Positions 1 through 41,105 of a stretch of 41,105 bases of DNA are shown piece after piece (position 1 is the stretch's first letter; every line of letters begins with the position of its first letter). Source of the DNA: Scytolyngbya sp. HA4215-MV1 (GTDB taxonomy: Bacteria; Cyanobacteriota; Cyanobacteriia; Leptolyngbyales; Leptolyngbyaceae); assembly GCA_019359045.1 (NCBI GenBank), contig JAHHIA010000024.1, positions 1 through 41,105 on the forward strand. Reading direction: 5' to 3'. Below the pieces are notes generated by a model. That model made no database searches. It was not told the origin of the DNA and saw nothing but the letters and a program-made list of their open reading frames with translations. The position numbers were made by a program, and so were the translations under genes.

Positions 1-127
1 AATAATCCCCGATCGGCTGGGATGAGAAATAAATTGTCGTAGTCTGTGGGGTAAGCGCCATCTTCTGTGCTGACCTGCCCCGTTAACACCTCAAACAAGC
101 TGGGCTGATTGGGCTGTACCTCATGGT
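1..127. repeat. Terminal redundancy showing a circular molecule
   Basis: Bases 1-127 are identical to 40979-41105. The parA reading frame continues across the join without a break. This is the usual outcome of assembling a circle, so the unique length is 40,978 bp. Confidence 0.95.
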
Positions 128-272
128 TGAGATAAAAGGTGAGGTTGGCTTGTGGGTCAGAATCGATCGCTAAAACTTTTTTGCCTTGTTGGGCTAACAG
201 CAGCGCTGTGAAGAAAATGGTTGTTGTCTTTCCTTGCCCACCCGATAAGGAGATACAAGAGCAAGTTTGCAT
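1..272 (-). CDS. parA: ParA-type partition ATPase, N-terminal part (continues at 40486-40978)
   Basis: This is the first part of a 254-residue Walker-type ATPase that segregates plasmid copies. Its remainder is at the other end of the window because the circle was opened inside the gene. The ATG is at 270-272. Residues 9-17 read LSGGQGKTT, a deviant Walker A motif, followed by a second motif with IDSDPQAN, both typical of the ParA/MinD family. The usual first signature lysine (KGG) is serine here. The gene overlaps the parB-like gene by 8 bp at 40486-40493, so the pair is translated together. The palindrome-rich stretch just upstream (273-560) is the likely promoter, operator and perhaps centromere. 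Identification as a ParA ATPase is firm; the role in partition is inferred from family and partner gene. Confidence 0.9.
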   Translation of the reverse strand, partial: MQTCSCISLSGGQGKTTTIFFTALLLAQQGKKVLAIDSDPQANLTFYLNHEVQPNQPSLFEVLTGQVSTEDGAYPTDYDNLFLIPADRGL

Positions 273-560
273 AGGTAAAATCTCGATTCAATACTTGCAA
301 AGTATAGGATTTTGATTTCTTGGTGTCTAGGTATATAGATATTTATAAGTCAAGATATCTCGAATTATAGATATCTTGATTTATAGATGTGGTTCGTGAG
401 CCAATCAGCCAAAAGCCTAGCTTATCAGTGATTTCGAGGCGATTAAATCTATTGGACTGAGATAGAAGGTCAACGATTCGGACACTGAGAAGTCTAGGTT
501 TTCAGAGTTCCAGGTACCTAGACATCTAGATATCTAGAATTCTGAAAATGTTAATGTCGT
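273..560. promoter_or_regulatory. parA upstream region with palindromes; candidate operator/centromere
   Basis: This AT-rich stretch has several symmetric sites. A perfect 11-bp inverted repeat (TCAAGATATCT, 350-360, against 369-379) has an 8-bp spacer. A perfect 12-bp palindrome CTAGATATCTAG lies at 526-537. An 11/12 inverted pair (TTTTCAGAGTTC at 499-510 and 537-548) encloses it. The motif AGGTA-(C/T)-(C/A)-TAGA occurs at 329-341 and 512-524 and resembles the arms of an inverted repeat inside the parB-like gene at 40361-40408. The position in front of parA suggests autoregulation and possibly parS function, which is inference. The remaining gap to 685 shows nothing recognisable. Confidence 0.5.
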
Positions 561-685
561 GATTGAGACGCTCTCCCGGAAGTTGGCTTGTCTAACCTCG
601 ATGGGTGTGCCTTGACAGGCAGGCTCTTATCGGCGATCGTCGGTCTTTTCTAAACTCCAAAGTTTCTTGCTGAACAGCAACCTAG

Positions 686-715
686 CAAAAAGCCCCAAAC
701 CGTTGGCTTGGAGCT
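686..715 (-). terminator. Rho-independent terminator for the 737-1120 gene
   Basis: Read on the minus strand, an 11-bp stem (705-715 with 691-701, two G-U pairs) has a 3-nt loop and is followed by five T residues. It lies 20 bp past the stop codon of the gene at 737-1120. Confidence 0.75.
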
Positions 716-736
716 GATATATCAATCCTTTAGCGG

Positions 737-1120
737 CTAAGCGCTTCTCCTCAAAGGCGTTGCATTTGGGGTCGGCTTGGGTTTCGGTTGATTTAGCCGT
801 TTAGCCTGTTCCAACCGCTCCAACGCTTCAATCATCTCCGCTTTTTTGAGGTGTTTGTTCTTTCCGTGTGCATCTCGCCACTTAATTCCTGCCTCTTGGC
901 ACTGTTGTCGGAGTTGTTCAACTGGGGACAGCTTACGCTTCTGCGAAGTGGTTTCAGCCACGGTGATCCGGGATTGGTTCATCAACTTGGGTTGATGGTG
1001 AGCTTTCCACTGGCACGACGGATGACTGCGATGATGCACATAGACTGCAAACGAACTGGCAACGTAACCAAAACTCAACAATTCGACCGCTGCTGCTGCA
1101 TGGGTGAAGAGGTCTGACAT
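737..1120 (-). CDS. Small membrane-anchored protein with SAP-like C-terminal region
   Basis: This 127-residue protein has an N-terminal hydrophobic stretch (about residues 12-28) that could be a membrane anchor. A basic linker follows, then a helical region at about residues 65-103 (LRQQCQEAGIKW...KKAEMIEALE). That region has the spacing of SAP/Rho-N-type nucleic-acid-binding motifs. The tail is rich in proline and lysine. The start is supported by AAGGAG about ten bases upstream of the ATG, and a clear terminator follows at 686-715, so it is a monocistronic gene next to the partition locus. I do not recognise a named family. A role linking DNA to the membrane would fit the layout but is a guess. 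Confidence 0.6.
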   Translation of the reverse strand: MSDLFTHAAAAVELLSFGYVASSFAVYVHHRSHPSCQWKAHHQPKLMNQSRITVAETTSQKRKLSPVEQLRQQCQEAGIKWRDAHGKNKHLKKAEMIEALERLEQAKRLNQPKPKPTPNATPLRRSA

Positions 1121-1295
1121 GGCAAAAAAACTCCTTAAGAAGTGTCCCAGCCGTTGTAGCGATGGCTGGGGTAAGTTCCGATTTTTCTGTTTAGGGACGA
1201 CGCTAATCTCATAAGGAAGCGAATCGGTTGCGCTAATTGTATAAGCTTTTGCCTGCGCTGAATGACGAATTGCTGAGTGAAATTTCGGTGGGGAA

Positions 1296-1736
1296 TTGCG
1301 TTGTGGGTTTGGGTTCTTTTGGTGCGGTTTCTGTGCCCTGTGTGGTGTCGGAGGGTTACGGCTCTCCGGCTTTTGCGATCGCTATGTAGGCATGTCGAAA
1401 GAAATCGAGCGGCGCTGGCAAATGCATCGATCGCAATTAGCACGAGGAATTCATAAAAATGAGTTCCTGTTGCAGCTGGCTCAGGAGCATGGTGTATTGT
1501 CTTTCCGCTTTGAAATTTTGGAGCTTTACCCATTGGAAAAAGCCTCGGACTCTATCAGAACTTTTAAGCTCAAACAGATGGAGCAGGTTTGGATTGAAAA
1601 ACTCAACCCTTCCATCAATCTGAACAAAACCAGTCTGGGGCGGCAACGGCTACAGGAAGCCTGGACGGAGGAACGTCGCCAGCGCATGTCGAGGCTAATG
1701 AAGGAGTTTTGGCAGAGACGCAGGGAGAAAATCTGA
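1296..1736 (+). CDS. GIY-YIG-like protein with a degenerate first motif; start uncertain
   Basis: The recognisable part resembles the GIY-YIG nuclease fold: DRYVG, then SKEIERRWQMHRS, then a C-terminal EQVWIEKLNPSINLN segment carrying the family's acidic and Asn positions. Exactly ten residues before YVG the first motif reads GVG instead of GIY, so a key tyrosine is missing. No ATG lies in frame upstream of the motif; the first possible start is TTG at 1296, and the N-terminal 25 residues (rich in Gly, Cys, Phe) look non-native. The gene may therefore be decaying or use a non-ATG start. Its stop overlaps the start of the next gene as TGATG, which implies coupled translation. It is one of three GIY-YIG genes on the plasmid. 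Confidence 0.55.
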   Translation: MRCGFGFFWCGFCALCGVGGLRLSGFCDRYVGMSKEIERRWQMHRSQLARGIHKNEFLLQLAQEHGVLSFRFEILELYPLEKASDSIRTFKLKQMEQVWIEKLNPSINLNKTSLGRQRLQEAWTEERRQRMSRLMKEFWQRRREKI

Positions 1737-2074
1737 TGCTATCCTTAGCGGTGGTGTTAGCTATCAGTAACGTGGCAAGTCAGGAACGAGCAAAGGCGAT
1801 CGTGAATGCGATCGTGGAGGAAGCCAAGTCTCGCTGGGGGGAGGATTGGTTTCCTGCCCTGGTGCGAAAGTATTGCGAAATTGAGATTGCCGAGGGCGGC
1901 GATCCAAAGAAGGTGACTCCCCTAAATCGTCGCAGTCAGATCTTGTTTTTGACGGAGGAATCGAAGGCGGATGGGAAGCAAAATCCGAAGCTGGAAACGT
2001 TGCTCAAGCTGGCGGATGCGGTGGGGGCTGAGATTCAGTTGGTGTTTACGCGACAAGAGGTTAAACGGTTTTGA
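1736..2074 (+). CDS. Small protein with a partial XRE/Cro-like helix-turn-helix end
   Basis: The ATG at 1736-1738 overlaps the stop of the GIY-YIG gene (TGATG), giving 112 residues. The C-terminal part (NPKLETLLKLADAVGAEIQLVF) matches the last helices of XRE-type HTH domains, where a segment such as NPTLETLLKLADALG follows the recognition helix. The recognition-helix part before it is not obvious. The N-terminal half is alpha-helical and charged. It probably acts with the upstream GIY-YIG protein, as a regulator or partner. A longer reading from 1709 exists but lacks the coupling signal. Function is unassigned. Confidence 0.5.
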   Translation: MLSLAVVLAISNVASQERAKAIVNAIVEEAKSRWGEDWFPALVRKYCEIEIAEGGDPKKVTPLNRRSQILFLTEESKADGKQNPKLETLLKLADAVGAEIQLVFTRQEVKRF

Positions 2075-2088
2075 TGGACGATCTCTGC

Positions 2089-2820
2089 CTATTTCATGGG
2101 GGGTTTGCCTGCATCAGCTAGTTTTTGATTGAGTACCTCTTTCTTCTTTTGAAGCAGTGCTGGCTGAACGAAGTAGAAATCAAGTAAGCTTCTCAAAATT
2201 TCTAGGAGCCATTCCGACTCAGCCCTTTCTACTTCCACAATTTCTCCAGTAGCTTTGTTTTCCATGGGATGAGCTGCTATGTTGCCAATGTTCCTTACGG
2301 CATCGATAGCCTCTGACAAATAGCTAGGTAAAGCCTTAGATTCGACAACTTCTTTGATCTCGCTAAATAAATCACCTTCTTTAACCCCTGCTTTCTTGCG
2401 AAGTAGTTTCTGAAGGGCATATCGGCTCAATGCAGCACTAGCCCTTGGACTGATTGATAGCGTTAGGGCAGCTTCCTTGAAATCTTGTCTAAAATCTTCT
2501 TCTACGTCTAATGGCAATTCTGAGGACTTATCTTTGGGAGGGGGTGTCATCCAAAGTTTTTGCCATTCACCTAAAGCTAAACCTTGGCTTGTGTTGGTCT
2601 TCTGTGTTGGTTCCATGAGCCACAACTTGGAAACTTCTCCACAGTGACTACATTCAAGGAATCCACTAACGACCTGCAATTGTGGATCCACATTCTGTGG
2701 CTTAAAGGACATAGTATTCATGACCATACAGTGAGGACATGATGTAGAAATAGCTAATGGGACGTTGTGACCTGCGTAGGTTTGATTTCTTTTAATCGTT
2801 GTAAGAGGTAAAGAATGCAT
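2089..2820 (-). CDS. DUF4145 domain protein with zinc ribbon
   Basis: This 243-residue protein has two CxxC pairs near its N-terminus (CPHC at about residue 28 and CSHC at about 57), which suggest a zinc ribbon. From about residue 115 it has the DUF4145 pattern: ISPRASAALSRYALQKLLR, a middle helix, IRNIGNIAAHP-like residues (here AVRNIGNIAAHP) and a final helix ending near SLLDFYFVQPA. DUF4145 is an all-helical domain of unknown biochemical role. It is often encoded beside or fused to restriction and other defence proteins. The gene is alone on the minus strand, and its 3' end faces the small HTH-like gene. A defence role would suit this nuclease-rich plasmid but is inference. Confidence 0.75.
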   Translation of the reverse strand: MHSLPLTTIKRNQTYAGHNVPLAISTSCPHCMVMNTMSFKPQNVDPQLQVVSGFLECSHCGEVSKLWLMEPTQKTNTSQGLALGEWQKLWMTPPPKDKSSELPLDVEEDFRQDFKEAALTLSISPRASAALSRYALQKLLRKKAGVKEGDLFSEIKEVVESKALPSYLSEAIDAVRNIGNIAAHPMENKATGEIVEVERAESEWLLEILRSLLDFYFVQPALLQKKKEVLNQKLADAGKPPMK

Positions 2821-2873
2821 AACTTTTAACTGCTAACAAATAAGCAAACATTTGTATTATATTCTGTCAAAAT

Positions 2874-2990
2874 GAAGCGATCGCCGACCCGATGAGCGTC
2901 AAGGTGGAGACCCTGGAATGGGTAAAACAGGCGATGGGGATTGAAACCCACTACAGCATCATCGAGCGCCGGGAAGTGTCCTTGGGATAG
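2874..2990 (+). pseudogene. C-terminal fragment of an unidentified protein
   Basis: Thirty-eight codons without an upstream start, ending in TAG, encode EAIADP, then MSVKVETLEWVKQAMG, then a short basic end. The first codons include a HIP1 site, as in genuine cyanobacterial coding DNA. I do not recognise the parent gene. It sits in the gap between the DUF4145 gene and a GIY-YIG gene, like the other displaced gene ends on this plasmid. Confidence 0.3.
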
Positions 2991-3038
2991 TGCCAATGTC
3001 AGCCAATACTTGTTTGTGATGGGGTGTAAGGGGATGAG

Positions 3039-3698
3039 ATGCCAAGTTCAGACCGGATAAAACGAGAAGCCGATCGTATTCTTAGAATTATTCAAAAAAC
3101 GAAATTTGATGCCGCTTTGCCACTGGAGCGGGGTTACTCGAACCTCAGTTTTGCTGCTGGCATCTATGCCATCAAATCCGGTGATGAAATTCTGTATATT
3201 GGCAAAGCAAATGCCTTTCGGACTCGATTTCAGTCTGGGCATCAAACTTTGATTGCGATCATGCTAGATGGGTTAAGCCCTTCAGCCATCCGAATTGTTA
3301 CAGTTCCTACTTCGGCTCGGTATGCAGACTTTCTGCTCGATTTGGAGAAGCGAATTCTCTTCGCTTTACAACCCAAATATAATAAATACATTCCCTCGCT
3401 GGATGCGATCTTAGCCATGCAACTTCGAGAACCGACCAGTGGACATATCAAGAATGTGCTGAATTACCTGCCAGATCCCGTCGTAGATGCCCTAGAGGAT
3501 CATGCGGACACTTACGGGTTGACGGATGCTCAGGTGATTGAGTTGGCGATCGCAAACCTACTTGACCTGGAAACGACCAGCCTGAATGAGTTAAAGAATC
3601 TGGAAACGCTAGCCCAGCTTAAGGAGCGGGTTGCCATGCTGGAGGCGGTGATTCGTAAAAATGGGTTAACAGTGCCAGAATTGCCGGAAGAGAAATAG
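3039..3698 (+). CDS. GIY-YIG nuclease family protein
   Basis: This is a 219-residue protein with a clear GIY-YIG domain. GIY lies at residues 41-43 and YIG at 53-55, nine residues apart. An arginine-rich helix (FRTRF) follows, then LLDLEKRILFALQPKYNKY, which supplies the conserved Glu and Asn. About 100 residues follow the nuclease domain: a helical segment (PDPVVDALEDHADTYGLTDAQVIELAIANLL) and a C-terminal coiled coil (about residues 180-210). Members of this superfamily make single- or double-strand DNA cuts. The extra C-terminal part probably sets target choice or pairing. A short reading frame follows four bases after its stop. It is not adjacent to a restriction or repair gene that would explain it. 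Confidence 0.8.
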   Translation: MPSSDRIKREADRILRIIQKTKFDAALPLERGYSNLSFAAGIYAIKSGDEILYIGKANAFRTRFQSGHQTLIAIMLDGLSPSAIRIVTVPTSARYADFLLDLEKRILFALQPKYNKYIPSLDAILAMQLREPTSGHIKNVLNYLPDPVVDALEDHADTYGLTDAQVIELAIANLLDLETTSLNELKNLETLAQLKERVAMLEAVIRKNGLTVPELPEEK

Positions 3699-3702
3699 CC
3701 TC

Positions 3703-3858
3703 ATGCAAGCCAAAACAGACCACCTTGCACCGGCTGCGGCTCATGCCTTTCTCGATGCCTTGCCAGAGAAGATTAAGCAAGCATTAGTTACCTATGCCGA
3801 GGAGATTGATTATCCGGTAGAGGCAGTGTTGGAAATTGCGTTCACGCAGTGTCTTTGA
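3703..3858 (+). pseudogene. Small helical protein, probably truncated by a frameshift
   Basis: An ATG four bases after the GIY-YIG stop opens 51 codons encoding a helical acidic peptide (FLDALPEKIKQALVTYAEEI). After the stop, a sensible-looking continuation (FLDPDAISFANCQPMTG) lies in another frame at about 3874-3955. The gene may thus have been longer and suffered a frameshift near 3850. It could instead be a genuine short gene co-transcribed with the nuclease. Family unknown. Confidence 0.35.
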
Positions 3859-3995
3859 AAAAGAATCGCAGGTTTCCTTGACCCCGATGCAATCAGTTTT
3901 GCCAACTGCCAACCGATGACGGGTGTAGAACGGGATTTTGGGCGACTGGCGAGTTAGGGGACGAGCGATCGCAATCCATTCGGTGTAAACCCGCC

Positions 3996-4613
3996 CTATT
4001 TACCAGCCCCCAAAACCTGGGCTGCACTCAATTCCAGATCAGGAAAGCACAACGAAGCAATACGATCGCTGCCTCGCAACTGGATCGGCTTTTGGTAATG
4101 GTTTCCGGTGGCATCCAGCGTATACACCGCAACTAACGGTTGCTTTGGATCTCCGATATAGTCCCGCCCCCCTAACCCCAAATAATCCACAATCCAATAC
4201 TCTGGGATGCCGATGGCGCTATAGTCCTCGACCTTACGGGCATAGTCATTCTGCCAATTGGTACTAACCACTTCCACAACCAGCTTGATCGAGCTTCCCA
4301 GCGTAATCACAGGCTCACTTGCCCAGAGCGGCTCATTAGCAAGGGCACGCTCATCCAACACAATGACATCGGGACGAAACCCGGTGCCGGGTGCCAACGG
4401 TTTGATTAGACAACGAAAAGGGATGAAATAAGGCAGGTCTTGTCGATCAATTTGTACATTCAGTTTGCGACCGAGGAAGGCAGCCACTTTTTCATGGGGT
4501 CCCGTAGGTTCCATTTCAATCAGCTCCCCATCGATCAGTTCATAGCGATCGTTGTCTCCATACTGTGAGAGGAATGCTTCAAAGGTGAGTAATCCTGCGG
4601 CGGTTTGCACCAT
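3996..4613 (-). CDS. Uma2 family (DUF820) PD-(D/E)XK nuclease-like protein
   Basis: This 205-residue protein has the full pattern of the large cyanobacterial Uma2 family. It begins with DRYELIDGELIEM, continues with GPHEKVAAFLGRKLN, then FRPDVIVLDE (catalytic Asp at about residue 82), LVVEVVSTN (Glu at about 114), a Lys at about 127 and IGIPEYWIVDY. The fold is that of restriction-type endonucleases, but natural substrates are unknown. The start at 4611-4613 is set by AAAGGAGG five bases upstream; an upstream in-frame ATG at 4637 has no such signal. It is monocistronic. Cyanobacterial genomes carry many copies, often on mobile DNA. Confidence 0.85.
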   Translation of the reverse strand: MVQTAAGLLTFEAFLSQYGDNDRYELIDGELIEMEPTGPHEKVAAFLGRKLNVQIDRQDLPYFIPFRCLIKPLAPGTGFRPDVIVLDERALANEPLWASEPVITLGSSIKLVVEVVSTNWQNDYARKVEDYSAIGIPEYWIVDYLGLGGRDYIGDPKQPLVAVYTLDATGNHYQKPIQLRGSDRIASLCFPDLELSAAQVLGAGK

Positions 4614-4637
4614 ACAAGCCTCCTTTGGGGGGATCAA

Positions 4638-4776
4638 CCGTATAGAGTTTGGCTGTTTTCTTAACTGAGATCTTTACCTGATTCCTGAAATCATTCTAAA
4701 TGGTCGTTGGATCTGGCGGGATTCTCCGATTTCTCCCTGGAGTTACAGAATCCTGACCTCTATGCCTATCCTGATG
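4638..4776. other. Gap with a possible gene-end remnant
   Basis: A plus-strand frame at about 4700-4790 reads LDLAGFSDFSLELQNPD and continues, which looks coding but has no start. Its parent is not recognised. Nothing else is visible here. Confidence 0.2.
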
Positions 4777-5046
4777 CTAACGGGGTAGCCCACCCATCCG
4801 ATCGGCGATCGCTTGCAGCACCATCGACATCGACTCCTTATCCATCGCGCTGATTTGAATCACCATCGGACCCGTAATATTGTTCGTCTGCGTCTGTGGC
4901 GGCAGCGAACTCTGCAAATGCTTAAACACCTCTGTCTTTTGTTCAGGAGACAGTCGGTCAATCAAAGCAAACAACTCATTTAAACTACCATTCTCCAACC
5001 CCTTACTCGCCACCACAATTGCACTCCAAAAACTTTCTCCATCCAT
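4777..5046 (-). CDS. Hypothetical protein, 89 residues
   Basis: The reading frame from ATG 5044-5046 encodes 89 residues. The first half is helical (FALIDRLSPEQKTEVFKHL). A short Gln/Thr/Asn-rich linker is followed by a beta-like stretch (GPMVIQISAMD) and a closing helix. A longer frame to 5088 would need a TTG start. No ribosome site is striking at either position. I do not recognise the family. It lies between a Uma2 gene and an XRE regulator, both on the same strand, but the gaps are too wide to claim an operon. Confidence 0.5.
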   Translation of the reverse strand: MDGESFWSAIVVASKGLENGSLNELFALIDRLSPEQKTEVFKHLQSSLPPQTQTNNITGPMVIQISAMDKESMSMVLQAIADRMGGLPR

Positions 5047-5143
5047 AGACACACCAGTAAGCAACAATCGGGGTTTCAACAAAACCAACCCACGATAGTA
5101 TAACTACTGTTCGGAAGAAAAACCCGATGGTGTGACCTCTCAC

Positions 5144-5449
5144 CTAAGCGGTTAAACGCTCAAAGTCTGGCGCAGGAACCACACCGCGCATTTTCAAGCT
5201 AATCGCATAGAGCAAAGTACCGATCGTCTGTTCATCGCATTCTGCAATCAAATGATTGAAGAAAAGGTAGTGACGAGCCTGAAGTGGCAACGCAGCAATT
5301 AAGCGTTCTAGCCCGTCAGTATGTAACTCCCGTTTTCCCCGGCGAAACTCCGATAGCTGAGCCTGAGTTAACCCGGCTGCGCTCGCGAGATCCTTCGCGC
5401 TCAGGTGGAACTCAAGAATGGTTTGATCCATCGCTTCACAAAATTTCAT
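5144..5449 (-). CDS. XRE-family helix-turn-helix regulator
   Basis: This is a 101-residue DNA-binding protein. The N-terminal half carries a complete lambda-repressor-like HTH: DLASAAGLTQAQLSEFRRGKRELHTDGLERLIAALP, with the recognition helix around LTQAQLSEFRRG. The C-terminal half (FFNHLIAECDEQTIGTLLYAI) is helical and may dimerise. It is transcribed away from the probable replication gene at 5576, and the 126-bp gap between them contains inverted repeats. It therefore most likely controls itself and plasmid replication. That link is inferred from position; the family call is secure. Confidence 0.8.
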   Translation of the reverse strand: MKFCEAMDQTILEFHLSAKDLASAAGLTQAQLSEFRRGKRELHTDGLERLIAALPLQARHYLFFNHLIAECDEQTIGTLLYAISLKMRGVVPAPDFERLTA

Positions 5450-5462
5450 TTGCCGATTATCT

Positions 5463-5541
5463 CTAACGATAATTTCAGAGCGTAATATTACTCTAGGATA
5501 TAAATCATCCCGTTGTAATTATCGCTAATGATAACGGGATG
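5463..5541. promoter_or_regulatory. Divergent operator region between the XRE and replication genes
   Basis: Two imperfect inverted copies of TAACGATAATT-like sequence (5463-5474 and about 5517-5528) and a perfect 9-bp inverted repeat CATCCCGTT (5506-5514, 5533-5541, spacer 18) lie here. A palindrome TAATATTA, flanked by AGAG and CTCT, lies at about 5477-5494. These are likely binding sites for the XRE protein or for the initiator. Confidence 0.55.
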
Positions 5542-5575
5542 CCCCCATTATTGCACATCCTGCTGAAGTGTAACT

Positions 5576-6547
5576 ATGCAAGACTCCCAACCTACCACGA
5601 GGCTGCCTCGCTACTATCGGTTGACCCCCGAAGTGGCGAATGAGTTGAGGCAGGCAGACCCACCCCTAACAGCGGCAGAGTGGCGGTTGTGGAGCCTATT
5701 AGTCACCCTCGATCCCTTTGGCGATCGTTATCAAGACTTACCTGATCTGCTCGAAATTATGCAGATGTGCGATATGTCCAAGCCCACCTTCTATCGGGCG
5801 ATCGCCAAATTTGAAGAACTCAATCTCTTCGATTCTCAGCCCTTGCAAATCGCCTTCAGAAATTTGCGTGGTCAAAAAATAGTCTCAAATTTGAGACAAC
5901 CGTCTCAAAAACGAGACAACTGTCTCAAATTTGAGACTATTCCTCCTGTGGATGAAATAGAGCGACCTCCAGAACTCTTTCAGGACAAGGGTTTTAAAAA
6001 TGACTCTAAAGTCGAAAATGTACCAATTGTTTTAAAAGACTTTAAAAAACAAAAACAAATAAAAGCACCACCCACCCACCCTGTTCCGGACAAGAATGAA
6101 CAGGAAAAGATTGGTACACTCTTGCAACCCATCTCAGAATTCGGAATCCGGATAAACAAAACAATCCAAAATGCGGTGGCGATCGCCACTTACCAAGAAG
6201 GCACCACCGCCGCTGCCCTGCGCGTTCAAAAAGCCCTCTCAGCCGTCAAAGAACAACAAGAACGGGGAAATTGTCGGAATCCAGGCGGGATGTTCGTTGC
6301 AGCCATGCGAAGAGGCTTCACCGCCAACGAACAAAAAGGAACCCGCAAACAACCGCCCGATCTGGACCGAGTTGCGATCGCCATTGACCAGGCGCTGATG
6401 ATAGGCGATCGTGCTTTTGCCCTAACAAAACTGCAATCGCTCTGGGCGGAAGGCTGGCAGGAAGAGCTACGAGAGCTTTGCTACCTTCGCAAAGATTGGG
6501 GTTTCCGAGTCAGCGACCAGGGTGTGGTTGAGAAGGTGAGCACCTGA
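5576..6547 (+). CDS. Winged-helix protein, probable plasmid replication initiator
   Basis: The product has 323 residues. Residues about 30-85 form a winged helix (LTAAEWRLWSLLVTLDPFG ... MSKPTFYRAIAKFEELNLF), like the N-terminal domains of several plasmid initiators and phage replication proteins. The middle (about 100-190) is low-complexity and lysine-rich. The C-terminal part (about 195-310) is helical, with the conserved-looking stretch NPGGMFVAAMRRGF. The gene contains three palindromic repeats at 5882-5937, followed by an AT-rich stretch at about 5990-6060, the arrangement of an iteron origin inside a rep gene. The XRE gene diverges upstream. Related cyanobacterial proteins are usually annotated only as helix-turn-helix proteins, so the Rep assignment is inferred. 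It is the only replication candidate seen on this circle. Confidence 0.6.
   Translation: MQDSQPTTRLPRYYRLTPEVANELRQADPPLTAAEWRLWSLLVTLDPFGDRYQDLPDLLEIMQMCDMSKPTFYRAIAKFEELNLFDSQPLQIAFRNLRGQKIVSNLRQPSQKRDNCLKFETIPPVDEIERPPELFQDKGFKNDSKVENVPIVLKDFKKQKQIKAPPTHPVPDKNEQEKIGTLLQPISEFGIRINKTIQNAVAIATYQEGTTAAALRVQKALSAVKEQQERGNCRNPGGMFVAAMRRGFTANEQKGTRKQPPDLDRVAIAIDQALMIGDRAFALTKLQSLWAEGWQEELRELCYLRKDWGFRVSDQGVVEKVST
5882..5937. repeat. Three iteron-like 16-bp palindromes at 20-bp spacing
   Basis: GTCTCAAATTTGAGAC occurs at 5882-5897 and 5922-5937, with a variant GTCTCAAAAACGAGAC at 5902-5917. The spacers are AACC and AACT, so the period is exactly 20 bp, about two helical turns. The outer copies are perfect palindromes. 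They lie inside the winged-helix gene at a point where the protein looks like a linker. Confidence 0.85.
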
Positions 6548-6594
6548 TGATGATCTGCCCACGATCGTTCGTTGGTCTGCCGTTGCTCTGCGCC

Positions 6595-7731
6595 TTAGCG
6601 ATGAATTGGCGCATACATCGATTCGCGATCTCCGGAAGCATCATCAAAAATCGCTCCCCGCATTGCTAAATCCTGCTTTTTTGCCTGAGACAGCCCTATT
6701 CCTTGCCCAAATTGAGCGTTAACGACCACAGCATCCCTCAGGGCAACCCTACTTAGGAAAGCCCCCCTCAGGTCAGCATCACTCAGGTCAGTCCCACTCA
6801 GGTCAGCATCAAACAGGTTAGCTCTACTCAGGAAAGCTCCCCTCAAGTCAGCCCCCCTCAGATCAGCCTCAAACAGGACAGCCTCCCTCAGGTCAGCCGA
6901 ACGCAGGAAAGCCCCACTCAGGTCAGTCCCACTCAGGAAAGCCGAACGCAGGACAGCCTCACTTAGGTTAGCCCCCCTCAGGTCAGCATCGCTCAAGTCA
7001 GCCTCCCTGAGTTGGCGCTTTGCCTGTGACTGAGTTTTGATGGCTTGAATCAACTCCCACTTAGTTGGCAATCTTGGATGCTCAGGCGCTTCTGGTGATT
7101 CATAACCCAAGATCCTGAATGCTGCAATTGGGCAGCCATTCATTTGGGTCAGTTCACCGGCAGCAATCCGCTCTCTCAACCGCTCAATGTCTTCTGAAGA
7201 CCCTTGAATGGTGATTTTGATACTGCCCAGTTTGATGTCAGTAATTCGGATCGTATCTCCCCCATAGCTCTTGAGTACCACTTCCAGTGTTGCTTTGAAA
7301 GTGTCATTGACGGATTCAAGATCACCGTCCAAAACAATTTCGGCTTTGGTTTGCCCCTGGGCATCCTGAACGGTGATGGTTTTTCGAGCGATCGCTAATG
7401 TCGTTCCCACTGTTTGACCAGCATCAATTGCACTCATTTCACCGACCTCTGGTTGTCCAAGCTCCTCTGATTGTCTAATCCCTTTCTTGCTCTCTAAGTC
7501 TAAGATTTTCTGCCAATCCAGCTTCAATCCCTCACAGACCCGTTGAAAGGTATCGAGTTGGACGGGCTGTTGGTGAAAAAACTTCGTGACCGCAGTGCGA
7601 GCCAGTAACTGAGCCTCTGCAAAATTTGCTTTTGAGCCAAACCCCAGTCGAATCAAGGCGCTTTCTGCCTGCTCAATCCCTTGCACTGAAGCAATCACCG
7701 TCATGCGTTTTCGGGATTTGGATGCAGTCAT
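6595..7731 (-). CDS. Pentapeptide-repeat protein with N-terminal HTH-like and alpha/beta domains
   Basis: From ATG 7729-7731 the protein has 378 residues. Residues about 12-75 form a helical domain (ASVQGIEQAESALIRLGFG ... FQRVCEGLKLDWQKILDL) that also heads many cyanobacterial NTPase and repeat proteins. Residues about 115-200 form an alpha/beta domain with IRITDIKLGSIKITIQGS. Roughly 19 consecutive pentapeptides of the A(D/N/F)Lxx type follow near residues 255-350, enough for about five coils of a right-handed beta-helix. This is the layout of signalling or adaptor proteins rather than a simple DNA mimic. An in-frame ATG at 7786-7788 exists, but an inverted repeat (7752-7789) sits over it and looks like control DNA, so the shorter start is preferred. 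It is monocistronic and its function is unknown. Confidence 0.75.
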   Translation of the reverse strand: MTASKSRKRMTVIASVQGIEQAESALIRLGFGSKANFAEAQLLARTAVTKFFHQQPVQLDTFQRVCEGLKLDWQKILDLESKKGIRQSEELGQPEVGEMSAIDAGQTVGTTLAIARKTITVQDAQGQTKAEIVLDGDLESVNDTFKATLEVVLKSYGGDTIRITDIKLGSIKITIQGSSEDIERLRERIAAGELTQMNGCPIAAFRILGYESPEAPEHPRLPTKWELIQAIKTQSQAKRQLREADLSDADLRGANLSEAVLRSAFLSGTDLSGAFLRSADLREAVLFEADLRGADLRGAFLSRANLFDADLSGTDLSDADLRGAFLSRVALRDAVVVNAQFGQGIGLSQAKKQDLAMRGAIFDDASGDRESMYAPIHR

Positions 7732-7751
7732 GAGGTTAGCGCAGTTTGGAT

Positions 7752-7789
7752 AATGACTTAAATGAGGCAAACGTGAGGCATAAGTCATT
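7752..7789 (-). promoter_or_regulatory. Inverted repeat in front of the pentapeptide gene
   Basis: AATGACTTA (7752-7760) and TAAGTCATT (7781-7789) form a perfect 9-bp inverted repeat. The 20-bp spacer holds a tandem TGAGGCA. The position just upstream of the chosen start at 7731 suggests an operator. Confidence 0.5.
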
Positions 7790-7908
7790 CATAACACAAC
7801 CCCGATCGCAAATCAGTCAAAAGAGAAAGATAACAAAAGCTTGTCAGGACAGGGTTTCAGAGTTTAGAGCGCACATTGGTAGTAGAACACTTAACCAATG
7901 GATCAATC

Positions 7909-8130
7909 ATGAACCAGCCTATTTCAACTCCTGCAACTCAACTCCAAACCACCCAACTTCCTACCCCCAATCCGGCTCCCCAAACCATTCAAATCCAGCT
8001 TCCGGCTGAGCTATTCCATCCCCCCGCTCCTGCCTCCAGCCTCCCCAGCGACATCAGCCCCAGCTTAATGCTGATCGCCTTCGCGATCGTCGTCAAAGTC
8101 ACCATGGACTCCCTCAAACCCAACCCATAG
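7909..8130 (+). CDS. Small single-pass membrane protein
   Basis: Starting at ATG 7909-7911 this encodes 73 residues. The first two-thirds are rich in Pro, Thr and Gln. A hydrophobic segment near the end (SLMLIAFAIVVKVTMDSL) would span the membrane once, leaving a very short tail. It precedes an operon for an MerR/HTH-like protein and a membrane ATPase (8381-9762) on the same strand and may belong to the same membrane module. A longer frame from 7876 has no support. Family unknown. Confidence 0.5.
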   Translation: MNQPISTPATQLQTTQLPTPNPAPQTIQIQLPAELFHPPAPASSLPSDISPSLMLIAFAIVVKVTMDSLKPNP

Positions 8131-8148
8131 GATGCACCCCTAACGCGA

Positions 8149-8337
8149 CCAGAATCAATCCCAGTGCATCTACCGAATTGATTCTGGCACGCTACAAACC
8201 CAACCGAAGCTAATAGAAATCCTGACCCGAATCAGTCAAATTTGGGTCTGAATAAATCCCTGATTCACCTATTAATCAACCCTTCAGTATGAAGGCTGAA
8301 ACTCAATTCGGGTCTTCATCCACTCTTCACCCGAATT
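8149..8337. promoter_or_regulatory. Cluster of inverted repeats upstream of the 8381 operon
   Basis: CCAGAATCAAT (8149-8159) pairs perfectly with 8177-8187. AATTCGGGT (8305-8313) pairs perfectly with ACCCGAATT (8329-8337). A further GACCCGAAT lies at 8224-8232, and CCCCGAATTCGG falls inside the start of the next gene at about 8417-8428. The shared core CCCGAAT suggests multiple sites for one binding protein. Confidence 0.5.
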
Positions 8338-8380
8338 CTGGTGACTCCTCGGAAGTTTTTCTCTGAGCGATTTCCATAAT

Positions 8381-8959
8381 ATGGCGATGACGTATGAAAA
8401 AATTTTGAGTATGGATACCCCGAATTCGGTTGTCGAGCGCCAGATTCGCCCAGAGGAACTGATGGAAGAACTGGGGATTAAGAAAGATGTATATTACGCC
8501 TATCTGAAATATTTGGGTATCAAGGCTGAGAAGGATTTAGAAGGTAAGGCATACCTCACAGATGAGCAGGCGAATGCAATCCGGGCATTGCGTTCTCATG
8601 TGCAGAATACGGGAAAAATGGATGGATTTCTGAATCAGAATGGGGAACTGACGATCGCGGGTGAAGCAAGTTTGCTGAATGCAGCCGAGCAGGCGCAGCC
8701 ACAGGACAACCCCATGGATGAGCAGTTTGAGGAGTTGATCCGCGCTGCCGCCGAACTGAAGGGGCAACAGTTGGTATTGCCAGAGTTGGTGATCCGCGAG
8801 TTGGCAAGCCGGATGACCTATGACGATTTGCCGGAAGACATTCAGGTGAAGGTTGCCAATGTGCGGCAGTCTGCCAGCCCAAAGTACCAGCCCGCCCAGC
8901 TCGCGAACGACCTGCTCAGCCAGTGGCGCAATCGCCGGAGCCAGGTGCAGGCTGCATAG
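8381..8959 (+). CDS. Helical DNA-binding-like plasmid protein upstream of a membrane ATPase
   Basis: This 192-residue soluble protein has an N-terminal segment (RPEELMEELGIKKDVYYAYLKYLGIKAEK ... YLTDEQANAIRAL) that reads like a MerR/excisionase-type winged helix. In it a short HTH is followed by YLTDEQANAI. The middle is acidic and the C-terminus is helical and basic. The next gene's GTG start overlaps this gene's end by 37 bp, so the two are one translational unit. The upstream inverted repeats (8149-8337) are natural candidates for its binding sites. A regulator, or a DNA-adaptor for the membrane ATPase, are both possible. No named family recognised. Confidence 0.6.
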   Translation: MAMTYEKILSMDTPNSVVERQIRPEELMEELGIKKDVYYAYLKYLGIKAEKDLEGKAYLTDEQANAIRALRSHVQNTGKMDGFLNQNGELTIAGEASLLNAAEQAQPQDNPMDEQFEELIRAAAELKGQQLVLPELVIRELASRMTYDDLPEDIQVKVANVRQSASPKYQPAQLANDLLSQWRNRRSQVQAA

Positions 8960-9762
8960 ACTTGGCATCCTTTGAGAAAGCCAGCGCTGCGATCGAATCG
9001 GGTCACAGCGTTTTGGTGTTGGGGGAAGCTGGGAGCGGGCTAGATGAGTTTGCGATCGCGTTGTATGACCACTTTGCTGGGGCGTGTCATTGTGCGATCG
9101 CGACCTATAAGGGCAGTGGCAAAAAGTTTTTTGAGGCGATCGCGGAGCAGTTGGACATCCCCACTGAGGTGACGGACGACAATGGCAAAACCAAGGCACT
9201 CACCATGGATGCCTTGAAGGAAGAGATTGCCCAAAATGTGAATGAGGACACGCTACTGATCTTCCCAGAGGCAAAGCGGCTGACAACGGGGATTCGCTAC
9301 TGGCTGGAAGACTTGATCGAGGCGGGGGTAAAGGTGGTGTGTCTGGCGGCGGCGAACCCTGGACGCGACATTTTTTTAGGGATGCTGGAGATTGAGCTGG
9401 AGCTGCCGAGCGATCGCACGATTCGGGAGGTGATGGAGTCGGAAGCAGTGCGCCAGGGCATGGCGTTGAGTCAGTCTCGGTTGGCGGAGTTGCAACCCCT
9501 GGCAGGACGCAACCCCATGTTGGCAAAGAAGGTGATCCAGCGGGAACGGCTGGGCATTCGGCAAGATGTGCAACACACTCAGTATGTGGTGATTATGCCG
9601 GTGCTGGTGGCGGCGCTGTTTGCGTTTGCGGTGGTGCGGTTTGTGGGTTTGGGCACGAACAATAAGAGTCTCTACATCACGGGTGGGGTGGCGTTGGTGG
9701 CGGCGATGGCGTTGAAGCAGTTGGGACAGGTGCGGGGGGCGAGGAAGCGGTTGGGGCAGTGA
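8923..9762 (+). CDS. Membrane-anchored AAA-like ATPase with degenerate Walker A
   Basis: This is a 279-residue protein. Residues 34-40 read GEAGSGL where a P-loop would have GKS/T, so the nucleotide-binding lysine is absent. TLLIFPEA at about 110-117 fits Walker B. The overall pattern (KFFEAIAEQL, then an acidic turn and MDALKEEIA) resembles the ExeA/TniB branch of AAA proteins. Two hydrophobic segments lie at about 215-240 and 248-268, followed by a basic tail (GQVRGARKRLGQ). The start is GTG at 8923, overlapping the previous gene. Its last 38 codons are present a second time, diverged, at 11549-11662, beyond an inserted HNH/Rpn cassette. It probably positions DNA or a protein complex at the membrane; ATP hydrolysis is doubtful. 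Confidence 0.65.
   Translation: MAQSPEPGAGCIDLASFEKASAAIESGHSVLVLGEAGSGLDEFAIALYDHFAGACHCAIATYKGSGKKFFEAIAEQLDIPTEVTDDNGKTKALTMDALKEEIAQNVNEDTLLIFPEAKRLTTGIRYWLEDLIEAGVKVVCLAAANPGRDIFLGMLEIELELPSDRTIREVMESEAVRQGMALSQSRLAELQPLAGRNPMLAKKVIQRERLGIRQDVQHTQYVVIMPVLVAALFAFAVVRFVGLGTNNKSLYITGGVALVAAMALKQLGQVRGARKRLGQ
9649..9762 (+). repeat. Intact-gene copy of a duplicated 3' end (partner at 11549-11662)
   Basis: The last 37 codons plus stop match 11549-11662. Nucleotide identity is strongest over 9671-9758, including 39 identical bases from 9681. The encoded final 28 residues (from YITGGVALVAA) are identical. Similarity ends at the stop codon. Confidence 0.85.
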
Positions 9763-9792
9763 GGGTCAGGATTGCTGTTGCAGAAGATTTCT

Positions 9793-10221
9793 CTACTCTC
9801 CGGGCGGGTGCTGTCCTGTGGCTCGAAGTGCTTGGCGCAGGTTAACAACTCCTTCCCGATTCAGCCGTAAGGTATTCACGGTTGCTCGACCGATGGGCGT
9901 TAATCCGATGATTAATGTGGTGTCCTCACTCCAGGCAAAGTGCTCACTCCAAACCATTGTGCGTGGGTTATAGAGCGGTGCGGCTTGAGCATCGGTTGGA
10001 TCTAGTCCCTTGATTTTGGTGTACTTGTAGTTGTTGCAGCCCTGGCAGGCGAGGGCTAAATTCTCAGCGATCGTTTCACCTCCCCGACTGATTGGGATGA
10101 TGTGTTCAATCACTAGGGATTCGATCGCAAACTTTGCCTGACTGCGGCAATATTCGCAACACCCGTTTCCTCGATCGAATACCAACTGTTTTAACGTTAC
10201 GGGAATGTAGTCTCTAGGCAT
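9793..10221 (-). CDS. HNH endonuclease of cassette 1
   Basis: This 142-residue protein has a classical zinc-supported HNH fold: CCEYC (Cys22, Cys25), IEHIIP (Glu39-His40) and CQGCNNYK (Cys59, Cys62, Asn63). A family-specific C-terminal half follows with NPRTMVWSEHFAWSED and GLTPIGRATV. It is nearly collinear with the HNH protein at 26648-27073, including the ends YIP...L and GxHPP. The start overlaps the upstream partner gene by 8 bp. It faces the membrane ATPase gene tail to tail, with 30 bp between the stops. HNH enzymes of this size are often free-standing homing-type nucleases. The flanking duplication of the ATPase 3' end suggests such a role here, by inference. Confidence 0.9.
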   Translation of the reverse strand: MPRDYIPVTLKQLVFDRGNGCCEYCRSQAKFAIESLVIEHIIPISRGGETIAENLALACQGCNNYKYTKIKGLDPTDAQAAPLYNPRTMVWSEHFAWSEDTTLIIGLTPIGRATVNTLRLNREGVVNLRQALRATGQHPPGE

Positions 10222-10588
10222 AGCTGGGAGGCTGGATGCCTAAATCGTTCATCAGTTGCAGCAGGGGAACTTGACGAACGGTTGCCAGACTGACCAGGGC
10301 TTCTACTCGTTGGGCGGTGAGCAGTTCGATGCGATCGCTTAACTGCAATAACTCCTCATACTCGTCGTGGGTGAGGGTTTCAGCATCCCGTTTCTGGGTT
10401 AAGTGGTGATAGCGCTGATGCAACTCTGTGGGGATGCCTTGATTGATTTGCAATAGCAGTGAGGCTTCTTCTGATGGCAGGATGGGTGCTTTACGACGGG
10501 CACGCAGCAGCAAAATCCGATTGACCAGGGTTTCTAAATCGGTTTCGTTGAGTTGGTTGGCGGCGTTGAGAAGTTCGTCGAGGGACAT
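10214..10588 (-). CDS. Partner protein of the HNH nuclease (cassette 1)
   Basis: From ATG 10586-10588 this encodes 124 helical residues. A basic patch lies at about 30-36 (LLLRARRK), and a heptad-like C-terminal half contains ETLTHDEYEELLQLSDRIE. The partner of the second HNH gene has a matching stretch (GTLTDAEQLELMALRKEAD) at the same distance from its end. Both are followed immediately by the HNH gene, so the two genes form a repeated module. Possible roles are an inhibitor, a specificity subunit or a regulator; the sequence alone does not decide. An upstream TTG-type start to 10615 is possible. Confidence 0.6.
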   Translation of the reverse strand: MSLDELLNAANQLNETDLETLVNRILLLRARRKAPILPSEEASLLLQINQGIPTELHQRYHHLTQKRDAETLTHDEYEELLQLSDRIELLTAQRVEALVSLATVRQVPLLQLMNDLGIQPPSYA

Positions 10589-10714
10589 GATTTGCCCTGG
10601 GTGTGAGTGCTTCAATCCTATCGTATGAGGGAGGGGCGATCGTGGTGGGGAAAACGCCTGGATTATGGTTGCTGTTGCCGGACGATGCGTTGAATCTCTG
10701 ATCGTCTGCCAGGA

Positions 10715-11503
10715 TCAGGAAGATGGTTGCTGTACAACGCGACGGATGACTTCTATATCGATGTTGGTCTGTTGAGCGATTTGTTCAATGGTCATGCCTG
10801 TCTTGAGCAATAGCGGGACTGTCACTGCGAGAATTTCTTCGCGTCCTTCTTCTTTGATTTCTTGATAAACCTTGGATTCTTCCAAACTCTTACCTAGCAT
10901 GGCTTCTACCTCTTCACGGCTGAGATTAGTGAACTTGTAAACGACGATTGTGGTAATTACGTCTATTATCTCGTCTCTGGAAAGGATGCCGAGATCCTCT
11001 TGCTGCACTCGGTCAATCAATTGTCGGGCGCGTTCTGCCATCTGGGCTTCTGGCACGATCGTTAACCGCATCAGGTCAATGCCGACAGAATGGGGGACTG
11101 TATCGCCCAGTTCATCCAGATAGATGCGTTGGACTTGGGAACCGTTGAGCAACGATCGATGAATGGTGGTGTTTTCTGGTTCCAGGGTGCGAGAAGGGAA
11201 GATGACGACCCCGAACCAATCGTCGTAGAGCGATCGATTGCGATAGAGGTAGAGCAAGGATTCTGAAAAGAAGCGGTAATAGAGGTCTTCATCTTTTTGA
11301 AACTGCACCTCACAGAAGAAGACTGTTTTGGGGGTGGCATTGTCGGGTGGCAGGAAGACTCCATCAATACGGAAGGTGGTTTCTTTGACTTCGACGGATT
11401 CAAAACGGTAGCCCCGCGCCTGTTCGGGAGCCTGGTCGAGCAGGGTGAAGAATAGGCTGGGGAAGCGTTTGAAGATTTGATAGAAAATCGCGTCGCGTTT
11501 CAC
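10715..11503 (-). CDS. Rpn/PDDEXK family nuclease-transposase protein (DUF2887-like)
   Basis: This 262-residue protein starts with MKRDAIFYQIFKRFPSLFFTLL, the standard opening of the cyanobacterial DUF2887/Rpn group. The PD-(D/E)XK core is visible as FRIDGVF (Asp47) and VFFCEVQFQ (Glu65-x-Gln67), followed by FFSESLLYLYRNR. The C-terminal part has the usual helical tail (GREEILAVTVPLLLKTGMTIEQIAQQTNID). Rpn proteins are DNA endonucleases that promote recombination in E. coli. The gene lies in the same strand and cassette as the HNH pair, between the two copies of the ATPase 3' end. It may be part of the cassette or an earlier resident. Confidence 0.85.
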   Translation of the reverse strand: MKRDAIFYQIFKRFPSLFFTLLDQAPEQARGYRFESVEVKETTFRIDGVFLPPDNATPKTVFFCEVQFQKDEDLYYRFFSESLLYLYRNRSLYDDWFGVVIFPSRTLEPENTTIHRSLLNGSQVQRIYLDELGDTVPHSVGIDLMRLTIVPEAQMAERARQLIDRVQQEDLGILSRDEIIDVITTIVVYKFTNLSREEVEAMLGKSLEESKVYQEIKEEGREEILAVTVPLLLKTGMTIEQIAQQTNIDIEVIRRVVQQPSS

Positions 11504-11548
11504 AACGAATTGGCAGCAATGGGGCAGGGTGATTGTACTGCGTTTTGG

Positions 11549-11662
11549 CTAGGAACTGAGAGTCAGAGCGTTTACATCACGGGTGGGGTGGCGTTGGTGG
11601 CGGCGATGGCGTTGAAGCAATTGGGGCAGGTGCGGGGTGCACGGAAGCGGTTGGGGCAGTAG
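11549..11662 (+). pseudogene. Displaced, diverged 3' end of the membrane ATPase gene
   Basis: Thirty-seven codons and a stop encode LGTESQSVYITGGVALVAA and onward, against LGTNNKSLYITGGVALVAA in the intact gene. The last 28 residues are identical, while third codon positions differ (for example CAA/CAG, GGG/GGA, GCACGG/GCGAGG). The stop is TAG rather than TGA. There is no proper 5' part, because the sequence before it is the start region of the Rpn gene on the other strand. The synonymous pattern points to a second natural allele rather than a fresh duplication. Confidence 0.85.
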
Positions 11663-11710
11663 AGAGTAGGATAAAAGAGTAGGGGCAGGGCAATGATATC
11701 GCTACAAACA

Positions 11711-11742
11711 AGAAAAGCCCAGGCACTGCCAATGCCCAGGCT
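11711..11742 (-). terminator. Rho-independent terminator of the 11798-12082 gene
   Basis: On the minus strand a 10-bp stem with two G-U pairs (11733-11742 with 11716-11725) and a 7-nt loop is followed by TTTTCTT. It lies about 55 bp past the stop codon. Confidence 0.7.
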
Positions 11743-11797
11743 AGATTTGTCAAATGATCGGTTCAGACAAGTTTGCAGCGAATTACCCTTCCCTTAC

Positions 11798-12082
11798 TTA
11801 CTTTTTGGGCTGTGTTTCCGTAGCCGCAGGCAGCGTCATAGGTGGATGTGGGATGTAGTTAAACCATAGCCACATTCCCCCTGAAACGAAGGTCAGTCCC
11901 AGTAAGCAAGGTATGAGTATTAGAGCGACTGTTTCCGAGAGGTCGAGTTTAATCGACCCTTTTTCGGGATGTTCAACTTCCAGATGTAACCCTATAGATT
12001 GTTGGGGCGCTGGAAACTCCTCAGCGCAAGGTATCTTTCTCGTAAGCATTAAAAAAGCTTCTAGTCGTTTTGCCGAATTCAT
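11798..12082 (-). CDS. Small single-pass membrane protein
   Basis: The 94-residue product starts at ATG 12080-12082, with AAAGGAGAT about nine bases upstream fixing the start. The N-terminal 50 residues are soluble and charged. One strong membrane segment follows (TVALILIPCLLGLTFVSGGMWLWF), then a short Pro/Thr-rich tail ending in QPKK. It has its own terminator and diverges from the YdjM-like gene across a 204-bp gap containing a perfect hairpin. The family is not recognised; it is probably part of the plasmid membrane module. Confidence 0.6.
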   Translation of the reverse strand: MNSAKRLEAFLMLTRKIPCAEEFPAPQQSIGLHLEVEHPEKGSIKLDLSETVALILIPCLLGLTFVSGGMWLWFNYIPHPPMTLPAATETQPKK

Positions 12083-12155
12083 AGACTTGTAATCTCCTTT
12101 GCTCAAAAAAACAGTGATTTCTCGCTTGTGAATTCACTATATACGTGATAAGCTG

Positions 12156-12189
12156 TGCTGGTAGAAGCGCTTTGCTTCTTCTACCAGCA
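12156..12189. promoter_or_regulatory. Perfect 12-bp inverted repeat in a divergent intergenic region
   Basis: TGCTGGTAGAAG (12156-12167) pairs perfectly with 12178-12189, with a 10-nt loop. No T-run follows on either strand, so it is not a simple terminator. It may be an operator for the divergent genes or part of a small RNA. Confidence 0.5.
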
Positions 12190-12286
12190 TCAAGGTTTTG
12201 CTAGTTTTAATACTCGTACGTCATTGCAAAACTTTTTCGTTGCTAGGGCAATTTAGGGATAGTCTTATCTTCTTGGACTATTCCAA

Positions 12287-13318
12287 ATGATGTCCATTAC
12301 CCATGCCTGCATCGCCGCTGCTGGAACATCCCTCATTCTGGGCACTGCCAACCCGATCGCATTAAGCTTAGCGATCGTTGGTTCCCAATTGCCCGACATC
12401 GACACCACCACCTCCGCGATCGGTCAAATTTGCTATCCCCTCAGCCATTGGATTGAAGATCGGTTTCCTCATCGCAGCATTACCCATTCCTTGTTAGCAA
12501 CCGTTGGTTTGACCGTGGTGAGTGTGTCGATCGGGTGGATGCTTGGACAGGTCTGGATCGCGATCGCCCTGCCACTGGGGCATCTGCTCGCTTGTTTTAG
12601 CGACACCTTTACCAAACAAGGGGTGCAACTCTTTTACCCCTATCCTGCCTGGGCAGTGAGTGTGAGCAATCCCCGGCGACGGCTGAAGACGGGGGGAGCT
12701 AGTGAATTGTGGGTATTGGGTGGGGCGATCGCCACGCTGATTCTGGCGCTCTACATTGCGACTGGCGGCGGCATTACGCAGCAGTTCAGTCACACGCTGG
12801 GTATGCGAGAAGGCGCGATCGAACTCTATAACCAAAAGGCAAGCACTCATCACATCTGGGCGGAGGTGCGGGGGGTGTGGGCGAGCGATCGGCGGCGTGC
12901 CGATGGGCGCTATTGGATTGTTGCCAATGAGGGCAACGAGTTTATTGTCAGTGATGGCAAGGGGTTTTATAAGACCGGGCAGCAGTTGATTGCAGAGCGG
13001 TTCTCGGCGAGTGCGGGAGCGGCGGCAACCACTCAGAGCTATAGTTTGAGCTTCAATGATGAAGAGGTGGCTCCTAAGCTGCAAGAGGTGGCGGCAGCGG
13101 TGCCGGGGGCGCTGATGTTGGTGACGGGGCAACTGGTGATAGACGCGCCGGAGTCGGTGCAGGCTGCGATCGCGCCGAATCAGTTGCAAACGCTGGGGTT
13201 GTCGGGGAATACGGTGACGATGGTGGTTCACCCGATGGAACTGGCGCTGGTGCAATTGCGAGATCAGTATGGGGTGGGCACTCTAATGGTGAGGGTGGTG
13301 AGTCCGCGTCCGCAGTGA
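12287..13318 (+). CDS. YdjM-like membrane metal-dependent hydrolase
   Basis: The first 160 residues match the YdjM/LexA-regulated inner-membrane hydrolase family: THACIAAAG, then SQLPDIDT, then DRFPHRSITHSLLAT, then GHLLACFSDTFTKQGVQLFYP. The conserved His and Asp residues sit between four or five membrane segments. The remaining 180 residues form a soluble C-terminal extension of unknown fold, with a beta-rich first half (HIWAEVRGVWASDRRRADGRYWIVANEGNEF). Total length is 343 residues, longer than typical YdjM. The family is poorly characterised biochemically but common on cyanobacterial plasmids. The envelope genes 13579-15385 follow on the same strand after a repeat-filled gap. Confidence 0.75.
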   Translation: MMSITHACIAAAGTSLILGTANPIALSLAIVGSQLPDIDTTTSAIGQICYPLSHWIEDRFPHRSITHSLLATVGLTVVSVSIGWMLGQVWIAIALPLGHLLACFSDTFTKQGVQLFYPYPAWAVSVSNPRRRLKTGGASELWVLGGAIATLILALYIATGGGITQQFSHTLGMREGAIELYNQKASTHHIWAEVRGVWASDRRRADGRYWIVANEGNEFIVSDGKGFYKTGQQLIAERFSASAGAAATTQSYSLSFNDEEVAPKLQEVAAAVPGALMLVTGQLVIDAPESVQAAIAPNQLQTLGLSGNTVTMVVHPMELALVQLRDQYGVGTLMVRVVSPRPQ

Positions 13319-13355
13319 GGGTCGGGGCTTTGGGTTGGGATGGAAGGTTGGTGCT

Positions 13356-13401
13356 GGGGGGTGCCCCCCAGACCCCCCATTGGGGGACGGTTGCGTCCCC
13401 C
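13356..13401. repeat. GC-rich palindromic repeat
   Basis: GGGGGG-TG-CCCCCC lies at 13356-13369, and GGGGGACG (13382-13389) pairs with CGTCCCCC (13394-13401). The stacked hairpins look like an interspersed cyanobacterial repeat inserted after the hydrolase gene. Confidence 0.6.
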
Positions 13402-13470
13402 AAACCCCCTCCAAAAGGGTTGGTGGGTTGGGGTTTGGGGCGTGCGTGAGCCGGATCGGTGAGTGTTTGG

Positions 13471-13576
13471 GGGCTGTGGAGAATGAAGAGGGTGCTGGTT
13501 ATAGCCCCTCTCCCGCTCTGGGAGAGGGGTTGGGGTGAGGGGCATTGAGGGCTGTGGAGAATGAAGGGGGTGCAGG
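13471..13576. repeat. Hairpin repeat flanked by 28-bp direct repeats
   Basis: A 10-bp perfect stem CCCCTCTCCC (13505-13514) with GGGAGAGGGG (13520-13529) is a common cyanobacterial palindromic repeat. It is flanked by 28-bp direct repeats at 13471-13498 and 13549-13576 with 26 of 28 matches. The right copy runs up to the start of the lipoprotein gene. Confidence 0.7.
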
Positions 13577-13578
13577 GG

Positions 13579-14538
13579 ATGGATCGGTGTTTTGGGTGGT
13601 TGGGGCTGATGACGGTGGTTGCTTGCCTTTCGGGTTGTGCTGATCAATCTGGGTCTTCGATGGTTTCTGCTCAGGCGCAGCCGGTGCCGCAGCCGACGAT
13701 TCAGTTGGGTGAGGGGGTGGGGAGTTCTCGAAATCTGACGTTGAAGCTGTCGCTGTCGAGTCCGGAGGATTTGCGGGTGCGGGAGGGGGATTGGGTGATG
13801 GCGGGGCAGGTGTTGGCGGAACGGGTGCGCGATCGTCTGCGGTTGAGTGGGCAGCGGCGGGAGTTGTTGCTGCAAATTGCTCGGATAAAACAACCGATTC
13901 CTGCGCCTGCGCCGTTGCGATCGGTGCCGGAGGTTGCCAGTTTGCCTGCACCGAGCTTTTTGGAGCAGGTGGCGGAGGTGGAACGGATGAGGCTGAAGGC
14001 TGAGGCGGCACAGCGTAATCGGGAAGCGCAGCAACGGAAGTTAGACTTGCTTCAGTCGTTGCCAGCCAGTGAGGTGCCAGAGGCGGTGATGCCCCATGAG
14101 CAGGCGGTGTTGGCAGAACGGCAGCGGCAGGTGGACCAGGCGAATGCTGAGGTGTCGTTGGCGCAGGCGAGGTTGGTGAAGGCGCAGCACGATCGTCAGT
14201 ATCAGGAATATTTGCACAGCCTTGAGGTGTCGAAGCGGGAGATCGCCCTTCAGCAGGCGGTGTTGCAACATGAGCAGCAGCTTCAGGAACGCACCCAACA
14301 GGAACGCGATCGCGAGTTTCAACTGGCGCAACTCAATGCACAGCTTCAGGCACTCGACGCGCAACTGCAAGCACTTTCATCAACACGGAGTCCCTATAGT
14401 GGCAAAATCAGGCGCATCAAATGGACTGGGCAGATGGATCAAACCCTTAGCGTTGAGTTGTCTTTGTCTATGGCTGCCAATTCCGGGGTTGGGAGTCCCG
14501 GCGATCGCCCAGCCGTCGAGCCAGACAAGGGTCGATGA
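13579..14538 (+). CDS. HlyD-like membrane-fusion lipoprotein
   Basis: Starting at ATG 13579-13581 the 319-residue product has a lipoprotein signal (LGLMTVVACLSGC, lipobox LSGC). Next comes a lipoyl/biotinyl-like half motif (LRVREGDWVMAGQVLAERV), then a long coiled coil rich in Gln, Glu and Ala (about residues 110-250). It closes with a barrel-like return segment (RSPYSGKIRRIKWTGQ). This is the order found in periplasmic adaptor (HlyD/AcrA-type) proteins. The start at 13561 lies inside a direct repeat and is less likely. The last 140 bp overlap the next gene in another frame. The partner transporter is not obvious nearby, so it may serve a plasmid-borne envelope complex rather than ordinary efflux. 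Confidence 0.65.
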   Translation: MDRCFGWLGLMTVVACLSGCADQSGSSMVSAQAQPVPQPTIQLGEGVGSSRNLTLKLSLSSPEDLRVREGDWVMAGQVLAERVRDRLRLSGQRRELLLQIARIKQPIPAPAPLRSVPEVASLPAPSFLEQVAEVERMRLKAEAAQRNREAQQRKLDLLQSLPASEVPEAVMPHEQAVLAERQRQVDQANAEVSLAQARLVKAQHDRQYQEYLHSLEVSKREIALQQAVLQHEQQLQERTQQERDREFQLAQLNAQLQALDAQLQALSSTRSPYSGKIRRIKWTGQMDQTLSVELSLSMAANSGVGSPGDRPAVEPDKGR

Positions 14539-15385
14539 GGGGGTGGAGGAAAGTGGGGAGATGGGGAATCCGGATGCCCTGCAAACGGACCCGAACCCGT
14601 TGAATCCGGCGGGGGACTCATTGGATCGGTTGATTCAGATGCGCCTGAATGATGATGCCTGGACGGCAATGCTTGGGGATTTGCCCTGTTTGGCAGCGAC
14701 GGAAATCTGCATTGGGCAGTTGCAAAATTTGGCAATTCAGAATTCACGCACGCTGAAGGCGATCGATGAACGGATTGAACTGATTAACAACAAGATTGCG
14801 GAGGCAAAGCAGAACAACCAGGCAACGATTAAGCTGGGGGTGTTTGAGCCGCTGGTGCAAAGCTGGCTGAAGCTGGAGGATGTGCCGGTGCAGGCAGGAC
14901 AACCCACTCGCAAACGCGGCTTTTTGAACCGGGTGTTGGATATCTTTGTGCAGCCGGTGAGTGGCATCAATGAGATTTTGAGTTTGGTGGGCGTGCCGCT
15001 ATTTCGCAATGCGATCGGGGGGGATGCGGCGGCGCAACAGCGCAGTATTGCGATCGCCGATTTGCAAGTCAAAGTTGCCGAGGTGGAGAACAAGCGCGGC
15101 GACCTGGCGGCATAAATCCGGGAACAGGTGATTTTGCAAGTGTTGGATTTTGACCAGTTTCGCCGCGAGTTTCAGGTCAGTCAGGAAGTGGCGAAGCGGG
15201 AGGTGTTGCGGCAAAAGGTGCGGGAGATTGACTATCGCTTGGCGGTGGGGAACCAGGATACGGTGAGTTATTTGGGCAGTTTGTCAATGTTGGATCAGCA
15301 GAAGGCGCAGGCGTTTCGAGCCTGGGCAAAGGTGCGATCGCAGTTGGCGCGGGTGAAGTTGTTGGTGTTGGGAGCGGAAGAGTAG
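14399..15385 (+). pseudogene. Secreted coiled-coil envelope protein, interrupted by an in-frame stop
   Basis: From GTG 14399 the product begins with a signal peptide (basic start, LALSCLCLWLPIPGL, cleavage after AIA). About 200 residues follow, with helical segments such as LKAIDERIELINNKIAEA and later VKVAEVENKRGDLAA. There the frame meets TAA at 15113-15115 and continues without a shift for another 90 codons (from IREQVILQVLDFDQFRREF to LVLGAEE). The continuation matches the coiled-coil character of the first part, so one gene was split by a nonsense change. It overlaps the lipoprotein gene by 140 bp. It could be a TolC-like or periplasmic partner of the HlyD-like protein; the family is not certain. 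The C-terminal half has a possible GTG start at 15128. Confidence 0.65.
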
Positions 15386-15404
15386 CGTTATGCAATCGCG
15401 TTCT

Positions 15405-15447
15405 GACGATCGTTCCTTTCAACCGATGCATGATCCAAATAAACAGT
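15405..15447 (-). pseudogene. Displaced, diverged 3' segment of the glycosyltransferase gene
   Basis: These bases match 15559-15599 inside the GT2 gene at 36 of 42 positions. On the minus strand they encode FIWIMHRLKGTIV, against FVWVMHRVKWTIV in the intact gene. The MITE at 15455-15533 lies between the two copies. Confidence 0.7.
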
Positions 15448-15454
15448 AGATGAT

Positions 15455-15533
15455 GTAGGGTGCTGTTAGCGTCAGCGTAACGCACCAATTGCCTGTCGCT
15501 GATGCGTTACGGCTGTCGCCTAACGCATCCTAC
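15455..15533. repeat. Palindromic MITE-like element, 79 bp
   Basis: The ends are near-inverted (GTAGGGTGCTGTTAGC at the left, GTAGGATGCGTTAGGC read inward from the right), and the interior can fold on itself. It supplies the last codons and stop of the glycosyltransferase gene (RLRRMR). This is a familiar type of short interspersed repeat in cyanobacteria. Confidence 0.75.
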
Positions 15534-16395
15534 GCAATCTATTACCAAATAACTTCCAGACGATCGTCCATTTCACCCGATGCATGACCCAAACAAACTG
15601 AAGCTTCTCCTTGAGGGTAGGTAACTGCTCATCCCGCCAAACCTGGCAAAAGAACTGCCAGCTCATCGGCAAAAAACTAACGCGGGGTAGGCATTCCCCT
15701 CGCAACTCGCCCAGCGTGATCTGTGCCTGGGTTTGTCGTCGCGCCTTTGTCAGTAACGCGGATAGGGTTACCCGTGCCGGATGATGCACGATCGCCCGTT
15801 CCGCATACCTCACCTCAAACCCAGCCGCCGCGACTCGTTGTCCCCATTCCTTATCGCCCAGGTTGAGGAGGCGTTCCTCAAATCCCCCCACTTGCTCAAA
15901 CACCGATCGACGGGTGAAGAGGTTGGCTCCTGCCGCATAGCGATCGCGCTTCACATAGACTGCCTGTTGCAAATAACAAACCGAATCGGCATATTCAACC
16001 GGGGTGGGGCGATCGCCCTGGCAGAAAAACTGAATCACACCACCGATGATGCCCGCATCAGGATTTGTCAGCAGCGATCGCACCCCTTCAGCCAGCCACT
16101 CACGATCGGGAATGCAATCGGCATCGGTGAAGGCAATGAATTCACCCCTGGCAATGCTCAAGCCCTGGTTACGGGCTGCATTATTTCCTGGCTTTGCTTC
16201 TGTCGTGTATTGCACATTGGCAAACTGTTGAGTGATCGATGGGATATCTTCAGTGCTGTTGTTGTCTACGACAATCACCTCATAGCGGTGGTAGGGATAG
16301 GTTTGGTAGTAGAGCGCCTGGAGGCAGGTTTGCAGACGAGTGCGATCGTTCTGTACCGGGATGATAACGGAGACAAAAGGGAACTGCATTGCCAT
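15520..16395 (-). CDS. Family 2 glycosyltransferase
   Basis: This 291-residue GT-A enzyme opens with FVSVIIPVQNDRTRLQTCLQAL. It has the nucleotide-sugar-binding EVIVVDNNSTED and the metal-binding TDADC (about residue 92), followed by GGFEERLLNLGDKEWGQRV, which carries the acceptor/base ED-like region. A C-terminal amphipathic tail lies near RVKWTIVWKLFGNR. It probably transfers a sugar to a lipid or polysaccharide at the inner membrane. The final six residues and stop come from a MITE, so the native C-terminus has been replaced. A terminator for the upstream gene ends one base before the ATG and no ribosome site is visible, so expression may be weak. Confidence 0.85.
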   Translation of the reverse strand: MAMQFPFVSVIIPVQNDRTRLQTCLQALYYQTYPYHRYEVIVVDNNSTEDIPSITQQFANVQYTTEAKPGNNAARNQGLSIARGEFIAFTDADCIPDREWLAEGVRSLLTNPDAGIIGGVIQFFCQGDRPTPVEYADSVCYLQQAVYVKRDRYAAGANLFTRRSVFEQVGGFEERLLNLGDKEWGQRVAAAGFEVRYAERAIVHHPARVTLSALLTKARRQTQAQITLGELRGECLPRVSFLPMSWQFFCQVWRDEQLPTLKEKLQFVWVMHRVKWTIVWKLFGNRLRRMR

Positions 16396-16418
16396 AAAAA
16401 AAGAGGTCTTTCGACCTC
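16396..16418 (-). terminator. Strong Rho-independent terminator
   Basis: On the minus strand GAGGTC-GAAA-GACCTC is followed by seven T residues. It ends the secreted-protein gene 16459-17094 and touches the ATG of the glycosyltransferase gene. Confidence 0.9.
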
Positions 16419-16458
16419 CTCAAGGTGCTTCGATCACAACATCTCGCGGCAACACTAT

Positions 16459-17094
16459 CTAGCTGCCGCTTAACCAATCCGCAGGGTAGTAAGCCGTGCC
16501 AGAGCGACAGATTGGCGCACCTTTCTGCGTAATGCTGGAAAGGGTGACCGGAGCCGCCTGGTTGATCCCGATTTGGCTGCTGGCAGCGTGGGTAAAGCGA
16601 TTGTTGGGTTTCGCCACGGCAAACCCACAGGCATTAGCTCGAACTCTGCGAGTTGCCTGTTCGTTGGTTTCTACGGCATAGAACTGGTTGGCAGTTTTGC
16701 CCACCACCACAATCTGACCATCATAGGTTTTGAAGTTGGTGGGACGCGACTCGCTGAAGGCACCGTTGGCGCAAGGGGGAATCAGTTGTTGGGGCAAGGT
16801 GCTGGTGTCGATGCTGATGCCATCCACTTTGATGATGCCCGTGAGAGGCACTCCCCCCGTTCCCCGCACGGTGACGGCACCACAAGCGGAGGCGCGGGCG
16901 CTGCTGGTTTTGGGCGTATCTGGATAGGTGAGCAGCACTTCTTGCTGGGCAGATAGCCCGGTGATAAAGAGGGTGCCGTCAGTATCGCGGTAGGTGTCTG
17001 CAAAGGCAGGGGCGATCGCGCTAAGAACGGCGATCGTACCCAGGGACAGAACCGTAACGGATTGTTTGAAGGTTCGGGACAATGTTAGGGACAT
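16459..17094 (-). CDS. Secreted protein of unknown function
   Basis: The ATG at 17092-17094 is preceded by AAGGGAGC, giving 211 residues. An N-terminal signal peptide (basic start, VTVLSLGTIAVLSAIAPAFA, cleavage before DTYRD) sends it to the periplasm or outside. The mature protein is beta-rich, with four cysteines (SACGAVTV, IPPCANGAF, NACGFAV, APICRSG) that could form two disulfides. The two CG-containing stretches look like an internal repeat. The gene has its own terminator and diverges from the SNase gene. A longer in-frame start at 17169 would spoil the signal peptide. Family not recognised. Confidence 0.7.
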   Translation of the reverse strand: MSLTLSRTFKQSVTVLSLGTIAVLSAIAPAFADTYRDTDGTLFITGLSAQQEVLLTYPDTPKTSSARASACGAVTVRGTGGVPLTGIIKVDGISIDTSTLPQQLIPPCANGAFSESRPTNFKTYDGQIVVVGKTANQFYAVETNEQATRRVRANACGFAVAKPNNRFTHAASSQIGINQAAPVTLSSITQKGAPICRSGTAYYPADWLSGS

Positions 17095-17206
17095 AGATGC
17101 TCCCTTAATGAAAGGGTTAGGGTTTTCAGGAGTTAGAGTGCCCAAACCGGGGAATTCTAGAACTTGCATTGACTAATTGATTGGGTATCGCTGGAGGGAG
17201 CATCGA

Positions 17207-17824
17207 ATGAAACGAAACACGCTATTAAATTTTGCCCCAATTGTAGCGACGATCGGGATTCTGGCAGGAGTGCTGTTGCAGCAATGGCAACGGTTTCCGG
17301 AGTCGAAGCCGGAGGGTGATCGTCCTTTTTGGACGTTCCCGATCGGTGGGTCACGTCCGTCTGGTCAGAGCCAGTTGGCTCAGGTGGTGGATGTGCAGGA
17401 TGGGGACACGCTGAAGGTTTGGCTGAATGGACGGGAAGAAAGGATTCGGTTGTGTGGGGTGGATGCGCCGGAGTTGGCGCAACTGTTGGGAGGGGAGAGT
17501 CGGCAGTATTTGCGATCGCTGATCAACCAGGGGGATGGGACGATGATTGTCTTGCCCGTTGAACAAGACCGCTATGGTCGTACAGTCGCGGAACTGTTCA
17601 TTAAGCCCCGACCTGGGCAAGGGTATCGACCAGAGGAAGAGATTGCGGTGAATGCTCAGATGGTGCGAGATGGTTATGCCTATCACTATGCAAGATACAG
17701 TGATGGTTGTCCGAATGGGGGGATGCTTGCCAGTTTGGAAGCGGAGGCTCAGCAGCAGCGCCGGGGCGTGTGGACCAATCCCAGTGCGGTTAGACCTTGG
17801 GATTATCGGCAGTCGATGAAGTAA
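17207..17824 (+). CDS. Staphylococcal-nuclease-like (SNase/thermonuclease) protein
   Basis: From ATG 17207-17209, with GGAGGGAG six bases upstream, the protein has 205 residues. A hydrophobic N-terminal segment (FAPIVATIGILAGVLL) anchors or exports it. The SNase fold starts near residue 58 with VVDVQDGDTLKVWL. The catalytic set is visible: the DxD pair (Asp65, Asp67), Arg81 and Glu89 in RIRLCGVDAPE, and Arg125 in QDRYGRTVAEL. Family members cut DNA and RNA with calcium outside the cytoplasm. A plasmid-borne exported nuclease could provide nutrients or remove incoming DNA. It is transcribed just upstream of the toxin-antitoxin genes but separated by a promoter. Confidence 0.85.
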   Translation: MKRNTLLNFAPIVATIGILAGVLLQQWQRFPESKPEGDRPFWTFPIGGSRPSGQSQLAQVVDVQDGDTLKVWLNGREERIRLCGVDAPELAQLLGGESRQYLRSLINQGDGTMIVLPVEQDRYGRTVAELFIKPRPGQGYRPEEEIAVNAQMVRDGYAYHYARYSDGCPNGGMLASLEAEAQQQRRGVWTNPSAVRPWDYRQSMK

Positions 17825-17836
17825 ATTTGCTTTACA

Positions 17837-17874
17837 TTGCCTTGCAACGCATGATGGAGGTATACAATCTCCAT
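17837..17874 (+). promoter_or_regulatory. Promoter and operator of the toxin-antitoxin/restriction operon
   Basis: TTGCCT (17837-17842) and TATACA (17861-17866) are 18 bp apart. The -10 box sits between the arms of the inverted repeat ATGGAG / CTCCAT (17854-17859, 17869-17874). This suits repression by the ribbon-helix-helix antitoxin. Confidence 0.55.
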
Positions 17875-17891
17875 CTCGATTTGGCGTTGTT

Positions 17892-18140
17892 ATGAGTAAG
17901 GAAAATATCACCTTTCGGTTGGATAGTGAAAAACGGGCAGCATTGGATGCGATTGCAACGGGACTGGATCGCGATCGTAGTTACCTGATTAACGAAGCCA
18001 TTACCCTTTACTTGGAGATGCACCAATGGCAGATCGAGGAAATTCAGCGGGCGGTTGCTGAGGCGGATTCAGGAGACTTTGCAACTGAGGAAGTGGTAGC
18101 GGCTGTGTTTGCTAGGTTGACCAATGGCAAAAACCGTTAA
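17892..18140 (+). CDS. CopG/ParD-like ribbon-helix-helix antitoxin
   Basis: The 82-residue product begins with ENITFRLDSEKRAALDAIATGLDRDRSYLINEAITLYLEM. This is a standard ribbon-helix-helix DNA-binding domain (beta strand ITFRLD, then two helices). The C-terminal half (WQIEEIQRAVAEADSGDFATEEVVAAVF) is the acidic helical part that wraps the toxin in ParD-type antitoxins. It overlaps the toxin gene by 17 bp. It should neutralise the downstream ParE-like toxin and repress the shared promoter by way of the inverted repeat at 17854-17874. Confidence 0.85.
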   Translation: MSKENITFRLDSEKRAALDAIATGLDRDRSYLINEAITLYLEMHQWQIEEIQRAVAEADSGDFATEEVVAAVFARLTNGKNR

Positions 18141-18408
18141 ATGGTTGCGGAAGGTGCTGAGCAATCTGGAGCAGGCTTACGACTATTTTGCAGAGACTGA
18201 TGAGGATGCTGCGATCGCTTTAGTGCTCAAGATTCAAGCAGCGGCTGGGCAATTAGCAGAATTTCCCATGATGGGCAGAACAAGACGGGTAGATGGGACG
18301 CGAGAACTAGTAATTGCAAATACTCCCTACATTGTGATTTATCGCGTGAAAGCAAAAGCAGTAGAAGTTTTACGAGTGCTGCATTCATCACGGAAGTATC
18401 CGGAGTGA
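18124..18408 (+). CDS. ParE/RelE-family toxin
   Basis: The 94-residue basic protein has the type II toxin fold pattern: ALDDLE-like start (here RKVLSNLEQAYDYFAE), AALALVLKIQAAAGQLAEFPMMGR-type middle, and TRELVIANTPYIVIYRVKAKAVEVLRVLHSSRKYPE at the end. Residues such as the R-E-L and I-V-I-Y-R strand and final LHSSRKYP are typical of the ParE branch, whose members poison DNA gyrase; RelE-like ribosome-dependent cleavage is the alternative. The gene ends within the start region of hsdM (TGA at 18406-18408), so toxin-antitoxin and restriction genes share a transcript. Confidence 0.85.
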   Translation: MAKTVKWLRKVLSNLEQAYDYFAETDEDAAIALVLKIQAAAGQLAEFPMMGRTRRVDGTRELVIANTPYIVIYRVKAKAVEVLRVLHSSRKYPE

Positions 18409-18416
18409 GAAATTTG

Positions 18417-20546
18417 ATGGCTCAAAATTTGGTGGTAAAGACACGTCCTTTACGGCGGTTAACTCGTGCAGAGTTGAAAAATTATTTAGAAAAAGCTGCC
18501 AACATTCTGCGTGGAAACGTTGATCACTCTGAGTTTCGTGGTTACGTATTTGCATTGCTGTTTTACAAGCGAATTAGCGATGTGTATTTAGAAGAAGTAC
18601 GCTTTTTAACAGCCAAGCTGGGTGATCCAGAGTTAGCGCGTGATCCTCGGATGCACAATTTTGTTGTTCCAGACCAATGTCTTTGGGAAGACCCAGATGA
18701 TGCTTCAAAAAGTGTTGCCCGCAAAGCATCAGGGCAGTTAGGAGCAGCCTTAAATGAGGCAATGACCGCGATCGAGCTGGCAAATCAGCCCAAGTTTGAT
18801 GGAATTTTGCAGACGATTGACTTTCAAGATCGGAGCCGCTTGCCCCAGGCAAAATTAGTATCTCTTGTGAATCATTTCGGTACTCAACCGTTGGGGCGGC
18901 ATGATGTTTCCGATGATTTGTTTGGGGATGCCTATGAATATTTGATTCGGGATTTCGCCAGTAAGGCGGGCAAGAGTAGCGGTGAGTTCTATACCCCTAG
19001 AGAAGTTGGTTCTTTGTTGTCGGAAATGATTGAACCCCAGCAGGGGCATGAGGTATGTGATTGGGCAAGTGGGTCAGGTAGTTTGCTCCTTCAGTGTCGT
19101 CGCTATGTGCAGAAGCATAGAGGTGATCCCAATCAACTATTTTTGTTTGCTCAGGAGAGCAACCTGACGACTTACAACATCTCCCGAATCAATTTGATCC
19201 TGCATGGAGTGAGAAGCTGGCAACCTCGGCATGGGGACAGTTTGCGGGAGCCGCTGCATGTGGATGAGCAAGATCAAATCAAGCAGTTCGATCGCATCGT
19301 TATGAATCCGCCCTTTTCGCTGGAGGATTGGGGCTACAACGATTTTCAGAGTGAGGATACAAAGGAGTTTTCAGACCCATATGGAAGAATGGGCTTTGGC
19401 ACTCCGCCCCGCGATAATGGCGATTATGCGTGGCTTCAGCATGTAGCAAAGTCGCTGAAGCCCAACGGCAAGGCGATTATTGTCATGTCTCAAGGGGTGT
19501 TGTTTCGGGGGCAGCCAGAGCAGACGGAGGAGGAAGACGGGCAGAACCAGAAGGCGGATGTAGAGTATCTGATCCGCGAGGGATTTATTCGCCAGGATTT
19601 GATCGAATGTGTGATTGTGCTGCCCTCGAAGTTGTTTTACGGTAACAGTGTTCCGGGCTGTTTGATTGTGCTGAACAAATCTAAATCAGCAGAGCGTAAG
19701 GACAAGATTCTGATGATTTGGGCATCTCGCCATTTTCAAAAGGCGAATCCTCAAAACCTACTACGACCATCTGACTTGATGCGGATTCTGGTGCCCTGGC
19801 GAGCGTTTGGGGATTTGCCTCAGGCGCAACAACTGGTTGGGGAGCAGGAGTACCAGCTTGTGACCGAGTTGGAGGAGGATCGCACCAAGCGCTTGCAGGA
19901 AATTGAGGATGCCTATAACCCAGTGCTTCAACCATTGCCAGCACTGCGAGAGGAAAAAGTAGTTTTAGAAGTAGACTACAAAACCTGGGCAGAGAACCCT
20001 ATAACAGAGCATCCCTATTTTGGGACGTTGGTGCCTTTACTGGCAGAAATCGCACAGCTGGAGCAAGAAATCCCTAAGTTAACTAAGGATGCCAAAAAAA
20101 ATCAGCAGGAAAACCTAAAACTCAAGAAAGCTGAGCATCGGGAGGCGCTGAAAGAGATTCGGGAGCAAATCAGACAACAGTTAAAACGAGTGAAGGAGTC
20201 GATTAAGGATCTAGAAAAACTGGGTGTAGACAAGCAAAAAGAAATTGATGAAGTGAACAACCACTACGATCGCGAAGTTGCCCAGGTGCAGGAAGCCGCA
20301 GCGGATTTGTTGCGGATCTGCAATGACCCAGAGGAGGCAAAACGCTACTTCACGGTAGTTGAGCGCCCAGAAATTGAGGAGAACGAATTTAACTTGAACC
20401 TGCCTCGTTATGTGGATACGTTCGTGCCAGAAGAGCAAATCACAGTTCAGAATTCCCTGACGAATTTAGATACTGCGAGGAAAGCACGTCAAGAGGCAGA
20501 AGAGAAATTACAGCAACTACTGAAAGGGATTGGATATGGTTGTTAA
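18417..20546 (+). CDS. hsdM: Type I restriction-modification methyltransferase subunit
   Basis: This is an N6-adenine DNA methyltransferase, about 709 residues from ATG 18417 (a GTG at 18405 overlapping the toxin stop is possible). An N-terminal helical HsdM domain (ELKNYLEKAANILRG) precedes the SAM-binding motif CDWASGSGSLLL (about residue 214) and the catalytic NPPF (about 297). GEFYTPREVGSLL also matches the family. After the methylase core there is an unusually long charged coiled coil at about 540-650 (LKKAEHREALKEIREQIRQQL) before the C-terminus. It forms the methylase with HsdS and the full restriction complex with HsdR. HsdS overlaps its end by 11 bp. Confidence 0.93.
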   Translation: MAQNLVVKTRPLRRLTRAELKNYLEKAANILRGNVDHSEFRGYVFALLFYKRISDVYLEEVRFLTAKLGDPELARDPRMHNFVVPDQCLWEDPDDASKSVARKASGQLGAALNEAMTAIELANQPKFDGILQTIDFQDRSRLPQAKLVSLVNHFGTQPLGRHDVSDDLFGDAYEYLIRDFASKAGKSSGEFYTPREVGSLLSEMIEPQQGHEVCDWASGSGSLLLQCRRYVQKHRGDPNQLFLFAQESNLTTYNISRINLILHGVRSWQPRHGDSLREPLHVDEQDQIKQFDRIVMNPPFSLEDWGYNDFQSEDTKEFSDPYGRMGFGTPPRDNGDYAWLQHVAKSLKPNGKAIIVMSQGVLFRGQPEQTEEEDGQNQKADVEYLIREGFIRQDLIECVIVLPSKLFYGNSVPGCLIVLNKSKSAERKDKILMIWASRHFQKANPQNLLRPSDLMRILVPWRAFGDLPQAQQLVGEQEYQLVTELEEDRTKRLQEIEDAYNPVLQPLPALREEKVVLEVDYKTWAENPITEHPYFGTLVPLLAEIAQLEQEIPKLTKDAKKNQQENLKLKKAEHREALKEIREQIRQQLKRVKESIKDLEKLGVDKQKEIDEVNNHYDREVAQVQEAAADLLRICNDPEEAKRYFTVVERPEIEENEFNLNLPRYVDTFVPEEQITVQNSLTNLDTARKARQEAEEKLQQLLKGIGYGC

Positions 20547-21831
20547 ATGTTTCCCTGAAGCTCCCGATGAGTGGCTTCACTGTGCAATACATGCAGTTGC
20601 TGAAGTTAGTCCACGTTATCAACTGGACAAGGATAAGGAGTATCCTTTTGTGCCAATGTCTTGCGTTGCTGAGAACTTTGGCGGAATTACTGGTTTTGAG
20701 TCTCGTAAACCCGATTCATCTGGATATGCAAGTTTCAAATTAAATGACATTTTATATGGCAAAATCACGCCTTGTGTTGAAAATGGCAAAGTTGCGCTTG
20801 TTATTGAATTGCCATATGAATATGGTCTTGGTTCAACTGAATTCATTGTGCTGTCGCCTAGAGAAAACAATGATCCTAAGTATCTTTTTGAGTTAGTTTG
20901 CTCTAATCCAGTTCATGGTCGGGTTGTATCCCGAATGGAAGGTTCAACTGGACGATTAAGAGTTACAGAAGACACATTTACCAAGTGGCTTCAAGTTGCA
21001 GTACCTACGTATGAAGAGCAGAAAAAGATTGCTTATTACTTTCACAGTATTGATATTGCGATCGCCCGTACCCGCGATGAAATCAGCGCCACTCAACAAC
21101 TCAAAAAAAGCCTGATGCAGCAACTTTTCACACGCGGCATCCCTGGCAGGCATCAAAAATTTAGTTCACTAAGGATTGTCCAGCGTCGTGTCATTGACAT
21201 TCCTGTTGACTGGGAAGCAACCAAACTTGGCTCATGTATCTCAAAGATACAATATGGAACCAATGAGCCATCTAATGATTATGGTGGCGGCTATCCTGTG
21301 ATTGCCATTCCCCAAGTTGTTTCACCCCGGCTAGAGCTAAAAGACACACCCTTTGCTGCGCTGGGTCAAAGAGAAGCAGACGACTTGCGCTTACAGCAAG
21401 GTGATGTCTTGCTGATACGTACAAACGGCAATCCTGACTATTTAGCGAAGTCTACTGTGGTTAGCGAAGAAGTTGCTGCTCAGCATGTTGTCTATGCTTC
21501 TTATCTCATTCGCGTTCGTACTGATTCTGAACGGCTGTTAGGGGAGTACCTAAATTATTTTTTGGCTTCTCCTCTAGGTAGACGACAGGCTCTTGCTATG
21601 GCAAATACTTCAGCAGGAAACAACAACATTAGTACGCGCTCACTTAAGCAGTTTTGGCTACCAAGACCTGAAATTGCTGAGCAAGAAGAAATTATTGAAA
21701 TTCTTAATAATCTTGAAGACACTATTGATGCAACGCAGGGTGTTCTCAATCAACAAATACGATTAAAGCGATCGCTCTTACAAAACCTGTTAACTGGCAA
21801 AATTCGCGTCAACCTGGAGGCAACTTCATGA
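20536..21831 (+). CDS. hsdS: Type I restriction-modification specificity subunit
   Basis: The 431-residue product (ATG 20536-20538) has the two-repeat architecture of HsdS: a target-recognition domain (about 1-165), a conserved helical spacer (EEQKKIAYYFHSIDIAIARTRDEISATQQL), a second recognition domain (about 205-375) and a second spacer (EEIIEILNNLEDTIDATQGVL). The ends of the two halves are alike (KKSLMQQLFTRGI and KRSLLQNLLTGKI), as expected for the pseudo-symmetric subunit. Each recognition domain reads one half of a bipartite target, which cannot be predicted here. The gene overlaps hsdM by 11 bp and hsdR by 4 bp (ATGA). Confidence 0.93.
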   Translation: MVVKCFPEAPDEWLHCAIHAVAEVSPRYQLDKDKEYPFVPMSCVAENFGGITGFESRKPDSSGYASFKLNDILYGKITPCVENGKVALVIELPYEYGLGSTEFIVLSPRENNDPKYLFELVCSNPVHGRVVSRMEGSTGRLRVTEDTFTKWLQVAVPTYEEQKKIAYYFHSIDIAIARTRDEISATQQLKKSLMQQLFTRGIPGRHQKFSSLRIVQRRVIDIPVDWEATKLGSCISKIQYGTNEPSNDYGGGYPVIAIPQVVSPRLELKDTPFAALGQREADDLRLQQGDVLLIRTNGNPDYLAKSTVVSEEVAAQHVVYASYLIRVRTDSERLLGEYLNYFLASPLGRRQALAMANTSAGNNNISTRSLKQFWLPRPEIAEQEEIIEILNNLEDTIDATQGVLNQQIRLKRSLLQNLLTGKIRVNLEATS

Positions 21832-24830
21832 GCTTCAACGAAGACAGAACCGTTGAACAGCCTATTCTGGAACATCTTCAAAAGCCTGAACTGGGTTGGC
21901 GCTACGAAAATCGGGACGCGGTGCAGCAAAAATACCGTGCCAACCTGGATGAAGTCCTGCTGTTGCCTATCTTGCGGCAGAAGTTGAAAGACCTCAATCC
22001 TGGCGTGATTACCAGTGACGAACGGGCAAACATAGTGATCAATCGCCTGCGGGCGTTGCAAGATAACCAGGAATGGCTAAAGTGGCTGCGAAATGAGAAG
22101 ACGATGCAGTTTGCTGCTGATGAGCAGTACCAAACCATTACCCTGATTGATTACGACACCGATCCGCTGAATCGCAATGATTTTTTGGTCACCAACCAGT
22201 TTCCGATCGAGGGCAAAACTCCCCGCCGTCCAGATGTCTTGTTGTTTATTAATGGGATTCCCATCGTCAACATTGAAGCGAAAACCGCCACACGCGGCAA
22301 AATCAAATGGGAGGAAGGAGCTAAGCAAACCCGCACGTACACTGAAGAAATCCCCCAGCTTTATTACTCCAACGCTTTTTGCATTGGGGTCAACGAGAAC
22401 CGGATGAAATATGGTGTTCCCGGTACAAAGGTGCAGTATTGGCAGCAGTGGCGCGATCCTTCGCCCCACACCCATATCGATACCTTTGATGAGATGAACT
22501 GCTCCCTCTATGGGCTACTCGATCGCCGCAACCTGCTGGATATCATTCAGAACTTCATCGTTTTTGAAGTGGAGAAGGGCAAAACAGTGAAGAAAATTGC
22601 CCGTTATCAACAGTTTCGGGCGGCTAACCAAATTGTGGCACGGGCGATCGCCCTGGATCAACCCAGTAATAAACGGCGAGGGGTTGTTTGGCATACGCAA
22701 GGGTCTGGTAAAAGCTTGACCATTTTGTTTGCTGCCCTCAAGTTATGGAATCATCCCCAGATGACTCAGCCCACGATCCTGGTTGTCATCGATCGTAACC
22801 AGTTGCAAGACCAAATGATGGGGCAATTCCTCAACACCCACACCGAATACTGCACCCAAGCAGATAGCATTGCTAATCTCTGCACTCTGCTACGACAGGA
22901 CTACCGGGGAATCATTGTCACGATTATTAACAAGTTCAGTGGCATGGAGGAACGCATCACTGAGCGAAAAAATGTGATTGTGCTTGCTGATGAAGCCCAC
23001 CGGACCCAAGACGGTGATTTGGGGATTTTCATGCGGGCAGCAATTCCCAATGCGGCTCGGTTTGGGTTAACTGGAACCCCTTTGGAATTGGACGATCGCA
23101 ATACGCCCAAATCCTTTGGGCAGGAAGTTGCTCCGGAGCAGTATGAGCGGTATATGGGGCAGCCCTATCTTGTGCAGGATGCCATTGCCGATGGGGCGAT
23201 CGTTCCAATTCACTTCAAGCCTCGACTGAGTGATTGGACGATTTGGGGTGAAGATCTGGATCAAAAATTTGCTGCACTTTTTGCCGACCGTAGTGAACAA
23301 GAACAGGCAGAACTGAAGAAACAGGGCGCAAAGTTAAAGACAATTCTGGAACATCCCAAACGGATTCAACCCATCGCTGAAGATATTGCTAACCATTTCC
23401 AGACCCATGTTCGTCCAAATGGTTTTAAGGCAATGCTCGTTTGTTACGAAAAAGATACCTGTGCTCTCTACAAAGCAGCGCTGGATGAGTTATTAGGGGC
23501 TGAAGTAACGCAAGTCATTGTTTCAGAAGATCCAAGTAGAGATTCAGAGGCTGTCAAAGCGCATTATCTCGGTGAGGCACAACGGAAAAAGGCGATTGAG
23601 GACTTTAAGTATCCCTGTCCAACTGATCCTACGGAATTAGCCAAACCAGAAAATCGCTTCAGGCGCGTAGAGATTCTCATTGTCTGCGATATGCTGCTGA
23701 CCGGGTTTGATGCGCCAATTCTACAAACCATGTATCTAGATAAAGGACTCACGAATCATACCTTGCTGCAAGCGATCGCTCGTGTGAACCGCCTCTACAC
23801 TGAACTGAAGCAACATGGCTTGATTATCGACTACTACGGGGTATTCAAGCATTTGAACGATGCTCTAAGTAATTTTAATCACGACGAATTAAGCCCAGCA
23901 GAGGTGGCAGTTCCTTTCAATCGTTTCTTTGAGCAATTTCAGGCAGCTATCAGCGCACTTAGTGCTCTCTTTGAGGGAGTAGATCGTTCTGGTAGCCGTG
24001 ATTCTCTAATGCAAGTTCTAATTGCGCTTAACAATGATGAAGCTGCCCGTGAGCAATTTGAAGTGGGCTTTCGTAATATTCGTATTCTCTACGAAGCCCT
24101 ACAACCGGATGAACAGCTACGCCCCTATTTGAATGAGTACACCTGGCTATGTAAGCTGCACACGGTTTATCGCAAGAAGTTCTACCCCAAAGAACCATTT
24201 GAACTTGACGAAGAAGATGGTGCTAAAACCTTGGAACTAGTGCGGGAGCATATCGATATTGGTGCGCTTGAACAAGACTTCCCAACCTACGTGTTGGATG
24301 CGAATTACCTGACTGTTATTCAGGAACTGCCACCGAATGCCAAAGCCCTGGAAATCGAGTCTCGGTTAGCAGCCGAGCTAAAGATTTTGGTCGAAGAAGA
24401 TGAGGATGCCTGTTTACTCAGTGAACGGTTAGAGAGCCTTATCCAGCGACGACGGGAACAAAATCAGGCCAGTCTTGAACTTTTGGGAGAATTAGAAGCC
24501 CTCGCTCAGCAAACGGTTGAAATTGTTGAGCAAAAGAATCGTCCAGTTGCTGACACCATTATGAATTTGGTGAAGGAACGGGTGCCCAACCTATCAGATG
24601 CTGAAGCGATCGCAGTAGTGAATGCAATACTCAACAAAGCCGAAGCTTTATGTTTTCCTAATTGGTTTCAACAAACCCACATGGATAGCGAGTTGTATCG
24701 GGAATTCACGCTTCTGTTGGCAGAGAGATATCAAAATCTCAGTCTTCATGGTAAAAGTAAAGACTTCGTAGACCGTTCCATCAAGGTGCTCAAGAAGGTG
24801 CGTTTCTGTGCTGACACTCAAGCCCCGTGA
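21828..24830 (+). CDS. hsdR: Type I restriction endonuclease/translocase subunit
   Basis: A full-length 1000-residue HsdR. The nuclease site is visible as RPDVLLFINGIPIVNIEAK (Asp136, Glu150, Lys152). The SF2 translocase motifs are complete: Walker A WHTQGSGKSL (Lys295), VLADEAHRTQ (388-391) and RFGLTGTPLE, then later FDAPILQTMYLDKG and LLQAIARVNR (motif VI). A helical C-terminal region follows for docking to the methylase. No frameshift or missing motif is seen, so the system looks functional. It overlaps hsdS by 4 bp and the metallopeptidase gene by 23 bp, so all five products come from one transcript. Confidence 0.95.
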   Translation: MSFNEDRTVEQPILEHLQKPELGWRYENRDAVQQKYRANLDEVLLLPILRQKLKDLNPGVITSDERANIVINRLRALQDNQEWLKWLRNEKTMQFAADEQYQTITLIDYDTDPLNRNDFLVTNQFPIEGKTPRRPDVLLFINGIPIVNIEAKTATRGKIKWEEGAKQTRTYTEEIPQLYYSNAFCIGVNENRMKYGVPGTKVQYWQQWRDPSPHTHIDTFDEMNCSLYGLLDRRNLLDIIQNFIVFEVEKGKTVKKIARYQQFRAANQIVARAIALDQPSNKRRGVVWHTQGSGKSLTILFAALKLWNHPQMTQPTILVVIDRNQLQDQMMGQFLNTHTEYCTQADSIANLCTLLRQDYRGIIVTIINKFSGMEERITERKNVIVLADEAHRTQDGDLGIFMRAAIPNAARFGLTGTPLELDDRNTPKSFGQEVAPEQYERYMGQPYLVQDAIADGAIVPIHFKPRLSDWTIWGEDLDQKFAALFADRSEQEQAELKKQGAKLKTILEHPKRIQPIAEDIANHFQTHVRPNGFKAMLVCYEKDTCALYKAALDELLGAEVTQVIVSEDPSRDSEAVKAHYLGEAQRKKAIEDFKYPCPTDPTELAKPENRFRRVEILIVCDMLLTGFDAPILQTMYLDKGLTNHTLLQAIARVNRLYTELKQHGLIIDYYGVFKHLNDALSNFNHDELSPAEVAVPFNRFFEQFQAAISALSALFEGVDRSGSRDSLMQVLIALNNDEAAREQFEVGFRNIRILYEALQPDEQLRPYLNEYTWLCKLHTVYRKKFYPKEPFELDEEDGAKTLELVREHIDIGALEQDFPTYVLDANYLTVIQELPPNAKALEIESRLAAELKILVEEDEDACLLSERLESLIQRRREQNQASLELLGELEALAQQTVEIVEQKNRPVADTIMNLVKERVPNLSDAEAIAVVNAILNKAEALCFPNWFQQTHMDSELYREFTLLLAERYQNLSLHGKSKDFVDRSIKVLKKVRFCADTQAP

Positions 24831-25575
24831 AATAAACCCCCGTCCCCTACCTGACTACACAGTGCGGGAAAGTCCCAAGGCAAAGCACATTCGCCTGAAA
24901 GTTTCGATTGAGCATGGAGTTGAGGTCATCGTACCCAAAGGGTTTGATCAGGATCGAATTCCTGACATTTTGCAAAAGAAGCAGACTTGGTTGGGGGCAG
25001 CCAGTGATCGTATTGAAGAGCAACGCAAATTCCTGGAGCCAAAACCATTTGGGAACTTACCCGAATATGTCGCACTACGGGCCGTTGGGGAAGATTGGAA
25101 AGTTGAGTACCAGGCTACCGCATCTTCAAAAGTCGCAACCGCAGAGAAACCCGGTAACCGTCTGATTGTGCGCGGCAACATTGAAGACGAATTTGCCTGT
25201 AAATTAGCCCTACACCGTTGGATTGCCCGCAAAGCCCATTCTTACCTGGTGCCATGGCTGAAGGAGGTGGGTGAAATAAACAATCTCCCCTTTTGCAAAA
25301 CGTTGGTCAAAGGACAAAGAACTCGCTGGGCAAGCTGCTCTCGCCACAAAACGATCAGTATTAATCACAAGTTACTCTTTTTGCCACAGCATTTAGTTCG
25401 CTATGTCTTTATTCATGAGCTGAGCCACACAATTCACATGAGCCATTCCAAAAAGTTTTGGGCATTGGTTTGTCTAAGGGAGCCAGATTATCAGAAACTG
25501 GACGATGAACTTAGAGATGCTTGGCGTTATGTTCCTGCTTGGATGGAAAAAACGAAGCGTGACTCAGGTGACTGA
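24808..25575 (+). CDS. YgjP/M48-like (DUF45) metallopeptidase of the type I operon
   Basis: This 255-residue protein starts at GTG 24808, inside the end of hsdR. It has the YgjP (WLM/SprT-like) signature: KHIRLKVSIEHGVEVIVPKG near the start, RTRWASCSRHKTISINHKLLFLP, and the zinc site FIHELSHTIHMSHSKKFW (His203, Glu204, His207, His213). Genes of this family are frequent neighbours of type I restriction operons and may regulate HsdR by proteolysis or process DNA-protein conjugates. Neither role is shown here. The overlap argues for a dedicated function with HsdR. Confidence 0.85.
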   Translation: MLTLKPREINPRPLPDYTVRESPKAKHIRLKVSIEHGVEVIVPKGFDQDRIPDILQKKQTWLGAASDRIEEQRKFLEPKPFGNLPEYVALRAVGEDWKVEYQATASSKVATAEKPGNRLIVRGNIEDEFACKLALHRWIARKAHSYLVPWLKEVGEINNLPFCKTLVKGQRTRWASCSRHKTISINHKLLFLPQHLVRYVFIHELSHTIHMSHSKKFWALVCLREPDYQKLDDELRDAWRYVPAWMEKTKRDSGD

Positions 25576-25610
25576 GAACTATCTCATGGCATTCTGTTCC
25601 CTGCCATGGA

Positions 25611-25754
25611 GTGCTCTGGGTCATTGAGCAAGCCTATAGCAGCCAATGGAAATCTTCCACACAACTCTGCCAATGGCTACTAACACTGGAGCAAATCAAC
25701 CGTTGTCTTCCCCAATCCGAACTAACACAACTCCGACAAAAACTAGGCTGTTGA
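25611..25754 (+). pseudogene. C-terminal fragment of an unidentified gene
   Basis: The frame VLWVIEQAYSSQWKSSTQLC and onward to LTQLRQKLGC ends at TGA 25752-25754 and has no credible start. It is helical and looks coding. It faces another gene end six bases away on the other strand (25760-25894). Parent unknown. Confidence 0.35.
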
Positions 25755-25759
25755 TAGTG

Positions 25760-25894
25760 TTAATCTAGCCAGCCCTGAGCCTTCAACCGTTGCCACGCCT
25801 TCTGCAAATGGATGGGCTTAAACAAATTTTGACTCCAACGGTAGGGAAGCTGATGAACGAATTTTCTCGACTGATCATGCCGAGAAGGTTTGTG
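25760..25894 (-). pseudogene. C-terminal fragment of an unidentified gene
   Basis: Forty-four codons encode HKPSRHDQSRKFVHQLPYRW, then NLFKPIHLQKAWQRLKAQGW, ending at TAA. Read on the minus strand it lies just after the stop of the displaced RHH fragment (25899-26007), so it may be what originally followed the RHH gene. An ATG in another frame overlaps that stop, which hints at a frameshifted second gene of an operon. Confidence 0.4.
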
Positions 25895-25898
25895 TCAT

Positions 25899-26007
25899 TC
25901 AAACCAGCTTCACCAACTTCTGATACTGTCGCTCCAACGCCGCTACCCGCTTGCTCAGAGAACTCATTGAATTCAAATCCGTCTTACCGAGGTACTGAGC
26001 GATCGCC
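25899..26007 (-). pseudogene. Displaced 3' end of the RHH gene at 27096-27317
   Basis: These 109 bp match 27096-27204 with four substitutions. They encode the same last 35 residues (AIAQYLGKTDLNSMSSLSKR and onward) and the same TGA, so every difference is synonymous. Similarity stops at the stop codon on one side and at GATCGCC on the other, where a run of CCCCATC units begins. Confidence 0.88.
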
Positions 26008-26038
26008 CCCATCCCCCATCCCCCATCCCTCATCCCCA
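26005..26038. repeat. Short tandem repeat (CCCCATC-type heptamers)
   Basis: About four tandem units of CCCCATC with small variations lie exactly at the junction between the displaced RHH end and the HNH cassette. Cyanobacterial genomes are rich in such heptamer repeats. Confidence 0.65.
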
Positions 26039-26240
26039 AAACAGAACTCCCCTGGCTGAGGCACCAGAGGAGCGATCCTTCAGAAAATCGTTTGTTCGAT
26101 GACCAGAAGCGCGACACAGATAGCAGTCTAGTGGCTGTAGTGAATCCCGCGATAGTGTGGGTCAATGCGTGCTCTCCAACCACCACCCGCTGTTTCGGTA
26201 AGGCGACAGATTAAAATGACAGAAAAAGGTCGAGAATTCC

Positions 26241-26642
26241 GTGGCTGAATCCATCACTCTGCAACTCCCCGATCGCCTTTACCAGCGACTCGTCAACACA
26301 GCTCAAGCCATCCAGCGTCCCTTGGAAGAAGTGATTGTGCATGCGCTGGAAGTTGGCGGTCCACCTGATTGGGATGACGTTCCCGCAGAATTTCAGGCAG
26401 ACCTGGCAGCACTGGATCGGTTGGATGATGCCACTCTCTGGCAGATTGCCCGCAGTCGCAAAACGGCAGATGAAATGACGCGCTACGACGAACTGCTGGA
26501 ACGCAATCAAGCGGGGACACTCACCGATGCTGAACAATTAGAGTTGATGGCACTCCGAAAAGAAGCAGATCGCTTTATGCTGTGCAAAGCCCAGGCTGCG
26601 GTAATCCTGCGCTGGCGTGGGCATCAAGTCCCTTCACCGTAA
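26241..26642 (+). CDS. Partner protein of the HNH nuclease (cassette 2)
   Basis: This 133-residue protein starts at GTG. Its N-terminus (ITLQLPDRLYQRLVNTAQAIQRPLEEVIVHALEVG) reads like a ribbon-helix-helix or MetJ/CopG-type DNA-binding segment. The C-terminal half contains GTLTDAEQLELMALRKEADR, which parallels the partner in cassette 1 (ETLTHDEYEELLQLSDRIE). Five bases separate its stop from the HNH GTG, so the genes are coupled. With the other copy it defines a two-gene module: a helical partner, then an HNH nuclease. The roles of regulator, inhibitor or specificity factor are all open. Confidence 0.65.
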   Translation: MAESITLQLPDRLYQRLVNTAQAIQRPLEEVIVHALEVGGPPDWDDVPAEFQADLAALDRLDDATLWQIARSRKTADEMTRYDELLERNQAGTLTDAEQLELMALRKEADRFMLCKAQAAVILRWRGHQVPSP

Positions 26643-26647
26643 TTCTT

Positions 26648-27073
26648 GTGTCTGCCTACATTCCCATTGACCTACGGAGCCAAATTGAGCAAGCCGATCG
26701 CGGACGCTGTTGCTACTGTTTGACCCAAACTGTGAACAGTGGCATTCCGCTCTGCTACGACCATATCGTGCCGCGTTCTAAAGGTGGGACAACAACCTTT
26801 GAGAATGTATGTCTTGCCTGTCGCTCGTGCAACGAGTTCAAGTCTGACCTGAGCGAAGCTTCAGATCCGTTGACTGGAGAGACAGCATCTCTATTCAATC
26901 CTCGACAACAGCATTGGATCGCTCATTTTGCCTGGAGTGAAGATGGGACACGAGTAGAAGGATTAACACCGATAGGTCGGGTAACAGTGCTGGCATTGCA
27001 AATGAATCACGCAATGATCGTCGTTGCACGAAGACGTTGGGTCTCCAGTGGTTGGCATCCTCCGGATGATTAA
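26648..27073 (+). CDS. HNH endonuclease of cassette 2
   Basis: From GTG 26648-26650 this encodes 141 residues that align end to end with the HNH protein at 9793-10221. The motifs are GRCCYC (Cys21, Cys24), CYDHIVPRSKGG (Asp38-His39) and CLACRSCNEFK (Cys58, Cys61, Asn62). The family-specific NPRQQHWIAHFAWSEDGT, GLTPIGRVTV and final GWHPP follow. An earlier in-frame ATG (26582) lies inside the partner gene and would add unrelated residues, so the GTG is preferred. The gene is convergent with an RHH gene, stop to stop 22 bp apart, the same geometry as in cassette 1. Confidence 0.9.
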   Translation: MSAYIPIDLRSQIEQADRGRCCYCLTQTVNSGIPLCYDHIVPRSKGGTTTFENVCLACRSCNEFKSDLSEASDPLTGETASLFNPRQQHWIAHFAWSEDGTRVEGLTPIGRVTVLALQMNHAMIVVARRRWVSSGWHPPDD

Positions 27074-27095
27074 GCAGCGATCGCTCCCTCATTGC

Positions 27096-27317
27096 TCAAA
27101 CCAGTTTCACCAACTTCTGATACTGTCGCTCCAGCGCCGCCACCCGCTTGCTCAGAGAACTCATTGAATTCAGATCCGTCTTACCGAGGTACTGAGCGAT
27201 CGCCTCCTGCACAATCTCACTTTCACGCTTCCCCGTCTCCTGACAAATCGCCTGAATTTGCTCCTTCCAGCTATGGGGCACCCTCGCCCCCACCATCGGC
27301 TTCTGACCCTTGCTCAT
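27096..27317 (-). CDS. Ribbon-helix-helix-type DNA-binding protein
   Basis: A 73-residue protein from ATG 27315-27317: MSKGQKPMVGARVPHSWKEQ, then IQAICQETGKRESEIVQEAIAQYLGK, which is a strand followed by two helices in the RHH/CopG pattern. The C-terminal part (SSLSKRVAALERQYQKLVKLV) is a short coiled coil. It starts 15 bp after the DUF2188 stop and is probably co-transcribed with it. The 3' end is duplicated at 25899-26007 on the far side of the HNH cassette. Longer readings upstream run through the DUF2188 gene and are not credible. Confidence 0.75.
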   Translation of the reverse strand: MSKGQKPMVGARVPHSWKEQIQAICQETGKRESEIVQEAIAQYLGKTDLNSMSSLSKRVAALERQYQKLVKLV

Positions 27318-27331
27318 AGCGATTCTTGAAT

Positions 27332-27619
27332 CTAGATTTTGGATTGTGACGCAGGAGTGCTGTTTAACCCACTGAGAAAACTGGGGTAAACACTGTACCT
27401 GGGTCTGTAAGGCGTGTAGTTTCGGTAGTCCTTGCGATCGCGTACTTCCCCTTTGCGGTTGTGGATCAGCAACTCCGATCGTTGATTCATTGCCACGATG
27501 CAACCAAACTCGATCGCTTCCCATTGGGTTGTAAAAATTTTAGTCGCGCGGCTATTCCCTTCACCTTTGACAGCCCACCCCTCAGGATGGCGAATCACGT
27601 GTTGATTTTTTCTGGACAT
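27332..27619 (-). CDS. DUF2188 family protein
   Basis: The 95-residue product matches the DUF2188 signature: KNQHVIRHPEGWAVKGEGN, then ATKIFTTQWEAIEFGCIVA, then RSELLIHNRKGEVRDRKDY. Its C-terminal 25 residues are unrelated and Pro/Tyr/Ser-rich. DUF2188 is a small beta-alpha fold of unknown function, widespread on bacterial mobile DNA. It is followed after 15 bp by the RHH gene, so the two may act as a pair. An alternative start three codons upstream (27628) is possible. Confidence 0.8.
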   Translation of the reverse strand: MSRKNQHVIRHPEGWAVKGEGNSRATKIFTTQWEAIEFGCIVAMNQRSELLIHNRKGEVRDRKDYRNYTPYRPRYSVYPSFLSGLNSTPASQSKI

Positions 27620-27838
27620 TGGTTGCACCTCTGTTGTTTTCGCTGAAAACGGAGTTGACCTTTCGCTGTTAGAGTGCCCAAGCTCAGATAGCCAATCACG
27701 ATCGCAAACTCAGTTAGCCCAGTTGACCTTGACCTGATGTTCCTTTCTAGCTTCCAACCCATTCGCAACAAGAGAGGGTATTTTGCAATAAAAGCCATCA
27801 AAAATTCTCGTCTCAGCCGGAACCCTTGAAAAGACTGT

Positions 27839-27879
27839 AAATCTGAGTTGGTAAAATAACAAAATACCAACTCAGATTT
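27839..27879. promoter_or_regulatory. Perfect 15-bp inverted repeat directly before the recombinase gene
   Basis: AAATCTGAGTTGGTA (27839-27853) and its exact complement (27865-27879) flank an 11-bp AT-rich spacer. The ATG of the recombinase is two bases further on, and five T residues straddle the right edge. The 15-11-15 geometry resembles core sites of tyrosine recombinases. It could also be an operator or a leader hairpin that hides the ribosome site. Confidence 0.7.
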
Positions 27880-27881
27880 TT

Positions 27882-28427
27882 ATGCCCAAAGTAAATCGTA
27901 ACGGTCAGGCGGTGGTGTTGACTGAGGATCAACTGGCGGAACTCTTTGCCACGTTAGAGCTACCCCATCGGTTGGTGTTTCAGATTTGCTATTACACCGC
28001 AGCACGGGTGGGGGAAGTGGTGCAGCTTCAAGCAGAAGATATTGTGGCAGGCCGCATTGTCTACCGAGCGCAGACTACCAAGACCAAGACCACTCGCGAT
28101 GTAGCGATCGCGCCTCCCCTGGCGGCAGCATTAAAAGCGGTGGAATTACCCCGGCGTGGCTATCTCTTTCCCGGTCGAGTCAACAACCATCTGACGACAC
28201 AGGCAGCAGATAAGGCACTTCGGCAAGCTTGTGATTATTTGGGTTTCAAAGGAGTCAGCACCCACAGCTTCCGACGATCGCTGCTGACCAAAATGCATTT
28301 TGAAAAAGGTCACTCGCTGAAGACGCTTCAGCAAATTACCAAGCATGAGGATATCGGTAACCTAGCGAGATATTTGGATATCGGGCAACAAGAGGCGGAT
28401 GCAGCGTTGTGTTCGCTTTGGGGTTAG
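27882..28427 (+). CDS. Minimal tyrosine recombinase/integrase
   Basis: At 181 residues this is only the catalytic domain of a tyrosine recombinase, lacking the usual N-terminal core-binding domain. All active-site residues are recognisable: TAARVGEV (Arg42), TKTKTT (Lys67/69), THSFRRS (His128, Arg131), TKHEDIG (His155) and LARYLDIG (Tyr164). It should cut and rejoin DNA at a specific core site. The 15-bp inverted repeat immediately upstream is a candidate target. A GIY-YIG gene follows six bases after the stop, and a diverged copy of the recombinase C-terminus lies beyond it (28988-29065). It might resolve plasmid dimers or move cassettes. Confidence 0.85.
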   Translation: MPKVNRNGQAVVLTEDQLAELFATLELPHRLVFQICYYTAARVGEVVQLQAEDIVAGRIVYRAQTTKTKTTRDVAIAPPLAAALKAVELPRRGYLFPGRVNNHLTTQAADKALRQACDYLGFKGVSTHSFRRSLLTKMHFEKGHSLKTLQQITKHEDIGNLARYLDIGQQEADAALCSLWG

Positions 28428-28433
28428 AGATGG

Positions 28434-28802
28434 ATGGAGCTTTGGAAGATGAGCATGGACTGGCAGCCGCTGGATATTAGCAACATTCCTGCTGAGTCTG
28501 GGGTATATGGGTTCAAATCCGGCGATCGTTGGCTTTACATTGGCAGAGCAAAAGACCTCTCTAAACGGTTGACCAGAAGGCATATTCCGTTGCAGATTGC
28601 TTTGGGTTTGTCAGGGGTCACGTTTCACTACCAGATCACAGACCATCCAGGAAGACTGGAACATCGTTTAATCCAGGAACTAGAGCCAGGGTGGAACGGA
28701 CACACCTCTAAAGATTGCAGCGATCCCTACTCTGCCTGTCGGTCTGGTGTCATGTCTCAGGTGGAGCGTGATTACCTCGACTCAGTTGGCGAGTTGTTGT
28801 GA
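28434..28802 (+). CDS. Small GIY-YIG nuclease
   Basis: This is a single-domain protein of about 120 residues: ESGVYGFKSGDRWLYIGRAK supplies GVY and YIG nine residues apart. DLSKRLTRRH supplies the arginines, and LEHRLIQELEPGWNG carries the conserved Glu and Asn. The C-terminal tail contains an unusual Cys pair (DCSDPYSACRSG). Several in-frame ATGs (28434, 28449, 28455) are possible; GGAAG before 28455 fits a ribosome site. It follows the recombinase gene by 6 bp in the same direction, and an orphan recombinase 3' end lies downstream. It may act as a homing-type nuclease for that site. Confidence 0.8.
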   Translation: MELWKMSMDWQPLDISNIPAESGVYGFKSGDRWLYIGRAKDLSKRLTRRHIPLQIALGLSGVTFHYQITDHPGRLEHRLIQELEPGWNGHTSKDCSDPYSACRSGVMSQVERDYLDSVGELL

Positions 28803-28857
28803 GGCTCCAGGAGCGACTAAGGAGCATGGATCAAATAACATCGACAATTTCCCAAGC

Positions 28858-28948
28858 GTAAGGGCTTAGCATACCCTTCGGGAAGCAAGCTACGGGCTAA
28901 AACTTCGGCAATGAGCAGAAAGTAACTTGCCGAATGCTAAGCCCCTAC
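28858..28948. repeat. MITE-like element with 15-bp terminal inverted repeats
   Basis: GTAAGGGCTTAGCAT (28858-28872) is matched at 14 of 15 positions by the complement of 28934-28948. An inner pair TTCGGCAA / TTGCCGAA can also fold. It lies between the GIY-YIG gene and the displaced recombinase end. No coding capacity. Confidence 0.7.
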
Positions 28949-28987
28949 AACAGAATTAACGGGTTTATTGTGTTCTCGTTCCTAAGT

Positions 28988-29065
28988 CAACATGACCTGG
29001 GGAATCTGGCAAAATATTTGGCGATCGGGAAGGAGGAAGTGGATGCTGTGGCAGAGTTGCTGTGA
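28988..29065 (+). pseudogene. Displaced, diverged C-terminal end of the tyrosine recombinase
   Basis: The frame reads QHDLGNLAKYLAIGKEEVDA and ends at TGA, against KHEDIGNLARYLDIGQQEADA in the intact recombinase. It includes the active-site His and Tyr. No 5' part exists. It is more diverged than the HNH-associated copies. Confidence 0.8.
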
Positions 29066-29320
29066 GGGAGCGATCGCTCAATCGCTCAGTTAATGAACAG
29101 CTAGGGGTTGAGCCCAGATGAAGGCAAAAAGGTGCCAGATGACCGCGAAGCCTTGTCTGGAAGGAGTTTGGAAGAAGCAATTATCTGTTGCTTGTAAATC
29201 AGCACTACTGCACAACACGCAATAAATCAAAGAAGGGAACATCAAATTTTCTATTGCCTAGAAGATGGGCATAGCAATAGCTTTAGCGTTTCGTGGCACT
29301 AAATTACACGTATCCTGATT
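29066..29320. other. Gap containing one arm of a 22-bp inverted repeat
   Basis: No gene is visible. Positions 29201-29222 are the left arm of a perfect inverted repeat whose right arm is 39880-39901. Confidence 0.6.
29201..29222 (+). repeat. Left arm of a perfect 22-bp inverted repeat
   Basis: The 22 bases starting AGCACTACTG are exactly complementary to 39880-39901. The arms bound a 10.7-kb block holding the Tn3 remnant, the WD40 gene and the reductase operon. No matching target duplication was found next to the arms. Confidence 0.75.
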
Positions 29321-29563
29321 GCACCCCTAATTCGTTATAACCACTTGATCGCCAACTGCTTGATTTTCTACAACGTCGTTGAGATCAGTCGCATTCTGCA
29401 AGAACTCACGGTCGAAGGCTATCCACTGGAAGCCGATGCCATCGCCACTCTCAGTCCTTACTGGACTCAGCACGTCAACCGCTTTGGCAGCTATGACCTT
29501 GACCTCAACCGTCATCCCAACCCTTTAGATTACGATCACCCGGTTATACCAAAACTCGAGTAG
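29321..29563 (+). pseudogene. C-terminal remnant of a Tn3-family transposase
   Basis: Eighty codons encode IRYNHLIANCLIFYNVVEIS, then RILQELTVEGYPLEADAIAT, then LSPYWTQHVNRFGSYDLDL. This is the characteristic end of Tn3-type TnpA proteins (NCLIFYN followed later by LSPY and HVNRFG). The catalytic part is missing, so it cannot act. No resolvase or intact 38-bp Tn3 end was found. It marks an old transposition event at the left edge of the 10.7-kb block. Confidence 0.8.
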
Positions 29564-29591
29564 AACAAAAATACTGTGCTCCGCAACTCCC

Positions 29592-29741
29592 TCCTGGAAA
29601 GCCTTTCAAGCCAGTCATGATACCAAATTACACGAATGGGTCTCCGACCCGAGCAAGTGGTAGTACAGAGGACAATTTACCCGTTTGCAGCGGCTGAAAC
29701 CCTTATGCTGCGTTGCACTTCTGCTCCCCTATGGCAGTTAA
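29592..29741 (+). pseudogene. Possible gene remnant with an internal stop
   Basis: A frame reading SWKAFQASHDTKLHEWVSDP is broken by TAG and continues YRGQFTRLQRLKP. It may be part of the same decayed mobile element. Identity unknown. Confidence 0.3.
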
Positions 29742-29756
29742 CCAAGGGTGAACGCC

Positions 29757-32700
29757 TCAACGCTCAATGGCCCCTAGTGCTTTCAGGGTAGATTTTTGAG
29801 CCACTGTCAGGCCGGTTGCGCCTTGAAGCTTCATCCCTTCATAGAGACGATCGACTGTCTGCGTATGCATACAGCGTCCTGTCGTCACGTCCCAGAGCTT
29901 GATGGTGCGATCGTCGCTACCACTGAATACGGTTTGACTATCGGCGCTAAAGATAACTGACCGAACCCAACTGGTGTGCTCATGCCATACGTGGAGGCAA
30001 TGCCCCGTTTGCAGATCCCACAATCGAATAGTTTGGTCATCACTGCCACTGGCCAATATTTGACCATCAGGGCTGATGGTAAGCGTCCACACCGATCCTG
30101 TATGCCCTCGCAACGTCTGCGCACACCCCCCGGTTTGGACATTCCACAATCGAATGGTTTGGTCATGACTGCCACTGGCCAAAATTTGACTACTGGAGTC
30201 AAAAGCCACTGTGAAAACGGCGTCCGTATGCCCCTGCAAGATCTTCAGACACGCTCCGGTTTGCAGATCCCATAAGCGAGTAGTGCTATCGTAGCTGCCA
30301 CTTGCCAACCCTTGACCGCTGGGGGCAAACGCGATCGCGCGAATACCGCCCTCATGCCCACGTAACACCCGCAAACAGTGATGCGTCTGCACATCCCACA
30401 GTCGTATCGTGCGATCGTCACTACTGCTGGCCAAACGTTGTCCCTCGGGACTAAACAGCACTGTCCAGAGAGACGCGCTATGCGCTGACCACTGGTCGAG
30501 TTGCCCGGTTTGGATCTGCCACAGGGCGATCGAGCCATCATGGCGATTGATTGCTAGCGTTTGCCCATCCGGACTAAAGCTTAAATTGGTTAAGGATGAA
30601 ACCCAACGGGTCGGGCTAGAAAACGTTTTGTAAGGGTGTAGCGTTAACAGATGGCGATCTAACTGCAAATGCCACAGCTGGATCGTTTCATCCTGACGAC
30701 TACTGGCCAGCAGTTGACCATCAGGACTGAGACTCAGGGAGTGAATCCCACCCGTATACCCACGCAACGTTTTGAGGCTTTGTCCACTCTGCAAATGCCA
30801 CAGTCGCACCGTATTATCTTGACCTGAACTGATCAACCATTGACCGTCGGCACTGATGACAAGCCCGTAAACATCGTGCGTATGACCGTCGAGCACATAG
30901 ATGGCTTGCCCATCCTGGACGTTCCAAAGGCGCAGCGTGCCATCGCGACTGGCACTGGCCAACCAACGACCATCCGGGCTAAAGGCGATGTCCCAAACCC
31001 AATTCGTGTGTCCATGCAGCAGTTTGGCACTGGAGTTTATGAAACTGGGCTTAGACTGCTGATCATGGGAGCGATGACGACTCCACAGTCGAATTGATCC
31101 ATCGCGGCAGCCACTGGCTAGCTGTTGTCCGTCCGGGCTATAGCGCACACACTGAACCCCGTTGGTATGCCCCTGTAAGACACTCAAGCAGTGCCCATGG
31201 CTTACATCCCAAATCCGAAGGTCGGTATCATGACTACTACTGGCTAAGGTTTGCTGATCAGGAGAGAAGTGGACGGCGTAAACACTCTGGGTGTGTCCCT
31301 TTAAGACGCGGAGACACTGCCCTTGCAAATTCCATAAGCGCACAGTTTTGTCTTCACTGCCACTCGCTAAGCGCTGACCATCGGGACTAAAACTCACAGA
31401 CCAAACACAGCCTGTATGCTTTGTAAGCATCTGCAAGCATTCACCGCTCTGGACATCCCACAAGCGCACTGAACTATCAGTACCACCGCTGGCTAACGTT
31501 TTGCCATCCGGACTAAAGGTAACCGACCAGACCCAGCCTGTGTGACCGGCAAAGGTCGCCAAGAGTTGGGTTGTGATGATGTTCCAGAGATAGACGTTGC
31601 CGCTGGAATCACCGACTGCGATCGTTTGACCGTCTGGACTCAGGTCGAGCGACCTGGCAAGACTGAGCGTTTCGGAAAAGATCGATTTGGTCAAATCGGT
31701 ATCCTGAAAATCGACTCCGGCTAAATCGACCTGTCGCAAGTCGGCTTGCTGCACCACGAGACCAGAAAAGTCAGAGCCGCGCAAATCGACTTGAAGTTGC
31801 ACCAACAGGTTGATCAGGTTGCCTGCGAGGTACCCTGGTGCTTTTCCCTGCTGTGCCAGTAATTGCCTTGCTTGCACCTCGATCGCAGCCACACTACCAA
31901 AGCGAGCGAGAAGTTCCTCGATCACCGGCTGCACCACTAAGCGTGCTTGAATCTCTCGGATATACTCCTTTGCCTGTACGCGTAATAAGGTGTGCGTGCG
32001 CAGAAAGCGAAGCTGCTGGGTCTCAAATTCAGTACAGATCTGCTGTACAAAGCGCTCTGTGACGTATTCCATCACCACTGGCTGGAGGAAGAATAACCCA
32101 TCCGTTTTTGCCATCGGCGTAGGCTTGACCTTTTCGATCAGCGATCGCCGCAACAGCGAGTGGATGATATTGGGTATTTGTTGCTGAGTGGCACGATTCA
32201 CCACATTCTCGCGGATGTCAGCGATCGAGACTGGCTCCCGATGGATCGCAAACCAGGACAGAGTTTTCTGTTCGGCTTCGGAGAGACGATCGCACTGACG
32301 ATCCAGCAGATCGCGAATATCTTCAAAAATAGCAAGACCCTGACTGAGATAGGGCAACACCGCTGCAATGCTACCGTTAAACAAATCCTGAGTGGCGGCT
32401 GCTACCAGTTTCAACGCCAGCGGATTACCCCCGTAGTGATGGATCAAGGTCTGCCATTCGGCTTCTGAACCCGTGAAGGCTCCCTTCTGCCGAAAGATAG
32501 CGCGTCCGTCAGCAGCGGTCAGTCCACTTAAGGGCAGGGACTGCACCAACGCCTGTGTGCCTTCCATCAGTACCATTTCGCGGGGCTTTTCGCGGCTGGT
32601 GAGCAACAAACAACTGCGGTGAGAGGTTTCGCCAATGGTTCTGAGCAACTGTCCGTAACCTTCGTAGCCCGATCGCCATTGTCCTACCGACTCACGCTGC

Positions 32701-33413
32701 AGAATCGTTTCAGCATTATCCAGCATCAACAAACACCGACGAGATCGGAGCGATTGCATCAGTTTGGAAAGCTTTTCATTGATCGTGGCGGGAATAACCG
32801 GATCTTCTCCCTGGAGCGGCATGAGAAATTTCAAGACACTCGCCAAGAGTTCATTCAAGGGGGGTGCGTTGGCCAGCGATCGCCAGACCACAATCTCAAA
32901 TTCCGTCTGCATTTGCAGCGCTGCATTGACGGCGATCGTACTTTTGCCAATGCCACCAATGCCCAACAATCCCACTAGGCGACAGCGCTCCGACACAACC
33001 CAGTGCCACAATTGCGCCAGTTCTGCCTCGCGCCCGTAAAACACGGCGGTATCGACTGCTGTATCCCAGTCCTGTTGGGGATTTATCCGTTGGGTCTCCG
33101 GTTCTTCCAGTGATAGGACAGGGGAGGTAAAGTCTGCCTGTATCAATGACAGCCCGAACGCCCGGAAAAGGTACTCCAGTGACTGGCGATTGACTCCCAG
33201 TTCACGCTTCAAGGCGCGGGCAAGGGTATTCAGAGAGAGTCCAGTGCGCTCGCTGAGAGCTTCCTGGGTAAAGTGCTTGCCCCAGGTTTCGTCCGCTTCT
33301 GCCTGCTGTTTTGCCGCCTGAAATTTCTGCCATCCCTGAGGAGACAGGATCACGCCGCGCACGCGTCTAGAAGCGGCTCGACCTTGACCAGATTCTGATG
33401 GGTTGACATCCAT
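29757..33413 (-). CDS. HTH / NB-ARC STAND NTPase with 14 WD40 repeats
   Basis: This is a 1218-residue multidomain protein. An N-terminal helical HTH-like region (about 20-90: [20 protein letters not shown]) is followed by an NB-ARC ATPase. Walker A is GIGGIGKST (151-159), Walker B LLMLDNAE (about 228), a sensor LLLTSREKP lies at about 270, and GGNPLALKL follows. After a helical linker come a few pentapeptide-like repeats ([20 protein letters not shown]) and then fourteen WD40 units ending in motifs such as [12 protein letters not shown], enough for two seven-bladed propellers. STAND proteins act as sensors that oligomerise when their repeat domain finds a ligand. Many serve in bacterial defence or signalling. 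No effector domain is evident; the HTH may fill that role. Confidence 0.92.
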
Positions 33414-33741
33414 AGATCAGCTACGGTGCAGAGGCGCAGCGTGAGAATTTGCCTCAAGCATACCGTGCATGGCTCGGATGCCGCAGGATTCACTGCTACA
33501 GAGGCAGCCGCGAATAATTCTCTCCCAGTGCTTGTTTATGGGCTTGCCCGTCCCCGATTCACTTCCTGCCGCCTCCTTCCTACTTAGATTGCGTTTTAAC
33601 TCAGAGAATTTGAGTGGTCTCAATCGAGCGATCGCTGAAGAATGAAGCGTAACCACTGTTGCAGATCAAGCTCACTAACCTTAGCAAAGGGCTTTTCTTT
33701 CAATGAAGCCCTACGCCACAATCCACCATCAAGGAGAATAC
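33414..33741. other. Divergent intergenic region, 328 bp
   Basis: It separates the STAND gene from the oxidoreductase operon. A 7-bp perfect hairpin (AGGGCTT at 33688-33694 with 33706-33712) lies in the presumed leader of the operon, 29 bases before the first ATG. No other clear signal or gene is visible. Confidence 0.4.
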
Positions 33742-34164
33742 ATGAGCGATCCACGGGTAGAACAGAACAAAGAACTGGTTTTAACAGCGATGACTGAGGC
33801 CTTTAGCAAGCGCGATGACAGTGCCTTCGATCGCTTCTGGGCAGAGGATTACATTCAGCACAACCACTACATTCCACCGTTTCGATCAGGGCTTCGGAGT
33901 CTAGTGGCGCAGCTTCCGCCTGAATTTACGTATGAGCCGGGCATGATCATCGGCGAGGGCGACCTGGTCATGATTCACGGGCGCTATACAGGGGGTCGCG
34001 TCGGACAGCCACCCCAGATTATTGCCGATATTTTCCGCATTGCCGATGGGCTACTCGTGGAGCACTGGGACGTGGTGGCGGATGAGATTCCTGCTGAGAA
34101 GACCGTGAGCGGGAATGCCATGTTCACAAATCCACAGGCGACCTTGCAGCCGCTCTCCGCTTAG
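33742..34164 (+). CDS. SnoaL/NTF2-like protein
   Basis: The ATG at 33742-33744 is preceded by AAGGAG, giving 140 residues. The sequence fits the NTF2-like SnoaL family: NKELVLTAMTEAFSKRDDSA, then FWAEDYIQHNHYIPP, then EGDLVMIHGRYTG and FRIADGLLVEHWDVVADEIP. These small cone-shaped proteins include ester cyclases, dehydratases and isomerases; the conserved His and Asp residues could serve catalysis. It is the first gene of a seven-gene operon of reductases and hydrolases, so a small-molecule step is likely. A longer start at 33703 lacks a ribosome site. Confidence 0.8.
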   Translation: MSDPRVEQNKELVLTAMTEAFSKRDDSAFDRFWAEDYIQHNHYIPPFRSGLRSLVAQLPPEFTYEPGMIIGEGDLVMIHGRYTGGRVGQPPQIIADIFRIADGLLVEHWDVVADEIPAEKTVSGNAMFTNPQATLQPLSA

Positions 34165-34216
34165 CTGCTCTAGAAATACTACAACAGTCGCTGATCCCAA
34201 ACAGAATTGGAGAAAG

Positions 34217-35242
34217 ATGGCAACGACCTATAAAGCAATTGAAGTGACCACTCCAGGAGTGCTGAAGCTCGTTGAGCGTCCCATGGTGGAACCCGGTAAG
34301 GGACAGGTACGCATCCGCGTGGAGGCTGCTGGAGTCTGCCACAGCGATGCTCTGACGATCGAAGGCACGTTACCAGGTATCACGTATCCTCGTGTACCCG
34401 GTCACGAAATCGCTGGCTACATTGAGGCGTTAGGCGCAGGAGTGGAGCGGTGGCAAGTCGGTCAGCGCGTCGGTGTTGGTTGGTTCGGCGGAGAATGTGG
34501 ACACTGCGAACCGTGTCGGCGAGGCTATTTCATCAACTGCTTAAACCTCATCATTTCGGGCATCAGCACAGATGGGGGCTACGCAGAAGTTGTGATCGCC
34601 GAGGCACGGGCGCTGGCTTCTCTGCCGGAGCACATCACGGCTGCGGAGGCGGCACCGTTGCTGTGTGCTGGCGTGACCACCTTCAACGCCTTACGCAACG
34701 CTAAGTTGCGGGCAGGTGATCTGGTGGCGATTCAAGGGATCGGCGGACTCGGTCATCTCGCGGTTCAGTTCGCCCGACGCATGGGCTTTCGCACGGTAGC
34801 CATTGCCCGTGGCAGAGAAAAAGAGAAGCTGGCACGTGAGCTGGGTGCCCATGAGTACATTGACAGCCTAGAGCAGGATGCGGCCCAGATCTTGCTCCAG
34901 ATGGGTGGCGCTAACGCCATCCTGGCTACGGCCGCCAGCGGCAAAGCGATGGGACCACTCATTGCAGGACTCGCAGTGCGGGGCAAGCTCATCGTTGTGG
35001 GAGCGTCGCCCGAACCCTTGGAGATCAACATCGGGCAGCTCATCACGGGAACGCAATCGATCCAGGGCGAAGCCGTTGGGACCGCGATCGACGAAGAAGA
35101 CACCCTGGCTTTCAGCGCGCTGCAATCCGTTCACCCACTGATCGAGTTAGTGCCGCTCGAAAAGGCACCGGAAGCCTATGCCCGCATGATGCGGAATGAA
35201 GCCCGTTTCCGCATCGTCTTGACGCCTGAGGCTGCCGTCTAG
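34217..35242 (+). CDS. Zinc-dependent alcohol dehydrogenase (MDR family)
   Basis: From ATG 34217, after GGAGAAAG, the enzyme has 341 residues. The catalytic zinc ligands are visible: Cys41 in GVCHSD, His63-Glu64 in PGHE, Cys150 in LLCAG. The structural zinc site has all four cysteines (94, 97, 100, 108: CGHCEPCRRGYFINC). GIGGLGH (174-180) is the NAD(P)-binding turn. It oxidises alcohols or reduces aldehydes. Next to two ene-reductases it probably works on the same unsaturated carbonyl or alcohol substrates. The family call is firm; the substrate is unknown. Confidence 0.9.
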   Translation: MATTYKAIEVTTPGVLKLVERPMVEPGKGQVRIRVEAAGVCHSDALTIEGTLPGITYPRVPGHEIAGYIEALGAGVERWQVGQRVGVGWFGGECGHCEPCRRGYFINCLNLIISGISTDGGYAEVVIAEARALASLPEHITAAEAAPLLCAGVTTFNALRNAKLRAGDLVAIQGIGGLGHLAVQFARRMGFRTVAIARGREKEKLARELGAHEYIDSLEQDAAQILLQMGGANAILATAASGKAMGPLIAGLAVRGKLIVVGASPEPLEINIGQLITGTQSIQGEAVGTAIDEEDTLAFSALQSVHPLIELVPLEKAPEAYARMMRNEARFRIVLTPEAAV

Positions 35243-35282
35243 GCATTGACAACCCATCCATTCACAAAACAGGAGATGCTCA

Positions 35283-36455
35283 ATGTCTAACATCACTGAG
35301 ACTCAAGCAACGGAGGCTCAACAAACCGCTAGCACCCTAAACAGGGCGGCGCTTTTCACTCCCATTCAGTTTGGCGCGATGCTCTTGAAACACCGCATCG
35401 TGATGGCACCGCTGACGCGATCGCGCTCCATTCAGCCCGACTCTGTGCCTGGTGATCTCATGGCTGCGTACTACGCGCAACGGGCTACCGATGGCGGCTT
35501 CATCATCAGTGAAGCGACCAATATCTCCAAGACCAGTCGCGGCTGGCTCGGCTCGCCAGGGCTTTACTCCAAACAGCAGGTGGCAGGCTGGAAGCAGGTG
35601 GTCGCTGGTGTCCATGCCAAAGGTGGACAGATGTTTGCCCAGCTCTGGCATACCGGGCGTTCCTCCCATGTGTCGATGACGGGTGGTGAAACTCCTGTGT
35701 CGGCTTCCGTCGATCCGGCTTACTGGCAGAACCCGTCCCATCTGGCTTCAACACCAGATGGATGGGTCCAACCATCACCGCATCGGGCGTTGACCGTCGC
35801 CGAGATCGCGCTGATTGTCGAGGATTATCGTCAGGCGGCAGCACGGGCGCTGGAGGCTGGTTTTGAAGGTGTCGAACTGCACGCCGCCAACGGGTATCTG
35901 GTCGATCAGTTTCTGCAAGACGGCAGCAACAAGCGCACCGACGAGTATGGCGGCTCCGTTGAGCACCGATCGCGCTTTTTGCTGGAGGTGGTCGCCGCGA
36001 TGACTTCCGTGTGGGGCGGCGATCGCGTTGGCGTTCGCCTTGGTCCAAGCGGCACCTGGAACGGCATGTCAGATAGCAATCCCCAGGCGCTCTTTACGCA
36101 TGTCGCCGCCCAGTTGAACCAGTTTGGTCTGGCTTACCTGCATCTCATCGAGCCACGCGTAAAAGGCAGTGAGGTCGTGCTGGAGCATCAAGGAGCCATT
36201 GCCGCTGAGCAGATGCGAACGATCTTTCAGGGCAAAATCATCGCCGCTGGGGGCTTCGAGCCAGACACAGCCGAGACAATAGTGGCCAATGGCACGGCGG
36301 ACGCAGTGGCATTCGGTCGCCATTTTATTGCCAATCCCGATTTACCCCGTCGTATTCGGGAAGGGCTACCGCTGGCTGCTTACGATCGCAATACTTTCTA
36401 CACATTCGATGCGCACGGCTATACCGATTACCCGTTTTATAACGGCAATGCCTGA
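35283..36455 (+). CDS. Old Yellow Enzyme family ene-reductase 1
   Basis: This 390-residue FMN enzyme has the complete family pattern: NRAALFTPIQFGAMLLKHRI with VMAPLTRSRS (FMN binding), FAQLWHTGRSSH, and the substrate-binding HAANGYLVDQF with His200, Asn203 and the proton-donor Tyr205. After that come NKRTDEYGGSVEHRSRF and a C-terminal phosphate-binding FGRHFIANPDLPRRI. It reduces activated C=C bonds using NAD(P)H, as in NemA and related detoxifying enzymes. It lies 40 bp after the alcohol dehydrogenase gene in the same operon. A second, altered copy of the family is two genes downstream. Confidence 0.92.
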   Translation: MSNITETQATEAQQTASTLNRAALFTPIQFGAMLLKHRIVMAPLTRSRSIQPDSVPGDLMAAYYAQRATDGGFIISEATNISKTSRGWLGSPGLYSKQQVAGWKQVVAGVHAKGGQMFAQLWHTGRSSHVSMTGGETPVSASVDPAYWQNPSHLASTPDGWVQPSPHRALTVAEIALIVEDYRQAAARALEAGFEGVELHAANGYLVDQFLQDGSNKRTDEYGGSVEHRSRFLLEVVAAMTSVWGGDRVGVRLGPSGTWNGMSDSNPQALFTHVAAQLNQFGLAYLHLIEPRVKGSEVVLEHQGAIAAEQMRTIFQGKIIAAGGFEPDTAETIVANGTADAVAFGRHFIANPDLPRRIREGLPLAAYDRNTFYTFDAHGYTDYPFYNGNA

Positions 36456-36508
36456 GCGCATTAATCACGGCAGAACAAACTAAGCTTCAAACAAAAAACA
36501 GAGGAACT

Positions 36509-37204
36509 ATGAGCACAACTGTAAAGGTGATGTTGGTACATGGCGCTTGGGCGGATGGCTCGTGCTGGAGCAAGGTCATCCCGTTACTTCAGGCTCAAGG
36601 CCTCAATGTGACAGCCGCACAGATCCCGCTGACTTCGCTGGCAGATGATATTGCGGTCACCCGTCGGCTGCTGGCAATGCAAACAGAACCGATCGTTCTC
36701 GTGGGGCACTCCTATGGTGGTGCGGTGATCACGGGCGCTGCGACCGAAACTCCCAATGTGAAAGCGCTCGTTTACATCACGGCGTTTGGTCTCGATGAAG
36801 GTGAGAGCCTCGCGTCCCTCAGCAAACAGGGTCCGCCATCGGCAGGTTCGACCGCGATCGAGCCTGACAGTAATGGCTTTTTGTGGATTAACCGGAACGG
36901 CTTCCACAAAGCGTTTGCTGCCGATGCCACCCCCACCGAAGCGGCCGTCATGGCGGCAGTCCAGAGACCGCTGAGTGTGGCAAGCTTTACCGAAGCGGAA
37001 GGTGTACCCGCCTGGAAGATGATTCCGTCCTGGTATCTCGTCTGCACCGAGGATCAGATGATTCCACCACCCGCACAGGAGTTCATGGCTCAACGGATGG
37101 GTGCCACGGTGAAGTCAGTGCCGAGCAGCCACGCTCCGTTCATTTCGCAGCCGCAGGCAGTTGCCGACATCATTGCGCTTGCGGTGGCTTCTGTCGCACA
37201 GTAA
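36509..37204 (+). CDS. Alpha/beta-hydrolase
   Basis: This 231-residue hydrolase has the oxyanion HGAWADGSCW near the start, the nucleophile elbow GHSYGG (Ser68), Asp182 in CTEDQMIPP and His208 in SSHAPFI, completing a Ser-Asp-His triad. The size and sequence fit the EstC/salicylate-esterase-like group with HGAW and PxxSHxPF motifs. It probably hydrolyses small esters or related compounds made or cleared by the neighbouring reductases. GAGGAAC before the ATG is a fair ribosome site. Substrate unknown. Confidence 0.88.
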   Translation: MSTTVKVMLVHGAWADGSCWSKVIPLLQAQGLNVTAAQIPLTSLADDIAVTRRLLAMQTEPIVLVGHSYGGAVITGAATETPNVKALVYITAFGLDEGESLASLSKQGPPSAGSTAIEPDSNGFLWINRNGFHKAFAADATPTEAAVMAAVQRPLSVASFTEAEGVPAWKMIPSWYLVCTEDQMIPPPAQEFMAQRMGATVKSVPSSHAPFISQPQAVADIIALAVASVAQ

Positions 37205-37267
37205 GCGCCCAATTTTGCACTCCGTCCAAAGTGAATCAGCCCCATTAACACGCGCGAAGGATTCTCA

Positions 37268-37984
37268 ATGAATGAATTACTGGATTTAGCTGTCAAAGCA
37301 CACGGTGGTCTCGAACGTTGGCATCAGGTGAAAGCAATCAAAGTAGCCGCAGCTATCACTGGCGGAATCTGGTATCTGAAGGGGAAAGGTGATGTGCTGA
37401 AGGATGTGGTCATGACGATCGAGACGCAGCAAGAGCGTCTCACCATGGACTTCCCCGGTCAAAATAAACGTTCTCTTTTTGAGCCGCGTCGCGTCGTCCT
37501 GGAGACCGCAGATGGCACGCTGCTTGAAGCGCGCGACGATCCAGAAAAGTCGTTTGAAGGTCAGCAGCAGGAGACACCCTGGGATGATATCCATGTCGCC
37601 TACTTCAGTGGGGAGGCGCTATGGACCTATCTCAACACGCCGTTCCTCTACACCCATGATGGTTTTAGCACAGAGGAGATCGCCCCCATCGAAGTAGAGG
37701 GTGAAACCTGGAGGCGCTTAAAGGTGACGTTTCCCGACGATGTGAAGAGCCACACCCGTGAACAAATCTCGTGCTTCGGACCCGATGGTCTGTTGCGTCG
37801 GCACGACTACACCGTTGACATCCTGGGCGGGGCCACCGGGCTGAACTACGCTTCCGATTATCGTGATGTTGACGGCATTATCGTGCCCACGAAGCGTCGT
37901 GTTTATGCCTACGAAGGCGACTACCAGCTTGTGAAAGAACCGCTGCTCGTGGCGATCGACATGGGTGAGATCACCCTCCTCTAG
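37268..37984 (+). CDS. Conserved hypothetical protein of the reductase operon
   Basis: The 238-residue protein has no signal peptide. It begins NELLDLAVKAHGGLERWHQV, a pattern also seen at the start of some lipoprotein-carrier-like (LolA-fold) and DUF proteins. It continues with alternating beta strands (WRRLKVTFPDDVKSHTREQI, then YASDYRDVDGIIVPTKRRVY) that suggest a half-barrel binding a hydrophobic ligand. The last strand region is EPLLVAIDMGEITLL. It lies 63 bp after the hydrolase gene and is probably co-transcribed. A ligand carrier or non-enzymatic binding protein is plausible; no catalytic motif is evident. Confidence 0.65.
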   Translation: MNELLDLAVKAHGGLERWHQVKAIKVAAAITGGIWYLKGKGDVLKDVVMTIETQQERLTMDFPGQNKRSLFEPRRVVLETADGTLLEARDDPEKSFEGQQQETPWDDIHVAYFSGEALWTYLNTPFLYTHDGFSTEEIAPIEVEGETWRRLKVTFPDDVKSHTREQISCFGPDGLLRRHDYTVDILGGATGLNYASDYRDVDGIIVPTKRRVYAYEGDYQLVKEPLLVAIDMGEITLL

Positions 37985-38064
37985 CCTTCCAATGTTTTTC
38001 GGGATGAGCTGCTTTGAGGCGGATTATCCCGTTTTGGCTTACTGCTCTTAGGAGGACAGGTTCG

Positions 38065-39174
38065 ATGACAACAAATACTCTGTTTACACCCTTGCGTCTG
38101 GGTGCGATCGCCCTGCCCAACCGGATCATCATGGCACCACTTACCCGCATGCGTGCTGGTGCCGAGAATGTGCCGACCGCACTCAACGCGGCCTACTATG
38201 CTCAGCGCGCCTCAGCCGGACTCATCATTTCTGAAGGTACCGCCATCAGCCCTCAGGCTCATGGTTATCCCAGTGCCCCTGGCATTTATACAGCAGAGCA
38301 GATTGTTGGCTGGCGGGCTGTCACGGATGCCGTTCACGCCCGCGGCGGTCGTATCGTGATGCAGATTGCTCACAATGGACGGAACTCCCATTCATCCCTG
38401 CTGCCTGATGGTGCGCTGCCCGTAGCCCCATCCGCTATTCCGCCGTCTCTACCAGCGCTGACCAAAACGTTCCAACAGGTGCCCAGTGAGATGCCGCGAT
38501 CCTTAGAGACATCGGAAATTTCGGGCATTGTGGCGACGTTTCGTCAAGCCGCTTTGAACGCGATCGACGCTGGGTTCGATGGCGTGGAGCTCCAGGGTGC
38601 CAATAGCCATTTAATCGAGCAATTCCTGGAAGACGGCACCAATAAGCGCACCGATCACTATGGCGGCTCCAAAGAAAATCGCGCGCGGTTTCTCTGGGAA
38701 ATTGTTGAAGCTGTGAGCACGGCGATTGGGAGCGATCGCCTCGGTGTCCGCCTGTCGCCATTCGGGCAATATGGGGGCATCCACGACAACAGTCCCCAAG
38801 CACTCTTCACTTTTATCATCAAAGAGTTGAATCAGCGCCGCCTTGCCTACTTGCATTTGATTGAAGCACGGGGATCGGAAATCGGACTTACAGACGAACT
38901 CCATGAGGATGCCTTGAACAACGCCGCGCTCTTTCGCCCCGTCTTCGACGGTCCTTTGCTCTCAGCCGCTGCTTACAGTCCAGCGAGTGCGGCACAGGCG
39001 ATCGAGCAGCAGCATGCCGATGCCATTGCCTTCGGTCGTCTCTTCATCACCAATCCTGACCTCGTCGAACGGATTAAAGCCGATCAGCCGCTCAATCAGT
39101 TCGATCGCTCCACCTTCTATGGTGGCGGAGAACACGGCTACACCGACTACAAGACGGTTGAAGAGGTGGCATGA
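38065..39174 (+). CDS. Old Yellow Enzyme family protein 2, with altered active site
   Basis: From ATG 38065, with AGGAGG upstream, the product has 369 residues. FMN-binding parts are kept: NRIIMAPLTRMR, QIAHNGRNSH, NKRTDHYGGSKENRARF and FGRLFITNPDLVERI. The substrate-binding stretch reads ELQGANSHLIEQF, where the family has HxxNxY. Thus the first His is Gln177, Asn180 is kept, and the proton-donor Tyr is His182. Such changes should alter binding of carbonyl or nitro groups and proton transfer, so it may use another substrate or a different mechanism. Its stop overlaps the next gene by 4 bp (ATGA). Confidence 0.88.
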   Translation: MTTNTLFTPLRLGAIALPNRIIMAPLTRMRAGAENVPTALNAAYYAQRASAGLIISEGTAISPQAHGYPSAPGIYTAEQIVGWRAVTDAVHARGGRIVMQIAHNGRNSHSSLLPDGALPVAPSAIPPSLPALTKTFQQVPSEMPRSLETSEISGIVATFRQAALNAIDAGFDGVELQGANSHLIEQFLEDGTNKRTDHYGGSKENRARFLWEIVEAVSTAIGSDRLGVRLSPFGQYGGIHDNSPQALFTFIIKELNQRRLAYLHLIEARGSEIGLTDELHEDALNNAALFRPVFDGPLLSAAAYSPASAAQAIEQQHADAIAFGRLFITNPDLVERIKADQPLNQFDRSTFYGGGEHGYTDYKTVEEVA

Positions 39175-39671
39175 CCAGAATCGAACAGAACCACACACCT
39201 GAAGCCTCAAACGAGAGCATAGGACTGATCGCTCTTCAGTTGATTGGAGTTTGGAATTTGGTGGGCTATGCGGATGAGCAAGAAGGAAAAGAAGACACTC
39301 ATCCCTTTGGTTCCGAGCCAAAGGGTTTTCTGATCTACACGCCGGATGGGTTTGTGTCAGTCCAACTGATGAAGCCAGGTCGGACCGTCTTTCACTCTTC
39401 TGATTGGCATCACGGTACACCTGCTGAGTATGAAGCATCGGGTAGTGGTTATATCGCCTACTGCGGCACCTACGAAATTGATGAAAAAAAGGCGACAGTG
39501 ACCCACATTCCCTCCGTGGCGCTTCTGCCAAATCTGATTGGTGGAAGACAATTACGCACAGTAGATTTGCATGGTGATCGACTCATTCTACGAGCCGTTG
39601 GCGCTTCGGTTGCCAATGGACTGCCGGTCATCAGTCGTCTGGAGTGGCAAAGAGTGCAAGCTGGGGTTTGA
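39171..39671 (+). CDS. Lipocalin-like domain protein
   Basis: The 166-residue protein matches the lipocalin-like (Lipocalin_5) domain. LQLIGVWNLVGYADEQ opens the barrel, PKGFLIYTPDGFVSVQLMKPGR follows, then YIAYCGTYEIDEKKATVTHIPSVALLPN and the closing strand RLILRAV. These cytosolic small-molecule-binding proteins are often found with reductases. It overlaps the reductase gene by 4 bp (ATGA) and ends the operon. Binding or stabilising an operon product is a reasonable guess. The first 25 residues are charged and probably disordered. Confidence 0.8.
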   Translation: MTRIEQNHTPEASNESIGLIALQLIGVWNLVGYADEQEGKEDTHPFGSEPKGFLIYTPDGFVSVQLMKPGRTVFHSSDWHHGTPAEYEASGSGYIAYCGTYEIDEKKATVTHIPSVALLPNLIGGRQLRTVDLHGDRLILRAVGASVANGLPVISRLEWQRVQAGV

Positions 39672-40067
39672 GCATCATCCGAACATAAAGTCACGTTAAG
39701 GGGTACGACACCGTTCCTGGCAATTAAGTACCACATCGCCTGAAAGCTCCTCACAGTGTAACTTTCAGACTGTGATCTTGCCGCTTTTGCTCAACATTTA
39801 TGCACAGCAGCAGCGACGCAAGCGTTTAGGAGCAGAGCGATTGATAACTTCCGCTAATCATCTTGTGAAGCTTGTACTGTTGCGTGTTGTGCAGTAGTGC
39901 TAGCATCCATAAACTACCTGTGATAAGGCGAATGCACTGAACTACAAAAGCCGATACTGAATTCCATAAATCATGCACTGGCTTTTGAGAATTTAACCAA
40001 TGAGATCGTCCTTCTTGCAAGCAACCTTCTCAGTCAGCGGTGAGTCCACTCCGCACGTTGCCGCCGA
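39672..40067. other. Intergenic region, 396 bp, with one arm of the 22-bp inverted repeat
   Basis: No convincing gene. Positions 39880-39901 are the right arm of the inverted repeat shared with 29201-29222. GGGGTACGACACC at about 39700 has the look of a Tn3-type end, but no partner end could be established. Confidence 0.5.
39880..39901 (-). repeat. Right arm of a perfect 22-bp inverted repeat
   Basis: Exact complement of 29201-29222, 10.7 kb away. See the left arm for context. Confidence 0.75.
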
Positions 40068-40493
40068 TTACTCCCCGGATTGTCCAAACCGTTCCATCAT
40101 CGACTTGGCTCGTTTCTGGTTGGCGATCTGTTGCCGTTGTTCATTTCGAGTTGTGGCTTCTGCCAACACCCCCTGCAACACCTTCGGGTGCTGTTCGCAA
40201 AACTCAAACATGGCTTCAATCAACACTTCCCGGCAGAGTCCATTGTCTCGGCAGACCTCCTGCAAGCGATCGCTAACGCCGACTTCCAACCTCAACGTGC
40301 TTTGCTTAGTTTGTAGCGAGGGGATGAACTCCTGAGCGATCGGAGTCTGGACTGCTGAAGGTGTAGATACCTGGACTTCTAGACTTCTCGATGTTGAGGT
40401 ATCTACACTAGCAGGGGTTGGAGTGAGTGATGCGTCCCGATTGGGGACAGTTGGGCGGTTACGGTTTTTCAGGCGTTCTAACGCATCATTCAT
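40068..40493 (-). CDS. Small ParB-like partition partner
   Basis: From ATG 40491-40493 this encodes 141 residues. The ATG overlaps the parA stop as ATGAATGA, so it is translated with parA. The N-terminal 60 residues are basic, then Ser/Thr/Pro-rich and probably flexible. A conserved-looking core at about 65-105 (STLRLEVGVSDRLQEVCRDN, then EVLIEAMFEFCEQHP) has the strand-helix-helix form of RHH-type centromere-binding proteins. A coiled, basic C-terminus follows. In small type Ib loci the second gene binds the centromere and stimulates ParA; that role is inferred from position. The gene contains a perfect 12-bp inverted repeat (40361-40408) that may itself be a binding site. Confidence 0.7.
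   Translation of the reverse strand: MNDALERLKNRNRPTVPNRDASLTPTPASVDTSTSRSLEVQVSTPSAVQTPIAQEFIPSLQTKQSTLRLEVGVSDRLQEVCRDNGLCREVLIEAMFEFCEQHPKVLQGVLAEATTRNEQRQQIANQKRAKSMMERFGQSGE
40361..40408. promoter_or_regulatory. Perfect 12-bp inverted repeat inside the parB-like gene
   Basis: GTGTAGATACCT (40361-40372) and AGGTATCTACAC (40397-40408) are exact complements with a 24-bp spacer. They encode a flexible Ser/Thr-rich linker. The arms resemble AGGTA-type motifs upstream of parA at 329-341 and 512-524, so this is a parS candidate. Confidence 0.5.
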
Positions 40494-41105
40494 GACCCAA
40501 TGCCTCAATGATTTTCTCGAATGGGTATTGCAGTTCGGTTTGACCGATATCCGAGAGCAACTTGCCCTGGCGGATGGCATTCTTATATTTCTCAGACTCT
40601 CGGATCGAGGGCAGGATTGGGATGTCGCTGGCAAACTCTTGCATGGCAGCAATGTTCTCTCGCCCTTCCATGGTTTGGGTATTGCCAACCCAGCGATCTC
40701 GGAAGGGAACAATTCCCAAAATCTTGCCTGTGAATGCCATCAGGTTTGCCTGCTCATTGAGAAAATCCAAGGTATCGATCAGACTGTTCATGCCTTTGAC
40801 GTTGGCTTCTACAGGAATCAGGACATGATCCGAAGCTCCTACCGCAGTCAGGCAGAGTTGCGATCGTGAGGGCTGGACATCGATTAGGACATAGTCAAAC
40901 AGTGCAGCCACAGACTTCAGCCGCAGTTTGAGAATAAATGCCCCAGTGCCGCTACTGCTGAGGAAGTCGGAGACCTTAAATAATCCCCGATCGGCTGGGA
41001 TGAGAAATAAATTGTCGTAGTCTGTGGGGTAAGCGCCATCTTCTGTGCTGACCTGCCCCGTTAACACCTCAAACAAGCTGGGCTGATTGGGCTGTACCTC
41101 ATGGT
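40486..41105 (-). CDS. parA: ParA-type partition ATPase, main part (start lies at 272 across the junction)
   Basis: This part of the ParA gene runs from the window end to the TGA at 40486-40488. It encodes the remainder of the ATPase: FEVLTGQVSTEDGAYPTDYD, then LFLIPADRGLFKVSDFLS, then the Walker B-like region FDYVLIDVQPSRSQLCLTA, then VLIPVEANVKGMNSLIDTL, all typical of ParA. There is no N-terminal DNA-binding extension, so it is a small type Ib-like ParA (254 residues in total). Bases 40979-41105 repeat 1-127 and must be counted once. It is followed, with an 8-bp overlap, by the parB-like gene. Confidence 0.9.
   Translation of the reverse strand, partial: HEVQPNQPSLFEVLTGQVSTEDGAYPTDYDNLFLIPADRGLFKVSDFLSSSGTGAFILKLRLKSVAALFDYVLIDVQPSRSQLCLTAVGASDHVLIPVEANVKGMNSLIDTLDFLNEQANLMAFTGKILGIVPFRDRWVGNTQTMEGRENIAAMQEFASDIPILPSIRESEKYKNAIRQGKLLSDIGQTELQYPFEKIIEALGHE

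Follow-up and report, generated by a model that had tools for sequence, protein, structure and literature searches.

Architecture of two cassettes in a cyanobacterial contig

The window, i.e., the whole stretch of 41,105 nucleotides analysed here, is one contig of the 6.62-Mb genome of Scytolyngbya sp. HA4215-MV1, which is assembled in 33 contigs. It carries two cassettes of the same geometry, in each of which an HNH nuclease gene and a small partner gene are nested between two copies of the 3' end of a target gene (Table 1). In cassette 2 the target is an RHH (CopG-like) gene: one copy of its end, the attached copy, completes the intact gene, and the other, the displaced copy, lies on the far side of the partner. 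The two copies align over 109 bp without gaps and are identical at 105 positions; the four differences (CTG/TTG, GTG/GTA, CTG/TTG, and AAA/AAG) are all synonymous, and the homology ends with the RHH stop codon. The HNH gene stops at 27073, convergent with the RHH gene and 22 bp from its stop at 27096. The two inserted genes are small and adjacent, with the partner stop at 26642 and the HNH start at 26648, and the displaced copy abuts a run of heptamers. The original prediction had read all of this correctly, namely the four silent differences, the convergent arrangement, the contact with the heptamer run, and the geometry shared with cassette 1 despite an unrelated target, a geometry that extends to other loci.

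Table 1. Features of the two cassettes and their flanks (window coordinates)
Feature	Position	Strand	Basis or remark
Cassette 1, intact target gene, 279 aa	8923-9762	+	no Pfam match; AAA-like by eye
Cassette 1, HNH gene	9793-10221	-	translation, Pfam search
Cassette 1, partner gene	10214-10615	-	translation
Cassette 1, extra DUF2887 gene	10715-11503	-	PF11103, E 2.2e-77
Cassette 1, displaced 3' end of target gene, stop included	11552-11662	+	repeat comparison
Gene beyond the displaced copy of cassette 1, YdjM-like by eye	12287-13318	+	directly follows the target gene in 6/9 relatives
44-codon open frame plus stop	25760-25894	-	adjoins displaced stop; weak matches, possible macro-domain gene remnant
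Cassette 2, displaced copy of RHH gene 3' end	25899-26007	-	same 35 residues, four synonymous differences
Cassette 2, heptamer array (CCCCCAT)	26006-26037		inner edge of displaced copy
Cassette 2, array-to-partner stretch	26038-26240		between heptamer array and partner gene
Cassette 2, partner gene, 133 aa	26241-26642	+	N-terminus RHH-like by eye; no family above cut-off
Cassette 2, HNH nuclease gene	26648-27073	+	GTG start inferred from family alignment; ORF opens at 26582
Cassette 2, attached copy of RHH gene 3' end	27096-27204	-	repeat comparison
Intact RHH (CopG-like) gene, 73 aa	27096-27317	-	translation; attached copy forms its last 109 bp
DUF2188 gene, upstream of the RHH gene	27332-27628	-	PF09954, E 1.8e-18

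The RHH gene stays intact, and the insertion is thus tolerated by its target. Its product matches PF01402 (E 0.01) and a RelB-like antitoxin model (E 3e-4), both below the curated cut-offs, and the HNH protein of cassette 2 matches PF01844 (E 8.5e-9) and a PtuB model (E 8e-11). For the segment 26008-26240, no DNA match was present in the loci searched. The open frame beyond the displaced stop is plausibly a gene fragment, going by weak plasmid matches (E 7e-3 and worse), with three of the six records annotated as encoding a macro-domain protein there. In the two plasmid records inspected for this, its peptide weakly matches the C-terminal end of macro-domain proteins encoded behind DUF4433 genes; it is perhaps a remnant of a DarTG-like pair. 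In cassette 1 the repeats lie at 9652-9760 (attached) and 11552-11660 (displaced) and are 87% identical.

The nature of the module

Twenty aligned HNH proteins share CxxC, HI, GG, N, AC..CN, and K positions, and 77 of 126 end in HPP plus a few residues. An ORF of 55-190 aa adjoins the HNH gene in 119 of the 126 loci, 56 of these showing an LTxxE-type motif, and the consensus start of the partner appears RHH-like by eye. The best PADLOC models for the HNH protein are those of PtuB from Septu (PtuAB), and these match beyond the catalytic core. However, unlike in Septu, Pfam and PADLOC searches recovered no ATPase, and hence no PtuA, in the HNH-partner pair and no PADLOC model for the partner, which is small and without a family above cut-off; a Pfam search likewise found no methyltransferase in the two genes of the insert. 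The two small adjacent genes also recall type II toxin-antitoxin systems, a likeness reinforced by the insertion pattern of PIN/VapC and DUF5615 loci described below. In contrast to curated systems of that type, the partner has no curated family.

The fold predicted for the HNH protein has a mean pLDDT of 70, lower over the HNH core, and of the 69 PDB matches that it gave at E up to 10, none reached E 0.001. When the family profile was used to search sequences, HNH domains from IscB- and Cas9-like proteins came up. Among named organisms, the closest relatives of the window HNH gene are cyanobacterial; two scans of viral contigs did not find a relative of the cassette 2 HNH protein and gave one weak match to that of cassette 1, over residues 6-34. 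From sequence, the module may have a toxin-antitoxin-like or defence-like role.

Enrichment of bracketing repeats around small modules

HNH loci (given below as L numbers, with genomes as G and contigs as C numbers) were drawn from the genome of the window itself, from 40 loci of a genome collection, and from 80 regions of family genomes, the last being the best-scoring part of the matches listed; overall the work drew on 42 genomes plus sampled loci. In each, the 250 bases after the HNH stop were compared with the stretch 200-1500 bases before the HNH gene. Direct repeats hug the pair in 24 of the 121 HNH loci with enough flank, as against 10/360 control positions in the same loci and 11/608 random positions in 795 kb of the window's own genome; inverted repeats were seen in one of the 121, and CDF-efflux loci gave none in 44 tests. 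Wider flanks (1000 and 3000 bases) with a looser cut-off raise the count to 32 of 124 for direct repeats, with four inverted. Of the 121, four (L153, L158, L181, and L164) duplicate other loci and none of these is a hit, which leaves 117 distinct loci. The resulting Fisher P values for 24/117, 5e-9 against the control positions and 1e-12 against the random ones, are optimistic because the loci are related. Three more loci (L032, L052, and L055) are near-identical orthologues, and four loci of the family genomes are identical to named cyanobacterial records.

Repeat length among the 24 hits ranges from 43 to 239 bp within the test windows, two Sorangium repeats being longer with wider flanks. 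The start of one copy falls between 3 bases before and 201 bases after the HNH stop. In 16 of the 24 the other copy is next to the partner, with its end 265-624 bases ahead of the HNH gene, and in eight it is farther off. A survey of repeat positions, which covered all 24 HNH hits and, of the nine toxin hits described below, all except L320, identified one copy as the tail of a recognisable gene in seven loci: RHH, AAA-like, HsdS-like, CDF, and rlmI-like genes beside HNH pairs, and ureF and a short gene (L239) beside toxin pairs. Other repeats lie near gene starts or at no recognised gene. The names HsdS, rlmI, CDF, ureF, AAA-like, YdjM-like, VapB, and DUF433 were assigned by eye; the AAA-like gene was also searched, with no match in Pfam.

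The 24 hits include other kinds, namely L140, where a module is repeated, L172, with a second fragment of the partner, attC-like repeats (C10 of the window's own genome, G000), and large Sorangium repeats (L038 and L044), which were read by eye as radC-like. At L172 (G034:C38) the HNH gene is followed by a duplicate of the first part of the partner gene, 98% identical, as though an insertion had interrupted a second such module. At L012 (G000:C10, near 57347) the HNH pair is flanked by repeats of ~125 bp that start with TAACA and end with TGTT(A), with a further copy upstream; by eye these resemble integron attC sites. Elsewhere on the same contig, at 393094-394794, a repeat of 55-93 bp occurs in several copies, with small module genes between them that look HicAB-like by eye. 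Heptamer repeats are known in cyanobacteria, and tandem arrays of heptamers occur in 4/24 repeat-flanked HNH loci, 0/102 others, and 9/1000 random 700-bp windows of the own genome, an association that may be partly circular because in some loci the array lies inside the repeat.

Such nesting is seen beyond the HNH pairs. Repeats bracket the module in 5 of 27 DUF5615 toxin loci (30 taken, 27 testable) and in 4 of 30 PIN/VapC toxin loci, which when pooled (9/57 versus 10/360) gives P 3e-4. The view that the nest is special to HNH cassettes is therefore not supported, and the HNH nuclease does not seem to be required for it. PIN-type toxins are RNases, and the finding that their modules are nested likewise suggests that cleavage of DNA by the module is unnecessary. 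Repeats also surround other kinds of sequence: across the 795 kb of the own genome, a survey for repeats of 45-400 bp, with a similarity of at least 70% and a spacing of 350-3000 bases, returned 15 pairs, including one cluster of small module genes, gene families, and intergenic repeats that flank ordinary genes. In the window the same survey returned two.

Empty sites and synteny

One empty site belongs to an HNH locus of G024 (L149), where a module of little more than its two genes stands behind a CDF-efflux gene and the HNH stop codon lies within the displaced tail. Three of seven sister species (G019, G020, and G022) are without the module and collinear with both flanks, and in them the CDF gene runs directly into the gene that follows the displaced tail in G024. 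Of the other four, G021 is missing the beginning of that following gene, and the downstream DNA of G018, G017, and G023 is different. A comparable case is the VapC pair behind ureF in G020 (L317/L328). One of seven sisters, G018, is without the pair and shares collinear DNA on the displaced side, at 84% over 757 bp; in G019 the pair is present together with a displaced ureF tail; G022 and G024 have the pair, with no displaced tail found; and in G021, G017, and G023 no match to the VapC module was seen. At both loci the repeat is single in the empty allele, and synteny supports the same for cassette 1.

At L176 (G030:C48) a DUF5615 pair and an HNH pair stand in series among three copies of the end of an rlmI-like gene, and the sister G031 has one copy of that gene end and neither module. 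G031 is also without some ~0.9 kb that follows the last copy in G030. For L133 and L174 the downstream sides are present in sisters and the upstream sides were not found; G019 has the L133 insertion too, repeats included.

The original prediction had further proposed that the displaced edge of cassette 2 preserves the original locus. This idea stands for cassette 1, the target gene of which abuts a homologue of the 12287-13318 gene in six of nine relatives (35-50% protein identity). In two closer relatives, other frames intervene between target and neighbour (1404 bases in G021 and 966 in G017), and a copy of the target's tail is absent from this intervening DNA; one of the nine has no full homologue of the neighbour there. 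For cassette 2 itself, the idea found no such backing: DNA resembling 25500-25898 occurs in none of six loci with an RHH relative (G034, G011, G035, G009, G024, and G028; for G035 only ~160 bases after the gene were compared). Only G024 and G028 have a DUF2188 gene beside the RHH gene, and in these the RHH frame is disrupted, by an internal stop in one and by separation into two pieces in the other. The open frame at 25760-25894 was accordingly rejected as proof of the original locus, since similar downstream DNA is absent from all six. Relatives of the RHH gene were also found in five plasmid records (up to 53% identity; three inspected), and there was no informative empty site for cassette 2 among the loci searched.

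Two alleles or one duplicated stretch

If the two copies of a gene end arose by duplication of a single stretch, one of them would be free to decay, and a synonymous fraction of ~0.24 is expected among the codon differences. We compared eight copy pairs from seven loci, chosen for a recognised gene end, with two pairs each from L176 and ureF and with L021, L036, and L239 left out. The synonymous/nonsynonymous counts are 4/0 for cassette 2, 8/4 for cassette 1 (all four nonsynonymous ones at the end of the repeat away from the stop), 8/12 for C14, 2/1 for L149, 4/0 and 3/0 for L176, 5/3 for ureF of G020, and 10/6 for ureF of G019. Together these amount to 44 synonymous versus 26 nonsynonymous differences. 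The probability of 44/70 is 6e-12 at 0.24, 9e-5 at 0.40, and 0.011 at 0.485, the latter two rates being margins that we set for selection acting on the attached copy and for a transition bias, respectively; without the two most divergent pairs, 26/34 are synonymous (P 8e-4 at 0.485). This excess over simple decay indicates that the copies probably began as different functional alleles, and the original interpretation of the cassette 2 ends as two alleles of one gene end gains support both from that cassette and from the pooled pairs.

In ureF of G020 the last five codons differ synonymously between the copies. Four of these five in the displaced copy are the codons of the empty allele in G018, as is the stop, and two of the four match no other sister. 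G019 and G020 have a common junction between VapC and the tail despite different downstream flanks, which suggests that the module moved between lineages together with the tail sequence; the body of the G019 ureF gene is closest to those of G018 and G022. Other pairs speak against this. The differences in cassette 1 that can be polarised by relatives fall on the displaced copy, with the attached copy matching the relatives, which is also what plain duplication followed by decay predicts. Nonsynonymous changes mark the displaced copies of C14, L149, and ureF, along with stops in C14 and indels in L149, and the displaced copy of C14 is a case of plain decay.

Origin of the nested arrangement

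Taken together, these data lead us to favour, at about an even chance, a reading in which the partner and HNH genes form a module, toxin-antitoxin-like or defence-like, that reached the plasmid when a copied gene end recombined. On the incoming DNA the module would have stood beside the last ~100 bp of a related allele of the RHH gene, a crossover with the resident gene would have fallen within this stretch, and the resident gene would now end in the incoming (or a hybrid) in-frame tail, its own tail having been pushed to the far side of the module. Thereafter the two gene ends might act as homology arms for further moves. The recombination was presumably of the RecA type, either as a single crossover of a circle or through one homologous and one illegitimate junction, homology-facilitated illegitimate recombination being a known process. 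The donor allele is a postulated one, and neither a donor molecule nor a circle was seen. The repeats, their enrichment, the empty sites of one HNH and one VapC locus, and the synonymous excess are the observations from which this reading starts; against it weigh, besides the unseen donor and the derived or decayed displaced copies just described, the want of a near-relative empty site for cassette 2, the lack of a homologue of either window target beside any other HNH locus examined, the sisters that are not fully collinear at the CDF locus, the two ureF sisters in which no displaced tail was found, the occurrence of ordinary genes that are also bracketed by repeats, and the many repeats without a recognised gene end, to which the allele test does not apply for that very reason. 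More tentatively, and with somewhat less confidence than in the particular case, toxin-type modules of cyanobacteria, HNH pairs included, could in general be gene-tail-capped cassettes with their own homology arms, which homologous recombination moves into any genome possessing that gene, whatever lies downstream, without a transposase or cutting of the target.

Insertion with long target duplication, whether transposition-like or by template switching, would also give repeats of ~100 bp, with copies identical at the start and the displaced one decaying. We consider this rather unlikely as the main explanation, yet it accommodates several observations well, including the location of repeats near gene starts and away from any recognised gene as well as at 3' ends, the decayed displaced copies of C14 and L149, and the derived state of the displaced copy in cassette 1. 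It is the preponderance of synonymous changes over the eight pairs, and the final ureF codons of G020 with their agreement with the empty allele of G018, that it does not readily explain. Homing is less probable still. By analogy, the HNH protein would cut a cassette-free RHH gene ~100 bp before its stop, and repair would copy in cassette and tail while displacing the native tail. The conservation of the HNH motif residues is in keeping with this, and the same anatomy is described, in the portion of the source available, for atp6, atp9, cox2, and nad3 of Glomus (PMC3630166). However, PIN/VapC and DUF5615 modules are nested alike at a similar frequency, the recognised targets vary from locus to locus, and none of the other HNH loci examined lies beside a homologue of either window target. 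With the PIN and DUF5615 controls, HNH-specific homing was rejected as a general cause. Finally, ordinary tandem duplication, repeated elements, or assembly error that merely happen to bracket the pair might account for those of the 24 hits that are of other kinds (L140, L172, the own C10, and the Sorangium L038 and L044); as an account of the whole this is very improbable in the face of the enrichment over controls, the recurrence in independent genomes, and the empty sites. Simple tandem duplication was rejected in view of the controls and the empty sites.

Relationship to known systems

Insertion with long target duplication was reportedly described for restriction-modification (R-M) systems by Nobusato et al. 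(2000) and Furuta et al. (2010). Going by the available portions of three papers (PMC3031569, PMC3874152, and PMC1643837), this is the closest known kind of insertion, and the long target duplications of R-M units are the nearest precedent for the cassettes. As far as those portions describe them, both comprise a small unit of selfish type, with no transposase seen and with target-derived direct repeats of ~100 bp. They differ in that the payload here is an HNH gene with a partner (or a PIN or DUF5615 module) rather than an R-M system, that gene 3' ends are kept in frame, and that the copies look like different alleles.

A second parallel is provided by the mobile ORFs of fungal mitochondria, which in the accessible text of one report form hybrid genes with an endonuclease ORF between an inserted and a displaced native C-terminus (PMC3630166). 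The elements of Glomus and that of Allomyces atp6 share with the cassettes the order of attached new C-terminus, endonuclease ORF, and displaced C-terminus. The two C-termini of Glomus atp6 are given there as 63.5% identical in DNA and 91% in protein, and the synonymous-only comparison in that text is of the native end with a close relative (PMC3630166). In contrast to these elements, as that text presents them (PMC3630166), the cassettes have an HNH rather than a LAGLIDADG endonuclease, a second gene, a variable orientation to the target, and counterparts with other toxins nested alike; as the PIN/VapC and DUF5615 modules indicate, the arrangement here does not seem to depend on the endonuclease. 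Among the matches listed in the open-licence literature, judged by titles and the beginnings of abstracts, none concerned duplications of this kind around cyanobacterial HNH-partner or toxin-antitoxin modules.

The spread of small toxin-antitoxin, restriction, and defence modules that have no transposase is a long-standing puzzle. If the general reading is true, gene-tail-capped cassettes would provide the mechanism that has been wanting for insertion with long target duplication. A mechanism based on copied gene ends would account for the scatter of such modules beside unrelated genes, for the survival of the host gene, and for the short decayed gene ends next to the modules; the displaced copies would also be insertion scars, for which any genome could be searched.

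Other features of the window

The first and last 127 bases of the window (1-127 and 40979-41105) are identical, and the contig is probably circular with a 127-base assembly overlap. An array of 15-bp repeats occupies 6715-7011 within the ORF 6595-7788. Next to cassette 2, an integrase gene (27882-28427) is divergent from the RHH gene; an integrase homologue is present in two of the six RHH-relative loci, and of three records inspected two, plasmids of Scytonema sp. HK-05 and Gloeocapsa sp. PCC 7428, are annotated with this divergent arrangement as well, so that the integrase/RHH pair is probably part of a plasmid backbone.
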